Assembly: GCF_002154725.1 (NCBI RefSeq)
Contig: NZ_MTAW01000179.1
Span: forward strand, 1 to 64,000
Origin: Nostoc sp. 106C
Lineage (GTDB): Bacteria; Cyanobacteriota; Cyanobacteriia; Cyanobacteriales; Nostocaceae
DNA: 64,000 bases
Reading direction: 5' to 3'
Under the pieces are notes generated by a model. The model worked only from the letters and a program-made list of their open reading frames with translations. It did not search any database and was not told where the DNA came from. The translations under genes and the position numbers were made by a program. How positions within the stretch are numbered: position 1 is the stretch's first letter; every line of letters begins with the position of its first letter. This document shows, piece after piece, positions 1 through 64,000 of the stretch.

Positions 1-397
1 AGGGGGGAAAGAGGAAACTATAGTACCCAACGTATTAAATTTAACTGCAATTGCTCTGTTTAACTTTTCGTTACATATTTAGGAATTTTCCTGCCCACTT
101 ACTTACTTGTCGAGAAATACCTGTTAATGTCAATGCATTGCCAAAATCGGACAACGAAAGTATAGAGTTGTAGCATCATCCAATTTTGCGATCGCATCAA
201 CTACCCAAGCTTCAACAAACCTTATATATACTGGTTTATCTGTAGCGAGGCTTGCTCTACTTTTCTTAACAAAATAATTAGCAATATCTGCATATTAAAT
301 AAAGAATTGTATTAGTTTGAGAACTGACACATCTGTATGCTCATATACTTATGGTGTTCCCCATTCGCGTGCATACTGCACATTTGGAGGTTCCAAA
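1..397. other. Intergenic, no gene supported
   Basis: AT-rich sequence with one HIP1 octamer near 188. I see no open frame with a ribosome site, no RNA gene and no clear repeat before the small gene starting at 398. Confidence 0.5.
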
Positions 398-598
398 ATG
401 GTTCATACATACGAAGTATTAGTCGATATTAAGGAATTTATTGACCTGCCGAACAATACTTTTCAACGCGGAACAACAAGGTACGAAATCGACGCTCCTT
501 CTAAAGAAACAGCTGATGGTATGGCGTTCCAAAAGGCTAGAAGCGAGCATCCACAAGGCACTGAATACGATGTTAGGGTAACCAGGCTGCTCAGATAA
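398..598 (+). CDS. Small hypothetical protein, 66 aa
   Basis: A 66-residue soluble protein of unknown function. The start at 398 is chosen over an in-frame start at 317 because GGAGG lies 8 bases upstream and the sequence from MVHTYEVLVDI onward looks like a compact alpha/beta fold, while the upstream extension reads like noise. There is no signal peptide, membrane segment or cysteine motif. An intrinsic terminator follows about 80 bases after the stop, which supports a real single-gene transcript. I do not recognise the family. Confidence 0.6.
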   Translation: MVHTYEVLVDIKEFIDLPNNTFQRGTTRYEIDAPSKETADGMAFQKARSEHPQGTEYDVRVTRLLR

Positions 599-678
599 AG
601 CGAACATTAAGTATGCTTGTTCTTCAGAATTAGCATTCTTCATAGTTGTAAATTAACTAATTCATATAAAGTAAAAAG

Positions 679-712
679 CCGCCCTCAAACAATCGAGGGC
701 GGTTGAATTTTT
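679..712 (+). terminator. Intrinsic terminator after the 66-aa gene
   Basis: An 8-bp perfect GC-rich stem, CCGCCCTC (679-686) with GAGGGCGG (695-702), is followed by TTGAATTTTT. The preceding AAAA also makes it usable on the other strand. Confidence 0.8.
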
Positions 713-1278
713 ATAGAGCTATATTTTATATAATTAAAACTATAGAAATTTAAATATAAAAATAATTTTCTTCAAATTGTAAATAAAAATAATATCAAAA
801 GCATTTAGTCTCAAAAAGTTAAATTAATAAATTTTCCATTTTTATGATTTTCCCGCTGATATAGCAATCCGGTTTAATTTTTAACTTGTTTCCCTGTTGC
901 CTCGCTCTACGAGTAATTTCACAACTAAGTAAGTAGATGCTAATATTTAAAGCTATGTTACTGAATGTAAATGTAGGGGAGCCAGTGCGTTGCGGAGGTT
1001 TCCTCCGTTGTAGCAACTGGCGTTGTGTTGTCGCGCCGCGCAACGCACCGACCCACGATCAAGGATTCAAAGTGCGTTAGCCTACGGCATAACACACCCT
1101 CCTTCAAATTTATATTTCTTAATATGTATTGAATTTTTCTCACTGACTTACTTAATTTAGGATTTTATACTAAGTAAGTAGACATAATTAAACATAAAAT
1201 GCCGATTTATGGACGGCAGACAGAAACAGCTTTTTGTCTTCTGCCTTCTACTTATAGCCAACAGTTAACAGAAAATAA
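713..1278. repeat. Intergenic with dispersed palindromic repeat
   Basis: AT-rich spacer around a GC-rich block at about 974-1110. The block contains GTGCGTTGCGGAGG, TTTCCTCCGTTGTAGC and AACTGGCG, with nested inverted repeats. A close relative of this block lies at about 47,865-47,970 between two pyrimidine genes, so it is a dispersed repeat and not a gene. Short reading frames across it are by-products of the repeat. Confidence 0.55.
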
Positions 1279-1318
1279 ACAGAAAGCCTCTGGTGCATTG
1301 TCAGGGGCTTTCTGTTTT
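1279..1318. terminator. Bidirectional terminator
   Basis: Stem ACAGAAAGCC (1279-1288) with GGCTTTCTGT (1305-1314), extended inward by further pairs. TTTT follows on the plus strand and TTTATTTTC on the minus strand. It lies about 20 bases past the stop of the minus-strand zinc-ribbon gene and probably ends that transcript. Confidence 0.75.
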
Positions 1319-1339
1319 ACAAGATAGTTTGTAGGTTGC

Positions 1340-1615
1340 TCACTGACCCCAAGGTGAGGAAATAGGCGTTGTTGAAAGCACCTTGCTTGCTGTTAACCTA
1401 AGAGCCGTTTTGCCGCAACTAGGACATTGTATTTCTAGAAACGCTGGAGTTGCTGACTCTACTTCACTTAATAGACCTTGTTTACAGTGCCAACACTCAA
1501 AAATTATGCGACTAACTGGTTTGTTACAGTCGAGTATCTTGATGTGTTGACAACTAGTTGCCTCGGTATCTAGTTTTTTGGGTTTGTACGGTTTCTTAAT
1601 TTCTTTTGATTCCAT
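1340..1615 (-). CDS. Small zinc-ribbon protein, unknown function
   Basis: About 91 residues from the ATG at 1615. That start has GGAG 12 bases upstream; in-frame ATGs at 1633 and 1639 and a TTG at 1660 are alternatives. The first part is lysine-rich. The second half carries two CxxC knuckles, ECWHC and QCPSC, about 28 residues apart, which is typical of a single structural zinc ribbon. There is no enzymatic motif. The protein may bind nucleic acid or another protein, but nothing nearby indicates its job. A strong terminator follows. Confidence 0.55.
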   Translation of the reverse strand: MESKEIKKPYKPKKLDTEATSCQHIKILDCNKPVSRIIFECWHCKQGLLSEVESATPAFLEIQCPSCGKTALRLTASKVLSTTPISSPWGQ

Positions 1616-1639
1616 TGTTTTACTTGTCTCCATCAACAT

Positions 1640-1886
1640 CGGCGGGGCTGGGGCGTTCAATCACGACATCATCGAGACACATACAGTCTTGACCTAATGT
1701 GGGTAAATATGGCTCAGAAAAAACTACTTTGCTTTAAAAGCATAGCAGGGTAGAGTGAATCGGGGGGATCTTCATTCACGTCTGCGATAGTTATAATATT
1801 GCCCCATTGATATTGATAATTTTAATAATCTCTCTTAAAGCAGGTGCGTTCTCTTTAATTAACAAGCCACTACTTAGGAAGGATTC
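1640..1886. other. Upstream region of the permease gene
   Basis: Carries a hairpin GTGAAT/ATTCAC near 1754-1778 around a GGGGGG loop strand and AT-rich sequence after it. I looked for a c-di-AMP (ydaO-type) riboswitch because the downstream permease resembles KimA-type transporters, but could not recognise its conserved core. Confidence 0.3.
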
Positions 1887-1955
1887 ATGAGGAGAACGCA
1901 ATGTATTACAGAGTCACGAATATACTACATAGCAGGAGCAGTATTTGATGGCTAA
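1887..1955 (+). CDS. Possible upstream ORF overlapping the permease start
   Basis: A 22-codon frame beginning [10 protein letters not shown] has AGGAAGG just upstream. Its last codons read GGC TAA across the permease ATG (GATGGCTAA), so the frames overlap by a few bases. This would allow translational coupling of the permease to a short leader. No biased residue content is visible, so it may be chance. Confidence 0.3.
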
Positions 1956-3885
1956 TATTGCAAAAAAGAAGTTCAGCAAACAGTTAATTAGCTGGTTGCT
2001 CGAAGAAGACCACAAACCAAAGGAAGGCCCCTACCACAAGGCAGAACCGCACCGTAAGCATCCTTGGTGGCAGGTTATGTGTTTGACTGGTGTAGACTAT
2101 TTCTCAACACTTGGTTACCAACCTGGAATTGCAGCACTAGCAGCAGGTACTCTTTCGCCTCTGGCTACCTTGATTCTGGTGCTGCTGACATTGTTTGGAG
2201 CATTGCCAATTTATCGACGTGTGGCTGGCAAAAGTCCTCATGGCGAAGGGTCGATAGCAATGCTGGAAAATTTGCTTCCCTGGTGGCAAGGCAAGCTATT
2301 TGTACTTTGCCTACTCGGTTTTGTGGCAACAGACTTTATCATCACTATTACCCTCTCAGCTGCTGATGCTACTGCCCACATCATCGAAAATCCGCTGATG
2401 CCAAGTATCTTCCACCATCAAGAGATTACGATTACGCTAGTACTGGTGGCATTACTTGGTGCAGTCTTTCTTAGAGGTTTCCGAGAAGCGATTGGCATAG
2501 CAGTACTGTTGGTTGGAGTTTACCTATTTTTAAACTTTATTGTTATTAGTTTTGGTCTGTTGCAGCTGTTCAATCATCCATCTTTGATTAGTGACTGGCA
2601 AACTACACTTTTCCAGCAGCATTCTAACCCTTTAAAAATGATCGGCATAGCCTTGTGGGTATTTCCGAAACTGGCATTGGGATTATCGGGCTTTGAAACT
2701 GGCGTGACTGTTATGCCTCTGGTACAAGGCAACAACGAAATCTCCGACCATCCCAAGGGACGCATTCGGAATACGCACAAGCTGCTGGCGACTGCGGCTG
2801 GGATTATGAGCTTCTTTCTCCTCACCAGCAGCTTAGTAACTACTCTATTAATTCCAACAGCAGAATTTCAAACCGGAGGCAAAGCAAATGGACGTGCTCT
2901 TGCCTATTTAGCACATCAATATCTAGGCAATAGCTTTGGTACTATTTACGACATCAGCACTATTACGATTTTGTGGTTTGCAGGTGCATCGGCAATGGCA
3001 GGGTTGCTCAATATCGTACCTCGCTACTTACCACGTTATGGCATGGCACCAACTTGGACAAGAGCAGCAAGACCCTTGGTTTTAGTGTTTATAACTATTG
3101 CTTTTATTGTCACTATTCTATTTAAAGCTAATGTGGAAGCTCAAGGCGGAGCTTATGCAACAGGCGTACTCGTGCTGATGACTTCAGCTGCGTTTGCTGT
3201 AACCTTATCTGTTCATCGTCAGAGAAGTAAGCGAGGACAACTTGCCTTTGGCATAATTACACTGCTGTTTTTATATACCACTGTTACCAATATAATTGAG
3301 CGACCTGAGGGGATTAGGATTGCAGGATTTTTCATCAGCGCCATCATTCTCACCTCATTAATTTCCCGGGTATGGCGTTCAACCGAGCTGCGAGTAGAAC
3401 GAATTGAAATTGACGAAAAGGCGCGTCAATTAATTACCGAACAAAGTCGGGGTGAGATACGACTTATTGCCAATCGATTGAATGAGGGCGATGTGCAAGA
3501 GTATTTTCTCAAAGAAAAAGAGGTGCGTGAGGATAATCATATTCCAGCCAGCGACCCCATTCTGTTTTTAGAAGTTATGGTAGCGGATGCTTCAGAATTT
3601 GCAGATGTGATTACAGTCGAAGGAGTGCAGGTTGGTGATTACCGCATCTTGCGTGCGGAAAGTGCAGCAGTACCTAATGCTATTGCCGCTTTACTTCTGT
3701 ATATTCGCGACCAAACAGGTAAGATTCCACACGTTTACTTTGGCTGGGTAGAAGGAAACCCCATACAATATTTGCTGCGTTTTATCTTGTTTGGTGAAGG
3801 CGATATTCCTGTGGTGACTCGTGAAGTACTACGTAGGGCAGAGACAGATCCTGAGCGCCGTCCAGGTATTCATGTTGGGGGTTAG
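1948..3885 (+). CDS. APC-superfamily permease (amino acid or K+ type)
   Basis: A 645-residue integral membrane protein. The start at 1948 follows AGGAG at a normal distance; the TTG one codon earlier is not needed. About twelve hydrophobic helices run from residue 45 to about 480, followed by a cytoplasmic tail of about 165 residues ending in [11 protein letters not shown]. Helix 1 has the [13 protein letters not shown] signature, followed by [13 protein letters not shown] and [18 protein letters not shown]. These resemble the YdaO/KimA potassium-uptake branch as well as amino-acid permeases. The substrate cannot be told from sequence, and it has no partner genes nearby. Confidence 0.75.
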
Positions 3886-4043
3886 GTGGTATTTCAGACT
3901 GCGGTTTATCTGTCTGCAAAACCCCTACACCCTGGCTCAACAAAAAACATTTTTGCGTAAGTTGTGAAAGTAATAGCGATCGCCTTTACGAAAATACAAA
4001 CATCACTGTTACACAAACTGCTCATAGCAATTTTCGCTGCCAC

Positions 4044-4979
4044 TTAATTGGTGATGCTAGCTGGCAATTTATGAGTTGTCATTTCAAATAATTGCTGGGC
4101 ATTTTTGCCTAAAAAAGCATCAAACAGTAGATGTTTTCCGGGTTCTATTTCTACAGGATAGCGCTGGGCAATTTCATAATAGGCGTAAGTCCAGGGTATC
4201 TGAATTTCTGCACCAGTGCGATCGTCTAACACCGTTACCATTTCTGTTACTGCTTGAGTTGCTGTTTGACGCAAACCGCAAGCAATATCACCTTCTATCT
4301 CTGTTTTCATTGGTACACCTAGGTTAATTAAACCGCTGACTGTGGCATCAATGTCTGGGTATTGTATAGTGTTTTGGCGGTTGATGTAGCCTGTGAAGTG
4401 GTTAACAGCATAACCATGTAGCAATACCCAAGCACCATACTGAGTTACCTGATTGACTTCTTCCACAACAGAACGTTGGGGAGTTTGCCAAGGACGGGTG
4501 AAGATTTTTTGGAGTTGTTGGGCAATGCTTTCTACGTTCCCATCTTCTATTAGGGAATCAGTTACAGGAGAGATGAGTTCGTATTGAAGTAAAGATACTG
4601 TTGTATAGATGAGTTGGGCAATTCTTGGAGGTAATTCATCGACAATTAACTCGCTGATAAACAGCTTGGGTAAGTCGAATTCTACTTGCTGGGGATGACT
4701 ATAATGACGAGCATATAAATGAGTTTCAGGAAAAATATATTCCCCAGCAGCGACGTAACCCAAAGCTGTGGCCAGTTGTTCAAGGTAGTTAATTCCCAAG
4801 TTAATCTGACCTTTTGGACTATCTAGCGACAGACGCAAAGACCTCAAGGCAATGTGGTCATTTGCAACAGTCCCACCCGCAGCAGTAATCATTTGCTGGT
4901 AGGTACGGGCATGATTTACTCTGGCACTGTATTCTTGCCATAGTAATGAATAGAGATGAAGGGCTATTTCAGGTTTCAT
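4044..4979 (-). CDS. DUF1338 (2-oxoadipate dioxygenase/decarboxylase family) protein
   Basis: A 311-residue soluble protein of the DUF1338 family, whose studied member HglS converts 2-oxoadipate to 2-hydroxyglutarate in lysine breakdown using Fe(II). Candidate metal ligands are His42 (NDHIALRS), His194 (AVNHFTGY) and Glu269 (YAYYEIAQ). Family motifs such as GGTVANDHIA near the N-terminus and HGYAVNHFTG are clear. Length suits the plant and cyanobacterial short form and not the 450-residue E. coli YdcJ. It is a lone gene here and its substrate in cyanobacteria is an inference. Confidence 0.8.
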   Translation of the reverse strand: MKPEIALHLYSLLWQEYSARVNHARTYQQMITAAGGTVANDHIALRSLRLSLDSPKGQINLGINYLEQLATALGYVAAGEYIFPETHLYARHYSHPQQVEFDLPKLFISELIVDELPPRIAQLIYTTVSLLQYELISPVTDSLIEDGNVESIAQQLQKIFTRPWQTPQRSVVEEVNQVTQYGAWVLLHGYAVNHFTGYINRQNTIQYPDIDATVSGLINLGVPMKTEIEGDIACGLRQTATQAVTEMVTVLDDRTGAEIQIPWTYAYYEIAQRYPVEIEPGKHLLFDAFLGKNAQQLFEMTTHKLPASITN

Positions 4980-5065
4980 AAGTTATTTATTATTAGTTAT
5001 TTGCCGCTTGGCATTGGTTTGGAGGCTTGCCATATTTATAAGCCATAACCCATCTAATTTATATA

Positions 5066-5155
5066 TTAAATTTCATCAAATTTTATGGAGTGTGGAAACA
5101 TGCCGGCTTCATAAAACTTTTGTCTAAAAGCAGCTTCTAGTTTATTTGGTTTCAT
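5066..5155 (-). CDS. Possible 29-aa small protein or gene remnant
   Basis: A minus-strand frame beginning MKPNKLEAAFRQKFYEAG and ending HSIKFDEI looks amphipathic and protein-like, but has no clear ribosome site. It lies just downstream of the restriction-modification gene on the same strand. It may be the N-terminal remnant of a lost gene. Confidence 0.25.
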   Translation of the reverse strand: MKPNKLEAAFRQKFYEAGMFPHSIKFDEI

Positions 5156-5230
5156 AATTCTGATCTTTAGGAATTTGATTTGCTCACTAAAACCCTGATA
5201 CGGTGGGCAGTACCCACCTTACTCGGATTG

Positions 5231-7789
5231 CTATACTTTATAAGTCTGCAATAAGTATTCTCCATTAAAATGGATGAGATGAGTGGCATCTTCAGCAACC
5301 CAAACATCTGTGTCCCATGCAATATCAGCTAAATACTCCACCATAGCTTTACGGCTTAGAAAAGCCGTTACCATGACCAGAGGAATTTTTATTTCTGCAA
5401 ATAGAGATTGAAGCTCTTTTTTCCTTTTAGGGTTAATTGGACCGTGAGAAGTTACGGCTTCAATTAAAACTAACCAGTTATTTTTTAAATGATGGATAAT
5501 CACATCAGGCATTTTCCCGTGAGCATCAACAGTAACACCTAAATCTTGCAAAGCCAGTTCATTAAAATGTGCAAACTTTTCATCTGTGTCGCCAATATAA
5601 ATTAGCCTACCCCCTGGCGTAAAACGTTGTGCGAACTCATTAATAATTTTCTCAATTAAAACGTTTTGTCCACCTGGTGATAAGGTTTTCACTTCTCCTT
5701 CAATTACTACAGGGATACGTGATAATTCCCGCTCCTGTGCATATCGCTGTTTTAATGTTTCAACCGAAGAAAGGTAAGTACGAATACTTTTTTCCCATTC
5801 TGAACTTCCATAAGTCCGTAATAATTCCAGCACACTTTCTTCAATCTGATATACAGTTTTCGGACTATTAATCGGACGTTCAGGTGCATCTGGATTTGTA
5901 ATTATTAAAGCTGCGTCTAAGAATTGATGAACTGTTTGGCGGCGAACAGTTTCCCGAGTATTGGGTTTGTATGATTTGCCATAGTGCTGTGCCATGAATT
6001 CCATCATGGGTGTGATTCCTATTAAAGGCGATGCCGCAGCAGACCAAGGATCATTGGGCTTTAAGTCAAGTAGAGCCAGAAGAGTTAAGGCTGAACGCTC
6101 ATTAAGTTGTGCCCGTGGCAGTCCAAGTTCAACTAATATTTGCAGTGCTTCATCAATGCGGGCTTTAATTATTAAAGGGTTGTTGTCAAACTGATTTGTC
6201 ATCCTGAGTAGTTCTTGTACAAGTTGATCAATTTCTTGCTGTGACGGAAAATGTTCCCCAATACTTAGTCCCACATTTATTAACTGCTCTATCGTCGGAT
6301 ATTTTAAATTGCGTAAATCGGTTGCATTAACCTGAGTATGCCCATTAAATAAACGAAAAAATGCGTCTACAAGACTGGAGTTAAGATAAGCAGCAAGACC
6401 GCGTGCTAGGGTGATATCGAGTCCCTTTCCATCTTGATGAAAGTAATTTAGGTGATTTTCAAAACCTACCCAATCACAATTAACTCGGTCAGCATCATAT
6501 ACGACTGCAACGACTCGCTTTTTTTCCTCTTTGGAAGAGAATCGTTTAGTCAGAACATAATGTTCGTTCGGTACTAGTAGAGAAATAGTTTCTTCTGCAT
6601 AAACTAGAGCTTGGTGTTTTTTAGTTACCTTGGGATACTCAACATATCCTGCTGACAAATTCAATGGATAAATCAAAGGAACAGTGCTTTTCTCTGGTAT
6701 TAAACGCAGATATTCTTTGGCACGGAAATCTACAACACGTCCAGTTGATACGGTTAATCTTAGGTCTTTTAATGTGCAGGTAAAATTCGTCATTTGTTGA
6801 ATGACCTGCTGACTCAGAGTATCTGGAATAATGTGGATGAATTGTTGCGCGTCGTGGGGATGAACTATCTCTGCATAAGCTAAGGAATTGGTCATCACAA
6901 AATCGTCATCAGCACTTGAAGATGTGGTGATGAATACACGATCAAATTTTTGTTTTTGTTTGACAGCATGAATGATAATTGTTTCTTGCAAAACTTCATC
7001 ATCGTTAAAAGCTTCCTGTCTGGATTCAAAAAGATGTATTTGGTCTAAAGCCATCATCCCCAAAAACATCCTGCGGAAGTCTTTAAAATATGGGCCATTA
7101 CAAAAACTACGCGGTGAGATAGCGACAAACTCTCCTCCTGGCTGAAGAAGTTGGGCTGTAGCAGCCATAAAACCTGTGTAGAGATTGCTGGTTTCTAATC
7201 CTAAAGAACGTAATAAGCCACGAACTTGAGATTGAGCGTTGATTTTTAAATATGGGGGATTGAGAATAGCGTGTGTAAATCTAGAATGGTCAGGATTATC
7301 GAATACACTGGGCTGAAGTAACCTGACTGCATCTTGAATAAAGTCTTGATTTCGGATGTGATAATTCAAGGAAATACCAGCTAGTTGACATTCCCTGGCA
7401 CATAATTCCAATGTCTGGTGTAAATATTTAATTAGAAAAGGATCAATTTCATAGGCAACAATATCTAAACTAGCTGGGCGTTGTTGCTGCTGACAAAGGT
7501 TACCCACAAACGCTGCAATTAATGAGCCAACTCCTGCGCCAGCATCAAGTAAAGATATTCGAGGCAGATTAGGCTTGTTAAACATCCCAGCCATTAATTC
7601 CGCTACTGATGCGGGAGTGAAAAACTGACCCAGTGTTCCCTTGTGTTTTTGCTCCAGTTTTAAGCTGGCGGCAATTCTCAGCAAGTCTACTTCATGGAGT
7701 AAGTTTCTGGTAGAGTGTTTTACCAAGCTGTTGAATTTCAACGACTTGTGATGATTCTCTGTAAACTCTCTACTGCTTGATGGGAACAT
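5231..7789 (-). CDS. Fused type II restriction-modification enzyme: adenine MTase plus PstI/BsuBI-type nuclease
   Basis: An 852-residue protein with two activities in one chain. The N-terminal half is an Eco57I-like N6-adenine methyltransferase: TLGQFFTP near residue 52, the SAM motif LLDAGAGVGSL at 80-90 and the catalytic NPPY at 177-180. A target-recognition region probably lies around 350-500. The last 130 residues match the BsuBI/PstI endonuclease family, with GDTDEKF from 733, GKMPDVII near 756 and EAVTSHGPINPKR from 775, a PD-(D/E)xK-like core. PstI and BsuBI are known as separate nuclease and methylase genes cutting CTGCAG. Here they are fused, so one protein probably modifies and cuts. 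No specificity subunit is nearby. Confidence 0.85.
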   Translation of the reverse strand: MFPSSSREFTENHHKSLKFNSLVKHSTRNLLHEVDLLRIAASLKLEQKHKGTLGQFFTPASVAELMAGMFNKPNLPRISLLDAGAGVGSLIAAFVGNLCQQQQRPASLDIVAYEIDPFLIKYLHQTLELCARECQLAGISLNYHIRNQDFIQDAVRLLQPSVFDNPDHSRFTHAILNPPYLKINAQSQVRGLLRSLGLETSNLYTGFMAATAQLLQPGGEFVAISPRSFCNGPYFKDFRRMFLGMMALDQIHLFESRQEAFNDDEVLQETIIIHAVKQKQKFDRVFITTSSSADDDFVMTNSLAYAEIVHPHDAQQFIHIIPDTLSQQVIQQMTNFTCTLKDLRLTVSTGRVVDFRAKEYLRLIPEKSTVPLIYPLNLSAGYVEYPKVTKKHQALVYAEETISLLVPNEHYVLTKRFSSKEEKKRVVAVVYDADRVNCDWVGFENHLNYFHQDGKGLDITLARGLAAYLNSSLVDAFFRLFNGHTQVNATDLRNLKYPTIEQLINVGLSIGEHFPSQQEIDQLVQELLRMTNQFDNNPLIIKARIDEALQILVELGLPRAQLNERSALTLLALLDLKPNDPWSAAASPLIGITPMMEFMAQHYGKSYKPNTRETVRRQTVHQFLDAALIITNPDAPERPINSPKTVYQIEESVLELLRTYGSSEWEKSIRTYLSSVETLKQRYAQERELSRIPVVIEGEVKTLSPGGQNVLIEKIINEFAQRFTPGGRLIYIGDTDEKFAHFNELALQDLGVTVDAHGKMPDVIIHHLKNNWLVLIEAVTSHGPINPKRKKELQSLFAEIKIPLVMVTAFLSRKAMVEYLADIAWDTDVWVAEDATHLIHFNGEYLLQTYKV

Positions 7790-7871
7790 TGGGGTTGATT
7801 TTTTGGAACAGGAGCGATGCCTTCGGCAGTAAACTACGCTCTTTTAAATCTACGCGATCGCTCTATCCTTT

Positions 7872-9392
7872 CTACCCCAAAAATAGCTTGTAGGCTGGAT
7901 TCTTGTTTTCATCCCAATAACGGTAGCCGAGTGTATCCAAAAATGCTTGCCATTCTTTCATTTCGTGAGGTGGAACCTGGATACCGACGACAATTCGCCC
8001 GTAATCTGCCCCGTTGTTGCGATAGTGGAACATACTAATATTCCAGTTGGGACTCATGGAACCGACAAACTTCATTAACGCACCGGGGCGTTCGGGAAAC
8101 TCAAAGCGGTAGAGTAATTCATTGTGTGCCAGGGGAGAATGTCCGCCAACCATGTGGCGCAGATGCAGTTTTGTGAGTTCGTCGTCGGTTAAATCGATAG
8201 TTTTGAAGCCGCAGCCTTCAAAGGTTTCGCGCATCTTTGTCGCATCGGCACGGTTTTGAATTTGTACGCCGACGAAGATATGTGCTTCTTGTTCATCGGC
8301 AATGCGGTAGTTAAACTCAGTTAAGTTACGGTTGCCGATACATTCACAAAATTTACGCAGACTTCCGCGTTCTTCGGGAATCGCTACAGCAAAGATGGCT
8401 TCGCGGCGTTCGCCAAATTCTGCCCGTTCTGCCACAAAGCGCAAGCGGTCGAAGTTCATGTTAGCACCGCAGGCGACGGCAATTAAGGTTTGTCCCTCGA
8501 TTTGCTCGCGTTCAGCGTAGGCTTTGGCAGCTGCGATCGCTAATGCTCCAGCTGGTTCTAAAATCGATCGCGTATCTTCAAATACGTCTTTAATGGCGGC
8601 GCAGGTAGCATCGGTATCTACTAAAATGATTTCATCTACATACTGCTGACACAAGTGAAAGGTTTCCTCTCCTACTTCCCGCACTGCTACGCCATCGGCA
8701 AATAACCCCACCTGGGATAAGCGCACCCGATGTCCAGCTTTCAGCGATTGATTCATCGCGTCAGCATCCACTGGTTCCACACCAATAATCTTGATTTCTG
8801 GACGCAACCGTTTGACATAAGCTGCAATCCCCGCAATCAATCCGCCACCACCAATGGCGACAAAAATTGCATGGATGGGTTGTTGATATTGCCGCAGAAT
8901 TTCCATGCCAATGGTTCCCTGTCCGGCAATCACATCGGGGTCATCAAAAGGGTGAATAAACGTGAGTCCCTTTTCTGCCTCCAATTCACGGGCATAGGCA
9001 TAGGCATCATCGTAGGTATTGCCATGCAACACCACCTGTCCCCCCCGTGCTTTAACTGCATCTACCTTTACCTGGGGTGTAGTCACGGGCATGACAATAA
9101 TTGCTTGCGTTCCCAACCGACTGGCAGATAGCGCGACCCCTTGGGCATGGTTGCCAGCGGATGCCGCAATTACACCTTGCTTTAATAAATCCGGTGGTAG
9201 GTTTACCATCTTGTTATAAGCACCACGCAGCTTGAAGGAAAATACTGACTGCATATCTTCCCGCTTCAGTAATAGCTTATTGTTCAGTCTCTTAGAAAGA
9301 TTTGGGGCATACTCTAAAGGTGTTTCCTGGGCAACATCATACACGCGGGCGGTCAGAATTTGAACCAGGTAGTCGCAATACATGGGCGTCAA
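7872..9392 (-). CDS. ilvA: Threonine ammonia-lyase, biosynthetic
   Basis: A 506-residue PLP enzyme that deaminates threonine to 2-oxobutanoate, the first step of isoleucine synthesis. The PLP lysine is Lys54 in SFKLRGAYNK, and the phosphate-binding loop GGGGLIAG follows near residue 185. The C-terminal 180 residues hold two ACT-like regulatory domains (start near RREAIFAVAIPEERGS; second near LLYRFEFPERPGALMKF), which bind isoleucine and valine in the E. coli enzyme. Full length for the long feedback-regulated class. It is monocistronic, with a 21-bp repeat array upstream. Confidence 0.95.
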   Translation of the reverse strand: MTPMYCDYLVQILTARVYDVAQETPLEYAPNLSKRLNNKLLLKREDMQSVFSFKLRGAYNKMVNLPPDLLKQGVIAASAGNHAQGVALSASRLGTQAIIVMPVTTPQVKVDAVKARGGQVVLHGNTYDDAYAYARELEAEKGLTFIHPFDDPDVIAGQGTIGMEILRQYQQPIHAIFVAIGGGGLIAGIAAYVKRLRPEIKIIGVEPVDADAMNQSLKAGHRVRLSQVGLFADGVAVREVGEETFHLCQQYVDEIILVDTDATCAAIKDVFEDTRSILEPAGALAIAAAKAYAEREQIEGQTLIAVACGANMNFDRLRFVAERAEFGERREAIFAVAIPEERGSLRKFCECIGNRNLTEFNYRIADEQEAHIFVGVQIQNRADATKMRETFEGCGFKTIDLTDDELTKLHLRHMVGGHSPLAHNELLYRFEFPERPGALMKFVGSMSPNWNISMFHYRNNGADYGRIVVGIQVPPHEMKEWQAFLDTLGYRYWDENKNPAYKLFLG

Positions 9393-9512
9393 GGGGGTAG
9401 CAGATGCCGATAAATGATAATTTTACGGCACTTGTGTACCCATTACTGCGGATATTATTAGCGTAAGTTGCAGGGAGCGCTGACAATTACTAATTCGTAA
9501 TTCGTAATTAAC

Positions 9513-9743
9513 GAGTCTTTGATACTCGTGAATGAGTCTTTTATCCTCGTGAGCGAGTCTTTGATACTCGTCGGCGAGTCTTTAATACTCGTGAATGAGT
9601 CTTTTATCCTCGTGAACGAGTCTTTGATACTCGTGAATGAGTCTTTTATCCTCGTGAGCGAGTCTTTGATACTCGTCGGCGAGTCTTTAATACTCGTGAA
9701 TGAGGCTTTTATCCTCGTGAATGAGGCTTTGATACTCATTAAT
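9513..9743. repeat. 21-bp tandem repeat array, 11 units
   Basis: Eleven exact-length 21-bp units begin GAGTCTTTGATACTC or GAGTCTTTTATCCTC, most with a small GAGT/ACTC or GAG/CTC inverted repeat, and end GTGAAT, GTGAGC, GTCGGC or GTGAAC. A five-unit pattern (105 bp) occurs twice in order, so the array grew by block duplication. Because 21 is a multiple of 3, both strands stay open and predict heptad peptides (ILVNESF-like and SIKDSFT-like). There is no ribosome site, so I treat it as a repeat. Confidence 0.9.
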
Positions 9744-9877
9744 GAATATCCAATGTTGAATCCGGATACAAATTTGTCATTGCAAGTGAAGCGATCGCAA
9801 TCATTGTAAATATTTTTGCGCCTGTGTGCGGCTCACAGTGGGAAAATCTTCGAGAAATTCATCAAGGCGATCGCTAG

Positions 9878-10558
9878 TTAAATTGTATCTGGGTCAATAT
9901 TTAATTCTCGCAGTTTGGCTGCCAAGCGTTCTGCGCGTTGAATTTCCTGTTCTGCGACTTCTTCTGGTGTGGGCACTAATTGCCCTGAGGGTGTAAAAAA
10001 ACGCAATAATCCCTCATGAATTCCCAAATATAAATTTAGCTGTTGGCTCCACAAATGTCCTTGAGGATTTTGTTCTAGGGGTTGGTACTTACCATCTACT
10101 AAATGAAAGCCTGCAAATTCTAAATTATCTGGATCGAACCAAAAATAATCAGGGGTGCGAAAGGTATCTTGGTAAATTTGTTTTTTTAAATTTTTGTCAG
10201 TACTAGCAGTTTTTGGCGAAAGAATTTCAACAATTACATTCGGATATTTCCCATCTTCTTGACAAACTACCCAACTTTTACGAGTTTTCCGTTCAGTTCC
10301 TAACACAACGAAAAAATCTGGGCCGCGAAAATCTTCAGATTTACGTTGATTTGGGCTGTAGTAAATAGTCAGATTACCAGCCATGTAAAAGTCTTTTCTG
10401 TCCCGCCACAACCATTCCAAGCATGTCAGCAGTAGGATTATCTGTCGTAGATGCAGTTCCGTTTCCAAAGGAGGCTCATCGCTATATAAATCACCTGGAG
10501 GAAAGATAACATCTTCTGGGATATCCTGACGAGTATCGAAGTCTTGAGTAATAGACAT
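9878..10558 (-). CDS. Uma2 family (DUF820) PD-(D/E)xK nuclease-like protein
   Basis: A 226-residue member of the Uma2/DUF820 family, which is highly expanded in cyanobacteria and has a restriction-endonuclease fold. The core is seen in FRGPDFFVVLG and then VIVEILSPKTASTDKN, giving the Asp and Glu of the PD-(D/E)xK motif, followed by YQDTFRTPDYFWFDP. The C-terminal tail is a Glu/Arg-rich helix (EEVAEQEIQRAERLAAKLREL), common in this family. Cellular role is not established. It stands alone and is divergent from the peptidase gene. Confidence 0.85.
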   Translation of the reverse strand: MSITQDFDTRQDIPEDVIFPPGDLYSDEPPLETELHLRQIILLLTCLEWLWRDRKDFYMAGNLTIYYSPNQRKSEDFRGPDFFVVLGTERKTRKSWVVCQEDGKYPNVIVEILSPKTASTDKNLKKQIYQDTFRTPDYFWFDPDNLEFAGFHLVDGKYQPLEQNPQGHLWSQQLNLYLGIHEGLLRFFTPSGQLVPTPEEVAEQEIQRAERLAAKLRELNIDPDTI

Positions 10559-10700
10559 GGCAAGGGTTAGGTGAACTGACTATGTGTTTAGTGTAGTTGG
10601 GATTAGCTGTGATGGGGTTGAATTGAAGCAGTAATTTGATGATTGCGATCGCTATACTACTGGCAGTACCAATACCTTTGATCGCGATCGTGAAAAATCA

Positions 10701-11531
10701 ATGGGTGCAACAATTATTATTTTTGTCATCATTGGATTGATTGTCGCTGGGATTCTGCTCAGTCCTATCCTTACTAAACAGCGCAGAAATCGCATGAAAT
10801 ATCGACCTTTCCCGCCACTTTGGCAAGCAATTATAGAGAATAATCTTCCTATCTACTTAAATCTTGCTCCTGATCAATGTCGAAGACTTCAGGGACATAT
10901 TCAGGTGTTCTTGGCAGAAAAACAGTTCATCGGCTGTAAAGGATTGCAGGTAACCGAAGAAATGAAATTGATCATTGCATCTGTTAGCTGTTTGCTGCTA
11001 CTCAATGAGAGAGGCGAATACTTCCCAAAACTGCGTTCAATTTTGATTTATCCCAGCACTTATTTGGTAAATCAAACCGTCGCCACCGGAGATTATGTTG
11101 TCGAAGAAAGGCGAGAAGCAAGACTGGGAGAATCATGGAGTCGCGATCAAGTGGTACTGTCTTGGGATCAGGTGCAACAAGACACTCACAACTGGAAGGA
11201 TGGACATAACGTTGTACTGCATGAATTCGCCCATCAATTAGATCAAGAGGATGGTAAAGCGGAAGGTGTGCCGATTTTGCCCCGAAAATCAGATTATCCA
11301 ATTTGGGCGCAGGTGATGACAGCAGAATATCAGCAACTCTGCAATGATGTAGAACAAGGTGTCAAAAGTGTTATAGATAGCTATGGCGCAACTAATCCCG
11401 CAGAGTTTTTTGCTGTAGCTACTGAAACATTTTTTGAGAAACCTCACCAGTTACTACACAAGCATCCGGCACTATATGATTTACTGCAACGCTACTATCA
11501 AGTAGATCCTGGGCAATGGGTTCAGGAATGA
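10701..11531 (+). CDS. MtfA/M90 family zinc peptidase, membrane-anchored
   Basis: A 276-residue metallopeptidase related to E. coli MtfA, which binds Mlc and tunes glucose uptake. The zinc motif HEFAH is at 174-178, followed by QLDQEDGKAEGVP as in the family. Residues 3-23 form a strong transmembrane helix, so the catalytic part probably faces the cytoplasm from the membrane. The later AEFFAVATETFFEKP segment supplies the third ligand region. No Mlc homologue is seen here. The ATG at 10,701 has no clear ribosome site but is the natural family start. Confidence 0.85.
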   Translation: MGATIIIFVIIGLIVAGILLSPILTKQRRNRMKYRPFPPLWQAIIENNLPIYLNLAPDQCRRLQGHIQVFLAEKQFIGCKGLQVTEEMKLIIASVSCLLLLNERGEYFPKLRSILIYPSTYLVNQTVATGDYVVEERREARLGESWSRDQVVLSWDQVQQDTHNWKDGHNVVLHEFAHQLDQEDGKAEGVPILPRKSDYPIWAQVMTAEYQQLCNDVEQGVKSVIDSYGATNPAEFFAVATETFFEKPHQLLHKHPALYDLLQRYYQVDPGQWVQE

Positions 11532-11576
11532 TATATAGCAGTTTTTATTTGCATGAGGTAGAAAGTAACTGGTTTT

Positions 11577-11604
11577 GAGGCAGGAGGCAGGAGGCAGGAG
11601 GTAG
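11577..11604. repeat. 7-bp short tandem repeat (STRR)
   Basis: Four 7-bp units, GAGGCAG three times and then GAGGTAG, lie after the peptidase gene. Heptanucleotide repeats of this kind are typical of Nostoc and Anabaena genomes. Confidence 0.8.
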
Positions 11605-11704
11605 AAGAATTTCTAATATTTAATTCTCCAGTTGTGTACCTCATTTATTTGCAACCTGCTGTATATCATTGCGAGTGCAACATAAATTTTATGAAAAAAC
11701 AGTA

Positions 11705-11908
11705 TTAGCTCTCGTTATCAACTATCAAGCTATAAGGCCAAATTAAAGCTTTGAGTAAACAACCAAATTTTGAGACTAAATTTGCTGCCCAAACAATCGG
11801 AAAGTTAGTGTATTCCTCAAATTCTCGAAGTTTATTATTGAGTTGTAGCCATTGGATAATGGCTCCCAAAAGATAAGAAGAAATAGCAATAAATAGCCAG
11901 ATAGACAT
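11705..11908 (-). CDS. Small membrane protein, 67 aa
   Basis: A 67-residue protein with one hydrophobic helix at residues 2-20 (SIWLFIAISSYLLGAII) and a second weaker one near 38-58. A charged patch NNKLREFEEY lies between them. I do not recognise the family. GAGAG lies about 10 bases upstream of the ATG. The long AT-rich spacer on the start side gives room for a promoter. Confidence 0.45.
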   Translation of the reverse strand: MSIWLFIAISSYLLGAIIQWLQLNNKLREFEEYTNFPIVWAANLVSKFGCLLKALIWPYSLIVDNES

Positions 11909-12510
11909 ATCAATATTTCTCTCTGATTTTATAGTAGATATGACAATATAGGAACTCTTAGTTAATAAGTTAAACTGTTTAAGTTTGGTGTTTCTGTCTG
12001 CTCCAAGCTTTAACCTTGGCTGTTGGAAGCCTTAACCTAATCGTTGTACTCAGATTTGGTATAACCACAAATAGCACGCAAAACCTCTCACACATCACCT
12101 CCTTTAGAATTATTTAGTGGGTAAATTTCTATTTCGTCAGATAGTACTTGATTTAAAAAATATCTACAACGTCCTCCTAGATAATTTTGGAAAGGTGAGT
12201 AGATAGTAATCCTAAATTTTTTGTAAAATTCTGCCTAACTCTGTAACCTTTACGTCCTCATTAGCAGCTTGCGATCGCCAGAGCCGTGTTGATATCAAAA
12301 AATACAGATAATACACCAATTTTCTAAATCGCTTACACAAATTACTTTTTTCTGCTTCTTTGTTCCTCTAGATTCCTATTTGGAGTATCCAGTCAGAGAA
12401 AAAGTATGACGCTAATCATGTATCATTTATAAAGTATTTTCTGTAAGTATTTACCCAAAGACTTAACAGTTCTGTTCTTTATTTAAACTGTAAACGTTTC
12501 TACGTCTTTT
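11909..12510. other. Intergenic, about 600 bp
   Basis: Separates the divergent small membrane gene and the J-domain gene. AT-rich with one HIP1-like site near 12,270. I see no RNA gene, terminator or repeat. Confidence 0.4.
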
Positions 12511-13569
12511 ATGCCGCGAACAACCTCATCTACATCTGGCTCAGTCAAATCAACACCACTAGCTCTGTCTGAACTACATATCCGCTTAGAGGCTCTAGAT
12601 AAAGAACACCAATCCCTACTAAAACAGATTAAGCGCAAGCGAACTGAACTGAAAAACTTTGTGGAAAAAATGCGTTCTCTAGCCACAGAAATATTTCAAC
12701 GAGCTACTCCCAGCCTCAACAAAATGACAGACCTCGATCGAGAAATTCATGCTCTGTTTGAGGAAATTTTTGCTACAAGAAAATTTGGTAAACAAACTGA
12801 GAAAAATATCCAAGCAGTTTACCGTAAACTCCAGTTAGCAGGAATCATCAGTCCAAAACGCGATCGCGAACTAGAAGAGCCAGAGTTAGACGAGCTATTT
12901 GAAAATTTCCAGCAAGATAATAATTTCTCCCAAGGTGCTGAACAAGATTATCAAAATTGGAGAGGACAACAAGGATTTTCATCTTCTGCTGAAATCAATA
13001 AAGATGAATCTCGAAAAATTCGTCAGACATTTCTGAAATTAGCTGAAATATTTCACCCCGATAAGGTAAAAGACAGCGAAACGCAGATGTACCATACAGA
13101 AATCATGAAGGAGATTAATAAAGCTTACCAAGAAGGTGACTTGGCAAGACTTTTGGAAATTGAAAAACAGCATGAAGTGGGAGAATATATTGATAATAAT
13201 AACGAAGATGATTTAACTCGAAAATGTAAGACATTAGAACAGCAAAATCAAATTCTCAAAAATCAGTATGAGAACTTAAAAAGGGAACTGCGTCAGGCAA
13301 AAAATACTCCTGAAGGCGCGATGGTATCTGATTCGCGTAAAGCTGCTAAACAAGGTATTGACTCTATTGATATGATGTTAGAAACAATAGAAGCACAAAT
13401 GACTATAGTGACTCAAATTCGCGATTTTGTGCAAGACTTTAAAGAAGAAAAAATAACTATTAAAGAATTTCTAGGTGGTCCAGCAGTTTTACATTCTTTA
13501 AACCAGGAAATGATGGAAGACCTTCTAGAGCAAATGTTGTCAGAATTAGATAGGGTAGTGAATTTCTAA
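12511..13569 (+). CDS. J-domain protein with coiled coils
   Basis: A 352-residue cytoplasmic protein. A helical coiled coil covers about residues 20-75. A J-like domain follows at about 165-215, with the diagnostic HPD in IFHPDKVKD, which in DnaJ proteins stimulates DnaK ATPase. A second coiled coil runs from about 235 to 265 (TLEQQNQILKNQYENLKREL). There is no zinc-finger or client-binding domain of true DnaJ, so it is probably a specialised co-chaperone or scaffold. It is convergent with the large hybrid kinase gene and lies only 40 bases from its end. Confidence 0.75.
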   Translation: MPRTTSSTSGSVKSTPLALSELHIRLEALDKEHQSLLKQIKRKRTELKNFVEKMRSLATEIFQRATPSLNKMTDLDREIHALFEEIFATRKFGKQTEKNIQAVYRKLQLAGIISPKRDRELEEPELDELFENFQQDNNFSQGAEQDYQNWRGQQGFSSSAEINKDESRKIRQTFLKLAEIFHPDKVKDSETQMYHTEIMKEINKAYQEGDLARLLEIEKQHEVGEYIDNNNEDDLTRKCKTLEQQNQILKNQYENLKRELRQAKNTPEGAMVSDSRKAAKQGIDSIDMMLETIEAQMTIVTQIRDFVQDFKEEKITIKEFLGGPAVLHSLNQEMMEDLLEQMLSELDRVVNF

Positions 13570-13609
13570 AGTTTGGAGACTCTTAGCTATTTCCTAATAT
13601 CTGAAACAT

Positions 13610-16600
13610 CTAACGTCGAAGCGGCAAGGTAATAATAAACTCTGCGCCTTCACCCGGTGTAGACTGACACTCTAACTTTCCTTGGTGCTTATCTACAATG
13701 ATTTGGTAACTAATAGATAATCCTAAGCCAGTACCTTGACCAACTTGTTTGGTAGTAAAAAATGGGTTAAATATATAAGGCTTAGTACTGTCGCTAATGC
13801 CAATACCATTATCAGCAATGCAAATTCTAATTTTATCTGAATTACAAATTTGGGTACGAATTAAAATTTGGAGTTTTTCAGCAGTTTTTCCCCGAATAAT
13901 TGACTTTTCTAAAGCCTCAATTGCATTCATCAGTAAGTTTAAAAATACTTGATTGAGTTGTCCCGCATAACATTCAATAGCTGGGAGTTGGCTGTATTCT
14001 TTAATAACAAAAATTTCTGGACGCTCCGGTTTTGCTTGCATGAGATTTTGCAAAATCATCAACGTGCTATCGATGCCTTCATGAACATCAACGGCTTTGA
14101 TTTCTGCTTCATCGAGACGCGAGAAATTCCGCAGTGACATGACAATATCTCGAATTCTTTCAGCGCCAACTTGCATAGAATTGAGAAGTTTAGGTAAGTC
14201 TTCGGTGATAAAATCGAGTTCAATTTTGGCAATTTCGGCTTGTAGTTGTGGTGTAGGACTGGGATAGTGTCGGCGATAGGTTTGTAATACAAACATTAAA
14301 TCATCAATGTATTCAGTGGCTGGTGTGAGATTACCATAGATAAAGCTGATAGGATTATTGATTTCGTGAGCAATTCCTGCTACTAGTTGCCCTAAAGAAG
14401 ACATTTTTTCATTTTGAATTAGTTGAGATTGAGCGGTTTGTAAATTTTTGAATGCTTCTTCTAATTGCTGTGTTTGTGCATTTAATTGCGATGTCCGCTC
14501 GGCAACTTTTTCTTCTAAAGTATGCGAATATTCTGCTAATTGAAAGTTTGCCTGTTTTAGTTCTGCTGTTGTTTTCGATAAATTAGTGTAGAGTTGAGCA
14601 TTTTGTAAAGAGATGGCGGCTTGCGCTGTTAGTAGTTGCACAACTTCTAAACGATCACGCGTGAAAACTCCTGCTGTCAGTTGATTTTCTAAATACAGCA
14701 AACCTATCCACTCACCTTGATTGATAATCGGAGTACACAACACACTTCTCGGTTGATGTTGAGTAATGTAGGGATCGCTAGCAAATCGAGGTTGTGTGGC
14801 AATGTCATCAATTACCAAGGATTCTAAGGTACGCTTCACGTAGTTGATAACGGTAAGCGGTATCTCCTGACTTGCTTCTAAAGGTATGGCTGAGACATCT
14901 GTTTGAGCGAAAATTTTTCCTTGATCAAAACCAGCTATGGAGGCGATCGCTAACCGATTATTTTTGGGTAACAAAAGTACAGATTTTTTCGCTCCAGCAT
15001 TCTCCAGCATGACTTGCATAAAAATTGACAGGAGTTGTTCGAGTTGAATTTCTCCAGCGATCGCTTGTGAGGCTTTTAAAAATGCCGCAAAGTCTAATTG
15101 TGCTGAGAAACTGACGTTACTGCTAGAGATAGTTGTTTGTTCATGATATTCTATGTCCAACTGCGTCACAGCTTGATTTTGCTCCAACAGTTGCGGGTAA
15201 TGTGCTTCTAAACGCTTAACTTGTGCGATGGCTCCCCACTGAGTATAAGCACTAACCGCCGCAGTTAAATAAAGTTGTGCAATATTAGTTTTATTTTTTG
15301 TTAGCCAAAACTTTGCGGCTAATTCATTAGCTAGGGCCAAATTTTGCGTAAATCCATTGGCTTCGGCAGAAGCGATCGCGCGATCGTAAAGATCCATCGC
15401 CTCTAATTCTTGTTTGCTAATCCGAGCCATCTCAGCTTGAATCAACAAATATTGATGCTCAAAGTTTTCCGGGCAATTATCTGCCCAAATTTTCAGTTGG
15501 TTTTGATGATTAATTAGGCTTTGCCAATATTGGCGTTGTTTGGATGGTGAAACTTGGCAATAAAGCGCAGTTAAAATCAAAGCCTGATAAAAGGGATAGC
15601 TAGCCGAAGTTGTAAAACCTAAAATTGCTGGGAGATAGCTTTCTGCCTGAGTTATATGCTTCAAAGCCAGCTGATACTGTTCTTGAAAATAAGCCAATTG
15701 GGCTTGCAAAATTTGGGCGATCGCTATTGCCATTGGGGTGTGGCTAACATGATGGCGTTCTGAAGCATCTTGATAATTGCAGGAGCCAATTAAACCATCT
15801 ATTACCTTTTGTACTTCGAGTAAAATTTCAGATAATAAAGTGTTTTGCGTTTGTTGTGCAAATGGCAGAAATTTGCCAATATCCAAGCGAATACTATTCA
15901 GATTAATTCCCTGGAAATACTGATTGCATATATTGCCAAAAATATTATAGCCAGCAAATTGTAATTCTCCAGATTCTAGTCCAGCTTGATAACCATCATT
16001 ATTGATAGGAATTGCTAAATGAGTTGGCTTCATCCAATTATTTAACCAACTACCTAATAATAAATTAACCTGAGATTTCTGACCTTTATGTTGAAATTTT
16101 TCGGCTATTTCTGTAGCCACAACTCCAAAATCGTATCCTGTGGAGTAATCTCCAAAAAAAGAACCAAGCAGAAAACCATAATTAGCATAAGCTTTGGCAG
16201 ATTCTGCCACATTGCCGTATTGAATCGATAAATTGACAGCCTTCACTGTAATCAAGATATATAAATCAAGCTCAGAATTAATATAAGTAGGTGGATCTAA
16301 ATTTATTAGTAATTTAATTGCATAACAATAAATAGGATCTAGATTATCTGGCAACTCTAAAATAGCAGTTATTCTCTGATTTTCTAAACGGGCTTGAATT
16401 GCCGCAATTTCTGCATCAATGGCAAAGTTAAGATTATCTGTTGGTAAATGAATACCTAATAACTCTAAAGCTTGTTTACCAGCTTGAATAGCAACTGAGT
16501 AATCTGCTTGAAGTGTCCGCTGCACAATTAACAAGTTATATATTTCGGCTTTGTCTAGTGCTGATTGTGCCAGTAATAATGCTTCTTCTATAAGCGTATA

Positions 16601-19207
16601 CGACTGTTCAAAATTGCTGTTAAGATATTCAACTTCTAAGCTTTCTTTGTAAATGGCAAAAGTTAATTCATACTGCTGTAACCAACTATCTTCAGCCAAA
16701 AATTGCATGGCGATCGCTAAATATTGTGATGCTGTAGCATAAGCTGTAGATGCTTTAGCTTTACGCCCCGCCTGTAAATTTAACCGAGCGATTTGCTCTT
16801 TTTCCTGAGGTTCGGTAAGCAATTGGCATCCCATATTTAGGTGATTGACAATCTCAAAAATATGTTCTTCCTGTTCTGCTATTGGAATATTTTGCAGCAA
16901 TAATTTTCCAATTTGTAAATGAGTAATTTGTTTTTGTGCTTCGTCAATTAGAGAATAACCTGCCTGTTGGACGCGATCGTGAAGGAACTCGTATACATAA
17001 TCTTGAGAGGGTAGAAAATTTACTTCAGAAACAGATGCAGACCACTGCTGAAGGTCAGCCACTAAATCAAGTTGATTATTGTCAAGAAAACCTTGCTCTT
17101 GATTATATTCTTGAGCTTGTCTTTGCTCGTTTTCTTGTTGAAAAATTTTATATGTCTGACTCGTAGGCATAATTAGTCCCTCAGCTAAAGCCGACCATAA
17201 ATCACTTGCGGTTTTTTCTAGCGAGTTTTCATAGACAATTGCTAACGTTACTAAGTCAAAGGTATTACCAATACAAGCTGCTAATTTTAAAACATCTTGC
17301 GTTGTCTGTGGTAGCTTCTGCAATTGCAAAACCATAAACTCTACAACATTATCTGTAAGGTTTAAAGTTTGTACTTGCTTTAAGTCATACTGCCAACTGC
17401 CAACTTCTGGGACAAAAGTAATATGTCCTTCTGCATAAAGTGTTTTCAGCATTTGAATGCTAAAAAAGGGATTCCCCTGGGTTTTTTGGTAAATTAGTTG
17501 TGTTAGTGGTAATGCTTCTTCTAGCTTGCAATTCAAGCTATCTGCAAACAGGTGATTTAGATCTGTGGCAGTAAGAGCAGTTAAAGTAATAGTCGTTATT
17601 GCTCCTTGATATTCACAATTGCGAATTTCTTCTAATGTCAGCATTAAGGGATGAGTATCAGAAACTTCGTTATTTCGGTATGCTCCAATTAATAACAAAT
17701 GACTAATCTGCTTTTCAGTCATCAGCATCTGGAGTAACTTGAGTGATGCCATATCAGCCCACTGCAAATCATCCAGAAATATCACTAATGGATGTTCTGG
17801 GATTGTAAATACTTGAATAAATTTGCGAAATAAGCGATTAAATCGTTTCTGTGCTGTATTCCCAAAAAGTTCTATTACTGCTGGTTGTGAACCAATAATT
17901 TTCTTAAGTTCAGGAATCACATCAATAATTACTTGAGCATTATCCCCTAACGCAGCCAAAATTTTATTTTTCCAATCATTAATTTGTGCATCGTTTTGGG
18001 TGAGAATTTGTGCCATTAAATCCTGTAATGCCTGTACAAACGCAAAGAAAGGAATATTGCGTTGAAACTGGTCAAACTTACCTGCAATAAAATAGCCTCT
18101 ATGCCGAACAATGGGCTTTTGCACTTCATTAATTACAGCAGTTTTACCAATACCAGAAAAACCTTCTATGAGAATCAATTCGCTTTGAGGTGATATATCG
18201 GAGGTTTGATTTATCTGTTCTTGATTGCCAGCAACTCGGTCAAATACTGCTAGTAACGTCTCTACCTCATTTTGGCGGCCATAGAGTTTTTCTGGAATTA
18301 AAAAGCGATCGCTAATGTCTTTTTGCGCGAGTTGGAAGGGTACAATCTCTCTTTTTTCTTGCCACTGACAAAAACACTGCTCTAAGTCATACTTTAAACC
18401 GACAGCACTCTGATAGCGGTCTTCAGCATTTTTCGCCATCAGTTTCAGCACAATATCTGAAATCACTTGCGGAATTTCTTCTTCTCTCCTGCCTCCTAAC
18501 GGTGGTGGTTGTTTGGCAATATGACAGTAAACTAACTCCATTGGATCGGATGATTCAAAGGGTAACTGTCCAGTCAATAACTCGTAAAAAGTCACACCTA
18601 GAGAATAAAAATCTGTGCGATAATCAATCCCCCGATTCATTCTTCCAGTTTGTTCTGGAGAAATATAAGCTAGAGTTCCTTCTAAAATATTAGGGTTTTG
18701 AAGTTGTTGGGTTTCTCGCGGTAATAAAGAAGCGATAGAAAAATCAATTAGTTTAACTTGCTTAGTTTGGGGATGAATTAAAATATTGGCAGGTTTAACA
18801 TCTTTATAAAGAATGCGTTGTCGGTGGAGTTCACCAATAGTTGTCGTAATTGCAATGGCTATAGGGAAAAATTCTTCTAGGGTAAATTTACCTGACGTAG
18901 TATATTGATTGAGGTAACTAGGCAAAGAGATACCACCATAATCTTCCATTACTAAAACATAGCCATTTCCATATTCTTCAAGGCTATATGGTTTGACGAT
19001 ACCGCCGATATCAAGATTTGCAGTAATAGTGTACTGGTTACGAAACTGAATAAATTCGCTGAAATTGGGGGATTCATTCCGCATCATTTTGAGAATCACA
19101 GAGTGTAAATCTTGTTCTCTAATTCCCCGGTAGACAAGCGTTCTCGCACCAGCGTAGATTTGTTCATCAATCCGGTACCCAGGAATTTTTAATAATGCAG
19201 TCAGCAT
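13610..19207 (-). CDS. Hybrid Ser/Thr kinase - AAA ATPase - GAF - histidine kinase
   Basis: An 1865-residue signalling protein. Residues 8-285 are a Ser/Thr kinase fold with VILK lysine and the catalytic loop YKDVKPANI, where HRD has become YKD, and DFS in place of DFG. From about 305 there is an ATPase module with Walker A GFSGIGKTA and LVIFLDDLQWAD as Walker B. A helical TPR-like region spans about 780-1330. A GAF domain lies at about 1395-1540, then a coiled coil, a HisKA box GIAHEINNP near 1605 and a HATPase with NAIEALE and [11 protein letters not shown]. This architecture is that of cyanobacterial HstK-type proteins. The signal is unknown. Confidence 0.9.
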   Translation of the reverse strand: MLTALLKIPGYRIDEQIYAGARTLVYRGIREQDLHSVILKMMRNESPNFSEFIQFRNQYTITANLDIGGIVKPYSLEEYGNGYVLVMEDYGGISLPSYLNQYTTSGKFTLEEFFPIAIAITTTIGELHRQRILYKDVKPANILIHPQTKQVKLIDFSIASLLPRETQQLQNPNILEGTLAYISPEQTGRMNRGIDYRTDFYSLGVTFYELLTGQLPFESSDPMELVYCHIAKQPPPLGGRREEEIPQVISDIVLKLMAKNAEDRYQSAVGLKYDLEQCFCQWQEKREIVPFQLAQKDISDRFLIPEKLYGRQNEVETLLAVFDRVAGNQEQINQTSDISPQSELILIEGFSGIGKTAVINEVQKPIVRHRGYFIAGKFDQFQRNIPFFAFVQALQDLMAQILTQNDAQINDWKNKILAALGDNAQVIIDVIPELKKIIGSQPAVIELFGNTAQKRFNRLFRKFIQVFTIPEHPLVIFLDDLQWADMASLKLLQMLMTEKQISHLLLIGAYRNNEVSDTHPLMLTLEEIRNCEYQGAITTITLTALTATDLNHLFADSLNCKLEEALPLTQLIYQKTQGNPFFSIQMLKTLYAEGHITFVPEVGSWQYDLKQVQTLNLTDNVVEFMVLQLQKLPQTTQDVLKLAACIGNTFDLVTLAIVYENSLEKTASDLWSALAEGLIMPTSQTYKIFQQENEQRQAQEYNQEQGFLDNNQLDLVADLQQWSASVSEVNFLPSQDYVYEFLHDRVQQAGYSLIDEAQKQITHLQIGKLLLQNIPIAEQEEHIFEIVNHLNMGCQLLTEPQEKEQIARLNLQAGRKAKASTAYATASQYLAIAMQFLAEDSWLQQYELTFAIYKESLEVEYLNSNFEQSYTLIEEALLLAQSALDKAEIYNLLIVQRTLQADYSVAIQAGKQALELLGIHLPTDNLNFAIDAEIAAIQARLENQRITAILELPDNLDPIYCYAIKLLINLDPPTYINSELDLYILITVKAVNLSIQYGNVAESAKAYANYGFLLGSFFGDYSTGYDFGVVATEIAEKFQHKGQKSQVNLLLGSWLNNWMKPTHLAIPINNDGYQAGLESGELQFAGYNIFGNICNQYFQGINLNSIRLDIGKFLPFAQQTQNTLLSEILLEVQKVIDGLIGSCNYQDASERHHVSHTPMAIAIAQILQAQLAYFQEQYQLALKHITQAESYLPAILGFTTSASYPFYQALILTALYCQVSPSKQRQYWQSLINHQNQLKIWADNCPENFEHQYLLIQAEMARISKQELEAMDLYDRAIASAEANGFTQNLALANELAAKFWLTKNKTNIAQLYLTAAVSAYTQWGAIAQVKRLEAHYPQLLEQNQAVTQLDIEYHEQTTISSSNVSFSAQLDFAAFLKASQAIAGEIQLEQLLSIFMQVMLENAGAKKSVLLLPKNNRLAIASIAGFDQGKIFAQTDVSAIPLEASQEIPLTVINYVKRTLESLVIDDIATQPRFASDPYITQHQPRSVLCTPIINQGEWIGLLYLENQLTAGVFTRDRLEVVQLLTAQAAISLQNAQLYTNLSKTTAELKQANFQLAEYSHTLEEKVAERTSQLNAQTQQLEEAFKNLQTAQSQLIQNEKMSSLGQLVAGIAHEINNPISFIYGNLTPATEYIDDLMFVLQTYRRHYPSPTPQLQAEIAKIELDFITEDLPKLLNSMQVGAERIRDIVMSLRNFSRLDEAEIKAVDVHEGIDSTLMILQNLMQAKPERPEIFVIKEYSQLPAIECYAGQLNQVFLNLLMNAIEALEKSIIRGKTAEKLQILIRTQICNSDKIRICIADNGIGISDSTKPYIFNPFFTTKQVGQGTGLGLSISYQIIVDKHQGKLECQSTPGEGAEFIITLPLRR

Positions 19208-19612
19208 ATCTATGGAACTACTGTTAATAATGTTTTAGCTCAACCACATCTATTTTGATAACCATAGTTTTAAAAGTAGTGGGAGCGGCTTGCTCCCTGC
19301 TCTTAGTAGCAGGCTTTCCGTCCCGCACTACTCCAGGTTTCAAAATGGACGAGGTTTATTAAATAGTGTTCCCATGAAGCTATGCTGTATAACAGTGAAT
19401 GATTCGCCAAGAGTAATTAGATACTTATCTAGTTAGCGACTCTAGCTATTTATTAAGAGCAATTAGTGATTATTACAATCAATTTAATTTTATGGAAGTA
19501 AAAAATCTCAACAAATTTGCAGTTAAAAATACTAAAATATTAACCGAATAAAAATTTATAATTCAAAATACTTTACACAAAAAGTATAGAGCTTTAATTT
19601 TGCAGCATCAAA
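19208..19612. other. Intergenic, about 400 bp
   Basis: Upstream of the hybrid kinase and downstream of the ABC ATPase. Holds a small hairpin GGGAGCGGC TTGCTCCC near 19,280 and is otherwise AT-rich. No gene is seen. Confidence 0.4.
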
Positions 19613-20389
19613 TTATACAGCAGCGATCGCACAAACTTGTAAACCAACAGGTGTATGGATAATTACAGATTCTACGCCAAAGACTTGGGCGATGGTATGG
19701 GGAGTGAGAACTGCTTCTGGTGTACCAACATCCCACAAATTACCATGTTTTAATAAAGCAATGCGGGAACTATAGCGTGCAGCTAAATTCAATTCATGTA
19801 ACACCGTAACAATAGTTAATTGTTGTTGCTGATTGAGGTCTTTGAGCAACTCTAATAGTTGTAGTTGATAGTTAATATCTAAATAAGTCGTTGGCTCATC
19901 TAACAATAAAACTTGCGGTTCTTGCGCCAATGCTAAAGCTAAAAAAGCACGTTGCCTCTCACCACCAGAGAGTTGTTCAACTAGGCGATCGCTCAATTTT
20001 TCTAGTTGCGTTTTGGCAATTGCTGCTTCTACTTGTTGCCTATCTTTCGCTGTTAATTCCCATTGCCACCAAGGTTGATGAGGTGTACGTCCTAAACTAA
20101 CTAATTGTCGTACAGTTAAACCCACAGGAACAGTTTGTTGTTGGGGTAACAATGCCAATTTCTGAGCAACTAAATTCGGTGGTTGCGAGTGAATTGCTTT
20201 ACCATCAAGTAGCACTGTTCCCTGTTGGGGTGAGAGAATGCGACTCAGCAATTTCAATAATGTAGACTTACCAGAACCATTGGCACCAACTAAACTTAAC
20301 CATTCTCCGGTTTGCAGAGTGAGGTTAATGTTTTGAATAATTGGCGCTGTGGTGTAACCACCAGTCAGGTTTTGTAATTCGAGTGGCAT
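19613..20389 (-). CDS. FecE/HmuV-type ABC transporter ATPase
   Basis: A 258-residue ATPase of the iron-siderophore, heme or cobalamin importer class. Walker A is GANGSGKST (35-43), the signature is LSGGERQR, Walker B is VLLLDEPTTYLD and the switch histidine is in VTVLHELN. The long GYTTAPIIQNINLTL start is typical. It is on the same strand as the FecCD-type permease at 25,265-26,307 and probably energises it, although two histidine kinase genes lie between them. No substrate-binding protein gene is seen in the window for this importer. Confidence 0.85.
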   Translation of the reverse strand: MPLELQNLTGGYTTAPIIQNINLTLQTGEWLSLVGANGSGKSTLLKLLSRILSPQQGTVLLDGKAIHSQPPNLVAQKLALLPQQQTVPVGLTVRQLVSLGRTPHQPWWQWELTAKDRQQVEAAIAKTQLEKLSDRLVEQLSGGERQRAFLALALAQEPQVLLLDEPTTYLDINYQLQLLELLKDLNQQQQLTIVTVLHELNLAARYSSRIALLKHGNLWDVGTPEAVLTPHTIAQVFGVESVIIHTPVGLQVCAIAAV

Positions 20390-20502
20390 TTGAAGAATGT
20401 ATAGCAGGGCACAAGCAATAGCTTTGAAAGGCTTTTGCTACCTGTATTGTATGTAATGCAGGTTTACTAATCTATCTGGCGATCGCTATACTATTTAAAA
20501 AT

Positions 20503-21813
20503 TTACTGTTGAACTGGAATTTTGATCGCAAATTCCGTTCCTTTTCCCGGTGTAGATTGGCATTCGATACTACCACCATGCTTTTCTACGACAATTTGGT
20601 AGCTTATAGATAAACCCAATCCAGTTCCTTTACCTATAGCTTTAGTCGTAAAGAAAGGATTAAATAGCTTTGCTTTTACTTCTTCACACATTCCTGGGCC
20701 ATTATCAGCGATGTAAATGGCAACCCAATCATCTTCAATCATCATCGTCCGAATTTTAATCAGACTGGGATTTTGTTTAATATCTTCCAATGAACGCTGT
20801 TGATTATATTCATCTAGGGCATCAATAGCATTAGCAATAATATTCATAAATACTTGATTAATTTGTCCAACATAGCATTCAACTAGCTGAAACAAATTGT
20901 AATCTTTAACTACTTCGATTTCAGGATGCTCAGGTTGTGCTTTTAGGCGATGATTCAAAATTGTCAGTGTACCATCAATACATTCATGGATATCAATCTC
21001 TGCCAAACGAACTTCATCTACATGAGAGAAAATCTGCATAGACTTGACTATTTCACGTATGCGCCGTGCGCCAAAATTCATCGATTTGAGTAGATTTAAC
21101 AAGTCATTATCAATAAATTCTATGTCAGTCAATTCTAGTTCTGCTTGAATGCGAGGGGTAGGAGTTGGATATTCCTCTTGATACAGATGCAGAAGATGTA
21201 GCATTTCTTGCGTATATTCATTGGCATGGATGAGATTACCATAAATAAAATCCACTGGGTTATTAATCTCATGAGAAATTCCAGCAAACATCTGCCCTAA
21301 GCTTGACAGTTTTTCACCTTGAACTAGCTTGATTTGTAGCTGTTTTAGATCATCATAAGCTTGATTTGCTTCGGCAAATTTTTGCTCTAACAAAGTATTT
21401 TTATGTTCTAATTCTTGTCCCAAGGTATGCAGCTTTAAATGCAATTTCACCCGTGACAAGACTTCTTGTTGCTGAAATGGTTTAGTGATATAGTCCACAG
21501 CCCCAACTTGAAAACCTGCAACTTTATTGGTGGTGTCAGAAAGTGCTGTCATAAAAATAACAGGAACATCTTGAGTTTGTGGATTTGCCTTTAATTGCCG
21601 ACAGGTCTCAAATCCATCAATCTCTGGCATCATTACATCCAATAATATTAAATTGGGTAAGGCATATTTGACTCTTTCTAGAGCTACCTTCCCGGATTTT
21701 GCTACCCATACTTCAAGACCAGCTTGATCCAAGGTATCAGATAAGACACCTAAATTAGCAGGATTATCATCAACAATTAGAACTGTCGTAGTTTGTGCAG
21801 TTGCAAAATTCAT
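20503..21813 (-). CDS. Response-regulator receiver fused to histidine kinase
   Basis: A 436-residue cytoplasmic protein. The N-terminal receiver (8-125) has the acidic pair DD in LIVDDNPAN, phospho-acceptor Asp in LLLDVMMPE near 58 and Lys in ITKPF. A short coiled coil leads to a HisKA box ISHEINNP and a HATPase with [10 protein letters not shown] and [11 protein letters not shown]. The kinase half is strikingly similar to that of the 1865-residue protein at 13,610-19,207 (shared INNPxxFIYGNL, PTPxx[12 protein letters not shown]). It starts 5 bases after the stop of the upstream PAS kinase, so the pair is co-translated. It is a likely phosphotransfer partner of that kinase. Confidence 0.9.
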
Positions 21814-21818
21814 AACGC

Positions 21819-24809
21819 TTACTTGTGAAATTGAAGTAGTGCCAGAATTTCTTGATCTTGAAATCCTTTTGCTAGTTGGTGCAAATGTTGTGCGAAGGGA
21901 ATATATTTGTGATCCATTTGTGTAATTAATGTAGCTTGTTTTATAATTCCCTTAAAATTGCCTTTCATTACCAACTCATACAAAATTTCTATTTCTGATT
22001 GCGGTGGTAAGACAAATTCAGCATTTTTCAGATTTAGCTGATTTTCAGGTTTTTTCTGTTCATAAATCCAATCTAAATTGAGATAATGCCGCATTTTTTG
22101 AAATAGTACACTCGCTTGTATAGGTTTAGCCATAAAATCATTGCCGCCTGCTTCTATGCTGCGGTGTTGATCGCTTTCAAATACGCTCGCTGAAGAAACA
22201 ATAATAATAATGTTTTTATATGTTTCGGACTCACGAATGCGCTTGATCAACTCGAAACCATCAAGCTCTGGCATGAGCAAGTCAGTAATTACGAGATCTG
22301 GTTGAAATTCCAAAATTTTCTGCCAACCCTCTTCGCCATCGGTGGCTTCAGTGACATCAAAACCAATGGGACTGAGCAAATTGTTAACTACTGAGCGATT
22401 TTCCCATTTATCATCAACAACCAAAATCTTCGGTTTACGGTCTTTAATACCAATAATTTGACCATAATCATCAGCTTGAGAGGTTTTCACCCATTCATCA
22501 GCTTCCGGTAAGTGAACCTCAAACCAGAAAATACTGCCAACACCTAGATCACTCTGAACTTGAATGGTACTGCCCATCAATTCCACAATTCTTTGGCTGA
22601 TTGCCAATCCCAATCCTGTACCCTCGATCTGTCGCCGGCGATCGCCTGCTTGCTCGAAGGGTTGAAAAATCGCTTGCAGTTTTTCTGGGGCGATGCCAAC
22701 ACCTGAATCACGAACTTCAAAGCGAATTTTGCCTTCAGAAGCATAGCTGATGGTAAAGGTGACAGTGCCAGCATCGGTAAACTTAATGGCGTTGCTGAGT
22801 AGGTTGATTAATACTTGTCGGAGTCGTTTTTCATCGGCACGGATCGCAACGGGTAATTCTAAAGCCAATTGATGGCAGAATTGAATACCTTTAAGTTCTG
22901 CACGAATACGACACATCTCAGCTACACCTTGGAGAAATGCGGGGAAGTGGAAGTCGCTAGTCATAAGTTCCACTTTCTGAGCTTCGATTTTCGACAAATC
23001 TAAGATGTCATTAATTAAGGTGAGCAAATGGGAACCGCACTGGTAAATGACATCAATTCGCGATCGCTCGTCTTCATTCAGGTGTTTAGAACGCTGGAGA
23101 ATTTGCGCATAACCGAGAATACCATTTAGGGGAGTGCGTAACTCGTGGCTCATGTTGGCAAGAAATTCACTTTTGGCATGACTGGCGGCTTCCGCTGCTT
23201 CTTTGGCTTGAGCGAGGGCAAGTTCAAATAGCTTGCGTTCAGTAATATCAGTGTTAGCACCTACCCACTCTCGAATACTATTATCTGCATTCAAAATTGG
23301 TACACCACGCACATTCAAGTAACGATACTCACCGTCATAACGCCGAATCCGTGTCTCCGCCTCATAAGCAGTGCGGTTGGTAAGTGCTGCTGACCATGCC
23401 TCATTAGTCTGAGCCTGATCTCCTGGATGTATCATATTTAGCCATCCCCAACCCCAAATTTCTTCAACGGTTTGTCCTGTGAAAGCTCGCCATTGTGGTT
23501 GGTCGGTAACAAATGCACCTTCAGCATCAGTGCTCCAAACAATTTGAGATGTCGCTTCAATTAGGGAACGGAATCGTTCTTCACTCTGTTGTAGTGCTCG
23601 TTCAGTTTCTTTGCGATCGCTAATATTCCGTGTGATGGCGATGATACCCAAGATGTTGCCATGAACATCTTGCCAAGGAGCCTTGGTAGTAAGAAAAGTA
23701 CCGCCGATTTCACCATTAGAAACATCTTCCTCATAAGTTTGAGTCATGCCTGTGGCAAGAACCTGGCGGTCTTTTGCCATGATTTCACGGGCAACATCTA
23801 ATGGGAGTATTTCCGTATCATCTTTGCCAATAATCTCTTCAATTGGTTTACCCATGAAGTTGGCTAAATTCGAGTTAAGAGCGACATGACGCCCTTGACA
23901 GTCTTTGACGACAATAAAATCTGGTGTACTTTCTAAAATTGAACGTAAAAGTGCGTTATTTTCCCGTAGGGCAACTTCAGCTTGTTTGCGATCGTGGATG
24001 TCATTGCAAATGCCTACCCATTCGCGGATACTACCATCTAGTTCAAAAAGCGGGATACTCCGCATCTGCATATGACGGTATTCGCCATCATGTCGTCGCA
24101 GGCGATATTCTACTTCATATGCACTACGTGTTTTAATCGCTGTTTCCCAAGCCTCGCCAGCTGCTAGGCGATCGTCTGAATGAATTACCTCTAGCCATCC
24201 CCAGCCCAAAAATTCCTCTAATGTTTGCCCAGTAAAGTCCCGCCAACTGAGATTATCATTAACGACGTTGCCATCAGAAGGCACGACCCAAACGACCTGA
24301 GAGATTGCAGTAACGAGAGACCGATAGCGCTCTTCATTGTGGCGCATAGCGATTTCTGCTTGTTTGCGCTGGGTAATGTTTTCGCTAAACATCATAATGC
24401 CGCCGATTTCACCGCTTGCCACATACCAAGGGCGAATTGACCAACGTACCCACTCTACTGAACCATCTGCCCGCGGGTAGGGATCTTCATCACATTGTTC
24501 AATTGCTCCTGCTAAACAGCGTTGGTGAATCTGCTTCCACTCTTGGGGGATATCAGGAAATATTTCATAGTGAGAGTGCCCGATAATATCTTTGGGCAGA
24601 TTATATTCTTCCAGCCATTTGTGACTCAGAGCAAAATAGCGCATTTCTTGGTCTAATATGGCGATCGCAACGGGAGCATATTCAATTGACTGCTGCAAGT
24701 ATACTTCGCTCTGATAAGAGTTGATTTCTGCCTGTTTGCGATTTGGATTAATATTCCCTTTTTGCTGGGCAGTGTCCTGGCAGTTTTCCGATGGTGAAAT
24801 ATCGCTCAT
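21819..24809 (-). CDS. Multi-PAS hybrid sensor histidine kinase with receiver
   Basis: A 996-residue soluble sensor. Four PAS/PAC units run from about residue 35 to 535; the second and fourth are close duplicates (WVxxNxSWRDFTGQT-type and HDGEYRHMQ versus YDGEYRYLN). HisKA follows with MSHELRTPLNG near 560, then HATPase with NLLSNAIKFTDAG and GTGLGLAIS. A receiver at about 790-910 has VVDDKWENR, ITDLLMPELDG and the KP pair. The last 80 residues are a helical tail. There are no transmembrane segments, so it senses an internal cue such as redox or light through PAS cofactors. It forms an operon with the receiver-kinase gene 5 bases downstream. Confidence 0.9.
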   Translation of the reverse strand: MSDISPSENCQDTAQQKGNINPNRKQAEINSYQSEVYLQQSIEYAPVAIAILDQEMRYFALSHKWLEEYNLPKDIIGHSHYEIFPDIPQEWKQIHQRCLAGAIEQCDEDPYPRADGSVEWVRWSIRPWYVASGEIGGIMMFSENITQRKQAEIAMRHNEERYRSLVTAISQVVWVVPSDGNVVNDNLSWRDFTGQTLEEFLGWGWLEVIHSDDRLAAGEAWETAIKTRSAYEVEYRLRRHDGEYRHMQMRSIPLFELDGSIREWVGICNDIHDRKQAEVALRENNALLRSILESTPDFIVVKDCQGRHVALNSNLANFMGKPIEEIIGKDDTEILPLDVAREIMAKDRQVLATGMTQTYEEDVSNGEIGGTFLTTKAPWQDVHGNILGIIAITRNISDRKETERALQQSEERFRSLIEATSQIVWSTDAEGAFVTDQPQWRAFTGQTVEEIWGWGWLNMIHPGDQAQTNEAWSAALTNRTAYEAETRIRRYDGEYRYLNVRGVPILNADNSIREWVGANTDITERKLFELALAQAKEAAEAASHAKSEFLANMSHELRTPLNGILGYAQILQRSKHLNEDERSRIDVIYQCGSHLLTLINDILDLSKIEAQKVELMTSDFHFPAFLQGVAEMCRIRAELKGIQFCHQLALELPVAIRADEKRLRQVLINLLSNAIKFTDAGTVTFTISYASEGKIRFEVRDSGVGIAPEKLQAIFQPFEQAGDRRRQIEGTGLGLAISQRIVELMGSTIQVQSDLGVGSIFWFEVHLPEADEWVKTSQADDYGQIIGIKDRKPKILVVDDKWENRSVVNNLLSPIGFDVTEATDGEEGWQKILEFQPDLVITDLLMPELDGFELIKRIRESETYKNIIIIVSSASVFESDQHRSIEAGGNDFMAKPIQASVLFQKMRHYLNLDWIYEQKKPENQLNLKNAEFVLPPQSEIEILYELVMKGNFKGIIKQATLITQMDHKYIPFAQHLHQLAKGFQDQEILALLQFHK

Positions 24810-25090
24810 CTTAAATGTTGGATCTTGCTGGAATTTAGTATTTTTACTCAGGAGTCAGATTCGCAATCTAAAGATTGGTTAAGTATAACCAGCAGTGTTT
24901 GCTCTCCTGTAAATACAGAATTCCCTCTCACAGCCAACAAATAACAAGGATTAAGCAAATTTAAAGTAAAAGGGTATTACCAATTCAAGTGCCAGAAAGT
25001 TGAGGATCTAATGTTGATGCGATGTCTTCTCTACGAGACGCTGCGCGAACGACAAGCCGCTCCGCGTCTACGCCCCGTGATTAATTACAA
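24810..25090. repeat. Spacer with dispersed inverted repeat
   Basis: Ahead of the 21-bp array is a GC-rich block at about 25,027-25,076 in which AGACGC and GCGTCT bracket TGCGCGAACGACAAGCC. Related blocks occur near 38,915-39,040. This is a common Nostoc-type intergenic repeat with no coding function seen. Confidence 0.5.
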
Positions 25091-25216
25091 TTGCAGGTCG
25101 ATGTAATCGTATTGCAGGTCGATGTAATCGTATTGCAGGTCGATGTAATTGAATTGCAGGTCGATGTAATCGTATTGCAGGTCGATGTAATTGAATTGCA
25201 GGTCGATGTAATCGTA
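25091..25216. repeat. 21-bp tandem repeat array, 6 units
   Basis: Six 21-bp units, each TTGCAGGTCGATGTAAT followed by CGTA or TGAA. It sits between two co-directional minus-strand genes, as does the array at 9513. The plus strand reads as a QVDVIVL heptad by periodicity, with no ribosome site. The sequence is unrelated to the first array, but the period is identical. Confidence 0.9.
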
Positions 25217-25264
25217 TTGTCAACTTCAAAATTATCGAGAATCACCTGCAAAAAACATTGTGCC

Positions 25265-26307
25265 CTACTGATTCAAACCAGCAGAACGGCGATAAAGTAA
25301 CCAGATAAATAACGGTGAACCCAGCAAGGCGGTGACGGAACCTACAGGTAATTCTATGGCTCCTAATCTAGAGAGTAAATCGGCAAAGATGAGTAACCAT
25401 GCACCTGCTAGTGCTGAAAGCGGTAAAACAAAGCGATGATCTGTACCGACAATTAAGCGGACACCGTGGGGAACTACAAGACCGACGAACCCAATCAAGC
25501 CGCTGATGCTAACTGCACCTGCGGCGAGTAAAGTAGCAACACCACCAATTAAAAGACGCGATCGCGTTAATGATACTCCCAAACCCAAAGCTAAATCATC
25601 TCCCAAGGCCAGCACGTTGAGCGATCGCGCCAGCAAACATCCGCCCAGCAATGCCACAATAATGTAAGGGCCAGTAGTGGTAATTTCTTTCCAACCCCGT
25701 CCATTTAGGCTACCAACCAGCCAGTTAAGTGCAATTTGAATTTGACCGTCTTCGGCTAACAGCAGTAATGTACTTTGTACTGCACCAAATAAAGAACTCA
25801 CAGCCACTCCGCCTAAAATTAAGCGCTCAACTGCAATTCCTGACCCCGCACGGCCCAGGAAAATAACTATAGCCGAAGTCAAAATTGCTCCCACCCACGC
25901 CGCCAGAGGAATAGCAGCCGGGAAGATTTGCAACACCACCATAAATATGACAATTAGCCCTGCACCTGCGGAAATACCCAAAATAAAGGGATCGGCAAGA
26001 CTATTACGCAACATTCCTTGCAGCAGCGTGCCTGACATTCCCAAAGCTGCACCAACAATCAGTGCGGCAATAATCCGCGGAAGCCGCAAATCCCAGAGAA
26101 TTGTCTGCTTCACCGGATCGCCTTGGTGAAGAATTGCTTGCCATAATTCACTTCCACTCAAAGGTACTGCGCCTTGAGAGAGGGAAAGCCCTAAAGTCAC
26201 TAGCAGTGCTGTAACTAAGAGTAAAATCGCCCAGAGTAGACGGTGTTTGGTAAAGATTGTCTGCAATGATTTATTCATCTCAACGATTAAGGATGAGTCT
26301 AGCGCCA
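25265..26307 (-). CDS. FecCD-family ABC importer permease
   Basis: About 347 residues from the ATG at 26,307; an ATG at 26,278 (MNKSLQTIF) gives a more usual N-terminus, and a TTG at 26,317 is least likely. It has about ten transmembrane helices with family motifs LRLPRIIAALIVGAALGMSG near the start and GLIGFVGLVVPHGVRLIVG, the loop that contacts the ATPase. The class imports iron-siderophores, heme or cobalamin. The matching FecE-type ATPase is at 19,613-20,389 on the same strand. The 5' end overlaps a piece of dispersed repeat also found at 52,8xx, which may have altered the start. Confidence 0.85.
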
Positions 26308-26340
26308 TTGGTGTCAACTGAAGTTTAAACGCCTATCCGA
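26296..26340. repeat. Copy of an insertion-element end at the permease start
   Basis: CATTGGTGTCAACTGAAG followed by ACGCCTATCC and GATACATTT aligns with CATTGGTGTCAACTTAAG, ACGCTTATCC and CATACGTTT at 52,838-52,880, the inner left end of the element that splits mazF. It looks like an old, partial copy spanning the permease start codons. Confidence 0.6.
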
Positions 26341-26535
26341 GATACATTTGATTCCAAATTTTTACTACCAAACAAAACATGGGTGGAGCGATCGGCAGTT
26401 ATTGTAGCTAATTTGGGGCAATTATCTGATAGCGTTTCTATGACCTTGGGAATGCAGACATCACCTTTTTGATAGACAGCAGTATCGAGTATTTTCAATT
26501 ATGTTTCTTTCTATAGAGTGAGTGACAAAAGCAGG

Positions 26536-27243
26536 TTAAGTGTGAACTGCACCATCAGGCATAATGGCTCCACTTAAATTAGCTCCAATGAGTTTAACCA
26601 GAAGGCGCTCGCCAGAGCGAATCCGCGCACCTGTTAAATCAGCTCCCCGCAAGTCAGCGCCACTGAGGTCTGCTCCAATTAAATTAGCAGAGCGCAAATT
26701 TGCCTCTCGGAGATCGGCTAAAAGTAGGTTAGCCCGAAATAAATTTGCTTCCGATAAATTTGCACCTCTCAAATTAACTTTGTGCATAAAAGTATCGCTG
26801 AGATTTGCACCACTCAAGTTCGCAAAACTCAAGTTTCTTCCGGATAAATCTTTGTTACTCAAATTAGCTCGACTAAAGTCTTGACCACTCAAATCGGAAT
26901 TTTTCTGTGTTGGTTGATGGTTTGTTTGCGGTGGCTTTTTTGGTTGAGGTGGTGGTGGTGGAGAGTCAGGCGGTGAGTAAGGTTGTGAGTAACGCGGTGA
27001 GTAAGTTGCAGGTTGATGCTTAACTTCAGGTTGATGCTTAACTTTTAGAGAACGCAATTTATCACGTGCTTCATTAATTGCTTTAATTTTGTCTTGTGCC
27101 TTTTGTTGTAAACGGAGATTGTCTTGCGGAATGCGATCGGGGTGCCACACAAAAACCAAATCTTTATAAGCCTGGTTCACTTCCTCAAGTGTTGCACCAG
27201 GCTCTAATTCCAAGGCTCTATAATACCGTTCCAACTCGCTCAT
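26536..27243 (-). CDS. DnaJ domain - pentapeptide repeat protein
   Basis: A 235-residue protein. Residues 4-68 are a J domain with HPD in VWHPDRIPQ. A Pro/Gln-rich linker (about 75-110) follows. From about 115 to 225 there are some twenty pentapeptide repeats (A/D/N-L-S/R-G/x-A-N/D type: ANLSN, KDLSG, RNLSF, ANLSG). Pentapeptide repeats form a right-handed beta helix. Cyanobacteria carry many such proteins, but coupling one to a J domain suggests a scaffold that recruits DnaK. It stands alone on the minus strand. Confidence 0.85.
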   Translation of the reverse strand: MSELERYYRALELEPGATLEEVNQAYKDLVFVWHPDRIPQDNLRLQQKAQDKIKAINEARDKLRSLKVKHQPEVKHQPATYSPRYSQPYSPPDSPPPPPQPKKPPQTNHQPTQKNSDLSGQDFSRANLSNKDLSGRNLSFANLSGANLSDTFMHKVNLRGANLSEANLFRANLLLADLREANLRSANLIGADLSGADLRGADLTGARIRSGERLLVKLIGANLSGAIMPDGAVHT

Positions 27244-27935
27244 AAGATGTTTTAGTGGACAATCAAGTTAATTATGAGTGATGCATCCCTCTATTGGCTT
27301 AATTCTTTATTAAATCTCTATTTACTTGTACTATTTAATAACACATATACTTTGAGTTTTTGAGTGCCAATAGAAGTAGTTTTAGCAACCTGACTAGCTC
27401 AATATATTAATTGAGCCACAGTAGCCTTCGTTGCAAAAAAAGTTATATTAATATGCTAACTGATACAGTACGGCAATTTTATCAGGTGTATTAGCTATTG
27501 TAAAAGCTACTTGTATAGTGTTTTTGTCGTATTTATCTACTCCTTTAACATTATCTAAAAATGATCGCAAATAGTTTTGTTGTTCAATTTGACGATTAGT
27601 GGTTGGTGAAACTCCTATGATTGTAAATAATCAAGCCAGATACGATCTTTGCTGACTGCTGATTCTGAGCGTAAGCGCAGAATAGGCAAATTCGACCCTT
27701 TCGCCAAACCTGAAACGAGAGACGGGGTATTTCTGTTGCAACTGCTTGTATAGTGAAGTCTTACAGCAGAACACTTTCACACAGTTATTATACAAGCCAA
27801 TAGTGACGAACTCAGTCCATCAATAACCTTTCTGTTGGCAAACCACTCTTAGCAGCTGGCATAATTGGGCTGTTCTGGGATTTTTCCTTTAGTTAATAGT
27901 TATGATTAATTTTTTTCTATCTTCTATCTCTCCAT
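27244..27935. other. Intergenic, about 690 bp
   Basis: AT-rich sequence with no open frame of note, no terminator that I can support and no strong repeat. Confidence 0.4.
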
Positions 27936-28421
27936 CTATCCATTTCTCCATCGATTTATAGCTCTTAAATATGCTGCAACTGGAATTTGATAAACCTCAA
28001 TAAAAATCCAAACAATAATTGCTAAATGTAACAGAAAAGTTAATATAGTCCAGATATATGGTATCCAAGTAATAAATTGATGTGGAGATGGAGGAAAATT
28101 GTAAGCCACAATGCCAATCAAAGTTGTGGGCAAGAGTATAAAAGCAATTGCTGCTAACCCATAGCCCCAACCTAATTCCACCCCTTCTAACTGGGCTTCT
28201 GTCCAGCTAAAACCATTCCAAGACCAAATTAGCGGCGGTTGGCGGGAAGGCATCTTGATTTGCTGTTGTTCTAGGTTGACAGTAAAAATCTCTTGGCAGA
28301 AGTCACAAGCCATAGCTTCCATTAATGGCATCCGAGTAATCTTACCTACACGGCAGACTGGGCAAGGGTAAGCTCCTTGAGAGTCGAAAGATGTGGCTAA
28401 AATTTTAGAACGAGGCATCAT
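27936..28421 (-). CDS. Zinc-ribbon membrane protein, unknown function
   Basis: About 161 residues from the ATG at 28,421 (AGG is 5 bases upstream; a GTG at 28,436 is possible). The N-terminus has a zinc ribbon with CPVC and CDFC about 20 residues apart. After a Trp-rich stretch (LIWSWNGFSW) come two transmembrane helices (about 92-112 and 125-147) and a short basic tail. The arrangement is typical of small conserved cyanobacterial membrane proteins of unknown role. It is divergent from the DAHP synthase leader region. Confidence 0.65.
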   Translation of the reverse strand: MMPRSKILATSFDSQGAYPCPVCRVGKITRMPLMEAMACDFCQEIFTVNLEQQQIKMPSRQPPLIWSWNGFSWTEAQLEGVELGWGYGLAAIAFILLPTTLIGIVAYNFPPSPHQFITWIPYIWTILTFLLHLAIIVWIFIEVYQIPVAAYLRAINRWRNG

Positions 28422-28712
28422 AAAACCTAGTGGCACTAATAATGTGATTGGGCTGCCGCGGAATTTGACAGGAATGATGAATTGCTAGATTGTTTAGAGT
28501 TCATCAATATCCTGTTACCCATGACCCAAAAATAGTTGTAAGTTTATATAATTTCTACGGTTATAAGTCAGGAAAACGTCTTGACAGGCGCAATAGTACT
28601 GAGTTTAACCCTTTTTCAAGAGTTGTGGAGCTATTGACTCCTCCAACTGGGTCTGTTATCGTGACTTATATATAAGGATTACATCAAAATTATCTAGTTG
28701 CGTACACTAAAA

Positions 28713-28769
28713 ATGTTCAACAGCAAATCTTACTTTTATTTTTGGTTTAAGGCGGTTCACCGGCGGTGA
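28713..28769 (+). CDS. Aromatic-rich leader peptide 1 (attenuator of DAHP synthase)
   Basis: An 18-codon frame encodes MFNSKSYFYFWFKAVHRR. Seven residues are aromatic and YFYFWF is an unbroken run at codons 7-12 (28,731-28,748). Its last codons contain the 5' arm of the antiterminator. There is no clear Shine-Dalgarno, so it may start close to the transcript end or be leaderless. Its sole purpose is probably to sense charged tRNAs for Phe, Tyr and Trp. It is too short for routine gene callers. Confidence 0.8.
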   Translation: MFNSKSYFYFWFKAVHRR

Positions 28770-28804
28770 ATTAGTTTCCTAATGGAAACCGCCAGGTGAA
28801 CCGC
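28752..28804 (+). promoter_or_regulatory. Antiterminator hairpin, module 1
   Basis: GCGGTTCACC (28,752-28,761) pairs perfectly with GGTGAACCGC (28,795-28,804). Inside, GGCGGT pairs with ACCGCC and TTTCC with GGAAA. The outer 3' arm shares CCGC (28,801-28,804) with the terminator, so only one of the two can form. Confidence 0.8.
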
Positions 28805-28833
28805 AGAGCAAACTCTGCGGTTTTTGTTTTTTT
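28801..28833 (+). terminator. Attenuator terminator, module 1
   Basis: CCGCAGAG (28,801-28,808), loop CAAA, CTCTGCGG (28,813-28,820), then TTTTTGTTTTTTT. A textbook intrinsic terminator ahead of the second leader peptide. Confidence 0.9.
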
Positions 28834-28849
28834 GGAGCATTTCATCGTC

Positions 28850-28912
28850 ATGATCTATTTCGGTAGTTGGTTTTATGGTTTTTACTTTTGGCCCAGAGCA
28901 AGTTCCAGGTAA
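28850..28912 (+). CDS. Aromatic-rich leader peptide 2 (attenuator of DAHP synthase)
   Basis: A 20-codon frame reads MIYFGSWFYGFYFW then PRASSR. Nine residues are aromatic (codons 3, 4, 7, 8, 9, 11, 12, 13 and 14). GGAG at 28,834-28,837 lies 12 bases before the ATG, immediately after the first terminator's T-run. The last three sense codons AGT TCC AGG contain the 5' arm of the second antiterminator. The mix of Phe, Tyr and Trp codons matches the three end products of the pathway opened by the downstream enzyme. Confidence 0.85.
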   Translation: MIYFGSWFYGFYFWPRASSR

Positions 28913-28950
28913 ATAGCGTCATGTCGATGATTTAGAACGCGCCCGGAACT
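28901..28950 (+). promoter_or_regulatory. Antiterminator pairing, module 2
   Basis: AGTTCC (28,901-28,906) can pair with GGAACT (28,945-28,950), the 5' arm of the second terminator; two more G-C pairs are possible past a one-base bulge. Between them is a small hairpin GTCATGTCGATGA. The pairing is weaker than that of module 1. Confidence 0.6.
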
Positions 28951-28976
28951 CTCAAGCTGAGTTTCCGGGCTTTTTT
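28941..28976 (+). terminator. Attenuator terminator, module 2
   Basis: GCCCGGAACTC (28,941-28,951) pairs with GAGTT-T-CCGGGC (28,959-28,970) with one bulged base, then TTTTTT. It lies 45 bases before the DAHP synthase start codon, so termination here would silence the gene. Confidence 0.9.
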
Positions 28977-29021
28977 GTTATCAACCTCACTCTCATAACC
29001 TCATACAAGGAGAATCTCACA

Positions 29022-29894
29022 ATGATTAATGCTCAACTCGCTGCTCAATCTCATCCTAGCCACCAAACAATTGTCAAACTCTCAGAAACAGTCAGCTTCG
29101 GAGGAGAAGAAATAGTAATTATCGGTGGTCCCTGCACAGTTGAAAGCTTAGGGCAAATGCAGACAGTCGCGCAAAAGTTAGCTGCTGCACCTGTACAGGC
29201 TTTACGTGGCGGCGTCTACAAACCTCGCACATCTCCTTACGCTTTCCAAGGAATGGGAGAAGAAGGACTGGAAATTTTGGCAGCGGTGCGATCGCGTTAC
29301 AATATCCCAGTTGTGACTGAAGTTATGTCAATTGCCCAAATTGAAATAGTTGCTGCCCATGCTGATATGCTGCAAATTGGTAGCCGTAATATGCAAAACT
29401 TCGATTTGCTCAAAGCTTTGGGACAAGCTGGGAAGCCGATACTACTCAAGCGAGGACTGGCGGCGACAATTGAAGAATTCGTCATGGCAGCTGAATATAT
29501 TTTGAGCCACGGCAATCCTCATGTGGTACTCTGCGAAAGAGGTATTCGTAGCTTTGATAATTACACTCGCAATGTGTTGGACTTAGGAGCAGTAGCTGCT
29601 CTCAAACAAATCACTCATCTACCTGTGATTGTAGATCCATCCCATGCTGTGGGTAAAAGAGAATTAGTAGCACCTATGGCTAAAGCTGCTGTTGCTTGTG
29701 GGGCAGATGGATTAATTATCGAGTGTCACCCAGAACCAGAAAAATCTGTTTCCGATGCACGTCAAGCACTATCTTTAGAAGATATGGTGAATCTAGTTAA
29801 TAGTTTAAAGCCTGTAGCCGCAGCAGTTGGGCGGAATATCTCAGAATCAATCGGGGTGGGTTTAAAACCTGCCCCGATTTTTTGTGCTGCTTAA
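29022..29894 (+). CDS. aroF: 3-deoxy-7-phosphoheptulonate (DAHP) synthase, type I-beta
   Basis: A 290-residue aldolase-type enzyme that joins phosphoenolpyruvate and erythrose 4-phosphate, the entry to the shikimate pathway. Motifs are GPCTVES near 46, RGGVYKPRTSPYAFQG near 74, TEVMS near 109, ILLKRG and DPSHAVGKRE near 217, with metal ligands in the Cys, His, Glu and Asp positions of the I-beta (KDO8P synthase-like) class. The core begins within 30 residues of the start, so there is no N-terminal ferredoxin-like or chorismate-mutase regulatory domain. AAGGAG lies 10 bases upstream. Two tandem attenuators precede it, so control is likely at transcription. Confidence 0.9.
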   Translation: MINAQLAAQSHPSHQTIVKLSETVSFGGEEIVIIGGPCTVESLGQMQTVAQKLAAAPVQALRGGVYKPRTSPYAFQGMGEEGLEILAAVRSRYNIPVVTEVMSIAQIEIVAAHADMLQIGSRNMQNFDLLKALGQAGKPILLKRGLAATIEEFVMAAEYILSHGNPHVVLCERGIRSFDNYTRNVLDLGAVAALKQITHLPVIVDPSHAVGKRELVAPMAKAAVACGADGLIIECHPEPEKSVSDARQALSLEDMVNLVNSLKPVAAAVGRNISESIGVGLKPAPIFCAA

Positions 29895-29929
29895 ATTTTG
29901 CTGCCAAGCGATGTCTGAAAATATTAATC

Positions 29930-29957
29930 TTAGAGACATAGGATGCTATGTCTCTAA
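29930..29957 (+). terminator. Hairpin after DAHP synthase, possible terminator
   Basis: TTAGAGACATAG, loop GATG, CTATGTCTCTAA form a perfect 12-bp stem 35 bases after the stop. It lacks a T-run, so it may be a 3' stabilising hairpin or a repeat and not a true intrinsic terminator. Confidence 0.45.
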
Positions 29958-30954
29958 ATTGCGTCTAGATTTACTGAGTATAAAGACTTGAAGAACCGCT
30001 TTTCTGCATCTTGGGATCATCATCTGTTGCACCTTTTTGAAGAATTAGTATTCTTGTAAACTGATGACTTTCAATCCTGCACAATTTCCAATATGGCAAT
30101 TGGATGATTGCGATCGCAGTTTGTATTACCAAGTAGGTATGCTAACAAATTTCTACAGTCTGAAGAGCATAATGCGTTAGTTAGCCTGCCTGTTCAAAAA
30201 TTCTGCCATTAGTATTTAATCATAAAGCACAGTTCGGTTGCCTATTCCTAGTCTAGCGCCAAGATATAGCACTAAGGATGAGTTTTGCTGCCTTGCATAG
30301 CTACTCAAAGATTGAAAACGTAGCGACAAAATCCGAAGTGGCACTAAATATTTTTACTTACAAAGAGTTATAGAGATTTCATCACTCTAAAGATAGGTAA
30401 TTGATTTAAAATTGGTTGGAGCAACTATTCTTTATCTTAGCTTCACAGATAATTGTGATTTTTTAATCAGCCTTTGTATAATCTAGAATCTCATGATGAA
30501 TGCTTTAAATACTTAAAGTATTGAAGGGTGTATTTTGTTTACTGTGCTATAACAGAATGAACATCAGTCATGCTTTTGATAGATTTTTGTGCTGGAATTA
30601 CCTGCTTAATAGCCATTTTTTATACCTTTAAATATAAAACACTGACTTAATATTCTCTTAATAAAACCAGATATGATACTTAAAAAGCTTAGTATTTAAG
30701 AGTATTAGTAAGACTTTATACGAACTTTATGGACTAATGTATTTTTTTTACAAACACTTTATGTAAGTCTAGAGTAAACACTTAGATAATGAAAATATCT
30801 GCGACAATGAGATTAACATGTCCTTGTTATTGCTACTAACAGCAAATATAAATAAGGAAGTGAATGTTTACTAACTCCTGAAGAGCTAATGTTTGCAACT
30901 CATTAGGAAAGTTTGCAGATAGCAAAAATCTAGTAATTCTGGATGGAGAAAATT
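29958..30954. other. Intergenic, about 1 kb
   Basis: AT-rich and without a supported gene on either strand. It provides a long upstream region for the PEP-CTERM gene, where promoters could lie, but I cannot mark one with confidence. Confidence 0.4.
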
Positions 30955-31611
30955 ATGAATTTCAAATCAATAGGCTTGGGAATAGCTTTGACTTGTGGCA
31001 CATTGTCCTTAGGTAGCACTGTCGGTGTATCACAAGCTCAAGCAGCTACAGTAGGAAGTGCAAATTTTGCGGGACTGCTGAGTTTTCAGAATCAATCCCA
31101 GGTTAATCCACTCACTGAAACACTCAAATTCAGTAATCCAGGAACTGTTTTGAGTGCTGATGGTATATTTGCTGGTTCAACCAATGTTACCATCGGCACT
31201 GGCAACCCCTATAGCCTGCTATTGAATAAAATTTCTAACGTCAATGCTACATCAGCTCTATACACAGCAAATTTAGCTTCCATAACTGACCCATTCCTTA
31301 CTTTTAGTAATGGGATAAAGTTTCAGGTAACTAGCATATCCAACTTTCTGAGAACGACCGAATCAAACACTACCAGTATTGATGGCTTTTCGATCGCTGG
31401 AAAATTCTACAATGGTGTAAATGCCGTAGCTGATGGAGCTATCACTGGACAACAGAAAAAAGGCGCTATTGGCAGTTACTCATACAGCATAGTTGCTACA
31501 GATGTTCCTGAACCTTTAACTATCTTAGGTTCAGCAACGGCTTTAGGATTTGGCGCTGCCTTGAAGAAGAAATACGCCAAAAAGCAGAGTAAAGAAAAGG
31601 CAATGGCTTAA
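30955..31611 (+). CDS. PEP-CTERM sorting-domain protein, exported
   Basis: A 218-residue secreted protein. The ATG at 30,955 is preferred because GGAG lies 6 bases upstream. A signal peptide (FKSIGLGIALTCGTLSLGST ending near AQAA) is followed by a Ser/Asn/Thr-rich beta-type body with no cysteines. The C-terminus has the PEP-CTERM signature VPEPLTILGS, a hydrophobic helix (ATALGFGAAL) and a basic tail KKKYAKKQSKEK. Such proteins are cleaved and sorted by exosortase and often go to the outer layer. The role is unknown. Confidence 0.85.
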   Translation: MNFKSIGLGIALTCGTLSLGSTVGVSQAQAATVGSANFAGLLSFQNQSQVNPLTETLKFSNPGTVLSADGIFAGSTNVTIGTGNPYSLLLNKISNVNATSALYTANLASITDPFLTFSNGIKFQVTSISNFLRTTESNTTSIDGFSIAGKFYNGVNAVADGAITGQQKKGAIGSYSYSIVATDVPEPLTILGSATALGFGAALKKKYAKKQSKEKAMA

Positions 31612-32274
31612 TCACCTTTTCAAGAACTGTCATTGATAATGCTGAAACGCTGGTTGAATAGCTAGATTTTTAATTGTTGCATCTAACCATTTATTTATCT
31701 ACCCAAACAAATAGTACCCTTAGTCTCTCAACAGAGCTTAAGAGTAGTGATTGAGTTCCCTATTTGGTATTAGTACGAAATTTCCCAGATTATTATATTG
31801 TTATCAGGTTTATTCAGGTGTTACCAGCAAATGATTCAATTCTTCACAAATATGAAATGTTGTACTAAACCATCATTACAATAAATTCTGAAGTACAAGG
31901 TGCATTTTCTTAAAGCTTATTCACCCAGCGAAAAAATTAGCTAAAGTCAGAAGTAATTAGAAAATTTGAAGTTTGAATTACGTTAATTAATTAGACCCAT
32001 CAGAAAATTAACTCAGTAAAAAAATAGAAGATAAAATTTTATTTTTATATGTCTTAATGTCTTAGCCATATACCTTTAGCGGATTATACAGCATAATAAA
32101 TCATGCTGAGGCTCAAAATTTGAAAATTCTATTTTAGTTATCTAAATCATTATCAACTATGAAAAAATCTAATAGCTAAGTTGATTGAAGGCATGTAAGC
32201 AATCTTTAAAATCCTTGTAAAAACTGGGTTATAAATGTTTTAACCTATGTATTAAACATCTAGAATGATTGCCC
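31612..32274. other. Intergenic, about 660 bp
   Basis: Very AT-rich spacer between convergent genes. No terminator with a convincing T-run, no RNA gene and no repeat is seen. Confidence 0.4.
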
Positions 32275-32637
32275 TTATCGATGAGGCTTGCTAGCTAACG
32301 AAGCACTACCAAGAAAACTGGACAAACCTACTAGCATCCAGCCTAGACAGACATGCTTTCGTGTCTGCCAATCCTCTTGCTTGCTGATGATTACTAATTT
32401 AGTATTAGTATCAATGATTTCTAGCCCCCAACATCCCAACGCACTTATCCCGAAAAAGCTAGCAATCAACACAGAAGAAATTGTGATTGTTTCTAAAATG
32501 TGATCGCCCAGAGTTTGTTGTATGCTAAAACGCTTGACAGCCCGGCGATTCTGAATCATAGCCAACTCAATTTTGTCTATAGGCTTTATATAGTTTTGTT
32601 GAGATGGATGATCAGCAATTTGTTTATTATTAACCAT
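32275..32637 (-). CDS. Hypothetical two-helix membrane protein, 120 aa
   Basis: A 120-residue protein with two transmembrane helices: ITISSVLIASFFGISALGCW (about 51-70) and CLGWMLVGLSSFLGSASLA (about 97-115). The N-terminal 45 residues are soluble and basic (IQNRRAVKRFSIQQ). GGTGGA sits 7 bases before the ATG, which supports the start. I do not recognise the family. Confidence 0.55.
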   Translation of the reverse strand: MVNNKQIADHPSQQNYIKPIDKIELAMIQNRRAVKRFSIQQTLGDHILETITISSVLIASFFGISALGCWGLEIIDTNTKLVIISKQEDWQTRKHVCLGWMLVGLSSFLGSASLASKPHR

Positions 32638-33282
32638 TTTTTTCCACCTTTGTATTGTTTCTGAGGTGTGAATGTAGACAGGTAATCAGACAGCTTATTT
32701 GATTTAGAATGGCTTTTATATCTTGGCTTCTGTGAACTAGAATCTGTTGAAAACAGTACAAAAAAATACCTCTTTATTGTAAAAAAATCTTGTTATTTAA
32801 GTAAGCTTTTCATTAAGCTGTGATAGCAACTTTAGGACAAATACTGCCATATTGCATTTCATTACGGCTTTCAGACTTACCTAAAACTTTTGTAACCTCT
32901 CAGCATAGCTGGCAGTACATTCTCCAGTAAATAATTATAAGTTGTTGTGCACCACTGCTATTCTTTTTTATAAGAGAAAATAGGTAGTGCAAAACTCCCC
33001 CTAAATCTTTGGTTCATTGTTTGCAAAGACTCAGCTAGTACCTCGCCTCAAAGGCTTGATTTGTTCTTGCCATTGATTCATTTATTACTTTGTTTCATAT
33101 TTATTTTGTAAAAGCAGTATTTGGTCACTACCTCGCATTCTTATAGCAGATGAACAGGCACACATGAGTCATACCGAGGCCGTAGATTTTGGTCATGCTG
33201 CTATGATGCTCAGACTATTACACTCAATAATGGCGATCGCAGTGCACAATAAAGACAAATAAGAGCGATTTTTAGCGCCACC
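32638..33282. other. Intergenic, about 645 bp
   Basis: Divergent region between the small membrane protein and the Ser/Thr kinase. AT-rich, with one HIP1 octamer near 33,234. No gene, RNA or clear operator is seen. Confidence 0.4.
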
Positions 33283-34428
33283 ATGAGCTACTGCCTTAAT
33301 CCCCGTTGCCCAAAACCGGAAAATTCTGATGTTGTCAAGTTTTGCCTGACTTGTGGATCTAAGTTACTCCTTAAAGAACGTTATCGCGCTATTCAACCTA
33401 TAGGGCAAGGTGGTTTTGGTAGAACTTTTTTGGCGGTAGATGAGGATAAACCCTCGAAACCGCGCTGCGTGATTAAGCAATTTTACCCCCAAGCCCAAGG
33501 CACTAATACTGTGCAAAAAGCTGTGGAGTTATTTACCCAAGAAGCCGTGCAGTTGGATGAATTAGGCAAACATCCCCAAATTCCAGAACTGCTGGCATAT
33601 TTTACTCAAGATGACAGACAGTATCTTGTACAAGAATTTATTGATGGAAAAAACTTAGCGCAGGAATTAGTAGAGCAAGGCGCTTTCAATGAAGTGCAGA
33701 TACGGCAGTTGCTCAATGATTTATTGACAGTACTGAAATTTTGTCATGCCAGACAAGTAATTCACCGCGATATTAAACCCGAAAATATTATTTTACGTGC
33801 GAGCGATGCCAAACTAGTATTAGTAGATTTTGGTGCTTCTAAATCTGCCACCAACACCGCTCTCAACAGAACTGGTACAAGTATTGGTAGCCCAGAATAT
33901 GTCGCTCCAGAACAAATTAGAGGACGGGCGATTTTTGCCAGTGATATCTACAGCTTGGGAGCTACTTGTATTCGGTTATTAACTGAGCGATCGCCTTTTG
34001 ATTCTTATGATATTAATAATGATGCTTGGATTTGGCAGCAGTACTTAAAAACTCCTGTTAGTAATGAGTTGAGCCGCATTCTCAACAAAATGCTAGAAAG
34101 TATCCCCATTCGTCGCTATCAAACAGCCGATGAAGTTCTCAACGATCTCCAAAAGTCGCCAGTAGCGCCTACACCAGCCATATCAGCCAAGCCTGTTACT
34201 ATTTCGCCATCTACACCTCAACCTGCTGGAAACAGCAAATCTCACAGTCAAATTGATCGAGAATTAGAGGAGATGAAAACTCAATTTCTTGGCGGCGTTA
34301 AGCCTCAAAAAAATAAAATAAACCCACCAACTTCAACTTCTCAATCTACTAGTAAAAGCATCATAGATGATGAGCTAGAAGAATTAAAAGCTAAATACCT
34401 TGGAAACAATAACACACCAAATCAATAA
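33283..34428 (+). CDS. Ser/Thr protein kinase with N-terminal zinc ribbon
   Basis: A 381-residue kinase. Four cysteines in CLNPRCPKPEN and FCLTCGSKL form a zinc ribbon at residues 4-26, a hallmark of a cyanobacterial kinase group. The kinase domain (33-285) is intact: GQGGFGRTF glycine loop, Lys in VIKQF, HRDIKPEN catalytic loop, DFGASKS and APEQIRG. The tail is Pro/Ser/Thr-rich and contains two copies of a short motif (IDRELEEMKTQFLG and IDDELEELKAKYLG), perhaps docking or oligomerisation helices. It has no membrane helix and no partner gene. Confidence 0.9.
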   Translation: MSYCLNPRCPKPENSDVVKFCLTCGSKLLLKERYRAIQPIGQGGFGRTFLAVDEDKPSKPRCVIKQFYPQAQGTNTVQKAVELFTQEAVQLDELGKHPQIPELLAYFTQDDRQYLVQEFIDGKNLAQELVEQGAFNEVQIRQLLNDLLTVLKFCHARQVIHRDIKPENIILRASDAKLVLVDFGASKSATNTALNRTGTSIGSPEYVAPEQIRGRAIFASDIYSLGATCIRLLTERSPFDSYDINNDAWIWQQYLKTPVSNELSRILNKMLESIPIRRYQTADEVLNDLQKSPVAPTPAISAKPVTISPSTPQPAGNSKSHSQIDRELEEMKTQFLGGVKPQKNKINPPTSTSQSTSKSIIDDELEELKAKYLGNNNTPNQ

Positions 34429-34554
34429 GAACTACAGATAAAAAAGTCTCTATTACATCACACATCTTGAAAATCTACTCTCGATACTTCAAAGAGGTAT
34501 CATATTGCACAAAAAAATTGAGAAGTTAGGAGTTTCAAATCTACTAATCTAAGT

Positions 34555-34968
34555 ATGGCGCGAGATTTATTCCATGACATTGTTAGATCAGCCCTAGAAA
34601 AAGACGGGTGGACAATTACAGACGACCCGTTAAGTATTCGTTGTGGTGGTGTAGACGTGCAAATTGATTTAGGTGCAGAACGCCTCATTGCCGCCGAAAA
34701 AGCCGGGGAGAAAATAGCAGTTGAAATCAAAAGTTTCGCTAGTGCCTCAAAAATATCAGAATTTCATACAGCCTTGGGGCAATTTATCAACTATCGTTTT
34801 GCCCTGCGGACAGAAGATCCAGAACGAATTTTATATTTGGCAGTCCCTTCTTTAATTTATAACGATTTTTTTAGCTTGCCCTTTACCCAATCAGTAGTAC
34901 AGGAAACTAAACTTCTACTGCTAATTTACAACATTGAAACGGAGGAAATAGTGCAATGGCTAAATTAG
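34555..34968 (+). CDS. xisH: XisH family protein
   Basis: A 137-residue protein of the XisH family, named for a gene needed with xisI for excision of the fdxN element during heterocyst differentiation in Anabaena. Motifs MARDLFHDIVRSALEKDGW, VDVQIDLGAERLIAAE, KIAVEIKSF and FHTALGQFINYR are diagnostic. D, E and K positions resemble a PD-(D/E)xK nuclease fold. It overlaps xisI by 13 bases, so the two are co-translated. No recombinase gene or element border is seen here, and paralogues are widespread in cyanobacteria. Confidence 0.9.
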   Translation: MARDLFHDIVRSALEKDGWTITDDPLSIRCGGVDVQIDLGAERLIAAEKAGEKIAVEIKSFASASKISEFHTALGQFINYRFALRTEDPERILYLAVPSLIYNDFFSLPFTQSVVQETKLLLLIYNIETEEIVQWLN

Positions 34969-35291
34969 ATCAATATCGGCTGATAATTCAGCAATTGCTG
35001 GACAAATATGCACAGTATAAACCTAGTTATGGCGATGTAGACGTCGAGCCGATATTTGATACACAACGTGACCACTACCAAATTATCAGCGTTGGTTGGA
35101 ATCAACAAAAACGGGTTTATGGCCCTATCATCCACCTGGATCTCAAAAATGAAAAGATCTGGATTCAGCAAAATACTACTGAAGTAGACATCGCTACGGA
35201 ATTAATAGAAATGGGTGTACCTAAACAGGATATTGTCATTGGCTTTCACACACCAAAAATGCGGCAACTGACTGGTTTTGCTGTGGAATAA
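34956..35291 (+). CDS. xisI: XisI family protein
   Basis: A 111-residue XisI-family protein. It starts inside the 3' end of xisH, with GGAGG shortly upstream of its ATG. Family landmarks are VEPIFDTQRDHYQIISVGW, YGPIIHLDLKNEKIWIQ, GVPKQDIVIGFHTP and RQLTGFA. XisI acts with XisH in fdxN element excision in Anabaena; the pair behaves as a conserved two-gene unit even where no excision element exists. The function of this copy is unknown. Confidence 0.9.
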   Translation: MAKLDQYRLIIQQLLDKYAQYKPSYGDVDVEPIFDTQRDHYQIISVGWNQQKRVYGPIIHLDLKNEKIWIQQNTTEVDIATELIEMGVPKQDIVIGFHTPKMRQLTGFAVE

Positions 35292-35315
35292 TATTTGTGT
35301 CTTTATGGTTATGAC

Positions 35316-35345
35316 AAAAAAAGTGACTCTAATATCTAGAGTCAC
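35316..35345 (-). terminator. Intrinsic terminator of gnd
   Basis: On the minus strand, GTGACTCTA and TAGAGTCAC form a 9-bp stem around a 5-base loop and are followed by TTTTTTT. It lies 36 bases past the gnd stop. Confidence 0.9.
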
Positions 35346-35380
35346 CAGCAAATAATCTAAGAATTTAGAGAGGTGAAAGT

Positions 35381-36814
35381 TTATCCTTTCTCAGCTTCAG
35401 CAATGGGAACCCATTCAGTGTGGAAGGTTCCAGGCTTATCAGTACGCAGGTAGGTATGCGCGCCGAAATAGTCGCGTTGTGCTTGAGTCAAGTTTTGCGG
35501 CAAGCGATCGCGGCGATAGCTGTCAAAATAATCTAAAGATGCACTAAATGCTGGGACTGGAATTCCCAATTTGGCGGCTGTTGCTATGACTTCCCGCCAA
35601 GCGGTTTGCCTGTCGAGAATTGTTTGCTTAAATTCAGGGGCCAATAGCAAGTTAGGCAATGCTGGATTTTCGTTAAAAGCCTTCTTAATCTTATTCAAGA
35701 AGCCAGCGCGAATAATACAGCCACCTTTCCAAATCCGCGCCATTTCGCTCAGATTCAAATTCCAATTATATGTTTTTGAAGCTGTAGATAGCAGTGCCAT
35801 CCCTTGAGCGTAAGAACAGATTTTTGAGCAATAGAGAGCATCCCGTACCTTGTTCACAAAGTCTTTGACCTGCCCATCATACTTACCGCTAGGCCCTGTC
35901 AAAATCTTGGATGCTGCTACCCGTTCGTCTTTAATAGAAGAGATAATTCGGGCATTAACTGCGGCTGTGATTGTGGGAATGGAAACTCCCAATTCCAATG
36001 CAGTCTGCACAGTCCAGCGTCCGGTTCCCTTTTGACCTGCGGCGTCAACAATTAAATCGACTAGGGGTAAATTTGTTTCAGGGTCAATGTAAGGGAAAAT
36101 ATTGGACGTAATCTCAATCAAAAATGAATTGAGTTCGTCGGTGGTGTTCCATTCAGTGAACACTTCATGCAGTTGATTGTGGTCAAGCCCAGCAGCACTT
36201 TTGAGCAAATCGTAGGCTTCAGCAATTAGCTGCATATCGCCGTACTCAATGCCGTTGTGTACCATTTTGACGTAGTGACCAGAACCACCAGGCCCAATGT
36301 AAGTTACGCAAGGACCGTCATCGACTTGGGCAGCAATTTTGTTAAAAATTGGTGAGAGATACTCGTAGGAGCTTTGTGTACCTCCAGGCATTAGTGATGG
36401 GCCATTCAAAGCACCTTCTTCGCCACCACTGACACCCATACCGAGAAACCGCAACCCAGCAGGTTCTAATTCTTGGGTGCGTCGTTCTGTATCTTCAAAC
36501 CAAGAGTTACCACCGTCGATAATGATATCGCCTTCATCTAGCAATGGTTTGAGTTGAGCAATCACAGCATCGACTGGCTTACCAGCTTGCACCATCACTA
36601 ATATTTTGCGAGGACGTTCTAGTGCAGCTACGAATTCTTCCAAGGTAAAGGCGGCTTTGACATTCCGTCCTGGCGCACGTTGCGCCATAAAGGCATCGGT
36701 TTTTTCTCTGGACCGGTTGTAAACTGCAATTGGGAAGCCATTACGCTCGACGTTTAGAGCGATATTTTCGCCCATAACGGCTAAACCAATCACACCAAAG
36801 CTTTGTAGTGTCAT
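35381..36814 (-). CDS. gnd: 6-phosphogluconate dehydrogenase, decarboxylating
   Basis: A 477-residue cytoplasmic enzyme of the oxidative pentose phosphate pathway; it oxidises 6-phosphogluconate to ribulose 5-phosphate and makes NADPH. The N-terminal Rossmann motif is GLAVMGENIALN. GGNSWFEDTERR, SGGEEGALNGPSLMPGG, HYVKMVHNGIEYGDMQ and the signature VDAAGQKGTGRWT are all present. Length is that of the normal dimeric enzyme. In heterocysts and in darkness this route supplies reductant. The gene is monocistronic with a strong terminator. Confidence 0.97.
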   Translation of the reverse strand: MTLQSFGVIGLAVMGENIALNVERNGFPIAVYNRSREKTDAFMAQRAPGRNVKAAFTLEEFVAALERPRKILVMVQAGKPVDAVIAQLKPLLDEGDIIIDGGNSWFEDTERRTQELEPAGLRFLGMGVSGGEEGALNGPSLMPGGTQSSYEYLSPIFNKIAAQVDDGPCVTYIGPGGSGHYVKMVHNGIEYGDMQLIAEAYDLLKSAAGLDHNQLHEVFTEWNTTDELNSFLIEITSNIFPYIDPETNLPLVDLIVDAAGQKGTGRWTVQTALELGVSIPTITAAVNARIISSIKDERVAASKILTGPSGKYDGQVKDFVNKVRDALYCSKICSYAQGMALLSTASKTYNWNLNLSEMARIWKGGCIIRAGFLNKIKKAFNENPALPNLLLAPEFKQTILDRQTAWREVIATAAKLGIPVPAFSASLDYFDSYRRDRLPQNLTQAQRDYFGAHTYLRTDKPGTFHTEWVPIAEAEKG

Positions 36815-37039
36815 AAACTATGTTTGGCTAACTCTTGCAGATCCTTTTATCTTTAAGGGTAGTCCGAGATTTTCGCTTCTCTCCTAAAGAAGACATTAAG
36901 AAAGAGTAAATCTAGGCTGCAAAGATACACAACTAACATAGATAATTAGTTTTAATTTGTATCTAAATCAACAATTAAGTTGCAAAATTTGCAAAAGTGA
37001 AATATCTAGTCAAAGGACACAGTAAGGAGTAACCAAATA

Positions 37040-37819
37040 ATGCTGGCATATGTCCTAGCTTTGGCGGTGGGCCTTGGAAGCTTAGCCATTTATTTATCAG
37101 CTTTCTTCTTTCCGGAAATCCATCGCAAGAATGATTTTATTTGGAGTGGGATAGGGCTATTTTATGCTCTGATGTTATGGGTTTTTGCACAACGCATTAA
37201 TGGCGGTCTTTTGCTGGGTCATGTGGCTAGTGTCGCTCTTTTGGGTTGGTTTGGCTGGCAAACTTTCTCATTACGTCGGCAGGTAACACCGCAAGCACAA
37301 CAAACACAAGTCCCCAGTTCAGAAGCTGTAAAAACTTCAATTCAGCAACAGGTTACTAAGTTGTCTCTGCCAGAACGGCTGGCCCAGTTGCAAAAGGGTG
37401 TTGGTAACACCTTTAGTGGAGTAACAGATAAATTTCAAAAAACTCCTAAAAAAGCACCTGCAACATCCAAAACTAAAGCTTCTTCTCTGGTTGAAATTAT
37501 CGACAACACTACTGATACAACAGAAACCCCAGTAGCAGAAGTAGTTACGACCACTGACACCGACTTTCAAACTGCCATATCAGAAAAACCAACCGATGAG
37601 GTAGTCACCACTACTGACACGGAAGCGAAAACTGAGAGTCTTCCAGAAGTAGTTCCACCAAATCCCCCATCTCCGGAGTTGGTGGAAGCAGCACAAGCCC
37701 ATTCTGAGGCTGAGAATAAAGAACCAATTCCCGTCGAGGAAATTGCACCGGATGCGGTACTCGCTCCCCCAGCGGAAGTACCGCCAGACCAAATACCGCC
37801 AACTGATCAGGCTAGTTGA
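37040..37819 (+). CDS. Ycf66 family protein
   Basis: A 259-residue membrane protein. The first 85 residues match Ycf66, a cyanobacterial and plastid-genome family of unknown function: three helices with MLAYVLALAVGLGSLAIYL, FPEIHRKNDFIWSGIGLFYAL and GGLLLGHVASVALLGWFGWQ. The rest (about 95-259) is a Pro/Glu/Thr-rich, acidic, disordered tail. AAGGAG is 8 bases upstream of the start and a terminator follows directly. The family is tied to oxygenic phototrophs. Confidence 0.9.
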   Translation: MLAYVLALAVGLGSLAIYLSAFFFPEIHRKNDFIWSGIGLFYALMLWVFAQRINGGLLLGHVASVALLGWFGWQTFSLRRQVTPQAQQTQVPSSEAVKTSIQQQVTKLSLPERLAQLQKGVGNTFSGVTDKFQKTPKKAPATSKTKASSLVEIIDNTTDTTETPVAEVVTTTDTDFQTAISEKPTDEVVTTTDTEAKTESLPEVVPPNPPSPELVEAAQAHSEAENKEPIPVEEIAPDAVLAPPAEVPPDQIPPTDQAS

Positions 37820-37827
37820 ATTGAGTG

Positions 37828-37866
37828 AAACCCAGCATTAATCGTAAGATAATGTTGGGTTTTACT
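37828..37866 (+). terminator. Intrinsic terminator of the ycf66 homologue
   Basis: AAACCCAGCATT (37,828-37,839) pairs with AATGTTGGGTTT (37,851-37,862) over 12 bp with one G-U pair, and the run continues as TTTTA. Confidence 0.8.
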
Positions 37867-38199
37867 TAAAGGTATAGGCACCTTGAAGAGCTAGTAGCAC
37901 AGATAAAACAATGTCTTAGTGACTTAGCTGATAGCTTGATTGAGGCTGGGATCTAGATGGAACCAACAACAGAACAGTTGAAAGCTTTTTACAACTGATG
38001 AAGCCGCTGCCCAAGCAATTCTTGCTAAAATCGCCTCAAGCTAAATGGTCATGTGATCAATCACACAATGCTCGGTATTAAAATCAATGCCCTATTTTTA
38101 GCATATAAAAGTTTACCAAGCTCTGCTTTTATTTTCGAGGAGAGGTTTATAAAATCAGTATGCAACCAAATACTGATTCTTATGTTTGGGTAACTAAAG
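37867..38199. other. Spacer with a possible small gene remnant
   Basis: From about 37,957 the plus strand reads MEPTTEQLKAFYN then a stop, and a neighbouring frame continues TTDEAAAQAILAKIASS then a stop. This looks like the frameshifted end of a short helical protein. The rest is the upstream region of the globin gene. Confidence 0.3.
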
Positions 38200-38775
38200 A
38201 TGTCTACACAGCCTTTTGATCCCACAAAGTACTACCCATCTTATGTCAATCCCAATCCTCAATTGACACCTGAACAGTTTCGCCAAATCCAGAATTCTTG
38301 GAAGCTAGTTAAAGACGGTCAGTTTGATGATTTTAAACAGCAGGAGTTGATTTCTGACTCATTGGGTTTTTGGGGGTTAGAGTTTTACGAGATACTCTTT
38401 GAACTCGATCCAGCGCTGAAACTTATGTTCAAAAACAAGTTTAATCAGAGCCGAATGCTGACACAGATGGTTGATGCTGCCTTGGGTCTGTTACCAGGTA
38501 CTATAGACCCATTTTTGGGTGATGAGAAGACAGAACTAGACCCTAAACTTATACCTATATTAGTAGACTTGGCATCAAAGCACGTTTCTTATAACGTAAA
38601 GGCGAGTCATTATCATACTGTAGGTTTGGCACTCGTCCGTACTTTGGAGAAAACATTAAAGAACAATTTTGATAAGGAAACTAAGGCTGCTTGGTTAGAG
38701 CTTTGGTCTTTGATGTGTACGGTGATGATTCCTGAACATGTGAAGAAAACTCAAGAATTAGGTCTAGAGGTATAA
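38200..38775 (+). CDS. Single-domain globin
   Basis: A 191-residue heme protein related to the flavohemoglobin and Vitreoscilla hemoglobin globin domain. The E-helix region lies around FKNKFNQSRMLTQMVDAALG. The proximal heme histidine is probably in ASHYHTVG, aligning with HYPIVG of Vitreoscilla hemoglobin. A 35-residue Pro/Asn/Tyr-rich extension precedes helix A. There is no reductase domain. Possible roles are O2 or NO binding or sensing. The insert LLPGTIDPFLGDEKTELDPKL between helices is longer than in standard globins. Confidence 0.85.
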   Translation: MSTQPFDPTKYYPSYVNPNPQLTPEQFRQIQNSWKLVKDGQFDDFKQQELISDSLGFWGLEFYEILFELDPALKLMFKNKFNQSRMLTQMVDAALGLLPGTIDPFLGDEKTELDPKLIPILVDLASKHVSYNVKASHYHTVGLALVRTLEKTLKNNFDKETKAAWLELWSLMCTVMIPEHVKKTQELGLEV

Positions 38776-39120
38776 GTTTTATTTCCCGAGAATTTCAACA
38801 ACTCAAGGTTATATATCTCAGATTTGGGGCGAAGAATTGAAAAATTATTGCGATCGCAATAATCAGATTATGCCCGTTCAAATACCTGTCATTGCGTACT
38901 ATTTCGGATAACCCGTTTGCATAGCGTCTCTGGCAGGAGAAGGGTACGAAGTGAAGCAATCGCAGAGTCCTTGTGATTGCTTTATTACACTACCCTACGG
39001 GAACGCCTAACGGCGAACGGGAAGCCACCTTTCAGGCGTCTAAGTTGCACTCGCTGCGGACATATTAAGGGCAATTTGCCGGACATCATATGAATCAAGC
39101 AATTCTCTAGCCTAGAACCA
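38776..39120. repeat. Spacer with dispersed cyanobacterial repeats
   Basis: Contains GCGTCTCTGGCAGGAGAAGG, CCCTACGGGAACGCC and GGCGAACGGGAAGCC near 38,921-39,030, related to the block at about 25,030. Small inverted repeats are obvious and no gene is supported. Confidence 0.5.
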
Positions 39121-39936
39121 ATGCATATTTCCCAAGCACCGTATCGTGAACTGTTTGATTCGATTCTTAGTTATCAAGGAACCGATCTCTATTCAGAGAT
39201 ATTGCATCCGTGGTGTGCAAATGCAATGGCAATCAAGGCTTGGTTAAGCGATTTTGCAACAAGAAGCGGTTCTCCAATACCAGAAGCATCAATTGAGGAT
39301 TTGTGGCAACTTTATGCACTTTCCCGTATAAACGACTTGTTAATCTGGCATCTCCGTGATGAGGATACTGAAATTGGTTCTGGAGCAGAAATTACAAGTG
39401 GTAATTATCTTGAATTTATGCGATCGCTAGGTTTCGAGGTAGTGACCTCTAGACAATTTTCGCCGTTCTATCACGAAATTGTTCAGGTTATTCAAGATGA
39501 ACACCGCTATCCAGAAATCACTGTTATTAGTATCTTTTGGGATTCTCTGATGCTAGGGGACATGATATTTTCTCGTGCTGGTGCTTGCGTAGCTGGTGGT
39601 ATAGCAAACATTAATAAATCCATTGCAGAGAAGTCAACGCTGTACTGGACTTATCGTAGAAAGACACGAAAATGCCAAGATCTTTCCTATGGTTGGGGAA
39701 GCAATTCTCAGTGGCGAACAAGTTTTCGACGAGATTACAAGATTAACAATTTTGTTTACTACAATATTGACGGAAAAAATGATCTAAATTTGGGGCAGTG
39801 CGAGAACGCTGAAAGTGATGATTTAGAATTGCAAGAGCGAATTGAATTAGTCAAGCATCGATGTTTTATTACCGTCAATAAACCTGATGATGATTTGTTT
39901 CCATACGATGATTGCTATTGCGAAGCCCTCCAATAG
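39121..39936 (+). CDS. Hypothetical protein, 271 aa
   Basis: A soluble 271-residue acidic protein with no signal peptide or membrane helix. Visible features are a Trp/Leu-rich helical N-terminal half (EDLWQLYALSRINDLLIWHL), a central EITVISIFWDSLMLGDMIFSRAG stretch and a Cys-containing acidic tail DDDLFPYDDCYCEALQ. There is no motif I recognise. The start lacks a clear ribosome site. It lies alone between dispersed repeats and a convergent dioxygenase-family gene, which fits an accessory gene. Confidence 0.6.
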   Translation: MHISQAPYRELFDSILSYQGTDLYSEILHPWCANAMAIKAWLSDFATRSGSPIPEASIEDLWQLYALSRINDLLIWHLRDEDTEIGSGAEITSGNYLEFMRSLGFEVVTSRQFSPFYHEIVQVIQDEHRYPEITVISIFWDSLMLGDMIFSRAGACVAGGIANINKSIAEKSTLYWTYRRKTRKCQDLSYGWGSNSQWRTSFRRDYKINNFVYYNIDGKNDLNLGQCENAESDDLELQERIELVKHRCFITVNKPDDDLFPYDDCYCEALQ

Positions 39937-40017
39937 AGTCATATTCCCAAATGCACAATCTGAAAACCCGCCACTATATCCTACTGGCGATCGCACAATT
40001 AGAATTTCCACAAAAGC

Positions 40018-40374
40018 TTATGATCTTCTAATCTGTTGAAGAAACTCAACATTTAGATCTAACTTATTTCCTAACCACAAAGAATGGTCTATATGGTCTG
40101 CCACATCGTCACCAGTTGAAGGGTGAACAAGAATGTCTAACTCCTCACGATTGAGCATTAACCAGGGAACAACATTGCCAAACTGCTCTGGAGAAAATGC
40201 AACTTGATACATTGATTTTGGGTGAGGGCCAATAGGCTTTTCATGCCAACGTCCGAGCTGCACATCAAAACTAGCACCTAATCCTTCGCGTACACGTGCA
40301 GCCGCCTCACGACTTGCAATATCGAAGTAAACATGAGCGTGAAAACCAGTGATTTTAACAGTATCTTCTTTCAT
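40018..40374 (-). CDS. DOPA 4,5-dioxygenase family protein
   Basis: A 118-residue protein of the DOPA 4,5-dioxygenase family (PF08883), small ferredoxin-like enzymes or relatives of fungal extradiol dioxygenases. Conserved His residues are in GFHAHVYFD, GRWHEKPIGPHPKSMYQ and DILVHPSTGDDVADH, with the last typical of the family. The ATG at 40,374 with GGAG 10 bases upstream is preferred over a GTG at 40,389. Bacterial members have uncertain substrates. It is a single gene. Confidence 0.85.
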   Translation of the reverse strand: MKEDTVKITGFHAHVYFDIASREAAARVREGLGASFDVQLGRWHEKPIGPHPKSMYQVAFSPEQFGNVVPWLMLNREELDILVHPSTGDDVADHIDHSLWLGNKLDLNVEFLQQIRRS

Positions 40375-40546
40375 CACTCTTAGCTCCACTAATAAACTTC
40401 AAACTCAACCCAAAAGCTCGTCAGCGGTAAAGGAGATAAACAATTCAAAATTCAAAATCGCGAAGCGCTGCGAGCGTATGTATATTTAAAAATAAATCAG
40501 GTAGTAATCCTATATATCAAATAATATAAATCTATTTTTAATCAAA

Positions 40547-41275
40547 TTATCGATTTATAGAATGACTATTGATATAAGCGTTTTCCGTAAATAAGGGCAC
40601 GCAATCACTAATATTAAAAGCTGCTGCTAATTCAACATCCAATTCATAACCTTTATCAATCAATTCTTTTCCAGAACTGCATTTTTTTAAAAATGTTAGC
40701 AAATTATTCTGAAAAGTATGAAATGCTACTATGGCAGTTTCAGCTTCCGGAGATAAGCTACCACTTAAGCAACTTAGGATTGCGCCAGCACCAATTAAAT
40801 CTTCAAAAGCTGGCCGCAGTGTACCATCTTCCCACTTTTCACCAGCGGGAATGACTGCAATTCTTGAACCATATTTTTGAGCAAATTTTGCCACGGCTTC
40901 ACTGTTTCGCAAGCAACCTGCTATCGTTGGAGTCTTACCAGTTAGCAATGTCAGAGTAGAACCATTAGGAGAAGGTATAACTAACTTAGTTCCCGTAGGA
41001 ATTTTAGTTAAAGATGCAGGAGAAAGTGAATAACCTTCTTGAGACATACGACCTTTTGATAATTCTGCTTTTAGAGACTTGGCATAATCAATTGCCGAAT
41101 CATCTCTCCATTGATAGGGATATATAATTGCACCATTATTGGTAGCAATTTCTGTCGCAGTAGAGAAAGATAGAACATCGACAATAATAATGGCATCACT
41201 AATTGGTGCAAGTTGAGCAACTCCTTGCTGTCCCCACTCACAGCGTAAAGCAAATTCTGCTTGGTCAAAAATCAT
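40547..41275 (-). CDS. ComB-family 2-phosphosulfolactate phosphatase homologue
   Basis: About 242 residues from the ATG at 41,275 (MIFDQAEFALRCEWG). The family enzyme removes phosphate from 2-phosphosulfolactate in archaeal coenzyme M synthesis. Family motifs are IIIVDVLSFSTAT near the start, IPSPNGSTLTL and VIPAGEKWEDGTLRPAFEDLIGAGAI. Cyanobacteria do not make coenzyme M, so the physiological substrate is unknown; other sulfonate or acid-phosphate metabolism is possible. An upstream in-frame extension of 15 residues is unlikely. Confidence 0.8.
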   Translation of the reverse strand: MIFDQAEFALRCEWGQQGVAQLAPISDAIIIVDVLSFSTATEIATNNGAIIYPYQWRDDSAIDYAKSLKAELSKGRMSQEGYSLSPASLTKIPTGTKLVIPSPNGSTLTLLTGKTPTIAGCLRNSEAVAKFAQKYGSRIAVIPAGEKWEDGTLRPAFEDLIGAGAILSCLSGSLSPEAETAIVAFHTFQNNLLTFLKKCSSGKELIDKGYELDVELAAAFNISDCVPLFTENAYINSHSINR

Positions 41276-41364
41276 TTTTTTACTGATGAATTTTTCTATG
41301 ATAGAGTAGCGCGATCGCAATTCTAATTATGGATTTGAGAACCGCCGCCTATTTTAAAATAGTA

Positions 41365-42411
41365 CTAGCTTATATGAGGTGCGATCGCTACTATTTTCTC
41401 TGCTTCATCCACTGTTACGCGTGCTAATCCAAACCGTTCAATGATCGCTGCATTTGTTGTTAAATGAGTACTAATCTCAGATGCTCGATACTGGCTTGCC
41501 CCAGATGCTAAAGTTGCTGGCAATAATAATTGATCTGCCAAATGTTCATCCACTGGCGCACCTGTTTGGTGAAACTGTAATAGTTGCCGACAAGCAATAT
41601 CTGCAACTTTCTCTGCTGGTAAGCGCAAACGTCCAAATCCACCAAACCCTGTTAAGCTGTTTTTATACTCAGCAGTTAAAAAAACACCTGCCCCAGGTGC
41701 GACACCTTTTTCTCGCAATGCCTCAATAGCAGCTTTCAATCCAGCTTGACGCAACAAATTCTCGGCACGATTCGCCATTCGTTGGGCAATATGAGAAGCT
41801 AATTCTGTTACTACTGCTAGTCCCCGCACTTGGTGTAAGTTACCCCGTTCCAACAAAGTAATCCCATTGATTGTGCCACTACCACTGACTTTTATATGCA
41901 TCTCTCCACCACCTTGAGGATACCATCCCCACGCACGTAACTTTGCTGTCGCCTTTACTCCCATGCGGCGCAGCATCGGTAGATAAACTTGCTCAATGTA
42001 TGTCATTGTCGGACTAAAAGGAACATGAGTTCCGCCTTTTAAAATCACTTGCGAGTCATCAGCAGCCAAGGCTAAAGGTAAAAGCACAGTCTGCAAAACC
42101 AGAGTCATCGCCCCAGCCGAACCACCTTGCTGTGCTTCTGTGACATCAAAAGTATATTGTCCTGGCTGTACAGCACTACCAGGAATGAATTCCAGCTTCA
42201 TTGAACCTAAAGCATCACCTCGCAATTGCGCATGACAGATTTTGGCCGCAGCACGAACTGCTGTGAGGTGTTGTGCGGCTAGCCCTGGCCTTTTACGTTT
42301 GGCACGAATACCTGCAATGCTGATAGCTTCACCAGTGATAGCGGCTAAACTCAAGGAGGTACGCAGAACTTGTCCACCGCCTTCTCCGTAGGAACCGTCA
42401 ATTTCAATCAT
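41365..42411 (-). CDS. rtcA: RNA 3'-terminal phosphate cyclase
   Basis: A 348-residue enzyme that uses ATP to turn RNA 3'-phosphate ends into 2',3'-cyclic phosphates through a covalent His-AMP. The family start IEIDGSYGEGGGQVLRTSL is clear, followed by RAKRKRPGLAAQHLTAV and GGTHVPFSPTMTYIEQ. The nucleotidyl histidine is in STHLTTNAAIIERF about 32 residues from the end. ATG at 42,411 is chosen over the TTG two codons earlier. No rtcB or rtcR lies beside it. Confidence 0.92.
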   Translation of the reverse strand: MIEIDGSYGEGGGQVLRTSLSLAAITGEAISIAGIRAKRKRPGLAAQHLTAVRAAAKICHAQLRGDALGSMKLEFIPGSAVQPGQYTFDVTEAQQGGSAGAMTLVLQTVLLPLALAADDSQVILKGGTHVPFSPTMTYIEQVYLPMLRRMGVKATAKLRAWGWYPQGGGEMHIKVSGSGTINGITLLERGNLHQVRGLAVVTELASHIAQRMANRAENLLRQAGLKAAIEALREKGVAPGAGVFLTAEYKNSLTGFGGFGRLRLPAEKVADIACRQLLQFHQTGAPVDEHLADQLLLPATLASGASQYRASEISTHLTTNAAIIERFGLARVTVDEAEKIVAIAPHIS

Positions 42412-42556
42412 GGGCAATTGGTGATTTTTAAACTTTGATTATCTCTACGGTTGAGTAATCAGATTACAAAGTTTATAGCGGTTTACACTTGAGTGCAATA
42501 CAACTTTTGCAGGCAAGGGAAATCTTTACAGCTGGTAATGATTCCCCTATTTGCTG

Positions 42557-43906
42557 TTAATGTTGAATCTTGAATTCTAATACTTTGCTTTTACCAGGAT
42601 TCATCAATCCATAGGGGTCAACCATTTCTTTAAATTTTAACTGCTCAGGGTCAATTACTTTTCTGCCGCCGTCTTCAATAATGTATGTATGAGGATTGGC
42701 AATCATTACACCCTGCGCTTCGTGATAGCGGATAATCTCGTTGAGGCGTTCTTCTGTGGTGTAGCGCACGAGTTGTAAAGCACCAGGAATAACTGCACCT
42801 TTGACCCGAAAAAATTCTAAATGCATCATAATTTCATCACCAAAGTGATGATACATATGTTCCACCAATTGCAAACTAGAATCTGGAGGAAAGATACTTT
42901 GCAAATAGGTAATTGAGGTATCTACAGTACGGGCGTGTAAGGTGGTGTGGTTCCAGGTAAATTCTGCTAAATTTGTACCTTTACCTGCATCTTGTGCGGG
43001 TTTTTGATAGGTAATTTGTCCGCCATATTGGTGAACCAATCCTGGTAAAAATTCCAAACTCGGTTCAGCAACCATTAAAAATGCTGGGTGCGTACCTTTT
43101 GGGATGTATTCATGTAAAGCGTGAAAGTATTGAGGAATTGGCGATGCAAACACGCTAATCAATTTCTTCATCATGCCATCAGCATTACCAAGGGCATTAC
43201 CAAATTTGGCGGCTGTTATAAAGTCGTCAAAGGTGACAATTACTTCCGCCCAAGGATAAGCTGGCCCTAAAGGTAGTTCTAATTGCGTGATGATGCCATT
43301 AATACCCCAAGCATGATTTACCTTTTGCACGTCATCGCCGCGTAACTCGATGATGCGGGGTTCATCTTCTAAAGTTACCACTCGCAGTCCTAATAGATTA
43401 CCGCGATCGCCTAATAAGCCATATTGTATTGAGCCTATACCCCCACTTCCACCAGCTATAAATCCGCCAATTGTAGCTGTACGGTAGGTTGAGGGAGCCA
43501 TGCGCATTTCCCAACCGATTTCTCGCGCTTTTTTATCCAAAGCTGCCAATTTCACCCCAGCTTCTACCCGCGCTACTGCTGGTTTTACCCAGAGAATTTC
43601 GTGCATTTTGGTCATATCAAGAATTACGCCACCATGCAGAGGTACGCATTGCCCGTAATTCCCTGTTCCTGCACCCCGGACGGTTACAGGTATGCGGTGT
43701 TTGGCACAGGTTGCGGCTACTTTAATGACTTCTGCTTCATTGGCGGGACGGACGACGATATCCCCGACTTTTCCGGCTAATTTGGGTACGAGAACCGGGC
43801 TAAAGGTGTGATAGTCCTGGGATAATTTGGCGACTTGGGCGGGATCGGTAATGGTTTCGATGTCTGCAAAAGCAGCAATGAGGGTATCTAAGTTGATAGT
43901 TTTCAT
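42557..43906 (-). CDS. FAD-binding oxidoreductase (GlcD/D-lactate dehydrogenase type)
   Basis: About 449 residues from the ATG at 43,906 (MKTINLDTLIAAF). The PCMH-type FAD domain is shown by VRPANEAEVIKVAATCAKHRIPVTVRGAGTGNYGQCVPL and IGGFIAGGSGGIGSIQYGLLGD. The C-terminus MVDPYGLMNPGKSKVLEF is typical of the family. The substrate is probably a 2-hydroxy acid such as glycolate or D-lactate, which cannot be settled here. The 29-residue upstream extension comes from a dispersed repeat (CGCAAAGGTGCAAAGACGC) and is not likely to be translated. Confidence 0.8.
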   Translation of the reverse strand: MKTINLDTLIAAFADIETITDPAQVAKLSQDYHTFSPVLVPKLAGKVGDIVVRPANEAEVIKVAATCAKHRIPVTVRGAGTGNYGQCVPLHGGVILDMTKMHEILWVKPAVARVEAGVKLAALDKKAREIGWEMRMAPSTYRTATIGGFIAGGSGGIGSIQYGLLGDRGNLLGLRVVTLEDEPRIIELRGDDVQKVNHAWGINGIITQLELPLGPAYPWAEVIVTFDDFITAAKFGNALGNADGMMKKLISVFASPIPQYFHALHEYIPKGTHPAFLMVAEPSLEFLPGLVHQYGGQITYQKPAQDAGKGTNLAEFTWNHTTLHARTVDTSITYLQSIFPPDSSLQLVEHMYHHFGDEIMMHLEFFRVKGAVIPGALQLVRYTTEERLNEIIRYHEAQGVMIANPHTYIIEDGGRKVIDPEQLKFKEMVDPYGLMNPGKSKVLEFKIQH

Positions 43907-43936
43907 TAGTATTTTGGTTAAACTAGCAAATTTCTT

Positions 43937-44000
43937 TTTATTTTCACGCAAAGGTGCAAAGACGCAAAGCGAATTCTTGCTAGGTAGGCGCAAAGATGAT
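43937..44000. repeat. Dispersed CGCAAAG-type repeat
   Basis: ACGCAAAGGTGCAAAGACGC followed by AAAGCG and GGCGCAAAGATG is a common cyanobacterial intergenic repeat. It adds a spurious N-terminal extension to the FAD oxidase frame. Related text occurs at 51,035-51,180. Confidence 0.7.
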
Positions 44001-44053
44001 TGAGCGCTAATTTAAAATTAAATTCAGGAGTTCAGTTGAGAAGAGGTAGAAAA

Positions 44054-44293
44054 ATGAAAACCGAACAAGAACGCGAACAGTTAATTAAAGCAATCAATGT
44101 ACTTTTACATCAAGCTTATGATAGTACCTTAGATGAAATTTATGCACTACTACAAAAAATTGAGGATGAAGAAGAAGAAAACGATTTAAAAGCCTATCAT
44201 GCTGCTAAAAGTGATATGGAAAATAATAGTCTTATTGCATGGGAGAACATTAAACAGGAAATCGCTAATGAACGAAACAAGGATGTAGCGTGA
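44054..44293 (+). CDS. Antitoxin-like protein of a decayed RelE-type module
   Basis: A 79-residue, highly acidic helical protein (MKTEQEREQLIKAINVLL, then KIEDEEEENDLKAY) whose stop overlaps the GTG start of a RelE-like frame. This size, charge and overlap are typical of the antitoxin in a type II pair. The ATG at 44,054 is preferred to one at 44,000. Its toxin partner is broken, so it may be an orphan. Confidence 0.65.
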   Translation: MKTEQEREQLIKAINVLLHQAYDSTLDEIYALLQKIEDEEEENDLKAYHAAKSDMENNSLIAWENIKQEIANERNKDVA

Positions 44294-44396
44294 TTTACGA
44301 AGTTAAATTTACCAAGGGTGCGAGAAAAGCGTTCATCAAACTATCTCCAGAATTGCAAGACCGGATACAGATAAAAATAGATAGAACGATTGACCA
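44290..44396 (+). pseudogene. RelE-family toxin, 5' fragment
   Basis: The GTG frame beginning MIYEVKFTKGARKAFIKLSP then ELQDRIQIKID is the N-terminal third of a RelE/ParE toxin. From about 44,396 the homology ends, because the sequence becomes the inverted tail of a PIN-domain gene. The frame stays open to 44,811 only by chance read-through of the opposite strand. The catalytic C-terminal half is missing, so it should be inactive. Confidence 0.75.
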
Positions 44397-44720
44397 CAGC
44401 GCCGTGCTGCTCTATCATCAACAACGGCTGCACAATCAATCTGAAGTTGTCAAAGCTAGACTTAATACTTGTGACTCTCCTAAACCCAAATCCCAAGCAG
44501 CAATTTCAGGAGATACAGCCGGAATTTTTACTATTTGTATCCAAGAAACATTAGGCAATTGTCTTGAGGCTGCATCATCTTCCCCTGCTGAAGTGACTTC
44601 TGTAAATATACCTTCGGGAACAATGATTTCTTTAAAGAGTTGTGAGAGTAATTCTGTTTGTTTACTTTTAAATAAAACAATCAGAGGTGAAGAGTTGATA
44701 ATGATGCGGTTAATCGACAT
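44396..44720 (-). pseudogene. PIN-domain (DUF3368-type) toxin, frameshifted and truncated
   Basis: MSINRIIINSSPLIVLFKS is the start of a DUF3368/PIN ribonuclease toxin, with the first PIN acidic region changed to SSPL as in that family. The frame stops at 44,436 after ALTTSD. A duplicated ATTG at about 44,432-44,441 causes this; in the shifted frame the expected CAAVVDDRAARRC follows at once. Homology then ends at the junction with the RelE fragment near 44,396. It is the second gene after the UPF0175 antitoxin remnant. Confidence 0.8.
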
Positions 44721-44727
44721 TTGTCAT

Positions 44728-44961
44728 TTATTCGGCTATTTCTTCGGTAGTGTATTGCATAAAATCAACTCGGTAACGAGAGAGAGCATTAATAAACTCT
44801 GCTCGTGTTAATCCTGCAATTTCTGCTGCTTTCGCTTGAGATATTTCGCCTCACTCGTACCATTTTACTGCGGCAATCCGCATCTCTTGAACGAACTCTT
44901 CAGGGTTTTTGCGGAGAGCCGAAAATACAGTTGATGGTAATTGGATTAATACTGTTTTCAT
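44728..44961 (-). pseudogene. UPF0175 antitoxin with in-frame stop
   Basis: The 77-codon frame starts MKTVLIQLPSTVFSALRKN and continues EEFVQEMRIAAVKWYE, then an in-frame TGA at 44,851-44,853, then GEISQAKAAEIAGLTRAEF and YRVDFMQYTTEEIAE. This is a UPF0175 antitoxin, whose usual partner is a DUF3368 PIN toxin, exactly the gene downstream. The nonsense codon at position 37 makes it a pseudogene. Its ATG overlaps the stop of the truncated substrate-binding protein. Confidence 0.85.
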
Positions 44962-45796
44962 AAAATTGTCTTATTTACCGGATTTTCTAAGTAGCTATAC
45001 CAACCTTTGATTGATGCTTCAACAATGCGTTGCACTAAATTTGGATTTTTCTCTACTAATTCTTTCTTTGTCTCAATAGTAGTTGCATATGCTGGATAAC
45101 CATAATCTGCTAGTAAAAATACTATCGGCTTAACCCCACCTTGTTTTTCAATAGCGAAGGGTTCTGATGTTATATAGCCTTGTTGTGCTGAGGTTTTGTC
45201 AGCTAAAAATGGGGCAAAATTAAAGTTATAAGGGCGTTTTTGTTCGTCGTAAAACCATATTTAGCTTTGAGAAGAGGCCAAAAATTAACATTAGCTGCTG
45301 CTGAGATATAAATTGGTTTGCCTTTGAGATCGGCAAGGGTTTTAATTGCTGTGTTGGGATGGGAAATTATACACTGAGGGTCTTTTTGAAAGATTGCCGT
45401 TACCGTAATTTTAGGAATTCCTTGTGCTACGGCGTTGATGGCATCAATGCCATAACCCATGAAAAAATCTACCGCATCTCCCATCAATAACTGGGTACCA
45501 CTGGGTACTTGGGGACCACCCATTTTAATAGTCACATCCAGACCGTGGTTTTTGTAGATTCCAGTTGCGTAGGCACAGCCCGTCGTAGACATCGCCTGAT
45601 AAAATCCGCCGTGTTCTGCTTGTGCAATCCAATTAGTACCAAAGGTAACTTTATCTAATCCTGAATTTGTGGTTGCGGAGTTGCTATTAGCACAGGCTGC
45701 AATCAAACTATTACTTATACTGATGCAACTGTACTGAATAAACTGACGGCGACTAAGGCGATAAATTACTGTTGATGAGGATGGAGACTGATTCAT
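44958..45796 (-). pseudogene. ABC substrate-binding protein (NMT1/THI5-like), frameshifted and truncated
   Basis: The N-terminus has a twin-arginine signal (LSRRQFIQYS) with a lipobox-like AACA. The body matches NMT1/THI5-type binding proteins: FGTNWIAQAEHGGFYQA, VDFFMGYGIDAINAVAQG and ADLKGKPIYISAAANV. The frame shifts near 45,245; in the next frame it continues EQKRPYNFNFAPFLADKT and GYITSEPFAIEKQGG to GWYSYLENP, then ends abruptly as the UPF0175 remnant begins. About 50 C-terminal residues are missing. It may once have served pyrimidine-like substrate import, given the URC cluster nearby. Confidence 0.8.
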
Positions 45797-45829
45797 GGAA
45801 CAAATTAACGCTCTCTTATTTGTGGTGTT

Positions 45830-46300
45830 TTAGCTGATTCTGAATGTACATTCTAGAATCAGCTTTTGGTTCACTACAGAATAAGGTTGAATTAGTAGAG
45901 CGCGTTGAAAAGCTTGGATTGCTTCACGATACTTTCCTAATGCGGCATAACACAATCCCATACCGTGGAGTGCGCCAAAATGTACAGAATTGAGATTCAC
46001 AACCATCTGACAATCCGCCAAAGACTTTTGATAATCGCCGATGCTGTAGTAAAGAAAAGCACGACGATTCCATGCTTCGGCAAAATCTGGTTGTTCTGTA
46101 ATTAGTTGGGTTAGGACTTTTTCTGCTTCAGTAGTTTCACCAGCATCTAACAACTTTTGACTGTGGTCAATTTTCTCCAACCCGTAAATTCCTTTTTGCT
46201 GAAACCAGATGCGCCATATTTTTTTAGTTGCCTTTTCCCGGATTGCAGCATCGGAATTTTTCAAATCTTCAAGTAAAGAGTTGATAGATAAAGAATCCAT
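45830..46300 (-). CDS. TPR-repeat protein, 156 aa
   Basis: A 156-residue helical protein with tetratricopeptide repeats from about residue 50: EKVLTQLITEQPDFAEAWNRRAFLYY, KSLADCQMVVNLNSVHFGALHGMGLCY and EAIQAFQRALLIQPYS. TPRs mediate protein contacts; no catalytic domain is present. It lies 33 bases upstream of the broken substrate-binding protein gene on the same strand and may have been in one operon with it. Function unknown. Confidence 0.75.
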   Translation of the reverse strand: MDSLSINSLLEDLKNSDAAIREKATKKIWRIWFQQKGIYGLEKIDHSQKLLDAGETTEAEKVLTQLITEQPDFAEAWNRRAFLYYSIGDYQKSLADCQMVVNLNSVHFGALHGMGLCYAALGKYREAIQAFQRALLIQPYSVVNQKLILECTFRIS

Positions 46301-46590
46301 AAATTCGGTCTAGGTAATTGTATTTATATATCAACTTTCGCACAAAAATCTCTACTTAGTCATTTTTAAAGTCATCTTTAAATTCTCTTTTTACAGTTGC
46401 AAATTGAGCAATTTCCGTGTTGTTATTTTTAGGTATTCAGCAATACTATAAATACGGGTTTTAATATGTAAATTCATGGTTAACTAATCGTTAGTACATC
46501 ATAAATTTAAAAATAAAAGCCAACTGTTGGTACTTGACAAACCCCTGTTGACTAATACTTGATAAAAACATCACAAAAAATAAATTGTCT
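46301..46590. promoter_or_regulatory. Divergent promoter region of the URC-type cluster
   Basis: A 290-bp AT-rich region between the TPR gene and the GTP cyclohydrolase II-like gene. TTGACA at 46,534-46,539 is a good -35 hexamer, but the best downstream -10 (TAATAC at 46,553) is too close, so I cannot fix a promoter. Confidence 0.35.
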
Positions 46591-47850
46591 ATGCCAAAGC
46601 CAAATAGTGTTTCCAGGCATATTGTTCTAACATCCCATCCTAATAATTTTGGTCCCAAACCAATCCCCATTCACTGGGGAGCAGCTGACCCGATGGAACG
46701 TGGTCCGATTATTGCCACTTTGACTAAGCAGGCGCACCGGAATGTGATTGGCACTCATTCTGGTAGTTATGCTGTGTATCGCGCTTTAGCAGTGGCTAGC
46801 GGTGCTTTACAGTCAGATCATCGCGCAGATCTGACTAATACATCACCAGTTACACATATTGGTCCCCATCCCAGCTGGGCCGATCCTGAGAAAATTGTTT
46901 CCCTCGATCCCTTTGGGGCAGTGGCTAGTGAGGTGTTTAGCTCTTATTACGCCCAAGGATATGATATCCGCCCGACGATCGCCATTACTCAGGCTCATAT
47001 TAATATGCCGGAACTGCAAGATGCGGTGGATAAAGGGCGCTTGCAGGTTGATGGCAAAATTATGAAGCCAGGTGGTGATTTAGTTGTCACTAAGGCTGCA
47101 ATTGAGCCAGTGTGGTATTTACCAGGAATTGCCAAGCGCTTTGGAATCACAGAAGCAGATTTACGTCGCGCTTTATTTGAACAAACTGGGGGGATGTTCC
47201 CAGAATTGGTGACACGTTCTGATTTAGAAGTGTTTTTACCACCAATTGGGGGTGTAACTGTATATATTGTCGGTGATGTAGCCGCGATCGCCGATCCGAA
47301 TAAACCCTTAGCGGTGCGGGTACATGATGAATGCAACGGTTCTGATGTGTTTGGTTCCGATATCTGTACCTGTCGTCCTTATTTAGTACATGGAATTGAA
47401 GTTTGTGTACAAACCGCACAAGAAGGAGGTGTAGGCGTAATAGTATACTGCCGCAAAGAAGGAAGAGCCTTGGGAGAGGTGACGAAATTCTTAGTTTACA
47501 ATGCCAGAAAGCGCCAAGAAGGAGGCGATCGCGCTGATGCCTATTTTGCCCGGACAGAATGTGTGGCGGGCGTGCAAGATATGCGCTTCCAAGAGTTGAT
47601 GCCCGATGTGTTGCATTGGTTGGGTATTACCCGTATTGACCGCATGGTGTCGATGAGTAATATGAAGTTCAAAGCCATTACCCAAGCCGGGATTGAGATT
47701 GTCGAACGGGTTCCCATCCCAGAAGATTTGATTCCTCAAGATGCACGGGTAGAAATTGAGGCGAAGAAAGCAGCAGGCTACTTTACTACAGGTGATGTGT
47801 TAGATGGTGAGGGTTTGAGTGAGGTGAAGGGGCGAGAGTTGGAAGAGTGA
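46591..47850 (+). CDS. GTP cyclohydrolase II-like protein, URC1 homologue
   Basis: A 419-residue member of the RibA-like family. The RibA core is in the C-terminal part: HDECNGSDVFGSDICTCRPYL supplies zinc cysteines, and GVIVYCRKEGRALGEVTKFL matches the GTP-binding loop. The extra 200-residue N-terminal domain is shared with yeast URC1, which acts in uracil breakdown. The next two genes are DUF1688 (URC4) and uracil phosphoribosyltransferase (URC6), so this is a URC pathway and not riboflavin synthesis. ATG at 46,591 is used in place of the TTG at 46,585. Confidence 0.85.
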   Translation: MPKPNSVSRHIVLTSHPNNFGPKPIPIHWGAADPMERGPIIATLTKQAHRNVIGTHSGSYAVYRALAVASGALQSDHRADLTNTSPVTHIGPHPSWADPEKIVSLDPFGAVASEVFSSYYAQGYDIRPTIAITQAHINMPELQDAVDKGRLQVDGKIMKPGGDLVVTKAAIEPVWYLPGIAKRFGITEADLRRALFEQTGGMFPELVTRSDLEVFLPPIGGVTVYIVGDVAAIADPNKPLAVRVHDECNGSDVFGSDICTCRPYLVHGIEVCVQTAQEGGVGVIVYCRKEGRALGEVTKFLVYNARKRQEGGDRADAYFARTECVAGVQDMRFQELMPDVLHWLGITRIDRMVSMSNMKFKAITQAGIEIVERVPIPEDLIPQDARVEIEAKKAAGYFTTGDVLDGEGLSEVKGRELEE

Positions 47851-48060
47851 AGAAGGCAGAAGGCAGAGGAGCCACTCCATTGCGGTGAGCAGTGCGTTGG
47901 GCGGCTTCGCCGACTTGAAGCAACTGCGAACCCGAAGGGAGGTTCCCTGCGTTGTAGCAAGTGGCGTGGTAGAAGGCAGAAGGAATACTGCTCTCTGCAC
48001 TTCTGGCTTTGTTAATAAAGTGTGAAGGATAAAGGATGAAGTTTTATCCTTTATCCTTCT
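47851..48060. repeat. Dispersed repeat block and hairpin
   Basis: AGAAGGC heptamers flank a GC-rich block (GCAGTGCGTTGGGCGGC, CCGAAGGGAGGTTCCC, TGCGTTGTAGCAAGTGGC) related to 974-1110. Just after it, GAAGGATAAAGGA (48,024-48,036) and TCCTTTATCCTTC (48,047-48,059) form a perfect 13-bp hairpin without a T-run. Confidence 0.7.
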
Positions 48061-48082
48061 GGGGTGTATCAGGAGGTGAAGG

Positions 48083-49312
48083 ATGGAGATAGGAACCGCA
48101 GAGGCGCAGAGAGAATTAGTTGCATATCTTCGTTCTCCAGAGGCGATTCGGGAACGATGTGGGCAATTGTTTTCGTGGGTATGTGAGGGGAAGTCAGATA
48201 ATTTTGTTTGTGATTTGATGCAGTTGGGAAGGGTTGCGGATTATGTAATTGAGGTGATGCGGGAGGAATACCCAAATCTAGATATTCCGTTTCATAGTCG
48301 GTGGCGACATTTTGAAGTTGAGGGTGTGGGGCGATTAGCTAAGTTGGATAATCTGTTGCTGGGATTATCGCCTGTAGAGAAGGCGGCGGCTAAGTTTGAT
48401 TTGGCGATTGTGAGTGTGTTGTTGGATGCGGGTGCAGGAGATAGGTGGCATTATAACGAGCAAGAAACTGGCTTGAGATTGGGGCGTTCTGAAGGTTTGG
48501 CTGTAGCTAGTTTCCAAATGTTTTGTCAAGGTAATTTTGCTAGTGAGGGTTTACCGCAGGTTAATGCTTTGCGGTTGCAAGAATTAACTGAGGCAGAATT
48601 AGCAACTGGATTCCAGGTAAGTTCTGAAAATCCTTTGGTGGGAATTGCGGGAAGGTTGAATTTATTACAAAAGTTAGGTCAAGTTTTATTGGCTTCACCC
48701 CATATCTTTGGAGATAAAAATCCTCGTCCGGGGAATTTAGTTCATTATCTGTTGGGTAAGTCAGAGAATGGTGAGTTAGCAGCTACAACTGTGTTAAGTG
48801 CAGTGCTAGAAGGGCTGAGTGATATCTGGCCGGGAAGATTAGAGGTAGCTGGGGTAAATTTGGGCGATGTATGGCAACATCCAGCTATTGGCGATGATGG
48901 TTTAGTACCTTTTCATAAGCTGTCTCAGTGGTTGACATACTCTTTATTAGAACCACTACAAGAACTTGGGTTAAAAATTACTGGTCTAAATCAACTCACT
49001 GGATTACCAGAATATCGCAATGGGGGCTTATGTCTTGATTTGGGGCTTATCAGTGTTAAAAACCCAGATATTTTCAGTTCATCTCACTCAGTGGCATCGG
49101 CAGTTATAGTTGAATGGCGGGCTTTGACCGTGATTCTTTTAGATAGAATCGCTGCTACAGTGCGTGAAAAGTTGAGTATGAGTACTGAGGAACTACCATT
49201 AGTAAAAATCCTCCAAGGGGGAACTTGGACTGCTGGACGCAAAATTGCGGCTGAACTCAGAACAGGTGGGATACCCCCCATACAATTAGAAAGTGATGGT
49301 ACGGTATTCTGA
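48083..49312 (+). CDS. DUF1688 protein, URC4 homologue
   Basis: A 409-residue soluble protein of DUF1688, whose yeast member URC4 is needed for growth on uracil as nitrogen source. Family features are SPEAIRERCGQLF near the N-terminus, HSRWRHFEVEGVGRL, AIVSVLLDAGAGDRWHY and EGLAVASFQMFCQG. The chemistry is not settled; a role in opening or processing the ribosylated pyrimidine is proposed. AGGAGG lies 6 bases before the ATG. It stands between the URC1-like and upp genes on the same strand. Confidence 0.85.
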   Translation: MEIGTAEAQRELVAYLRSPEAIRERCGQLFSWVCEGKSDNFVCDLMQLGRVADYVIEVMREEYPNLDIPFHSRWRHFEVEGVGRLAKLDNLLLGLSPVEKAAAKFDLAIVSVLLDAGAGDRWHYNEQETGLRLGRSEGLAVASFQMFCQGNFASEGLPQVNALRLQELTEAELATGFQVSSENPLVGIAGRLNLLQKLGQVLLASPHIFGDKNPRPGNLVHYLLGKSENGELAATTVLSAVLEGLSDIWPGRLEVAGVNLGDVWQHPAIGDDGLVPFHKLSQWLTYSLLEPLQELGLKITGLNQLTGLPEYRNGGLCLDLGLISVKNPDIFSSSHSVASAVIVEWRALTVILLDRIAATVREKLSMSTEELPLVKILQGGTWTAGRKIAAELRTGGIPPIQLESDGTVF

Positions 49313-49408
49313 ATTGGGGAGATTAGGGAGATAAGGGAGTGTGGGGAGAAATGAGGCAAGGAAGGAAGACAAATAACCTATTGCCTAATGACTATTGCCT
49401 TCTTGCCA

Positions 49409-49443
49409 ACTGACAACTGACAACTAACAACTGACTAATGACT
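49409..49443. repeat. 7-bp repeats running into the upp start codon
   Basis: Heptamers ACTGACA, ACTGACA, ACTAACA, ACTGACT and AATGACT follow one another, and the last unit supplies the upp ATG. There is no Shine-Dalgarno sequence between the array and the gene. Confidence 0.8.
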
Positions 49444-50085
49444 ATTGACCAAAAAAATCAAGTAACACTTATTGAACATCCCTTAATTCAGCACAAATTA
49501 ACGTTGATGCGGCGGGCGGAAACTAGTACAACGAAATTTCGTAATCTTGTTAAAGAAATTAGTTTGTTGTTGGCTTATGAAGTAACGCGAGATTTACCGC
49601 TGAAATACGAAGAGATTAAAACACCACTCGCACCAATGAATGCGCCTGTTTTGGCCCCTGATAAAAAGCTGGTGTTAGTTTCGATTATGCGGGCGGGACA
49701 GGGAATTTTAGATGGGATGCTGGAGTTGATCCCATCAGCAAGGGTGGGACACGTTGGTTTATATCGCGATCCAAAAACTTTAATTGCTGTGGAGTATTAT
49801 TTTAAGGTTCCCTATGATGTCGAGCAGCGAGACATGATCGTTGTCGATCCGATGCTAGCCACGGGAAATTCTGCGGTGGCGGCGGTGGAACGGTTGAAAT
49901 CAACTAATCCTTTGTCGATTAAGTTTGTCTGCCTACTCGCTGCGCCAGAAGGTATTCAGCATTTCTGTGAGGTGCATCCCGATGTACCTTTGTACACAGC
50001 CGCAATTGATGACCATTTGGATGAACACGGCTATATTATTCCTGGATTAGGCGATGCAGGTGATCGCTTGTTTGGCACAAGATAA
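49438..50085 (+). CDS. upp: Uracil phosphoribosyltransferase
   Basis: A 215-residue enzyme that makes UMP from uracil and PRPP. The PRPP loop is [29 protein letters not shown] near the start, [15 protein letters not shown] and [21 protein letters not shown] complete the signature. Length is normal for the bacterial enzyme. In the URC pathway uracil is first ribosylated by this enzyme, so it can serve salvage and breakdown. It is convergent with a nucleoside-type ABC permease gene with only 5 bases between them. The start lies in a 7-bp repeat array and lacks a ribosome site. Confidence 0.95.
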
Positions 50086-50090
50086 TAAAA

Positions 50091-51029
50091 TTAGTCTGAG
50101 TGGCGATTTTCTCCAAAGTAGGGAGTGCCTAAAGCTTTAGGTGGTGTAGATTTCCCGGCTAAGCCGACTAATGCCAATAAAGCGATCGCATAAGGTAGCA
50201 TCACTAAAAATTGGTAAGGGATATTTGCCCCTAATGCCTGAATTCGCAGTTGTAAAGCTTCCGTAGCCCCAAACAGCAAACAAGCCAAAGCACTACCTAT
50301 AGGATGCCATCTGCCAAAAATTAAAGCTGCGATCGCAATAAATCCTTTACCTGCACTCATCCCCTCAGCAAAAAATCTCACCTGTATCAAACATAAATAA
50401 CCACCGCCTAAACTCGCAAGACAACCACTAACTATCACAGCGATATAACGTACAAATTGTACTGAGATTCCAGCCGTATCAGCAGCTTTAGGAGATTCTC
50501 CCACAGCGCGCAATGTTAATCCAAAGCTGGTTTGAAATAAAATATATGTAGTAAAAATAACTAATATAAATAGTAAATATACTAAAATATCTTGCTGAAA
50601 TAGTAGCGGTCCAAGTAGGGGAATATTAGCTAAACCAGGAATAATAATTGCCCCAATTCCAGGTAATTGCTGTGTACTATTACCGCTAAATACTAGCCTT
50701 GCCACAAATGATGTTAACCCAGCAGCTACAAGATTAATTGCTAGCCCTGACACTAATTGGTCAACACGCAAAGTTACACATAAAAAAGCATGGAGTAATC
50801 CTACCAATCCCCCAGCAATCAAAGCTGCGAAGATACCCAGCCAAGGATTACCAGTGTGAAAGGTGGTAGCAGCACTCGTAAAAGCACCAGTGAGCAACAT
50901 ACCTTCTAGAGCAATATTAAGTACCCCTGACCGTTCCGAGTACAATCCACCTAGGGCAGCAAATCCTAAGGGTACGGCTAGACGTAAAGTAGCCACCAGG
51001 TAATCAGAGAAGAAATTGAGATTATTCAT
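50091..51029 (-). CDS. Nucleoside-type ABC permease (NupQ/YufQ-like)
   Basis: A 312-residue permease of the BPD_transp_2 family with about nine helices. GLYSERSGVLNIALEGMLLTGAF near the N-terminus and FRAVGESPKAADTAGISVQFVRY-like text (TLRAVGESPKAADTAG) are diagnostic for the basic-membrane-protein nucleoside importers. It pairs with the permease upstream at 51,157-52,215. No ATPase or BMP-type binding protein gene lies in the window, so those must be elsewhere. Its place beside upp and URC genes suggests uptake of pyrimidine nucleosides or bases. Confidence 0.88.
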   Translation of the reverse strand: MNNLNFFSDYLVATLRLAVPLGFAALGGLYSERSGVLNIALEGMLLTGAFTSAATTFHTGNPWLGIFAALIAGGLVGLLHAFLCVTLRVDQLVSGLAINLVAAGLTSFVARLVFSGNSTQQLPGIGAIIIPGLANIPLLGPLLFQQDILVYLLFILVIFTTYILFQTSFGLTLRAVGESPKAADTAGISVQFVRYIAVIVSGCLASLGGGYLCLIQVRFFAEGMSAGKGFIAIAALIFGRWHPIGSALACLLFGATEALQLRIQALGANIPYQFLVMLPYAIALLALVGLAGKSTPPKALGTPYFGENRHSD

Positions 51030-51034
51030 AAAGC

Positions 51035-51180
51035 TATTTTTAAACGCAGAGGAGCGCAGAGGAAAGCGCAGAGTTTCGCAAAGTTTTCTCCGTGTTACTC
51101 TGTCTTGAAAAGTTTCCTACGCCGGGAAACCCGGCTTCGAGGAACTTTTCGCTGCGTTAAACCTCCGCGTCTCTTTGCGT
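51035..51180. repeat. Dispersed CGCAGAG/CGCAAAG repeat between permease genes
   Basis: AACGCAGAGGAGCGCAGAGG and later CCTCCGCGTCTCTTTGCG are the two arms of a degenerate inverted repeat around CTACGCCGGGAAACCCGGC. It reaches into the 3' end of the upstream permease, where it encodes the tail KTQRDAEV. Confidence 0.65.
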
Positions 51181-52215
51181 TTTTACTCTTATCTCCCTTT
51201 CCACCGCCAGACTGATAGCAATAAACAACACCGTTAACCCTTGAATGGCGTAAACCACAGTTACTGGAACACCTGCACTACGCTGCATCACATTCGCACC
51301 ACTGCGAAGCGCCGCAAAAAATAAAGAAGTTAGCACTACACCGACAACACTACCACGGCTTAAAAAAGCGATCGCAATCGCATCAAACCCATAACCGCTC
51401 GAAACTTGTTCAAATAGTCGATATTTCAACCCCATCACCTCACAACTCCCAGCTAACCCCGCTAAACCTCCCGCTAACGCCATCACCAGCATAATGGTAC
51501 GTTCCACAGACATGTGGGCATAACGAGCGGCGATGGGGTTAAATCCCACTGCCGTAATTTGGTAGCCTAGAGGCGATCGCACTAACAATACCCATAAAAT
51601 TCCTGCGGCAGTTAATCCGAATAAAATCCCAGCATGGGCGAGGCTCTGCGGTAAAATAATTGGTAATCGGGCAGATTTGGCAATTAATGGCGAATAAGGG
51701 CTAGGTGCACCAGGTGCCATCAGTGGATTTTGTACGAGGTAGCTAACTAGATTCACTGCGATATAGTTGAGCAACAACGTCGTAATTACCTCATTCACTC
51801 CGCGCATTGCTTTAAGATAACCAGGAATCCAACCCCAAACTGCACCAAAAAGAAATCCTGCCAAAAGTGCTAAGGGGACATGAATCACAGCAGGTAAGCC
51901 TTGCACGTATAACCCAATTAAAGTACTTCCCAACGCACCCAGATAAATTTGTCCTTCCCCACCGATATTAAATTGCCCAGCCCGCAAAGCTACTAACACG
52001 CCTAAACTGGTGAACAATAGCGGTGTCATTTTGGTGAGGGTGTTACCAAATCCAAAGTAGGTAGAAAGAGATTCTTGAAATAAAGCGCTGTATGCGGTGA
52101 CGGGATTTGCCCCAGCAAGTAGGATGAGGATAGCACCAACAATCAGGGCACAGGCGATCGCAATTAGCGGTGATAGGATTGGTAGCAGGAATTTAGTGCG
52201 ATTAGTTGCGATCAT
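51157..52215 (-). CDS. Nucleoside-type ABC permease (NupP/YufP-like)
   Basis: A 352-residue permease, first of the pair. ITTLLLNYIAVNLVSYLVQNPLM, GFNPIAARYAHMS and LRAGQFNIGGEGQIYLGALGSTLIG mark the NupP class of nucleoside importers. About nine membrane helices are visible. The last ten residues come from a dispersed repeat and probably extend the original C-terminus. The 127-bp gap before the partner permease is filled by that repeat, which is unusual because such genes normally overlap. Confidence 0.88.
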   Translation of the reverse strand: MIATNRTKFLLPILSPLIAIACALIVGAILILLAGANPVTAYSALFQESLSTYFGFGNTLTKMTPLLFTSLGVLVALRAGQFNIGGEGQIYLGALGSTLIGLYVQGLPAVIHVPLALLAGFLFGAVWGWIPGYLKAMRGVNEVITTLLLNYIAVNLVSYLVQNPLMAPGAPSPYSPLIAKSARLPIILPQSLAHAGILFGLTAAGILWVLLVRSPLGYQITAVGFNPIAARYAHMSVERTIMLVMALAGGLAGLAGSCEVMGLKYRLFEQVSSGYGFDAIAIAFLSRGSVVGVVLTSLFFAALRSGANVMQRSAGVPVTVVYAIQGLTVLFIAISLAVEREIRVKTQRDAEV

Positions 52216-52218
52216 TAG

Positions 52219-52500
52219 ATGTGGAGGTATGATTTCCTATGCAGTTCAATTAACTCCTCAAAGCTGAATCAAATTGAACAATCCATCAGATATCTATCAC
52301 GTGAAGAACAGTTATGGTTAGTTGAGCGAATTATCCACAAGATGAGAGTCAGATCTTTAAATGATACTTCAAACATTACAACAGAGAGTCTTGAACAACA
52401 ACTAGCAAATATGGCGAACGATCCAGCAATTCAAGCAAAACTAATAGGTATTAACCAAGAATTTGCTATTACGGAAATGGATGCTTTGATTGAGAAATGA
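52219..52500 (+). CDS. Antitoxin of a MazF-type module, N-terminus probably frameshifted
   Basis: The conserved part LNQIEQSIRYLSREEQLWLVERIIHKMR is common in cyanobacterial antitoxins. In the open frame it is preceded by an odd MWRYDFLCSSINSSK. A neighbouring frame starts at 52,229 and reads MISYAVQLTPQS, then stops at 52,265; joining this to LNQIEQ needs one inserted base, so a single-base deletion near 52,264 is likely. The stop overlaps the start of the mazF homologue by 4 bases. Confidence 0.6.
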   Translation: MWRYDFLCSSINSSKLNQIEQSIRYLSREEQLWLVERIIHKMRVRSLNDTSNITTESLEQQLANMANDPAIQAKLIGINQEFAITEMDALIEK

Positions 52501-53197
52501 CTATCCAACGTGGAGAGATTTACTTTGTTAACCTCAATCCAGTTCAAGGTAAAGAACAGGCGGGAGAATGTCCTGTACTTATACTTTCAATTGATGCGAT
52601 TAACCGTCTTCCCTTAGTTGCTACTGTAGTTGTTGGTACTAAAGGCTCTAATGTTCCTCGTGATTATCCAACAATGGTTAGACTCCCTTCATCAGAGAGT
52701 GGTTTACCTTTAGAAACTGTATTTTTGTGTTTTCAAATTCGTTCTCTTGACCCAAAGCGATTTCCAGAAAATCCAGCAGGTAATACCATTTCGCCTTAAT
52801 AATGATACAAATACGCGCTTCAGGGTTTAGCATTGCTCATTGGTGTCAACTTAAGCTCAACGCTTATCCCACATACGTTTTACCCCACCCCTTAATCCCC
52901 TCCCCCGAAGTTTGCTCAACGGGGGGGAACCCCCGCACGCAACTTCTCTCCGCAGGCGGGGAGGGGAAGTTTTGGCTTTAGACAAAACTGGGGTGGGGTG
53001 ACGAGGATCGTAATGGTAGGTGAGTGAATACAAAATCACCTTATAACAAGGGTTTCACGTTAAGTTGACACGTATGAGCATTGCTAAACCCCTACGAAAA
53101 ATTTATGTGTATCAGGATTTTCGTGAATTGGTATAAGTTATCTGAACAGACAATGCTATTGGTTGAAGCAAGGACTCGCTACTGTTTAGGTTTATGA
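52497..53197 (+). pseudogene. MazF/PemK-type toxin split by a 350-bp element
   Basis: The first 97 or so codons are normal: RGEIYFVNLNPVQGKEQAGE, CPVLILS, VVVGTKGSNVPRDYP, RSLDPKRFPENPAG. The frame then enters the insertion and stops at 52,799. After the element, from 53,135, the sequence reads KLSEQTMLLVEARTRYCLGL and a stop, the exact C-terminus expected of this family. Removing 52,784-53,136 (element plus one TAA copy) rejoins PAG and KLSEQ in frame. The split protein lacks its last helix and is probably inactive. Confidence 0.88.
52784..53133. mobile_element. 350-bp MITE-like element in mazF, TAA target duplication
   Basis: Ends are TACCATTTC on the left and, inverted, TACCAATTC on the right. 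Inverted homology continues inward: TGATACAAATA versus TGATACACATA, and a 32-nt block (52,823-52,854 against 53,061-53,092, GGGTTTAGCA...CAACTTAA) with 29 matches. TAA flanks both sides (52,781-52,783 and 53,134-53,136). The 3-bp TNA duplication fits the IS1031 group of IS5. There is no transposase gene inside. Confidence 0.85.
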
Positions 53198-53213
53198 AAT
53201 ATCATTTTTAGTT

Positions 53214-53607
53214 TTAACTTTTGTTCTGACGATTCTGCTGATTTTGAACTGCTGGAATCTCATCAGCAGTGAAAGTCACAACCTTGCTATCTTTCATAAT
53301 CCGATCGCTCATTGCCATCACTTCATAATAAATTGTGGCACTGCGATCGCATCCTACTCATAATCCAATATGGTTCAGTTAAGGTGATAAGAGTTCTCAT
53401 CTGTCGAACAAAAACCAAGATTTGGGGGATTATCCCCCAAACCCCCGATTGGGGGACGGTTGCGTCCCCCAAGCCCCCTCCAAAATAATTGTTCGGTTTT
53501 TTGTTTAGTAATTATTTGTGAACTTTGTTGTCAATGAATTTTCTTAACTGAACTGTATTGACTCATAATCGAGAATAGAAGGCTGCTGTGGTGTTGTAGA
53601 GATTCAT
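53214..53607 (-). pseudogene. Possible small gene remnant after the RND pump
   Basis: An ATG at 53,607 overlaps the RND pump stop (ATGA) and reads MNLYNTTAAFYSRL. The reading is broken by the element at 53,366-53,560. Beyond it, in the same frame once the element and one 10-bp copy are removed, DRSATIYYEVMAMSDRIMKD and VVTFTADEIPAVQ lead to a stop at 53,214. A TGA within the target sequence also breaks the frame. I do not recognise the protein; it may be a lost third gene of the efflux operon. Confidence 0.4.
53366..53560. mobile_element. 195-bp MITE-like element with 10-bp target duplication
   Basis: Terminal inverted repeats CAATATGGTTCAGTTAAG (53,366-53,383) and CTTAACTGAACTGTATTG (53,543-53,560) match at 16 of 18 positions. 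ACTCATAATC flanks both sides (53,356-53,365 and 53,561-53,570). The interior holds strong hairpins of GGGGG/CCCCC. Duplications of 10-13 bp are known for the IS4 family, so it is probably mobilised by such a transposase. Confidence 0.85.
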
Positions 53608-56600
53608 GATACTTCTGCTTTTTCCTTGCGCTGTCTGACTCTTTTCTTCTGTTTACTATTGCGGTGCGTTATCCGCTTACGTAAAGATTCCATGTAGGTG
53701 TAGAAAACAGGGGTAATATAAAGCGTTAGTAGTTGAGAGAACAATAACCCACCTACAACAGCTAAACCTAAAGGACGACGAGATTCTGCACCTGCACCTA
53801 AACCGAGTGCGATCGGTAAAGTACCCATCAATGCTGCCATTGTGGTCATCATAATCGGACGGAACCGCACTACACAAGCTTCATATATGGCATCAAACGG
53901 CGTTTTTCCCCGATTTTGTTGGGCATCCATTGCAAAGTCAATCATCATAATGCCGTTTTTCTTGACGATACCAACTAGCATAATAATGCCGACAAAAGCG
54001 TAGATATTTAAGTCAACACCAAACAGCATCAAAGTGAGCAAGGCACCAAACCCCGCAGAAGGTAAACTAGAAAGAATTGTGATTGGGTGAATAAAATCTT
54101 CGTAGAGAATCCCCAATATAATGTAAATTATCAAAATCGCAATTATCAGCAAAATTCCTAAGCTGGAAAGCGAAGATTGAAACACCTGTGCTGTACCTTG
54201 GAAGCTGGTACTAATGGTTGCGGGTAAAGTTTCACGAGCCAGTTTTTCAATGGTTCCGGTAACGCTACCTAGAGATACTCCAGGTTTGAGGTTAAAGGAA
54301 ATAGTAACAGCAGCAAGTTGCCCAGCATGGTTAATTGTTAATGGTCCGACGCCTTTAGTCAGAGTTGCAACTGCATTTAAGGGAACTTCTTGACCATTAG
54401 TAGAGCGAACTGTTAATAGGTCAAGGTCATTGGGGCTTAGTTGATACTGTGGGTCTACTCCCATAATTACTTGATACTGACCATCAGACGCATAGATAGT
54501 AGAAACCTGACGCGTACCATAAGCGTTATTTAACGTGGTTTCTATTTGATTCGCTGTCAATCCAAAGGTTGAAGCTTGTTCGCGGTTAACTTGGACGTTA
54601 ATTTGGGGATTTTTTATTTGCAAGTCGCTGTTAACATCTTGCAGTTCCGACATTTGGCGCATTTTCGTTTCTAAAGCTGGCGCGTATTGATACAATTCTT
54701 GTAAATTTGGGCTAGAGAGTCCAAATTGATACAGCGCTTTTGTTTGTTGTCCACCCAGGCGGATAGATGGCGGGTTTTGCACAAATGCTCGAATTCCCGG
54801 TATACCAGTTAGTTTAGGTCGTAGTTCATCCGCTACTGCGTCAGCATTTTTATGTCGTTGAGAATGGGGTTTTAATTTAACAAAGATACGCCCTGAGTTA
54901 GATGTAGCATTGGCTCCACCTGCACCAACGCTGGAGTTAATCGCTTCCACATTGGGGTTGCGACGCACAATGTTTGCTACCACTTGTTGATGCTTTACCA
55001 TTTCAGCAAAGGAAATATCTTGAGCTGCTTCTGTGCTAACGCTTAGCTGTCCGGTATCATCATTGGGAATGAATCCTTTAGGAACGACAACAAACAAATA
55101 TATTGTTGCAACTAAAATCACTCCCGAAAGAATCATTGTCGTGCGGTGATATTTCATTGATAGCTTTAGAGTTGCTTCGTAACCCCGCAGCATCGTATCA
55201 AATACCCATTCCGAAGCATTATAAAGACGACGTTTCCAATTTTTAGCTTTCTTTTCTTTGGTTTTATTTATTTGATGTCCATTACCATTGTTGGATATAT
55301 CATAGCCATTGCTTGTATTTAAATTTTCATCGTGAGATATATCATGACCATTGCTTGTATTTAAATATCCATCATTAGATATGGCATGACCATTATCTGT
55401 ATGAAGATGTCCATTACCATCATTCGATATTTCATAACCCTTGTCTGCATGAAGATGTCCATTACCACCGTTGGATATAGCATGACCATTGCTTGCATTA
55501 AGATGTCCATTATCTGAATGTTGATGCTCACCTTCATGCTTAAGAAAACGACTACAAAGCATCGGTGTGAGGGTGAGGGAAATAAATCCAGACACTAAAA
55601 TTGACACGCTAATAGTGACTGCAAACTCACTGAATAGCCTTCCCAAAATGCCACCCATGAACATAATGGGAATGAATACAGCTACCAAAGAAATCGTCAT
55701 TGATAAAATTGTAAAACCAATTTCTTTGGAACCGTTGAGAGCAGCTTGCATTCGATTTTCGCCCATTTCCATGTGACGCACAATATTTTCTAGCATCACC
55801 ACGGCGTCGTCTACCACAAAGCCAACGGCTAGAGTAAGTGCCATCAATGAAAGGTTATCCAGAGAGTAACCAAGTAATAGCATTACCCCAAAGGTTGCTA
55901 CTAGTGATAAAGGTACAGCCAAGCTGGGAATGATAGTAGCTGAGATATTCCGTAAAAACAGAAAAATTACCAAAATTACCAAGCAAATCGTCAGGAACAA
56001 GGTAAATTTGACATCGTTGACTGACTCGCGAATAGATTGGGATCGATCATAAAGAATTTCCATATCTACCGCTGCGGGAATTTGTTCCCGGAAGCTAGGC
56101 AAAATTTTCTTGATCCCGTCTACAACTGCTACAGTATTACTCCCTGGCTGTCGTTGAATTGCTAAGACAATTGCTCGCTTCCCATTGAACCAACTTGCTA
56201 CTTTGTCGTTTTCTACGCTATCAAATACCTTACCCAATTCTCTCAACTGAATTGGTGCGCTGTTACGGTAAGCAACTACTAAAGAACTATAAGCTTCGGC
56301 ATTACTTAATTGTCCGTTTGACTCAATAGTATAGTTTTGGTTTTGTCCATAAAGGTTACCAGTAGGTAAATTAGAATTTCCTTTAGAAACGGCATCTGCT
56401 ACTTCGTCAATCCCCAAACCCTTAGAACTTAATGATTGTGGGTCTAGGTAAATGCGAACAGCATACTTTTGCGAACCGTAAACCTGTACCTGCGCTACAC
56501 CATCAACCATTGAAAGGCGCTGTGCTAAGATTGTTTCCCCATATTTATCCACTTCTGACAATGGCAGTGCTGTCGAGTTTAAAGCTACATACAGAATAGG

Positions 56601-57011
56601 TGAATCTGCTGGGTTGACTTTGCGATATGATGGTGGATTAGGCATACTAGTCGGTAACTGCCGCGCTGCTTTTGCGATCGCAGATTGCACATCTTGAGCC
56701 GCACTATCTATATCCCGACTCAAATTAAATTGCAGTGTAATCTGTGCCGAACCCAGAGAACTTGTAGAATTCATCGAATCCAGACCAGCAATACTAGAAA
56801 ATTGCTGCTCTAATGGCGTTGCTACCGATGAAGCTACCGTTTCAGGACTAGCTCCCGGTAAACTAGCTGACACCTGAATTGTGGGAAAATCCACAGTTGG
56901 CAGGTCACTTACTGGTAGCAATTGATAACTCATTAAACCAAACACCATGATGGCTAGCATCACGAGTGTGGTCATGATCGGTCGGCGAATAAATAATGCA
57001 GAGATGTTCAT
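53604..57011 (-). CDS. RND efflux pump, AcrB/HAE1-type inner-membrane subunit
   Basis: An 1135-residue proton-driven exporter with 12 helices and two large periplasmic loops. MNISALFIRRPIMTTLVMLA is the typical start; TM4 has the proton-relay GFVVDDAVVMLEN (two Asp); VVKKNGIMMIDFAMD-like text (GIVKKNGIMMIDFA) marks TM10. About 100 residues longer than AcrB because of a His/Asn/Gly-rich repeat insertion near 495-585, after the TM6 motif LTPMLCSRFLK. The periplasmic adaptor gene lies upstream on the same strand. The substrates are unknown, probably lipophilic toxins. Confidence 0.93.
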   Translation of the reverse strand: MNISALFIRRPIMTTLVMLAIMVFGLMSYQLLPVSDLPTVDFPTIQVSASLPGASPETVASSVATPLEQQFSSIAGLDSMNSTSSLGSAQITLQFNLSRDIDSAAQDVQSAIAKAARQLPTSMPNPPSYRKVNPADSPILYVALNSTALPLSEVDKYGETILAQRLSMVDGVAQVQVYGSQKYAVRIYLDPQSLSSKGLGIDEVADAVSKGNSNLPTGNLYGQNQNYTIESNGQLSNAEAYSSLVVAYRNSAPIQLRELGKVFDSVENDKVASWFNGKRAIVLAIQRQPGSNTVAVVDGIKKILPSFREQIPAAVDMEILYDRSQSIRESVNDVKFTLFLTICLVILVIFLFLRNISATIIPSLAVPLSLVATFGVMLLLGYSLDNLSLMALTLAVGFVVDDAVVMLENIVRHMEMGENRMQAALNGSKEIGFTILSMTISLVAVFIPIMFMGGILGRLFSEFAVTISVSILVSGFISLTLTPMLCSRFLKHEGEHQHSDNGHLNASNGHAISNGGNGHLHADKGYEISNDGNGHLHTDNGHAISNDGYLNTSNGHDISHDENLNTSNGYDISNNGNGHQINKTKEKKAKNWKRRLYNASEWVFDTMLRGYEATLKLSMKYHRTTMILSGVILVATIYLFVVVPKGFIPNDDTGQLSVSTEAAQDISFAEMVKHQQVVANIVRRNPNVEAINSSVGAGGANATSNSGRIFVKLKPHSQRHKNADAVADELRPKLTGIPGIRAFVQNPPSIRLGGQQTKALYQFGLSSPNLQELYQYAPALETKMRQMSELQDVNSDLQIKNPQINVQVNREQASTFGLTANQIETTLNNAYGTRQVSTIYASDGQYQVIMGVDPQYQLSPNDLDLLTVRSTNGQEVPLNAVATLTKGVGPLTINHAGQLAAVTISFNLKPGVSLGSVTGTIEKLARETLPATISTSFQGTAQVFQSSLSSLGILLIIAILIIYIILGILYEDFIHPITILSSLPSAGFGALLTLMLFGVDLNIYAFVGIIMLVGIVKKNGIMMIDFAMDAQQNRGKTPFDAIYEACVVRFRPIMMTTMAALMGTLPIALGLGAGAESRRPLGLAVVGGLLFSQLLTLYITPVFYTYMESLRKRITHRNSKQKKRVRQRKEKAEVS
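55262..55540. repeat. In-frame 42-48 bp repeats in the RND pump gene
   Basis: About six imperfect copies encode GNGHLHADKGYEISN, GNGHLHTDNGHAISN, GYLNTSNGHDISH, ENLNTSNGYDISN and the like. Every copy keeps the reading frame. The translated insertion is very rich in His, Asn, Gly and Asp. Confidence 0.85.
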
Positions 57012-57146
57012 AGGCTATATGGGAAGCAGGGAAGGGAGTGTGGGGAGTGTGGGGAGACAAAGAGGAGAAGGAGGAAAATAACTAATGACAAAGGACAAAT
57101 GACCAATGACCAATGACAAAAAGTATAAATATTTACAAAATAAAAG
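57012..57146. repeat. Spacer of short tandem repeats in the efflux operon
   Basis: GGGAGTGTGGGGAGTGTGGG is followed by 7-bp units AATGACC, AATGACC, AATGACA. It separates the adaptor and pump genes and resembles the array at the upp start. Confidence 0.7.
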
Positions 57147-58589
57147 CTATTGTGAGGGGTTTTGATTTCCTTGGTTAACGCCTCCAGCCTTTTGCCCTGT
57201 GCCTACTGCTTGCTTAATTTGTACTTTGGCTTTTGGTCTGAGGTTAAATTGTCCATCAGTGACGACTTGGTCGCCTTCTTTTAGCCCTTGCTGAATCACT
57301 GATTCATTACCAACTGCATTACCCACAACAACTGAACGCATATCTACGGTCTGGTCGGTAGGATTCAACACATAGACAAACTGCCCTTGTTGTCCTGTTT
57401 GAATGGCTGTGGTTGGCACAACTATGGCGTTGGGTTCTTGTGTTAGCCGGACAACCACATTGACAAATTGCCCTGGCGATAGCCGTCCATCGGCGTTAGC
57501 AAAGCTACTTTTAAGTTGAATAGTCCCTGTTGTGGGATCTACACCACTGTCTACAAAAAAAAGTTCGCCACGTTCAGGACGCTGTTCATCTTTGGGAATG
57601 TAGGCATCTACTTCTATTTTTCCCTGTGCCCGATATTTGTTAAGTTCTGGTAGTAAGCGTTGCGGAAGGGAAGTAGTAATGTAAATGGGGCTAATTTGAC
57701 TAATTGTGACCAAGGGGTTGGTATCGTTATCTTTTACTAAGTTGCCTTGATTAACCTTCAAGCTACCTGTACGCCCAGTAATTGGTGAAAAAATCGAATT
57801 ATAAGAAAGTGCGATTTTAGCGCTATCAACTGCTGCTTCGGCTGCACTAACTTCTGCTTTAGCATTATTGAGGTCGGCTTTTGCAGCGTCAACTGCTGCA
57901 ATGGTGTTGGCAATACCTTCGTTATCAGCCAGCACTGTTGCTTTTTGAGCATCAGATGCGGTACGGTACTGCTCTGCTTGCTCTTTGCTAATCGCTCCTT
58001 GAGTGAAAAGCGTACTATAGCGTTGTGCTTGGGCTTGGGCGTTTTTGGCTTGGGTTTGGTCTTTGAGGAGATTAGCTTTGGCTTGATTGACTTGGGCTAC
58101 AGCCTTAGAAAGGTTAGCTTGCGCCTGTTTTACCTGAGCGATCGCCTTATCTCGATTCGCTTGCGCTTGCATTAAGGTGGCTTGCTGTGGTCTGGAATCT
58201 ATTTTGAATAGCAGTTGACCTTTCTTAACATTCTGACCTTCTTGAAAATAAACTCCTGTAAGCGGCCCTGCAACTTGCGACTTTATCCCTACAGTCGAAT
58301 ACGCCACAACTGTTCCTGTTTGTCGTAACTCAATAGGTATGGTTTTACGCGTTACTCTCGCTACCACAACAGGTACAGCACGCTGCTGATTTTTGCCTTT
58401 TTGGTTATTGGACTGTGCTTCAGTTGCCGTACAACCACACAGAGCAATTAAACTGAACAGCATGATTCCCCTGCTCAATTGTTTCGGCATTAAGGGCAAA
58501 AGTCCTTGCCACGTCAGCTTTTGAGCGTCTAAAGAAGGTCTAGTCTTAAGCTTAAGAGATAAATATCTCATACTGACCAGCGACAGCAT
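57147..58589 (-). CDS. RND efflux periplasmic adaptor subunit (MFP), lipoprotein
   Basis: About 480 residues. A long N-terminus ends in the lipobox LIALCGC near residue 50-53, so the mature protein is a lipoprotein; an internal start such as that at 58,571 is also possible. Two lipoyl halves flank an unusually long Ala/Gln-rich coiled coil (QANRDKAIAQVKQAQANLSKA and AKADLNNAKAEVSAAEAAVDSAK). The beta-barrel SPGQFVNVVVRL and membrane-proximal domain follow. It links the pump encoded just downstream to an outer-membrane channel. A MarR gene is divergent, with paired palindromes between them. Confidence 0.9.
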   Translation of the reverse strand: MLSLVSMRYLSLKLKTRPSLDAQKLTWQGLLPLMPKQLSRGIMLFSLIALCGCTATEAQSNNQKGKNQQRAVPVVVARVTRKTIPIELRQTGTVVAYSTVGIKSQVAGPLTGVYFQEGQNVKKGQLLFKIDSRPQQATLMQAQANRDKAIAQVKQAQANLSKAVAQVNQAKANLLKDQTQAKNAQAQAQRYSTLFTQGAISKEQAEQYRTASDAQKATVLADNEGIANTIAAVDAAKADLNNAKAEVSAAEAAVDSAKIALSYNSIFSPITGRTGSLKVNQGNLVKDNDTNPLVTISQISPIYITTSLPQRLLPELNKYRAQGKIEVDAYIPKDEQRPERGELFFVDSGVDPTTGTIQLKSSFANADGRLSPGQFVNVVVRLTQEPNAIVVPTTAIQTGQQGQFVYVLNPTDQTVDMRSVVVGNAVGNESVIQQGLKEGDQVVTDGQFNLRPKAKVQIKQAVGTGQKAGGVNQGNQNPSQ

Positions 58590-58641
58590 TAATGAGAGCC
58601 TCTAAATACAGGTTTAACAGATGTTTGAAAAACACACACTT

Positions 58642-58673
58642 AATTTTAGCTAAAATTAGTTAGCTACGCTAAC
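58642..58673. promoter_or_regulatory. Paired palindromes, candidate MarR operator
   Basis: AATTTTAGCTAAAATT (58,642-58,657) is a perfect 16-bp palindrome. One base later GTTAGCTACGCTAAC (58,659-58,673) is a perfect 6+3+6 palindrome, and AGTTAGCC follows. They lie 53-84 bases upstream of the efflux adaptor start in the region shared with a divergent MarR gene. MarR dimers bind such 15-20 bp palindromes. Confidence 0.55.
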
Positions 58674-58970
58674 AGTTAGCCAAACATCTATCCCCAGAAC
58701 CATTTCTGGTATAACCTGCGAAAAAATTACTGGAAGCTTCCTGCCATCTAATGCATAAAACATCAGATTTTTGCAGATTTGGTTAGATAGACTGAGTAAC
58801 AGAAGCCGCAGCTTGACAAATGACAGTTTTGGCGCAAAATCTCCTACCAAATCCGCATTTCTAACTCTGCTTTGTCCTGACAACTTTAGCAAATCGGAGT
58901 ATTGAAACCGGGTTTAGTATCAGTCATGCGATCGCCTCAACTCTTCGCAAAATCCCCAATCTAAAATTGT

Positions 58971-59447
58971 ATGAGTCCCAAAAAACTAGCCCCAGAAGTA
59001 ACCCCGGAACAATGCGCTGCTAAAATGATGGAAACAATTCCGATTATTATCAAGTTCTTTCGGACAGAGATGCGACGTAATGCTTCTTTTCTCCCAGAGT
59101 CGCTTTCTGTCCCGCAATTTCGGGCGCTTGCTTTTCTCGATCGCCATCCAAGTGCTTCTCTTTCCCAAGTGGCAGAACATTTAGGGGTAACAAGGGCTAC
59201 AGCTTCAACGCTTACAGACCGACTCGTACAAAAAAAATTGGTCAGCAGAGTAGAAAATCCCCTAGAGCGTCGTCATGTTGTCCTCAATTTAACTGATACA
59301 GGAAAGTATCATCTACAACAAATTCGCTCCTTGACGAGTGCCAGAATTGCCACCGTTTTAACTAACCTACCAGAAGAACAAATGAGGAGTGTGGTAGAAG
59401 GTTTAACAGTGCTAAGTAATACTTTTGAACAGGTAATGCCAGAATAA
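58971..59447 (+). CDS. MarR family transcriptional regulator
   Basis: A 158-residue winged-helix dimer. The DNA-binding part is ASLSQVAEHLGVTRATASTLTDRLVQKKLV with wing SRVENPLERRHVVLNLTDTG, the classical MarR pattern. Helices at both ends form the dimer. It is divergent from the RND efflux operon, and MarR proteins of this arrangement commonly repress the pump until a ligand binds. No cysteine sensor is apparent. The start at 58,971 matches the family length. Confidence 0.88.
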   Translation: MSPKKLAPEVTPEQCAAKMMETIPIIIKFFRTEMRRNASFLPESLSVPQFRALAFLDRHPSASLSQVAEHLGVTRATASTLTDRLVQKKLVSRVENPLERRHVVLNLTDTGKYHLQQIRSLTSARIATVLTNLPEEQMRSVVEGLTVLSNTFEQVMPE

Positions 59448-59565
59448 GTAGGCTTGTAACTGAAAATATCTGATAATTTAGAATATTTTAGCGACTGACG
59501 GCTTAAATTTATAGATGCGATCGCGCTTTCAAAATTTGGTAACGCGATCGCGATAATTGTTTACC

Positions 59566-60519
59566 CTAACTAAATAAATGCAGCTGATCTACTGCTGCAT
59601 TAATCAAATTATGAGTAATGGGGAGGCTATCAATTACCATGCCAAGACACAACAGCATCATGTAGGAGATGGAATAGAGAAATAGCTCTCTGGCTACAGT
59701 CCGATCCTCTGGGTTTTGCAATAAGCGCCAAGCTTTGTGGATGAATATGGCTCCTAAACCAAGAGCGATCGCTGCATAAAAAATCCCAGTTGCGTGTAAG
59801 GGGAAAATTAGTAACAGCGTTGCAGCTACTGTTACCAAGGTGTAGTACCAAATTTGCTTAACTGTTGCTGTATCACCGACAACAACTGGTAACATCGGGA
59901 TTCCGACTTTGGCGTAGTCATCCCGAATCATTAAAGCTAAAGCCCAGAAATGAGGAGGCGTCCAAAGAAAGACAATCGCAAAAATTAACCATGCTGCCCA
60001 GCTTAAAGTGCCTGTAACAGCGGCCCAGCCTACTAGCGCCGGAATTGCTCCAGCTGCCCCACCAATGACGATATTCTGGGTGCTATGGCGCTTTAGCCAG
60101 TGTGTATAGACTAAAACATAGAAAACTATGCCAGAAAAAGCCAGTAGGGCAGCTAGTAGGTTAGCAAAAACTGCCAATAAAGTGAAAGACATGACAGCCA
60201 GAGCCACAGCGAAAATCAGCGCTTCCCGTGGCTGTACCTTACCAGAAGGGATGGGACGATGACGCGTCCGCTCCATTTCATAATCAATATCCCGGTCATA
60301 GATACAGTTAATCGTCTGGGCGCTAGCAGCAGCCAAAGTGCCGCCAGTCATAGTTACTAGCAACAATAATGGGTCTACTTGTCCCTTAGCAGCAATCCAC
60401 ATACTGCCAGCAGTGGTAATTAAGAGCAACGGGATAATCCGGGGCTTTGTTAACTGGTAGTAGCTTTGAATTACCTGGAGAAATGTTTCGTGGTGGCGAG
60501 AGACATTAGTCTCAATCAT
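59566..60519 (-). CDS. ctaB: Protoheme IX farnesyltransferase (heme O synthase)
   Basis: A 317-residue UbiA-type prenyltransferase with about nine membrane helices. It attaches farnesyl to heme b to give heme O for cytochrome oxidase. The first Asp-rich motif is [19 protein letters not shown] and the second lies in [35 protein letters not shown] is the usual start. ctaA is 412 bases upstream on the same strand and the ctaC-ctaD operon is divergent beyond it, as in other cyanobacterial cox loci. Confidence 0.95.
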
Positions 60520-60930
60520 TTTGGCTCTAGTTCCTTATTTTTCAACAAGTTATGTGCACGCCCTGCTCAGTCTGATTGGTGCGGTTGAACGAAAGTACAG
60601 ACTTCCTGCATCTGGCTGGGTCGCAATACGCGCCGTTGCGCTTCCATGAAGAGTGCTACTCACGGCTTTTATTTGTAGAGCCTTTGTAGAAACGCTGTTA
60701 TTTGCGTTTTGATGTCTCTTGGGATGCAGGTAGAGACAAGGGTTTTTTTGGTTCCACCACTTCTAGTTGCTAGGGATTGGTGCTAGATGTGATGTCAAAG
60801 AAGCAAGGGAGCAGGAGCCTAAAGGAGCAAGGGAGAAACCCCAAAATTAGGAAAGGGGCTAGTGACCAAGATGGCAGGGAGATTAAATTTCTCCCCTGCG
60901 CCTTGCTCCCTTTCCCCCCGCCTCTTTGAG
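60520..60930. other. Spacer between ctaA and ctaB
   Basis: Contains low-complexity AGGAGCAAGGGAG-type repeats near 60,806-60,910 on both strands (GAGCAAGGGAG and CTTGCTCCCTTTCCCC), which can pair as an inverted repeat. No gene is supported. Confidence 0.45.
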
Positions 60931-61911
60931 TTATGAATGCGATCCATTCGCTTGTGTGTTTGTAGTTAATGTTACAGTCACAGGGTAAATGTTAGTTTCA
61001 CGACTAGCAACCCAGTCGCGTAATGCTAGCACGGTGAAAGCCACTAAAGTACCCAGTAAAGCTGCGCCTACAGCTTGGTGAGATACAGTGAGAGGCTCGA
61101 CTTGCAGACGTAATCTGAAAGTGGCAACTCCCAACAGTATTTGTATAAGCAGCAACCCACCAGCCATATTTGCTAATCGCCGCAAAGCAGGATGAAGTGC
61201 TGGTCTTTGCCAAGATATCAATACCACCGCTAAAGTTGCCACTGTCGGTGGTACTAAGCCGAAGATGTGGCTGTACATCACAGTACAAAGTTGGGATGTG
61301 CCCAAACATTGGTGTAGTGCCCAGCGAGACCCTACCAAGGCACCTAGTAAACTTTGTAGGTAAACCAAAATAGAGGCTGCTAAACCCAACCAAGGCAACT
61401 TGCCTACATTGCCAGTGCCTTGATAAGGAGTGAGTGCCGTACCAACAATCAGTAGGGTGGTGAAAAACAACAGCGCTGTCCCCAAGTGGGCAGTCACAAT
61501 ATCAAACCGCAACAGTTCGGTGACCGTAAGTCCCCCCAAGATGCCTTGGAAGACGATTAAAAATAGGGCGAATGTAGATGCCCAAGGCAGCCAAGTAGGT
61601 AGGGCGCGACGATGCCACCAACACAGACCAACAAGGGCGATCGCACTGACACCAATCAAAGCTGCGTCCAATCTGTGAAACCACTCCAAGAATACTTGGA
61701 GATTCATTTGCTTGGCTGGCACTAATTGCCCGTAGCACAAGGGCCAGTCTGGGCAAGCAAGTCCTGCGTTCATCACCCTTGTGGCACTGCCTATTGCCAT
61801 CAAAATCAAGGTGGCTATACAGATCTTCCAAACCAAACGACGAATCATTTCCTTGGGCTTTGGCTGCGGAGCTGCCGCTTCATTTTGTTGTTCTAGGACA
61901 AATTCGCTCAT
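60931..61911 (-). CDS. ctaA: Heme A synthase
   Basis: A 326-residue membrane protein with eight helices that oxidises the C8 methyl of heme O to formyl, giving heme A. Conserved histidines sit in EWFHRLDAALIG, HLGTALLFF, YSHIFGL and VSHQAVGAAL. The NAGLACPDWPLCYGQLVP loop with two cysteines is typical of the CtaA/COX15 family. It works with CtaB to supply the oxidase encoded divergently at 62,331 onward. The N-terminal 25 residues are soluble and Pro/Glu-rich. Confidence 0.95.
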   Translation of the reverse strand: MSEFVLEQQNEAAAPQPKPKEMIRRLVWKICIATLILMAIGSATRVMNAGLACPDWPLCYGQLVPAKQMNLQVFLEWFHRLDAALIGVSAIALVGLCWWHRRALPTWLPWASTFALFLIVFQGILGGLTVTELLRFDIVTAHLGTALLFFTTLLIVGTALTPYQGTGNVGKLPWLGLAASILVYLQSLLGALVGSRWALHQCLGTSQLCTVMYSHIFGLVPPTVATLAVVLISWQRPALHPALRRLANMAGGLLLIQILLGVATFRLRLQVEPLTVSHQAVGAALLGTLVAFTVLALRDWVASRETNIYPVTVTLTTNTQANGSHS

Positions 61912-62330
61912 GAACGATACCTTATGCCCGCTCTTGAGTAGAGCTACTTAAAATTATTAGTTTGTCAGTCACGACCCATATCCACCCTAGCGTATACGAC
62001 AAGGATTTATAGATTAGCTTTCAGTTATACCTTTCACTTATACTTTGAATCACTCTTGCCACTTTTTGCCCGAAACTTTAGGTATTTTTCAAGTTGTTAT
62101 GAGTCCTTTTTTTGCAATAAATTTTACTATCTAAATTTATTCTTAAATTTTTGCCATGATTCACATCTATCCTTAGCAATATCTGATAAAACTCTTTTAC
62201 TCAAAAATAGTTATGTAGCTAAAAAAATTAATAAAAATTTCAGACCTTAATAGCCCAGAACTGATGGACTGGACTACCTTAGTAAGTGGGCAGCTTTGAG
62301 ATAACGTAGTAAATTCATTTTAAGTAAGCC
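61912..62330. promoter_or_regulatory. Divergent control region of ctaA and ctaC
   Basis: A 420-bp AT-rich spacer between head-to-head ctaA and ctaC. Promoters for both must lie here, but I can assign no hexamer pair with confidence. A 64-codon plus-strand frame in it looks non-coding (Phe/Asn/Lys-rich). Confidence 0.45.
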
Positions 62331-63416
62331 GTGAAAATTCCAAGTTCGATCTGGACATTACTAATTGGCATTGTGCTAACCCTAGTCAGCCTTTGGTACG
62401 GTCAGAATCACGGTCTGTTGCCAACAGCAGCCTCTGATGAAGCCGTCTTAGTTGATGGTTTGTTTAACACAATGATGATCGTCTCGACAGCTATATTTAT
62501 AATTGTCGAAGGTGTTTTGATTTACGCTGCATTTAAATATCGGCGGCGACCTGGTGACAATGAAGACGGACCACCAGTTGAGGGTAACGTACCTCTAGAA
62601 ATACTCTGGACGGCGATCCCAGCAATTATAGTTATTGGTATTTCTGTATACAGTTTTGATGTGTACAACGAAATTGGTGGCTTCGATCCCCATGCTGTTC
62701 ATGAAGCCCCGATTACTCAGAATATGTCGATGAACATGCCTGGGGCAGCTATTGCTGCAACTTTAAACGATACGCCACCAAGCACAGAACCCAACCTCAA
62801 TCAACAAAAGTCTGATGAGGCGATGCAAGACCCAGCCACGGCAGCAGTTCGCAATGCTGACCAAATTCCTCAAAAGCGGAATGCTCCTGGAATCGGAGTT
62901 GTTTCTCCCACCATTGGGCCTAGTCCGGAAAACGTAGGCAAACCGCCAGCGTTGGCAATTAACGTTACCGGTCTCCAGTACGCCTGGATTTTCACTTATC
63001 CAGAAACAGGTATAACTACTGGTGAAATGCACGTTCCCATTGGGCGGGAAGTGCAAATCAATATGACAGCCAACGATGTGATTCACGCTTTTTGGGTACC
63101 TGAGTTTCGCTTGAAGCAAGATGCTATCCCCGGTAGACAAAGCGAGATTCGCTTCACACCCAACAAGGAAGGTGATTATGCCCTCATCTGTGCTGAACTT
63201 TGTGGACCCTACCACGGCGCAATGAGAGCACCGATAGTTGTTGAGAAACAAGAAGCATTTGACAAATGGCTGCAAGAGCAGCAAGTAGCCAGCCGCGAAA
63301 CCCTGAATCAAGCTGTTGCTCTTAACCCAGCAGATTTATCCCCTAATGAATTCCTTGCTCCTTATACCAAAGAAATGGGAATTAAACCTGAAGTACTCCA
63401 TCAAGTTCACCATTAG
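62331..63416 (+). CDS. ctaC: Cytochrome c oxidase subunit II
   Basis: A 361-residue subunit that takes electrons from cytochrome c or plastocyanin at the CuA centre. Translation starts at GTG. Two membrane helices (about 6-22 and 45-70) precede the cupredoxin domain. CuA ligands are in CAELCGPYHGAMR near residue 285, with an earlier His in DVIHAFWVPEF. A Pro/Asn/Gln-rich insert of about 70 residues (around 122-195) lies between the helices and the beta barrel and is poorly conserved in the family. It is followed by ctaD after 60 bases of 7-bp repeats. Confidence 0.95.
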   Translation: MKIPSSIWTLLIGIVLTLVSLWYGQNHGLLPTAASDEAVLVDGLFNTMMIVSTAIFIIVEGVLIYAAFKYRRRPGDNEDGPPVEGNVPLEILWTAIPAIIVIGISVYSFDVYNEIGGFDPHAVHEAPITQNMSMNMPGAAIAATLNDTPPSTEPNLNQQKSDEAMQDPATAAVRNADQIPQKRNAPGIGVVSPTIGPSPENVGKPPALAINVTGLQYAWIFTYPETGITTGEMHVPIGREVQINMTANDVIHAFWVPEFRLKQDAIPGRQSEIRFTPNKEGDYALICAELCGPYHGAMRAPIVVEKQEAFDKWLQEQQVASRETLNQAVALNPADLSPNEFLAPYTKEMGIKPEVLHQVHH

Positions 63417-63442
63417 TCAAAAGTCCAGAGTCAAAAGTAACA

Positions 63443-63477
63443 ACTCAGGACTCAGCACTCCAGACTCAGCACTCTTA
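63443..63477. repeat. 7-bp repeats running into the ctaD start codon
   Basis: Heptamers ACTCAGG, ACTCAGC, ACTCCAG, ACTCAGC and ACTCTTA run into the ctaD ATG at 63,477. No Shine-Dalgarno lies between the repeats and the start. Confidence 0.8.
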
Positions 63478-64000
63478 TGACCCAAGCTCAAATACAAGAA
63501 ACTGCCAATATTCCTGCCCGTATTGAAGAACCAGGGGAGAGAAAATGGCAAGATTACTTTACTTTTAATACCGACCATAAGGTGATTGGGATTCAATACC
63601 TAGTCACTACGTTCATTTTTTACTGTATAGGCGGCGTTTTAGCGGACTTAGTTCGTACCGAGCTACGTACCCCAGAAGTAGATTTTGTCACGCCTGAAGT
63701 TTATAACAGTTTATTTACGCTGCACGCCACAATCATGATTTTCTTGTGGATTGTGCCAGCTGGTACAGGGTTTGCTAACTACCTGATTCCCCTGATGATT
63801 GGGGCTAAGGATATGGCATTCCCCAAACTGAATGCTGTTGCCTTTTGGATGATCCCGCCTGCTGGTTTGTTGCTGATCGCTAGTTTAGTGGTAGGGGACG
63901 CACCAGATGCAGGTTGGACTTCCTACCCTCCCCTGAGCTTGGTAACAGGTCAAGTGGGTGAGGGAATTTGGATTATGAGTGTCCTCTTACTAGGTACATC
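63477..64000 (+). CDS. ctaD: Cytochrome c oxidase subunit I (partial, runs off the window)
   Basis: The first 174 residues of the heme-copper oxidase catalytic subunit. The start is MTQAQIQETANIPARIEE. WQDYFTFNTDHKVIGIQYLV begins helix I, and the low-spin heme a ligand is His83 in LHATIMIFLW. LIPLMIGAKDMAFPKLNA and WTSYPPLS are strongly conserved. It forms the ctaC-ctaD(-ctaE) operon. Together with adjacent ctaA and ctaB it resembles the vegetative-cell cox1 locus of Anabaena, although this is an inference. Confidence 0.95.
   Translation, partial: MTQAQIQETANIPARIEEPGERKWQDYFTFNTDHKVIGIQYLVTTFIFYCIGGVLADLVRTELRTPEVDFVTPEVYNSLFTLHATIMIFLWIVPAGTGFANYLIPLMIGAKDMAFPKLNAVAFWMIPPAGLLLIASLVVGDAPDAGWTSYPPLSLVTGQVGEGIWIMSVLLLGT

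Follow-up and report, generated by a model that had tools for sequence, protein, structure and literature searches.

The DNA analysed here, a stretch of 64,000 nucleotides from Nostoc sp. 106C (the window), carries on its plus strand a gene for 3-deoxy-7-phosphoheptulonate (DAHP) synthase, the first enzyme of the shikimate pathway. Two short open reading frames (ORFs) rich in aromatic codons lie upstream of this gene, each followed by an intrinsic terminator. The features of the locus, with the evidence from which each was assigned, are as follows.

28634 to 28662, plus strand: predicted promoter, TTGACT-17-TATCGT, with TG 5' of the -10 box (promoter scan)
28713 to 28769, plus strand: leader 1, MFNSKSYFYFWFKAVHRR and stop, 7 aromatic among 18 residues (ORF translation, orthologue loci)
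28752 to 28804, plus strand: module 1 antiterminator, the end of leader 1 (about 28752-28764) with about 28792-28804 (folding, alignment, pairing tests)
28798 to 28833, plus strand: module 1 intrinsic terminator, stem 28798-28823 and T-run to 28833 (terminator scan, alignment)
28834 to 28837, plus strand: GGAG, possible ribosome-binding site of leader 2 (read from the sequence)
28842 to 28931, plus strand: stem of the leader 2 start region (about 28846-28859) with a segment after the stop codon (about 28912-28931) (minimum free energy fold)
28850 to 28912, plus strand: leader 2, MIYFGSWFYGFYFWPRASSR and stop, 9 aromatic among 20 residues (ORF translation, orthologue loci)
28901 to 28950, plus strand: module 2 antiterminator, 28901-28909 (the end of leader 2) with 28942-28950 (pairing tests, stall folds)
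28941 to 28976, plus strand: module 2 intrinsic terminator, stem 28941-28970 and T-run 28971-28976 (folding, terminator scan, alignment)
29022 to 29894, plus strand: DAHP synthase, 290 amino acids, catalytic core only (TIGR01361, NF006421)

The catalytic domain PF00793 is present in the encoded enzyme and the ferredoxin-like domain PF18152 is not matched; its best-scoring solved relatives include the 262-residue, core-length chains 4c1k and 1zco. PF18152, which mediates feedback inhibition in relatives, is carried by both DAHP synthase paralogues of the same genome. Many relatives likewise have, next to the locus, a divergent 166-residue ORF without a Pfam or NCBIfam match (27936-28436) and, farther out, a gene encoding DnaJ and pentapeptide domains (26536-27243). 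The ORF at 30943-31611 starts with a signal-like sequence and has a C-terminal PEP motif ahead of a hydrophobic stretch; in this it resembles a PEP-CTERM exported protein.

Module 1 spans 28713-28833 and follows the same logic as module 2 downstream of it. The folds of modules 1 and 2 exceed those of all 200 shuffled sequences (z -4.6 and -3.7, respectively). A preliminary description of this DNA had proposed, for module 2, a GGAG directly 3' of the first T-run, a 20-codon frame with nine aromatic residues, an AGTTCC in its last codons complementary to a GGAACT in the terminator, and a second intrinsic terminator 45 bases before the structural gene. All of these are borne out: AGTTCC lies at 28901-28906 and GGAACT at 28945-28950, and 45 nt separate the end of the second T-run (28976) from the DAHP synthase ATG (29022). 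Purine runs resembling the GGAG are present in many aligned relatives; for leader 1, no clear Shine-Dalgarno sequence is seen in Nostoc sp. 106C. The module 2 antiterminator of Nostoc sp. 106C contains one A-C mismatch, which locus L002 lacks. The stem of the leader 2 start region pairs in 79.6% of the alignment cells of 30 near relatives, with equally many two-sided changes in slid controls; such a stem could prevent re-initiation and promote termination in the absence of a loaded ribosome.

The chance of finding such an arrangement was estimated from 20,000 dinucleotide shuffles of 28501-29021, with an aromatic-rich ORF defined by an ATG start, 12-30 codons, at least six aromatic residues and an aromatic content of at least 35%. 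At least one such ORF occurred in 219 shuffles, and two separate ones in a single shuffle. On both strands of the 64-kb window there are three aromatic-rich ORFs, and a terminator follows within 90 nt for leaders 1 and 2 only. The preliminary claim that the same logic found twice is unlikely to be due to chance is upheld; its premise that the two sequences are unrelated does not hold entirely, as an FYFW core is common to both leader peptides. The module 1 model also weakly matches module 2 in two Fischerella loci (L236, 568-696, E 0.0028; L246, 599-727, E 0.00025), which hints at a possible origin of the two modules by duplication.

Conservation of the arrangement was followed in two samples, 58 genomes of relatives, 32 of which have an orthologue at a minimum of 76% identity, and 291 genomes of the class, 102 of which have one at E≤1e-120, the orthologue being absent in 189 at this cut-off. 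With six orthologue-bearing genomes common to both samples, 128 loci were obtained, and the omission of G016, where the gene lies at a contig end and the modules on a different contig (L155), left 127 upstream regions. An insert interrupts the start of leader 2 in L155. Three more genomes, in which both modules lie at the ends of contigs (L164, L165, L168), were omitted from the counts. Leader 1 is found in 125 of the 127 loci, being missing in L048 and L142, and leader 2 in all 127. The latter was recognised by script in 123 loci, by an earlier leader script in L138 and by eye in L055 and L057, to which L029 is added, where the leader 2 frame reads past the usual stop. In-frame starts of leader 2 are all non-ATG in L055, its ATG lies 42 codons 5' of the stop in L057, and its aromatic content is low in L073. 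Both modules are recognisable in 125 of the 127 loci, in one of which (L029) module 2 is altered. Among named close relatives, the models of both modules match all 77 loci with enough upstream DNA out of 80 fetched, these loci being near kin of the sequences from which the models were built. One of the 77 has module 1 cut by the locus edge, and the three others (L175, L185 and L193, with about 50-100 nt of upstream DNA) were omitted from the counts. The closest named protein copies belong to Tolypothrix, Mojavia, Calothrix and Nostoc.

The aromatic character of the leaders is preserved as well. Across the loci the aromatic fraction of leaders 1 and 2 is 35% and 38%, respectively, and Phe, Tyr and Trp are all present in 123 of 125 leaders 1 and 119 of 123 leaders 2 among those found automatically. 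In the 30-row alignments, gaps aside, codons that are aromatic in the reference encode an aromatic residue in 234 of 259 cells of module 2 (213 identical, 13 synonymous and 8 coding for another aromatic residue, against 25 non-aromatic) and in 178 of 201 cells of module 1 (150 identical, 18 synonymous and 10 other-aromatic, against 23 non-aromatic). Changes at non-aromatic codons are mostly non-synonymous, by 104 to 38 in module 2 and 130 to 22 in module 1. Third-position variation within the FYFW core was considered as a further coding signal and rejected as circular, since the core had been chosen by its amino acids. Both leaders nearly always contain all three aromatics, so that codon content alone does not suggest a specialisation of the two gates for different amino acids.

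The alternative pairings were assessed by covariation in the alignments and by a pairing test. By covariation, judged against shuffles that ignore kinship among the aligned rows, the 13-pair antiterminator of module 1 is paired in 92.3% of cells of the 30-row alignment and shows two-sided changes at four pairs, in eight cells altogether (a level reached by none of 500 shuffles), and the terminator, paired in 97.5% of cells, varies little. By the same measure, the module 2 terminator is paired in 95.9% of cells with 15 two-sided cells (again matched by none of 500 shuffles), and the module 2 antiterminator in 94.6%, being near-invariant and weak in covariation (42 of 500 shuffles as high). The pairing of the leader end with the 5' arm of the terminator was tested against dinucleotide shuffles, at first with a narrow arm, which was then widened to the module 1 helix seen in the fold. 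With the wide arm, module 1 pairing was significant (p≤0.05) in 112 of 115 loci (mean z -3.96), as compared to 39 of 115 with the narrower arm (mean z -1.41). For module 2, the corresponding figures are 94 of 125 (mean z -2.67), with 31 loci not significant, and 98 of 125 (mean z -2.75). Segments 2 (the last codons of the leader), 3 and 4 (which form the terminator) change together in L035, and segments 2 and 3 in L145. In L082, about 60-100 nt 5' of the gene, the leader end AGTCCTGGG pairs with CCTGGGACT through two G-U wobbles, leader 2 and its terminator having drifted together.

Automatic detection of the terminator succeeded for module 1 in 115 and for module 2 in 125 of the 127 loci. The 12 module 1 misses include the two loci without the module and seven others for which a terminator after leader 1 is listed, and a hairpin with a T-run was seen by eye in both module 2 misses (L048 and L082). 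An attenuator is recognised by a leader ORF with clustered codons for the product of the pathway, an intrinsic terminator between leader and gene, and a mutually exclusive antiterminator with its 5' strand at the leader end, and all three are present in the modules described here.

A few loci carry one module only. L048 and L142 have module 2 without module 1, and in five genomes of one family (L159-L163) module 1 stands before a divergent copy of the gene and no leader 2 is found; the two of these five copies that were scanned (L159, L160) encode DAHP synthases without PF18152. Two further loci are decaying. In G169 (L158), the gene copy into which module 1 leads is truncated. In G024 (L154), module 1 precedes an inserted ORF that carries resolvase and MerR domains, then an ORF without a Pfam match, and no close DAHP synthase orthologue is found in that genome. 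These exceptions indicate that module 1 belongs to the DAHP synthase gene and that evolution can reduce the tandem to a single gate. In L002, modules 1 and 2 are separated by about 95 nt of additional sequence that contains short repeated words.

The 58 genomes of relatives hold no strong site for the module models away from the gene, except for the G024 remnant and the split G016 locus. Upstream of the paralogues of about 350 residues, an aromatic leader was found in none and a terminator in one of eight regions, which come from seven genomes and represent few of the many paralogue matches. No aromatic leader with a terminator was found in the same genome upstream of four genes of the chorismate-binding family or of one prephenate dehydratase gene. 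Weak module 2 matches in the class sample disclosed no leader on inspection in G077 (a tRNA and a hairpin) and G224; further weak matches occur in G123, G134 (C179) and G328.

The position of promoter-like sequences bears on whether one transcript would cross both modules. The predicted promoter at 28634-28662 agrees with the consensus at 9 of 12 positions and is weak evidence alone, with two sites in the region against 1.4 expected by chance. In the relatives, 118 of 121 loci have a TTGAC no more than 140 nt upstream of leader 1 (at a median of about 70 nt), seven have one between the leaders and six have one after leader 2, the intervals having mean lengths of 134, 99 and 116 nt, respectively; the six other loci, without an automatically found leader, were omitted from this count. 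A stricter two-box scan places a promoter upstream of leader 1 in 37 of the 121 loci, between the leaders in none and after leader 2 in three. It had been stated beforehand that a strong promoter between 28976 and 29022, bypassing both modules, would speak against the proposal; the promoter scan of the window detects no such site there on the plus strand. Transcription is thus predicted to start upstream of leader 1, with no start predicted after the second terminator. No Rho was matched in the genome of Nostoc sp. 106C at E≤1e-5 by a search that was positive in 10 of 14 control genomes.

Ribosome stalling was modelled by letting the ribosome cover 10 nt past the A-site codon, with the RNA made only up to the 3' arm of the terminator. 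In this model, stalls at codons 3-14 of leader 2 in Nostoc sp. 106C leave the antiterminator free, and the energy, -13.3 kcal mol−1 at Trp14, falls off to -7.7 and -4.6 at codons 15 and 16. The antiterminator of leader 1 remains strong as far as codon 10 (-30.6) and loses strength at Trp11 (-22.3) and Phe12 (-17.1); from codon 13 onwards a different fold takes its place. The stall energies along both leaders suggest that the last aromatic codons lie near the point at which the switch would flip; the energy trend, followed in 115 and 120 loci, is due in part to length. Trp11 of leader 1 lies nearer to its segment 2 than Trp7 and Trp14 of leader 2 do to theirs, and module 2 may thus read Trp better than module 1.

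When the full-length modules were folded at equilibrium, the module 1 antiterminator persisted for stalls up to codon 10, and at Trp11 and Phe12 it coexisted with a near-complete terminator hairpin of 9 to 11 pairs. The module 2 terminator was present at every stall position tried in Nostoc sp. 106C and, in L002, at all stalls except codons 11 and 12. Antitermination in module 2 would consequently rest on the order of pairing, and we infer that it needs the earlier pairing to persist.

Taken together, these observations are best explained by a tandem of classical ribosome-mediated attenuators, both of them reading Phe, Tyr and Trp, which very probably precedes the DAHP synthase gene. This reading, already put forward in the preliminary description, is supported by the presence of both modules in nearly all loci, by the alternative pairings, by the occurrence of TTGAC almost only upstream of module 1, and by the modelled stalls at aromatic codons, with which the antiterminator strand stays free. 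A single transcript would start upstream of leader 1 and cross both attenuators before reaching the gene. In each module, a ribosome would translate the short ORF with its many Phe, Tyr and Trp codons. When charged aromatic tRNA is plentiful, the ribosome would reach the stop codon and cover segment 2, segments 3 and 4 would form the terminator, and transcription would stop. When any aromatic tRNA is short, an earlier stall would let segments 2 and 3 pair ahead of the synthesis of segment 4, and the polymerase would continue. Leader translation, stalling on uncharged tRNA, termination in vivo and the kinetic order of pairing are the steps of this scheme that we infer.

The single-module loci also fit the possibility that one module regulates and the other is a relic or a constitutive reducer of leak, the more so as each module occurs alone somewhere, and as the module 2 antiterminator of Nostoc sp. 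106C has a mismatch and loses to the terminator at equilibrium. Such a division is unlikely, since both modules keep the leader and, where tested, the terminator and the alternative pairing in most of the 127 loci, and compensatory changes are seen in each of them. The leaders might instead act mainly in another way, on translation or through released leader RNAs or peptides in trans, like peTrpL, which is a precedent for a trans-acting leader in the accessible part of its source (PMC7298713), and aromatic sufficiency would indeed yield terminated leader RNAs. The conserved cis pairings of the leader end with the terminator arm are needless for a trans role and render it very unlikely as the main one, and the two modes can coexist.

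A riboswitch or a T-box in place of a translated leader would likewise account for a conserved structured leader RNA with terminators 5' of an amino acid pathway gene. The region 28000-29500 has no Rfam match at E≤1, and the in-frame aromatic content is kept across the loci, which makes this explanation extremely improbable. Two translated attenuators in series remain the preferred reading of the locus.

The polymerase would have to pass both gates, so that the two leaks would multiply and the response would be steeper than with a single gate; a steeper, low-leak response of the double gate is put forward here as a hypothesis. The absence of PF18152 from this isozyme, as against its presence in both paralogues, suggests that attenuation may stand in for allosteric control. 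The two considerations can be combined in the proposal, for and against which we see equal weight, that the same-signal tandem works as an AND gate composed of two OR sensors, both gates opening on a shortage of any aromatic amino acid, and that this steep switch of low leak replaces the missing ferredoxin-like, probable feedback domain. Transcriptional control would then be tied to a shikimate-entry isozyme without the ferredoxin-like domain of its two paralogues, which is of relevance to the engineering of aromatic products in cyanobacteria. The added value of the second gate is directly testable, also through the natural single-gate versions.

For cyanobacteria, a 2016 paper states, in the part available, that there were no reliable data on an attenuation mechanism (PMC4833913). 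A literature search that covered few subscription papers and preprints found neither this locus nor leader-peptide attenuation in cyanobacteria described. The present results constitute a strong comparative case for attenuation in a phylum where such switches were considered unproven, and attenuation here would require leader translation to keep pace with transcription. The parts are textbook ones; the same-signal tandem, its wide conservation and the phylum appear to be new within that limited search, and two serial gates reading the same amino acids, kept in 125 of 127 loci, represent a rare design.

The classical attenuators trpL and pheL of E. coli are single gates that read one amino acid each, unlike the arrangement described here with two gates, three aromatics and another phylum. 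As in those systems, according to the accessible part of a later account, end-product codons stand in a leader ORF and the antiterminator alternates with the terminator (PMC11802643). The nearest known leader is aroR upstream of aroF in Corynebacterium glutamicum, in which stalling raises transcription (PMC11802643, on Neshat 2014). In the same partial account, aroR is one leader with Phe-Tyr-Phe that responds to Phe and not to Tyr (PMC11802643). Both systems have an aromatic-codon leader peptide 5' of a DAHP synthase gene; the present locus differs in having two leaders, nearly always with Phe, Tyr and Trp, and in its phylum.

Two gates in one leader are known from other systems. The rimP leader carries tandem terminators (PMC2965389), metE of B. 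clausii is preceded by tandem riboswitches (PMC3641672), and two attenuator units lie upstream of a supraoperon of Streptococcus pneumoniae (PMC1173090). The locus resembles all three in that a single leader carries two termination gates or attenuators; the available parts of these sources describe no two leader peptides for the same amino acids with a terminator each. The mgtCBR leader mRNA of Salmonella contains two short ORFs, mgtM and mgtP, each of which steers an attenuation-like response (PMC3641672). Their signals, ATP and proline, act additively, and the mgtCBR leader is contrasted in the accessible part of that paper with a leader having two terminator sites (PMC3641672). The present locus shares with mgtCBR the two short ORFs in one leader mRNA. 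Unlike mgtCBR, its two leader ORFs use the same codon types, with no indication of different signals, and each leader has a terminator of its own.
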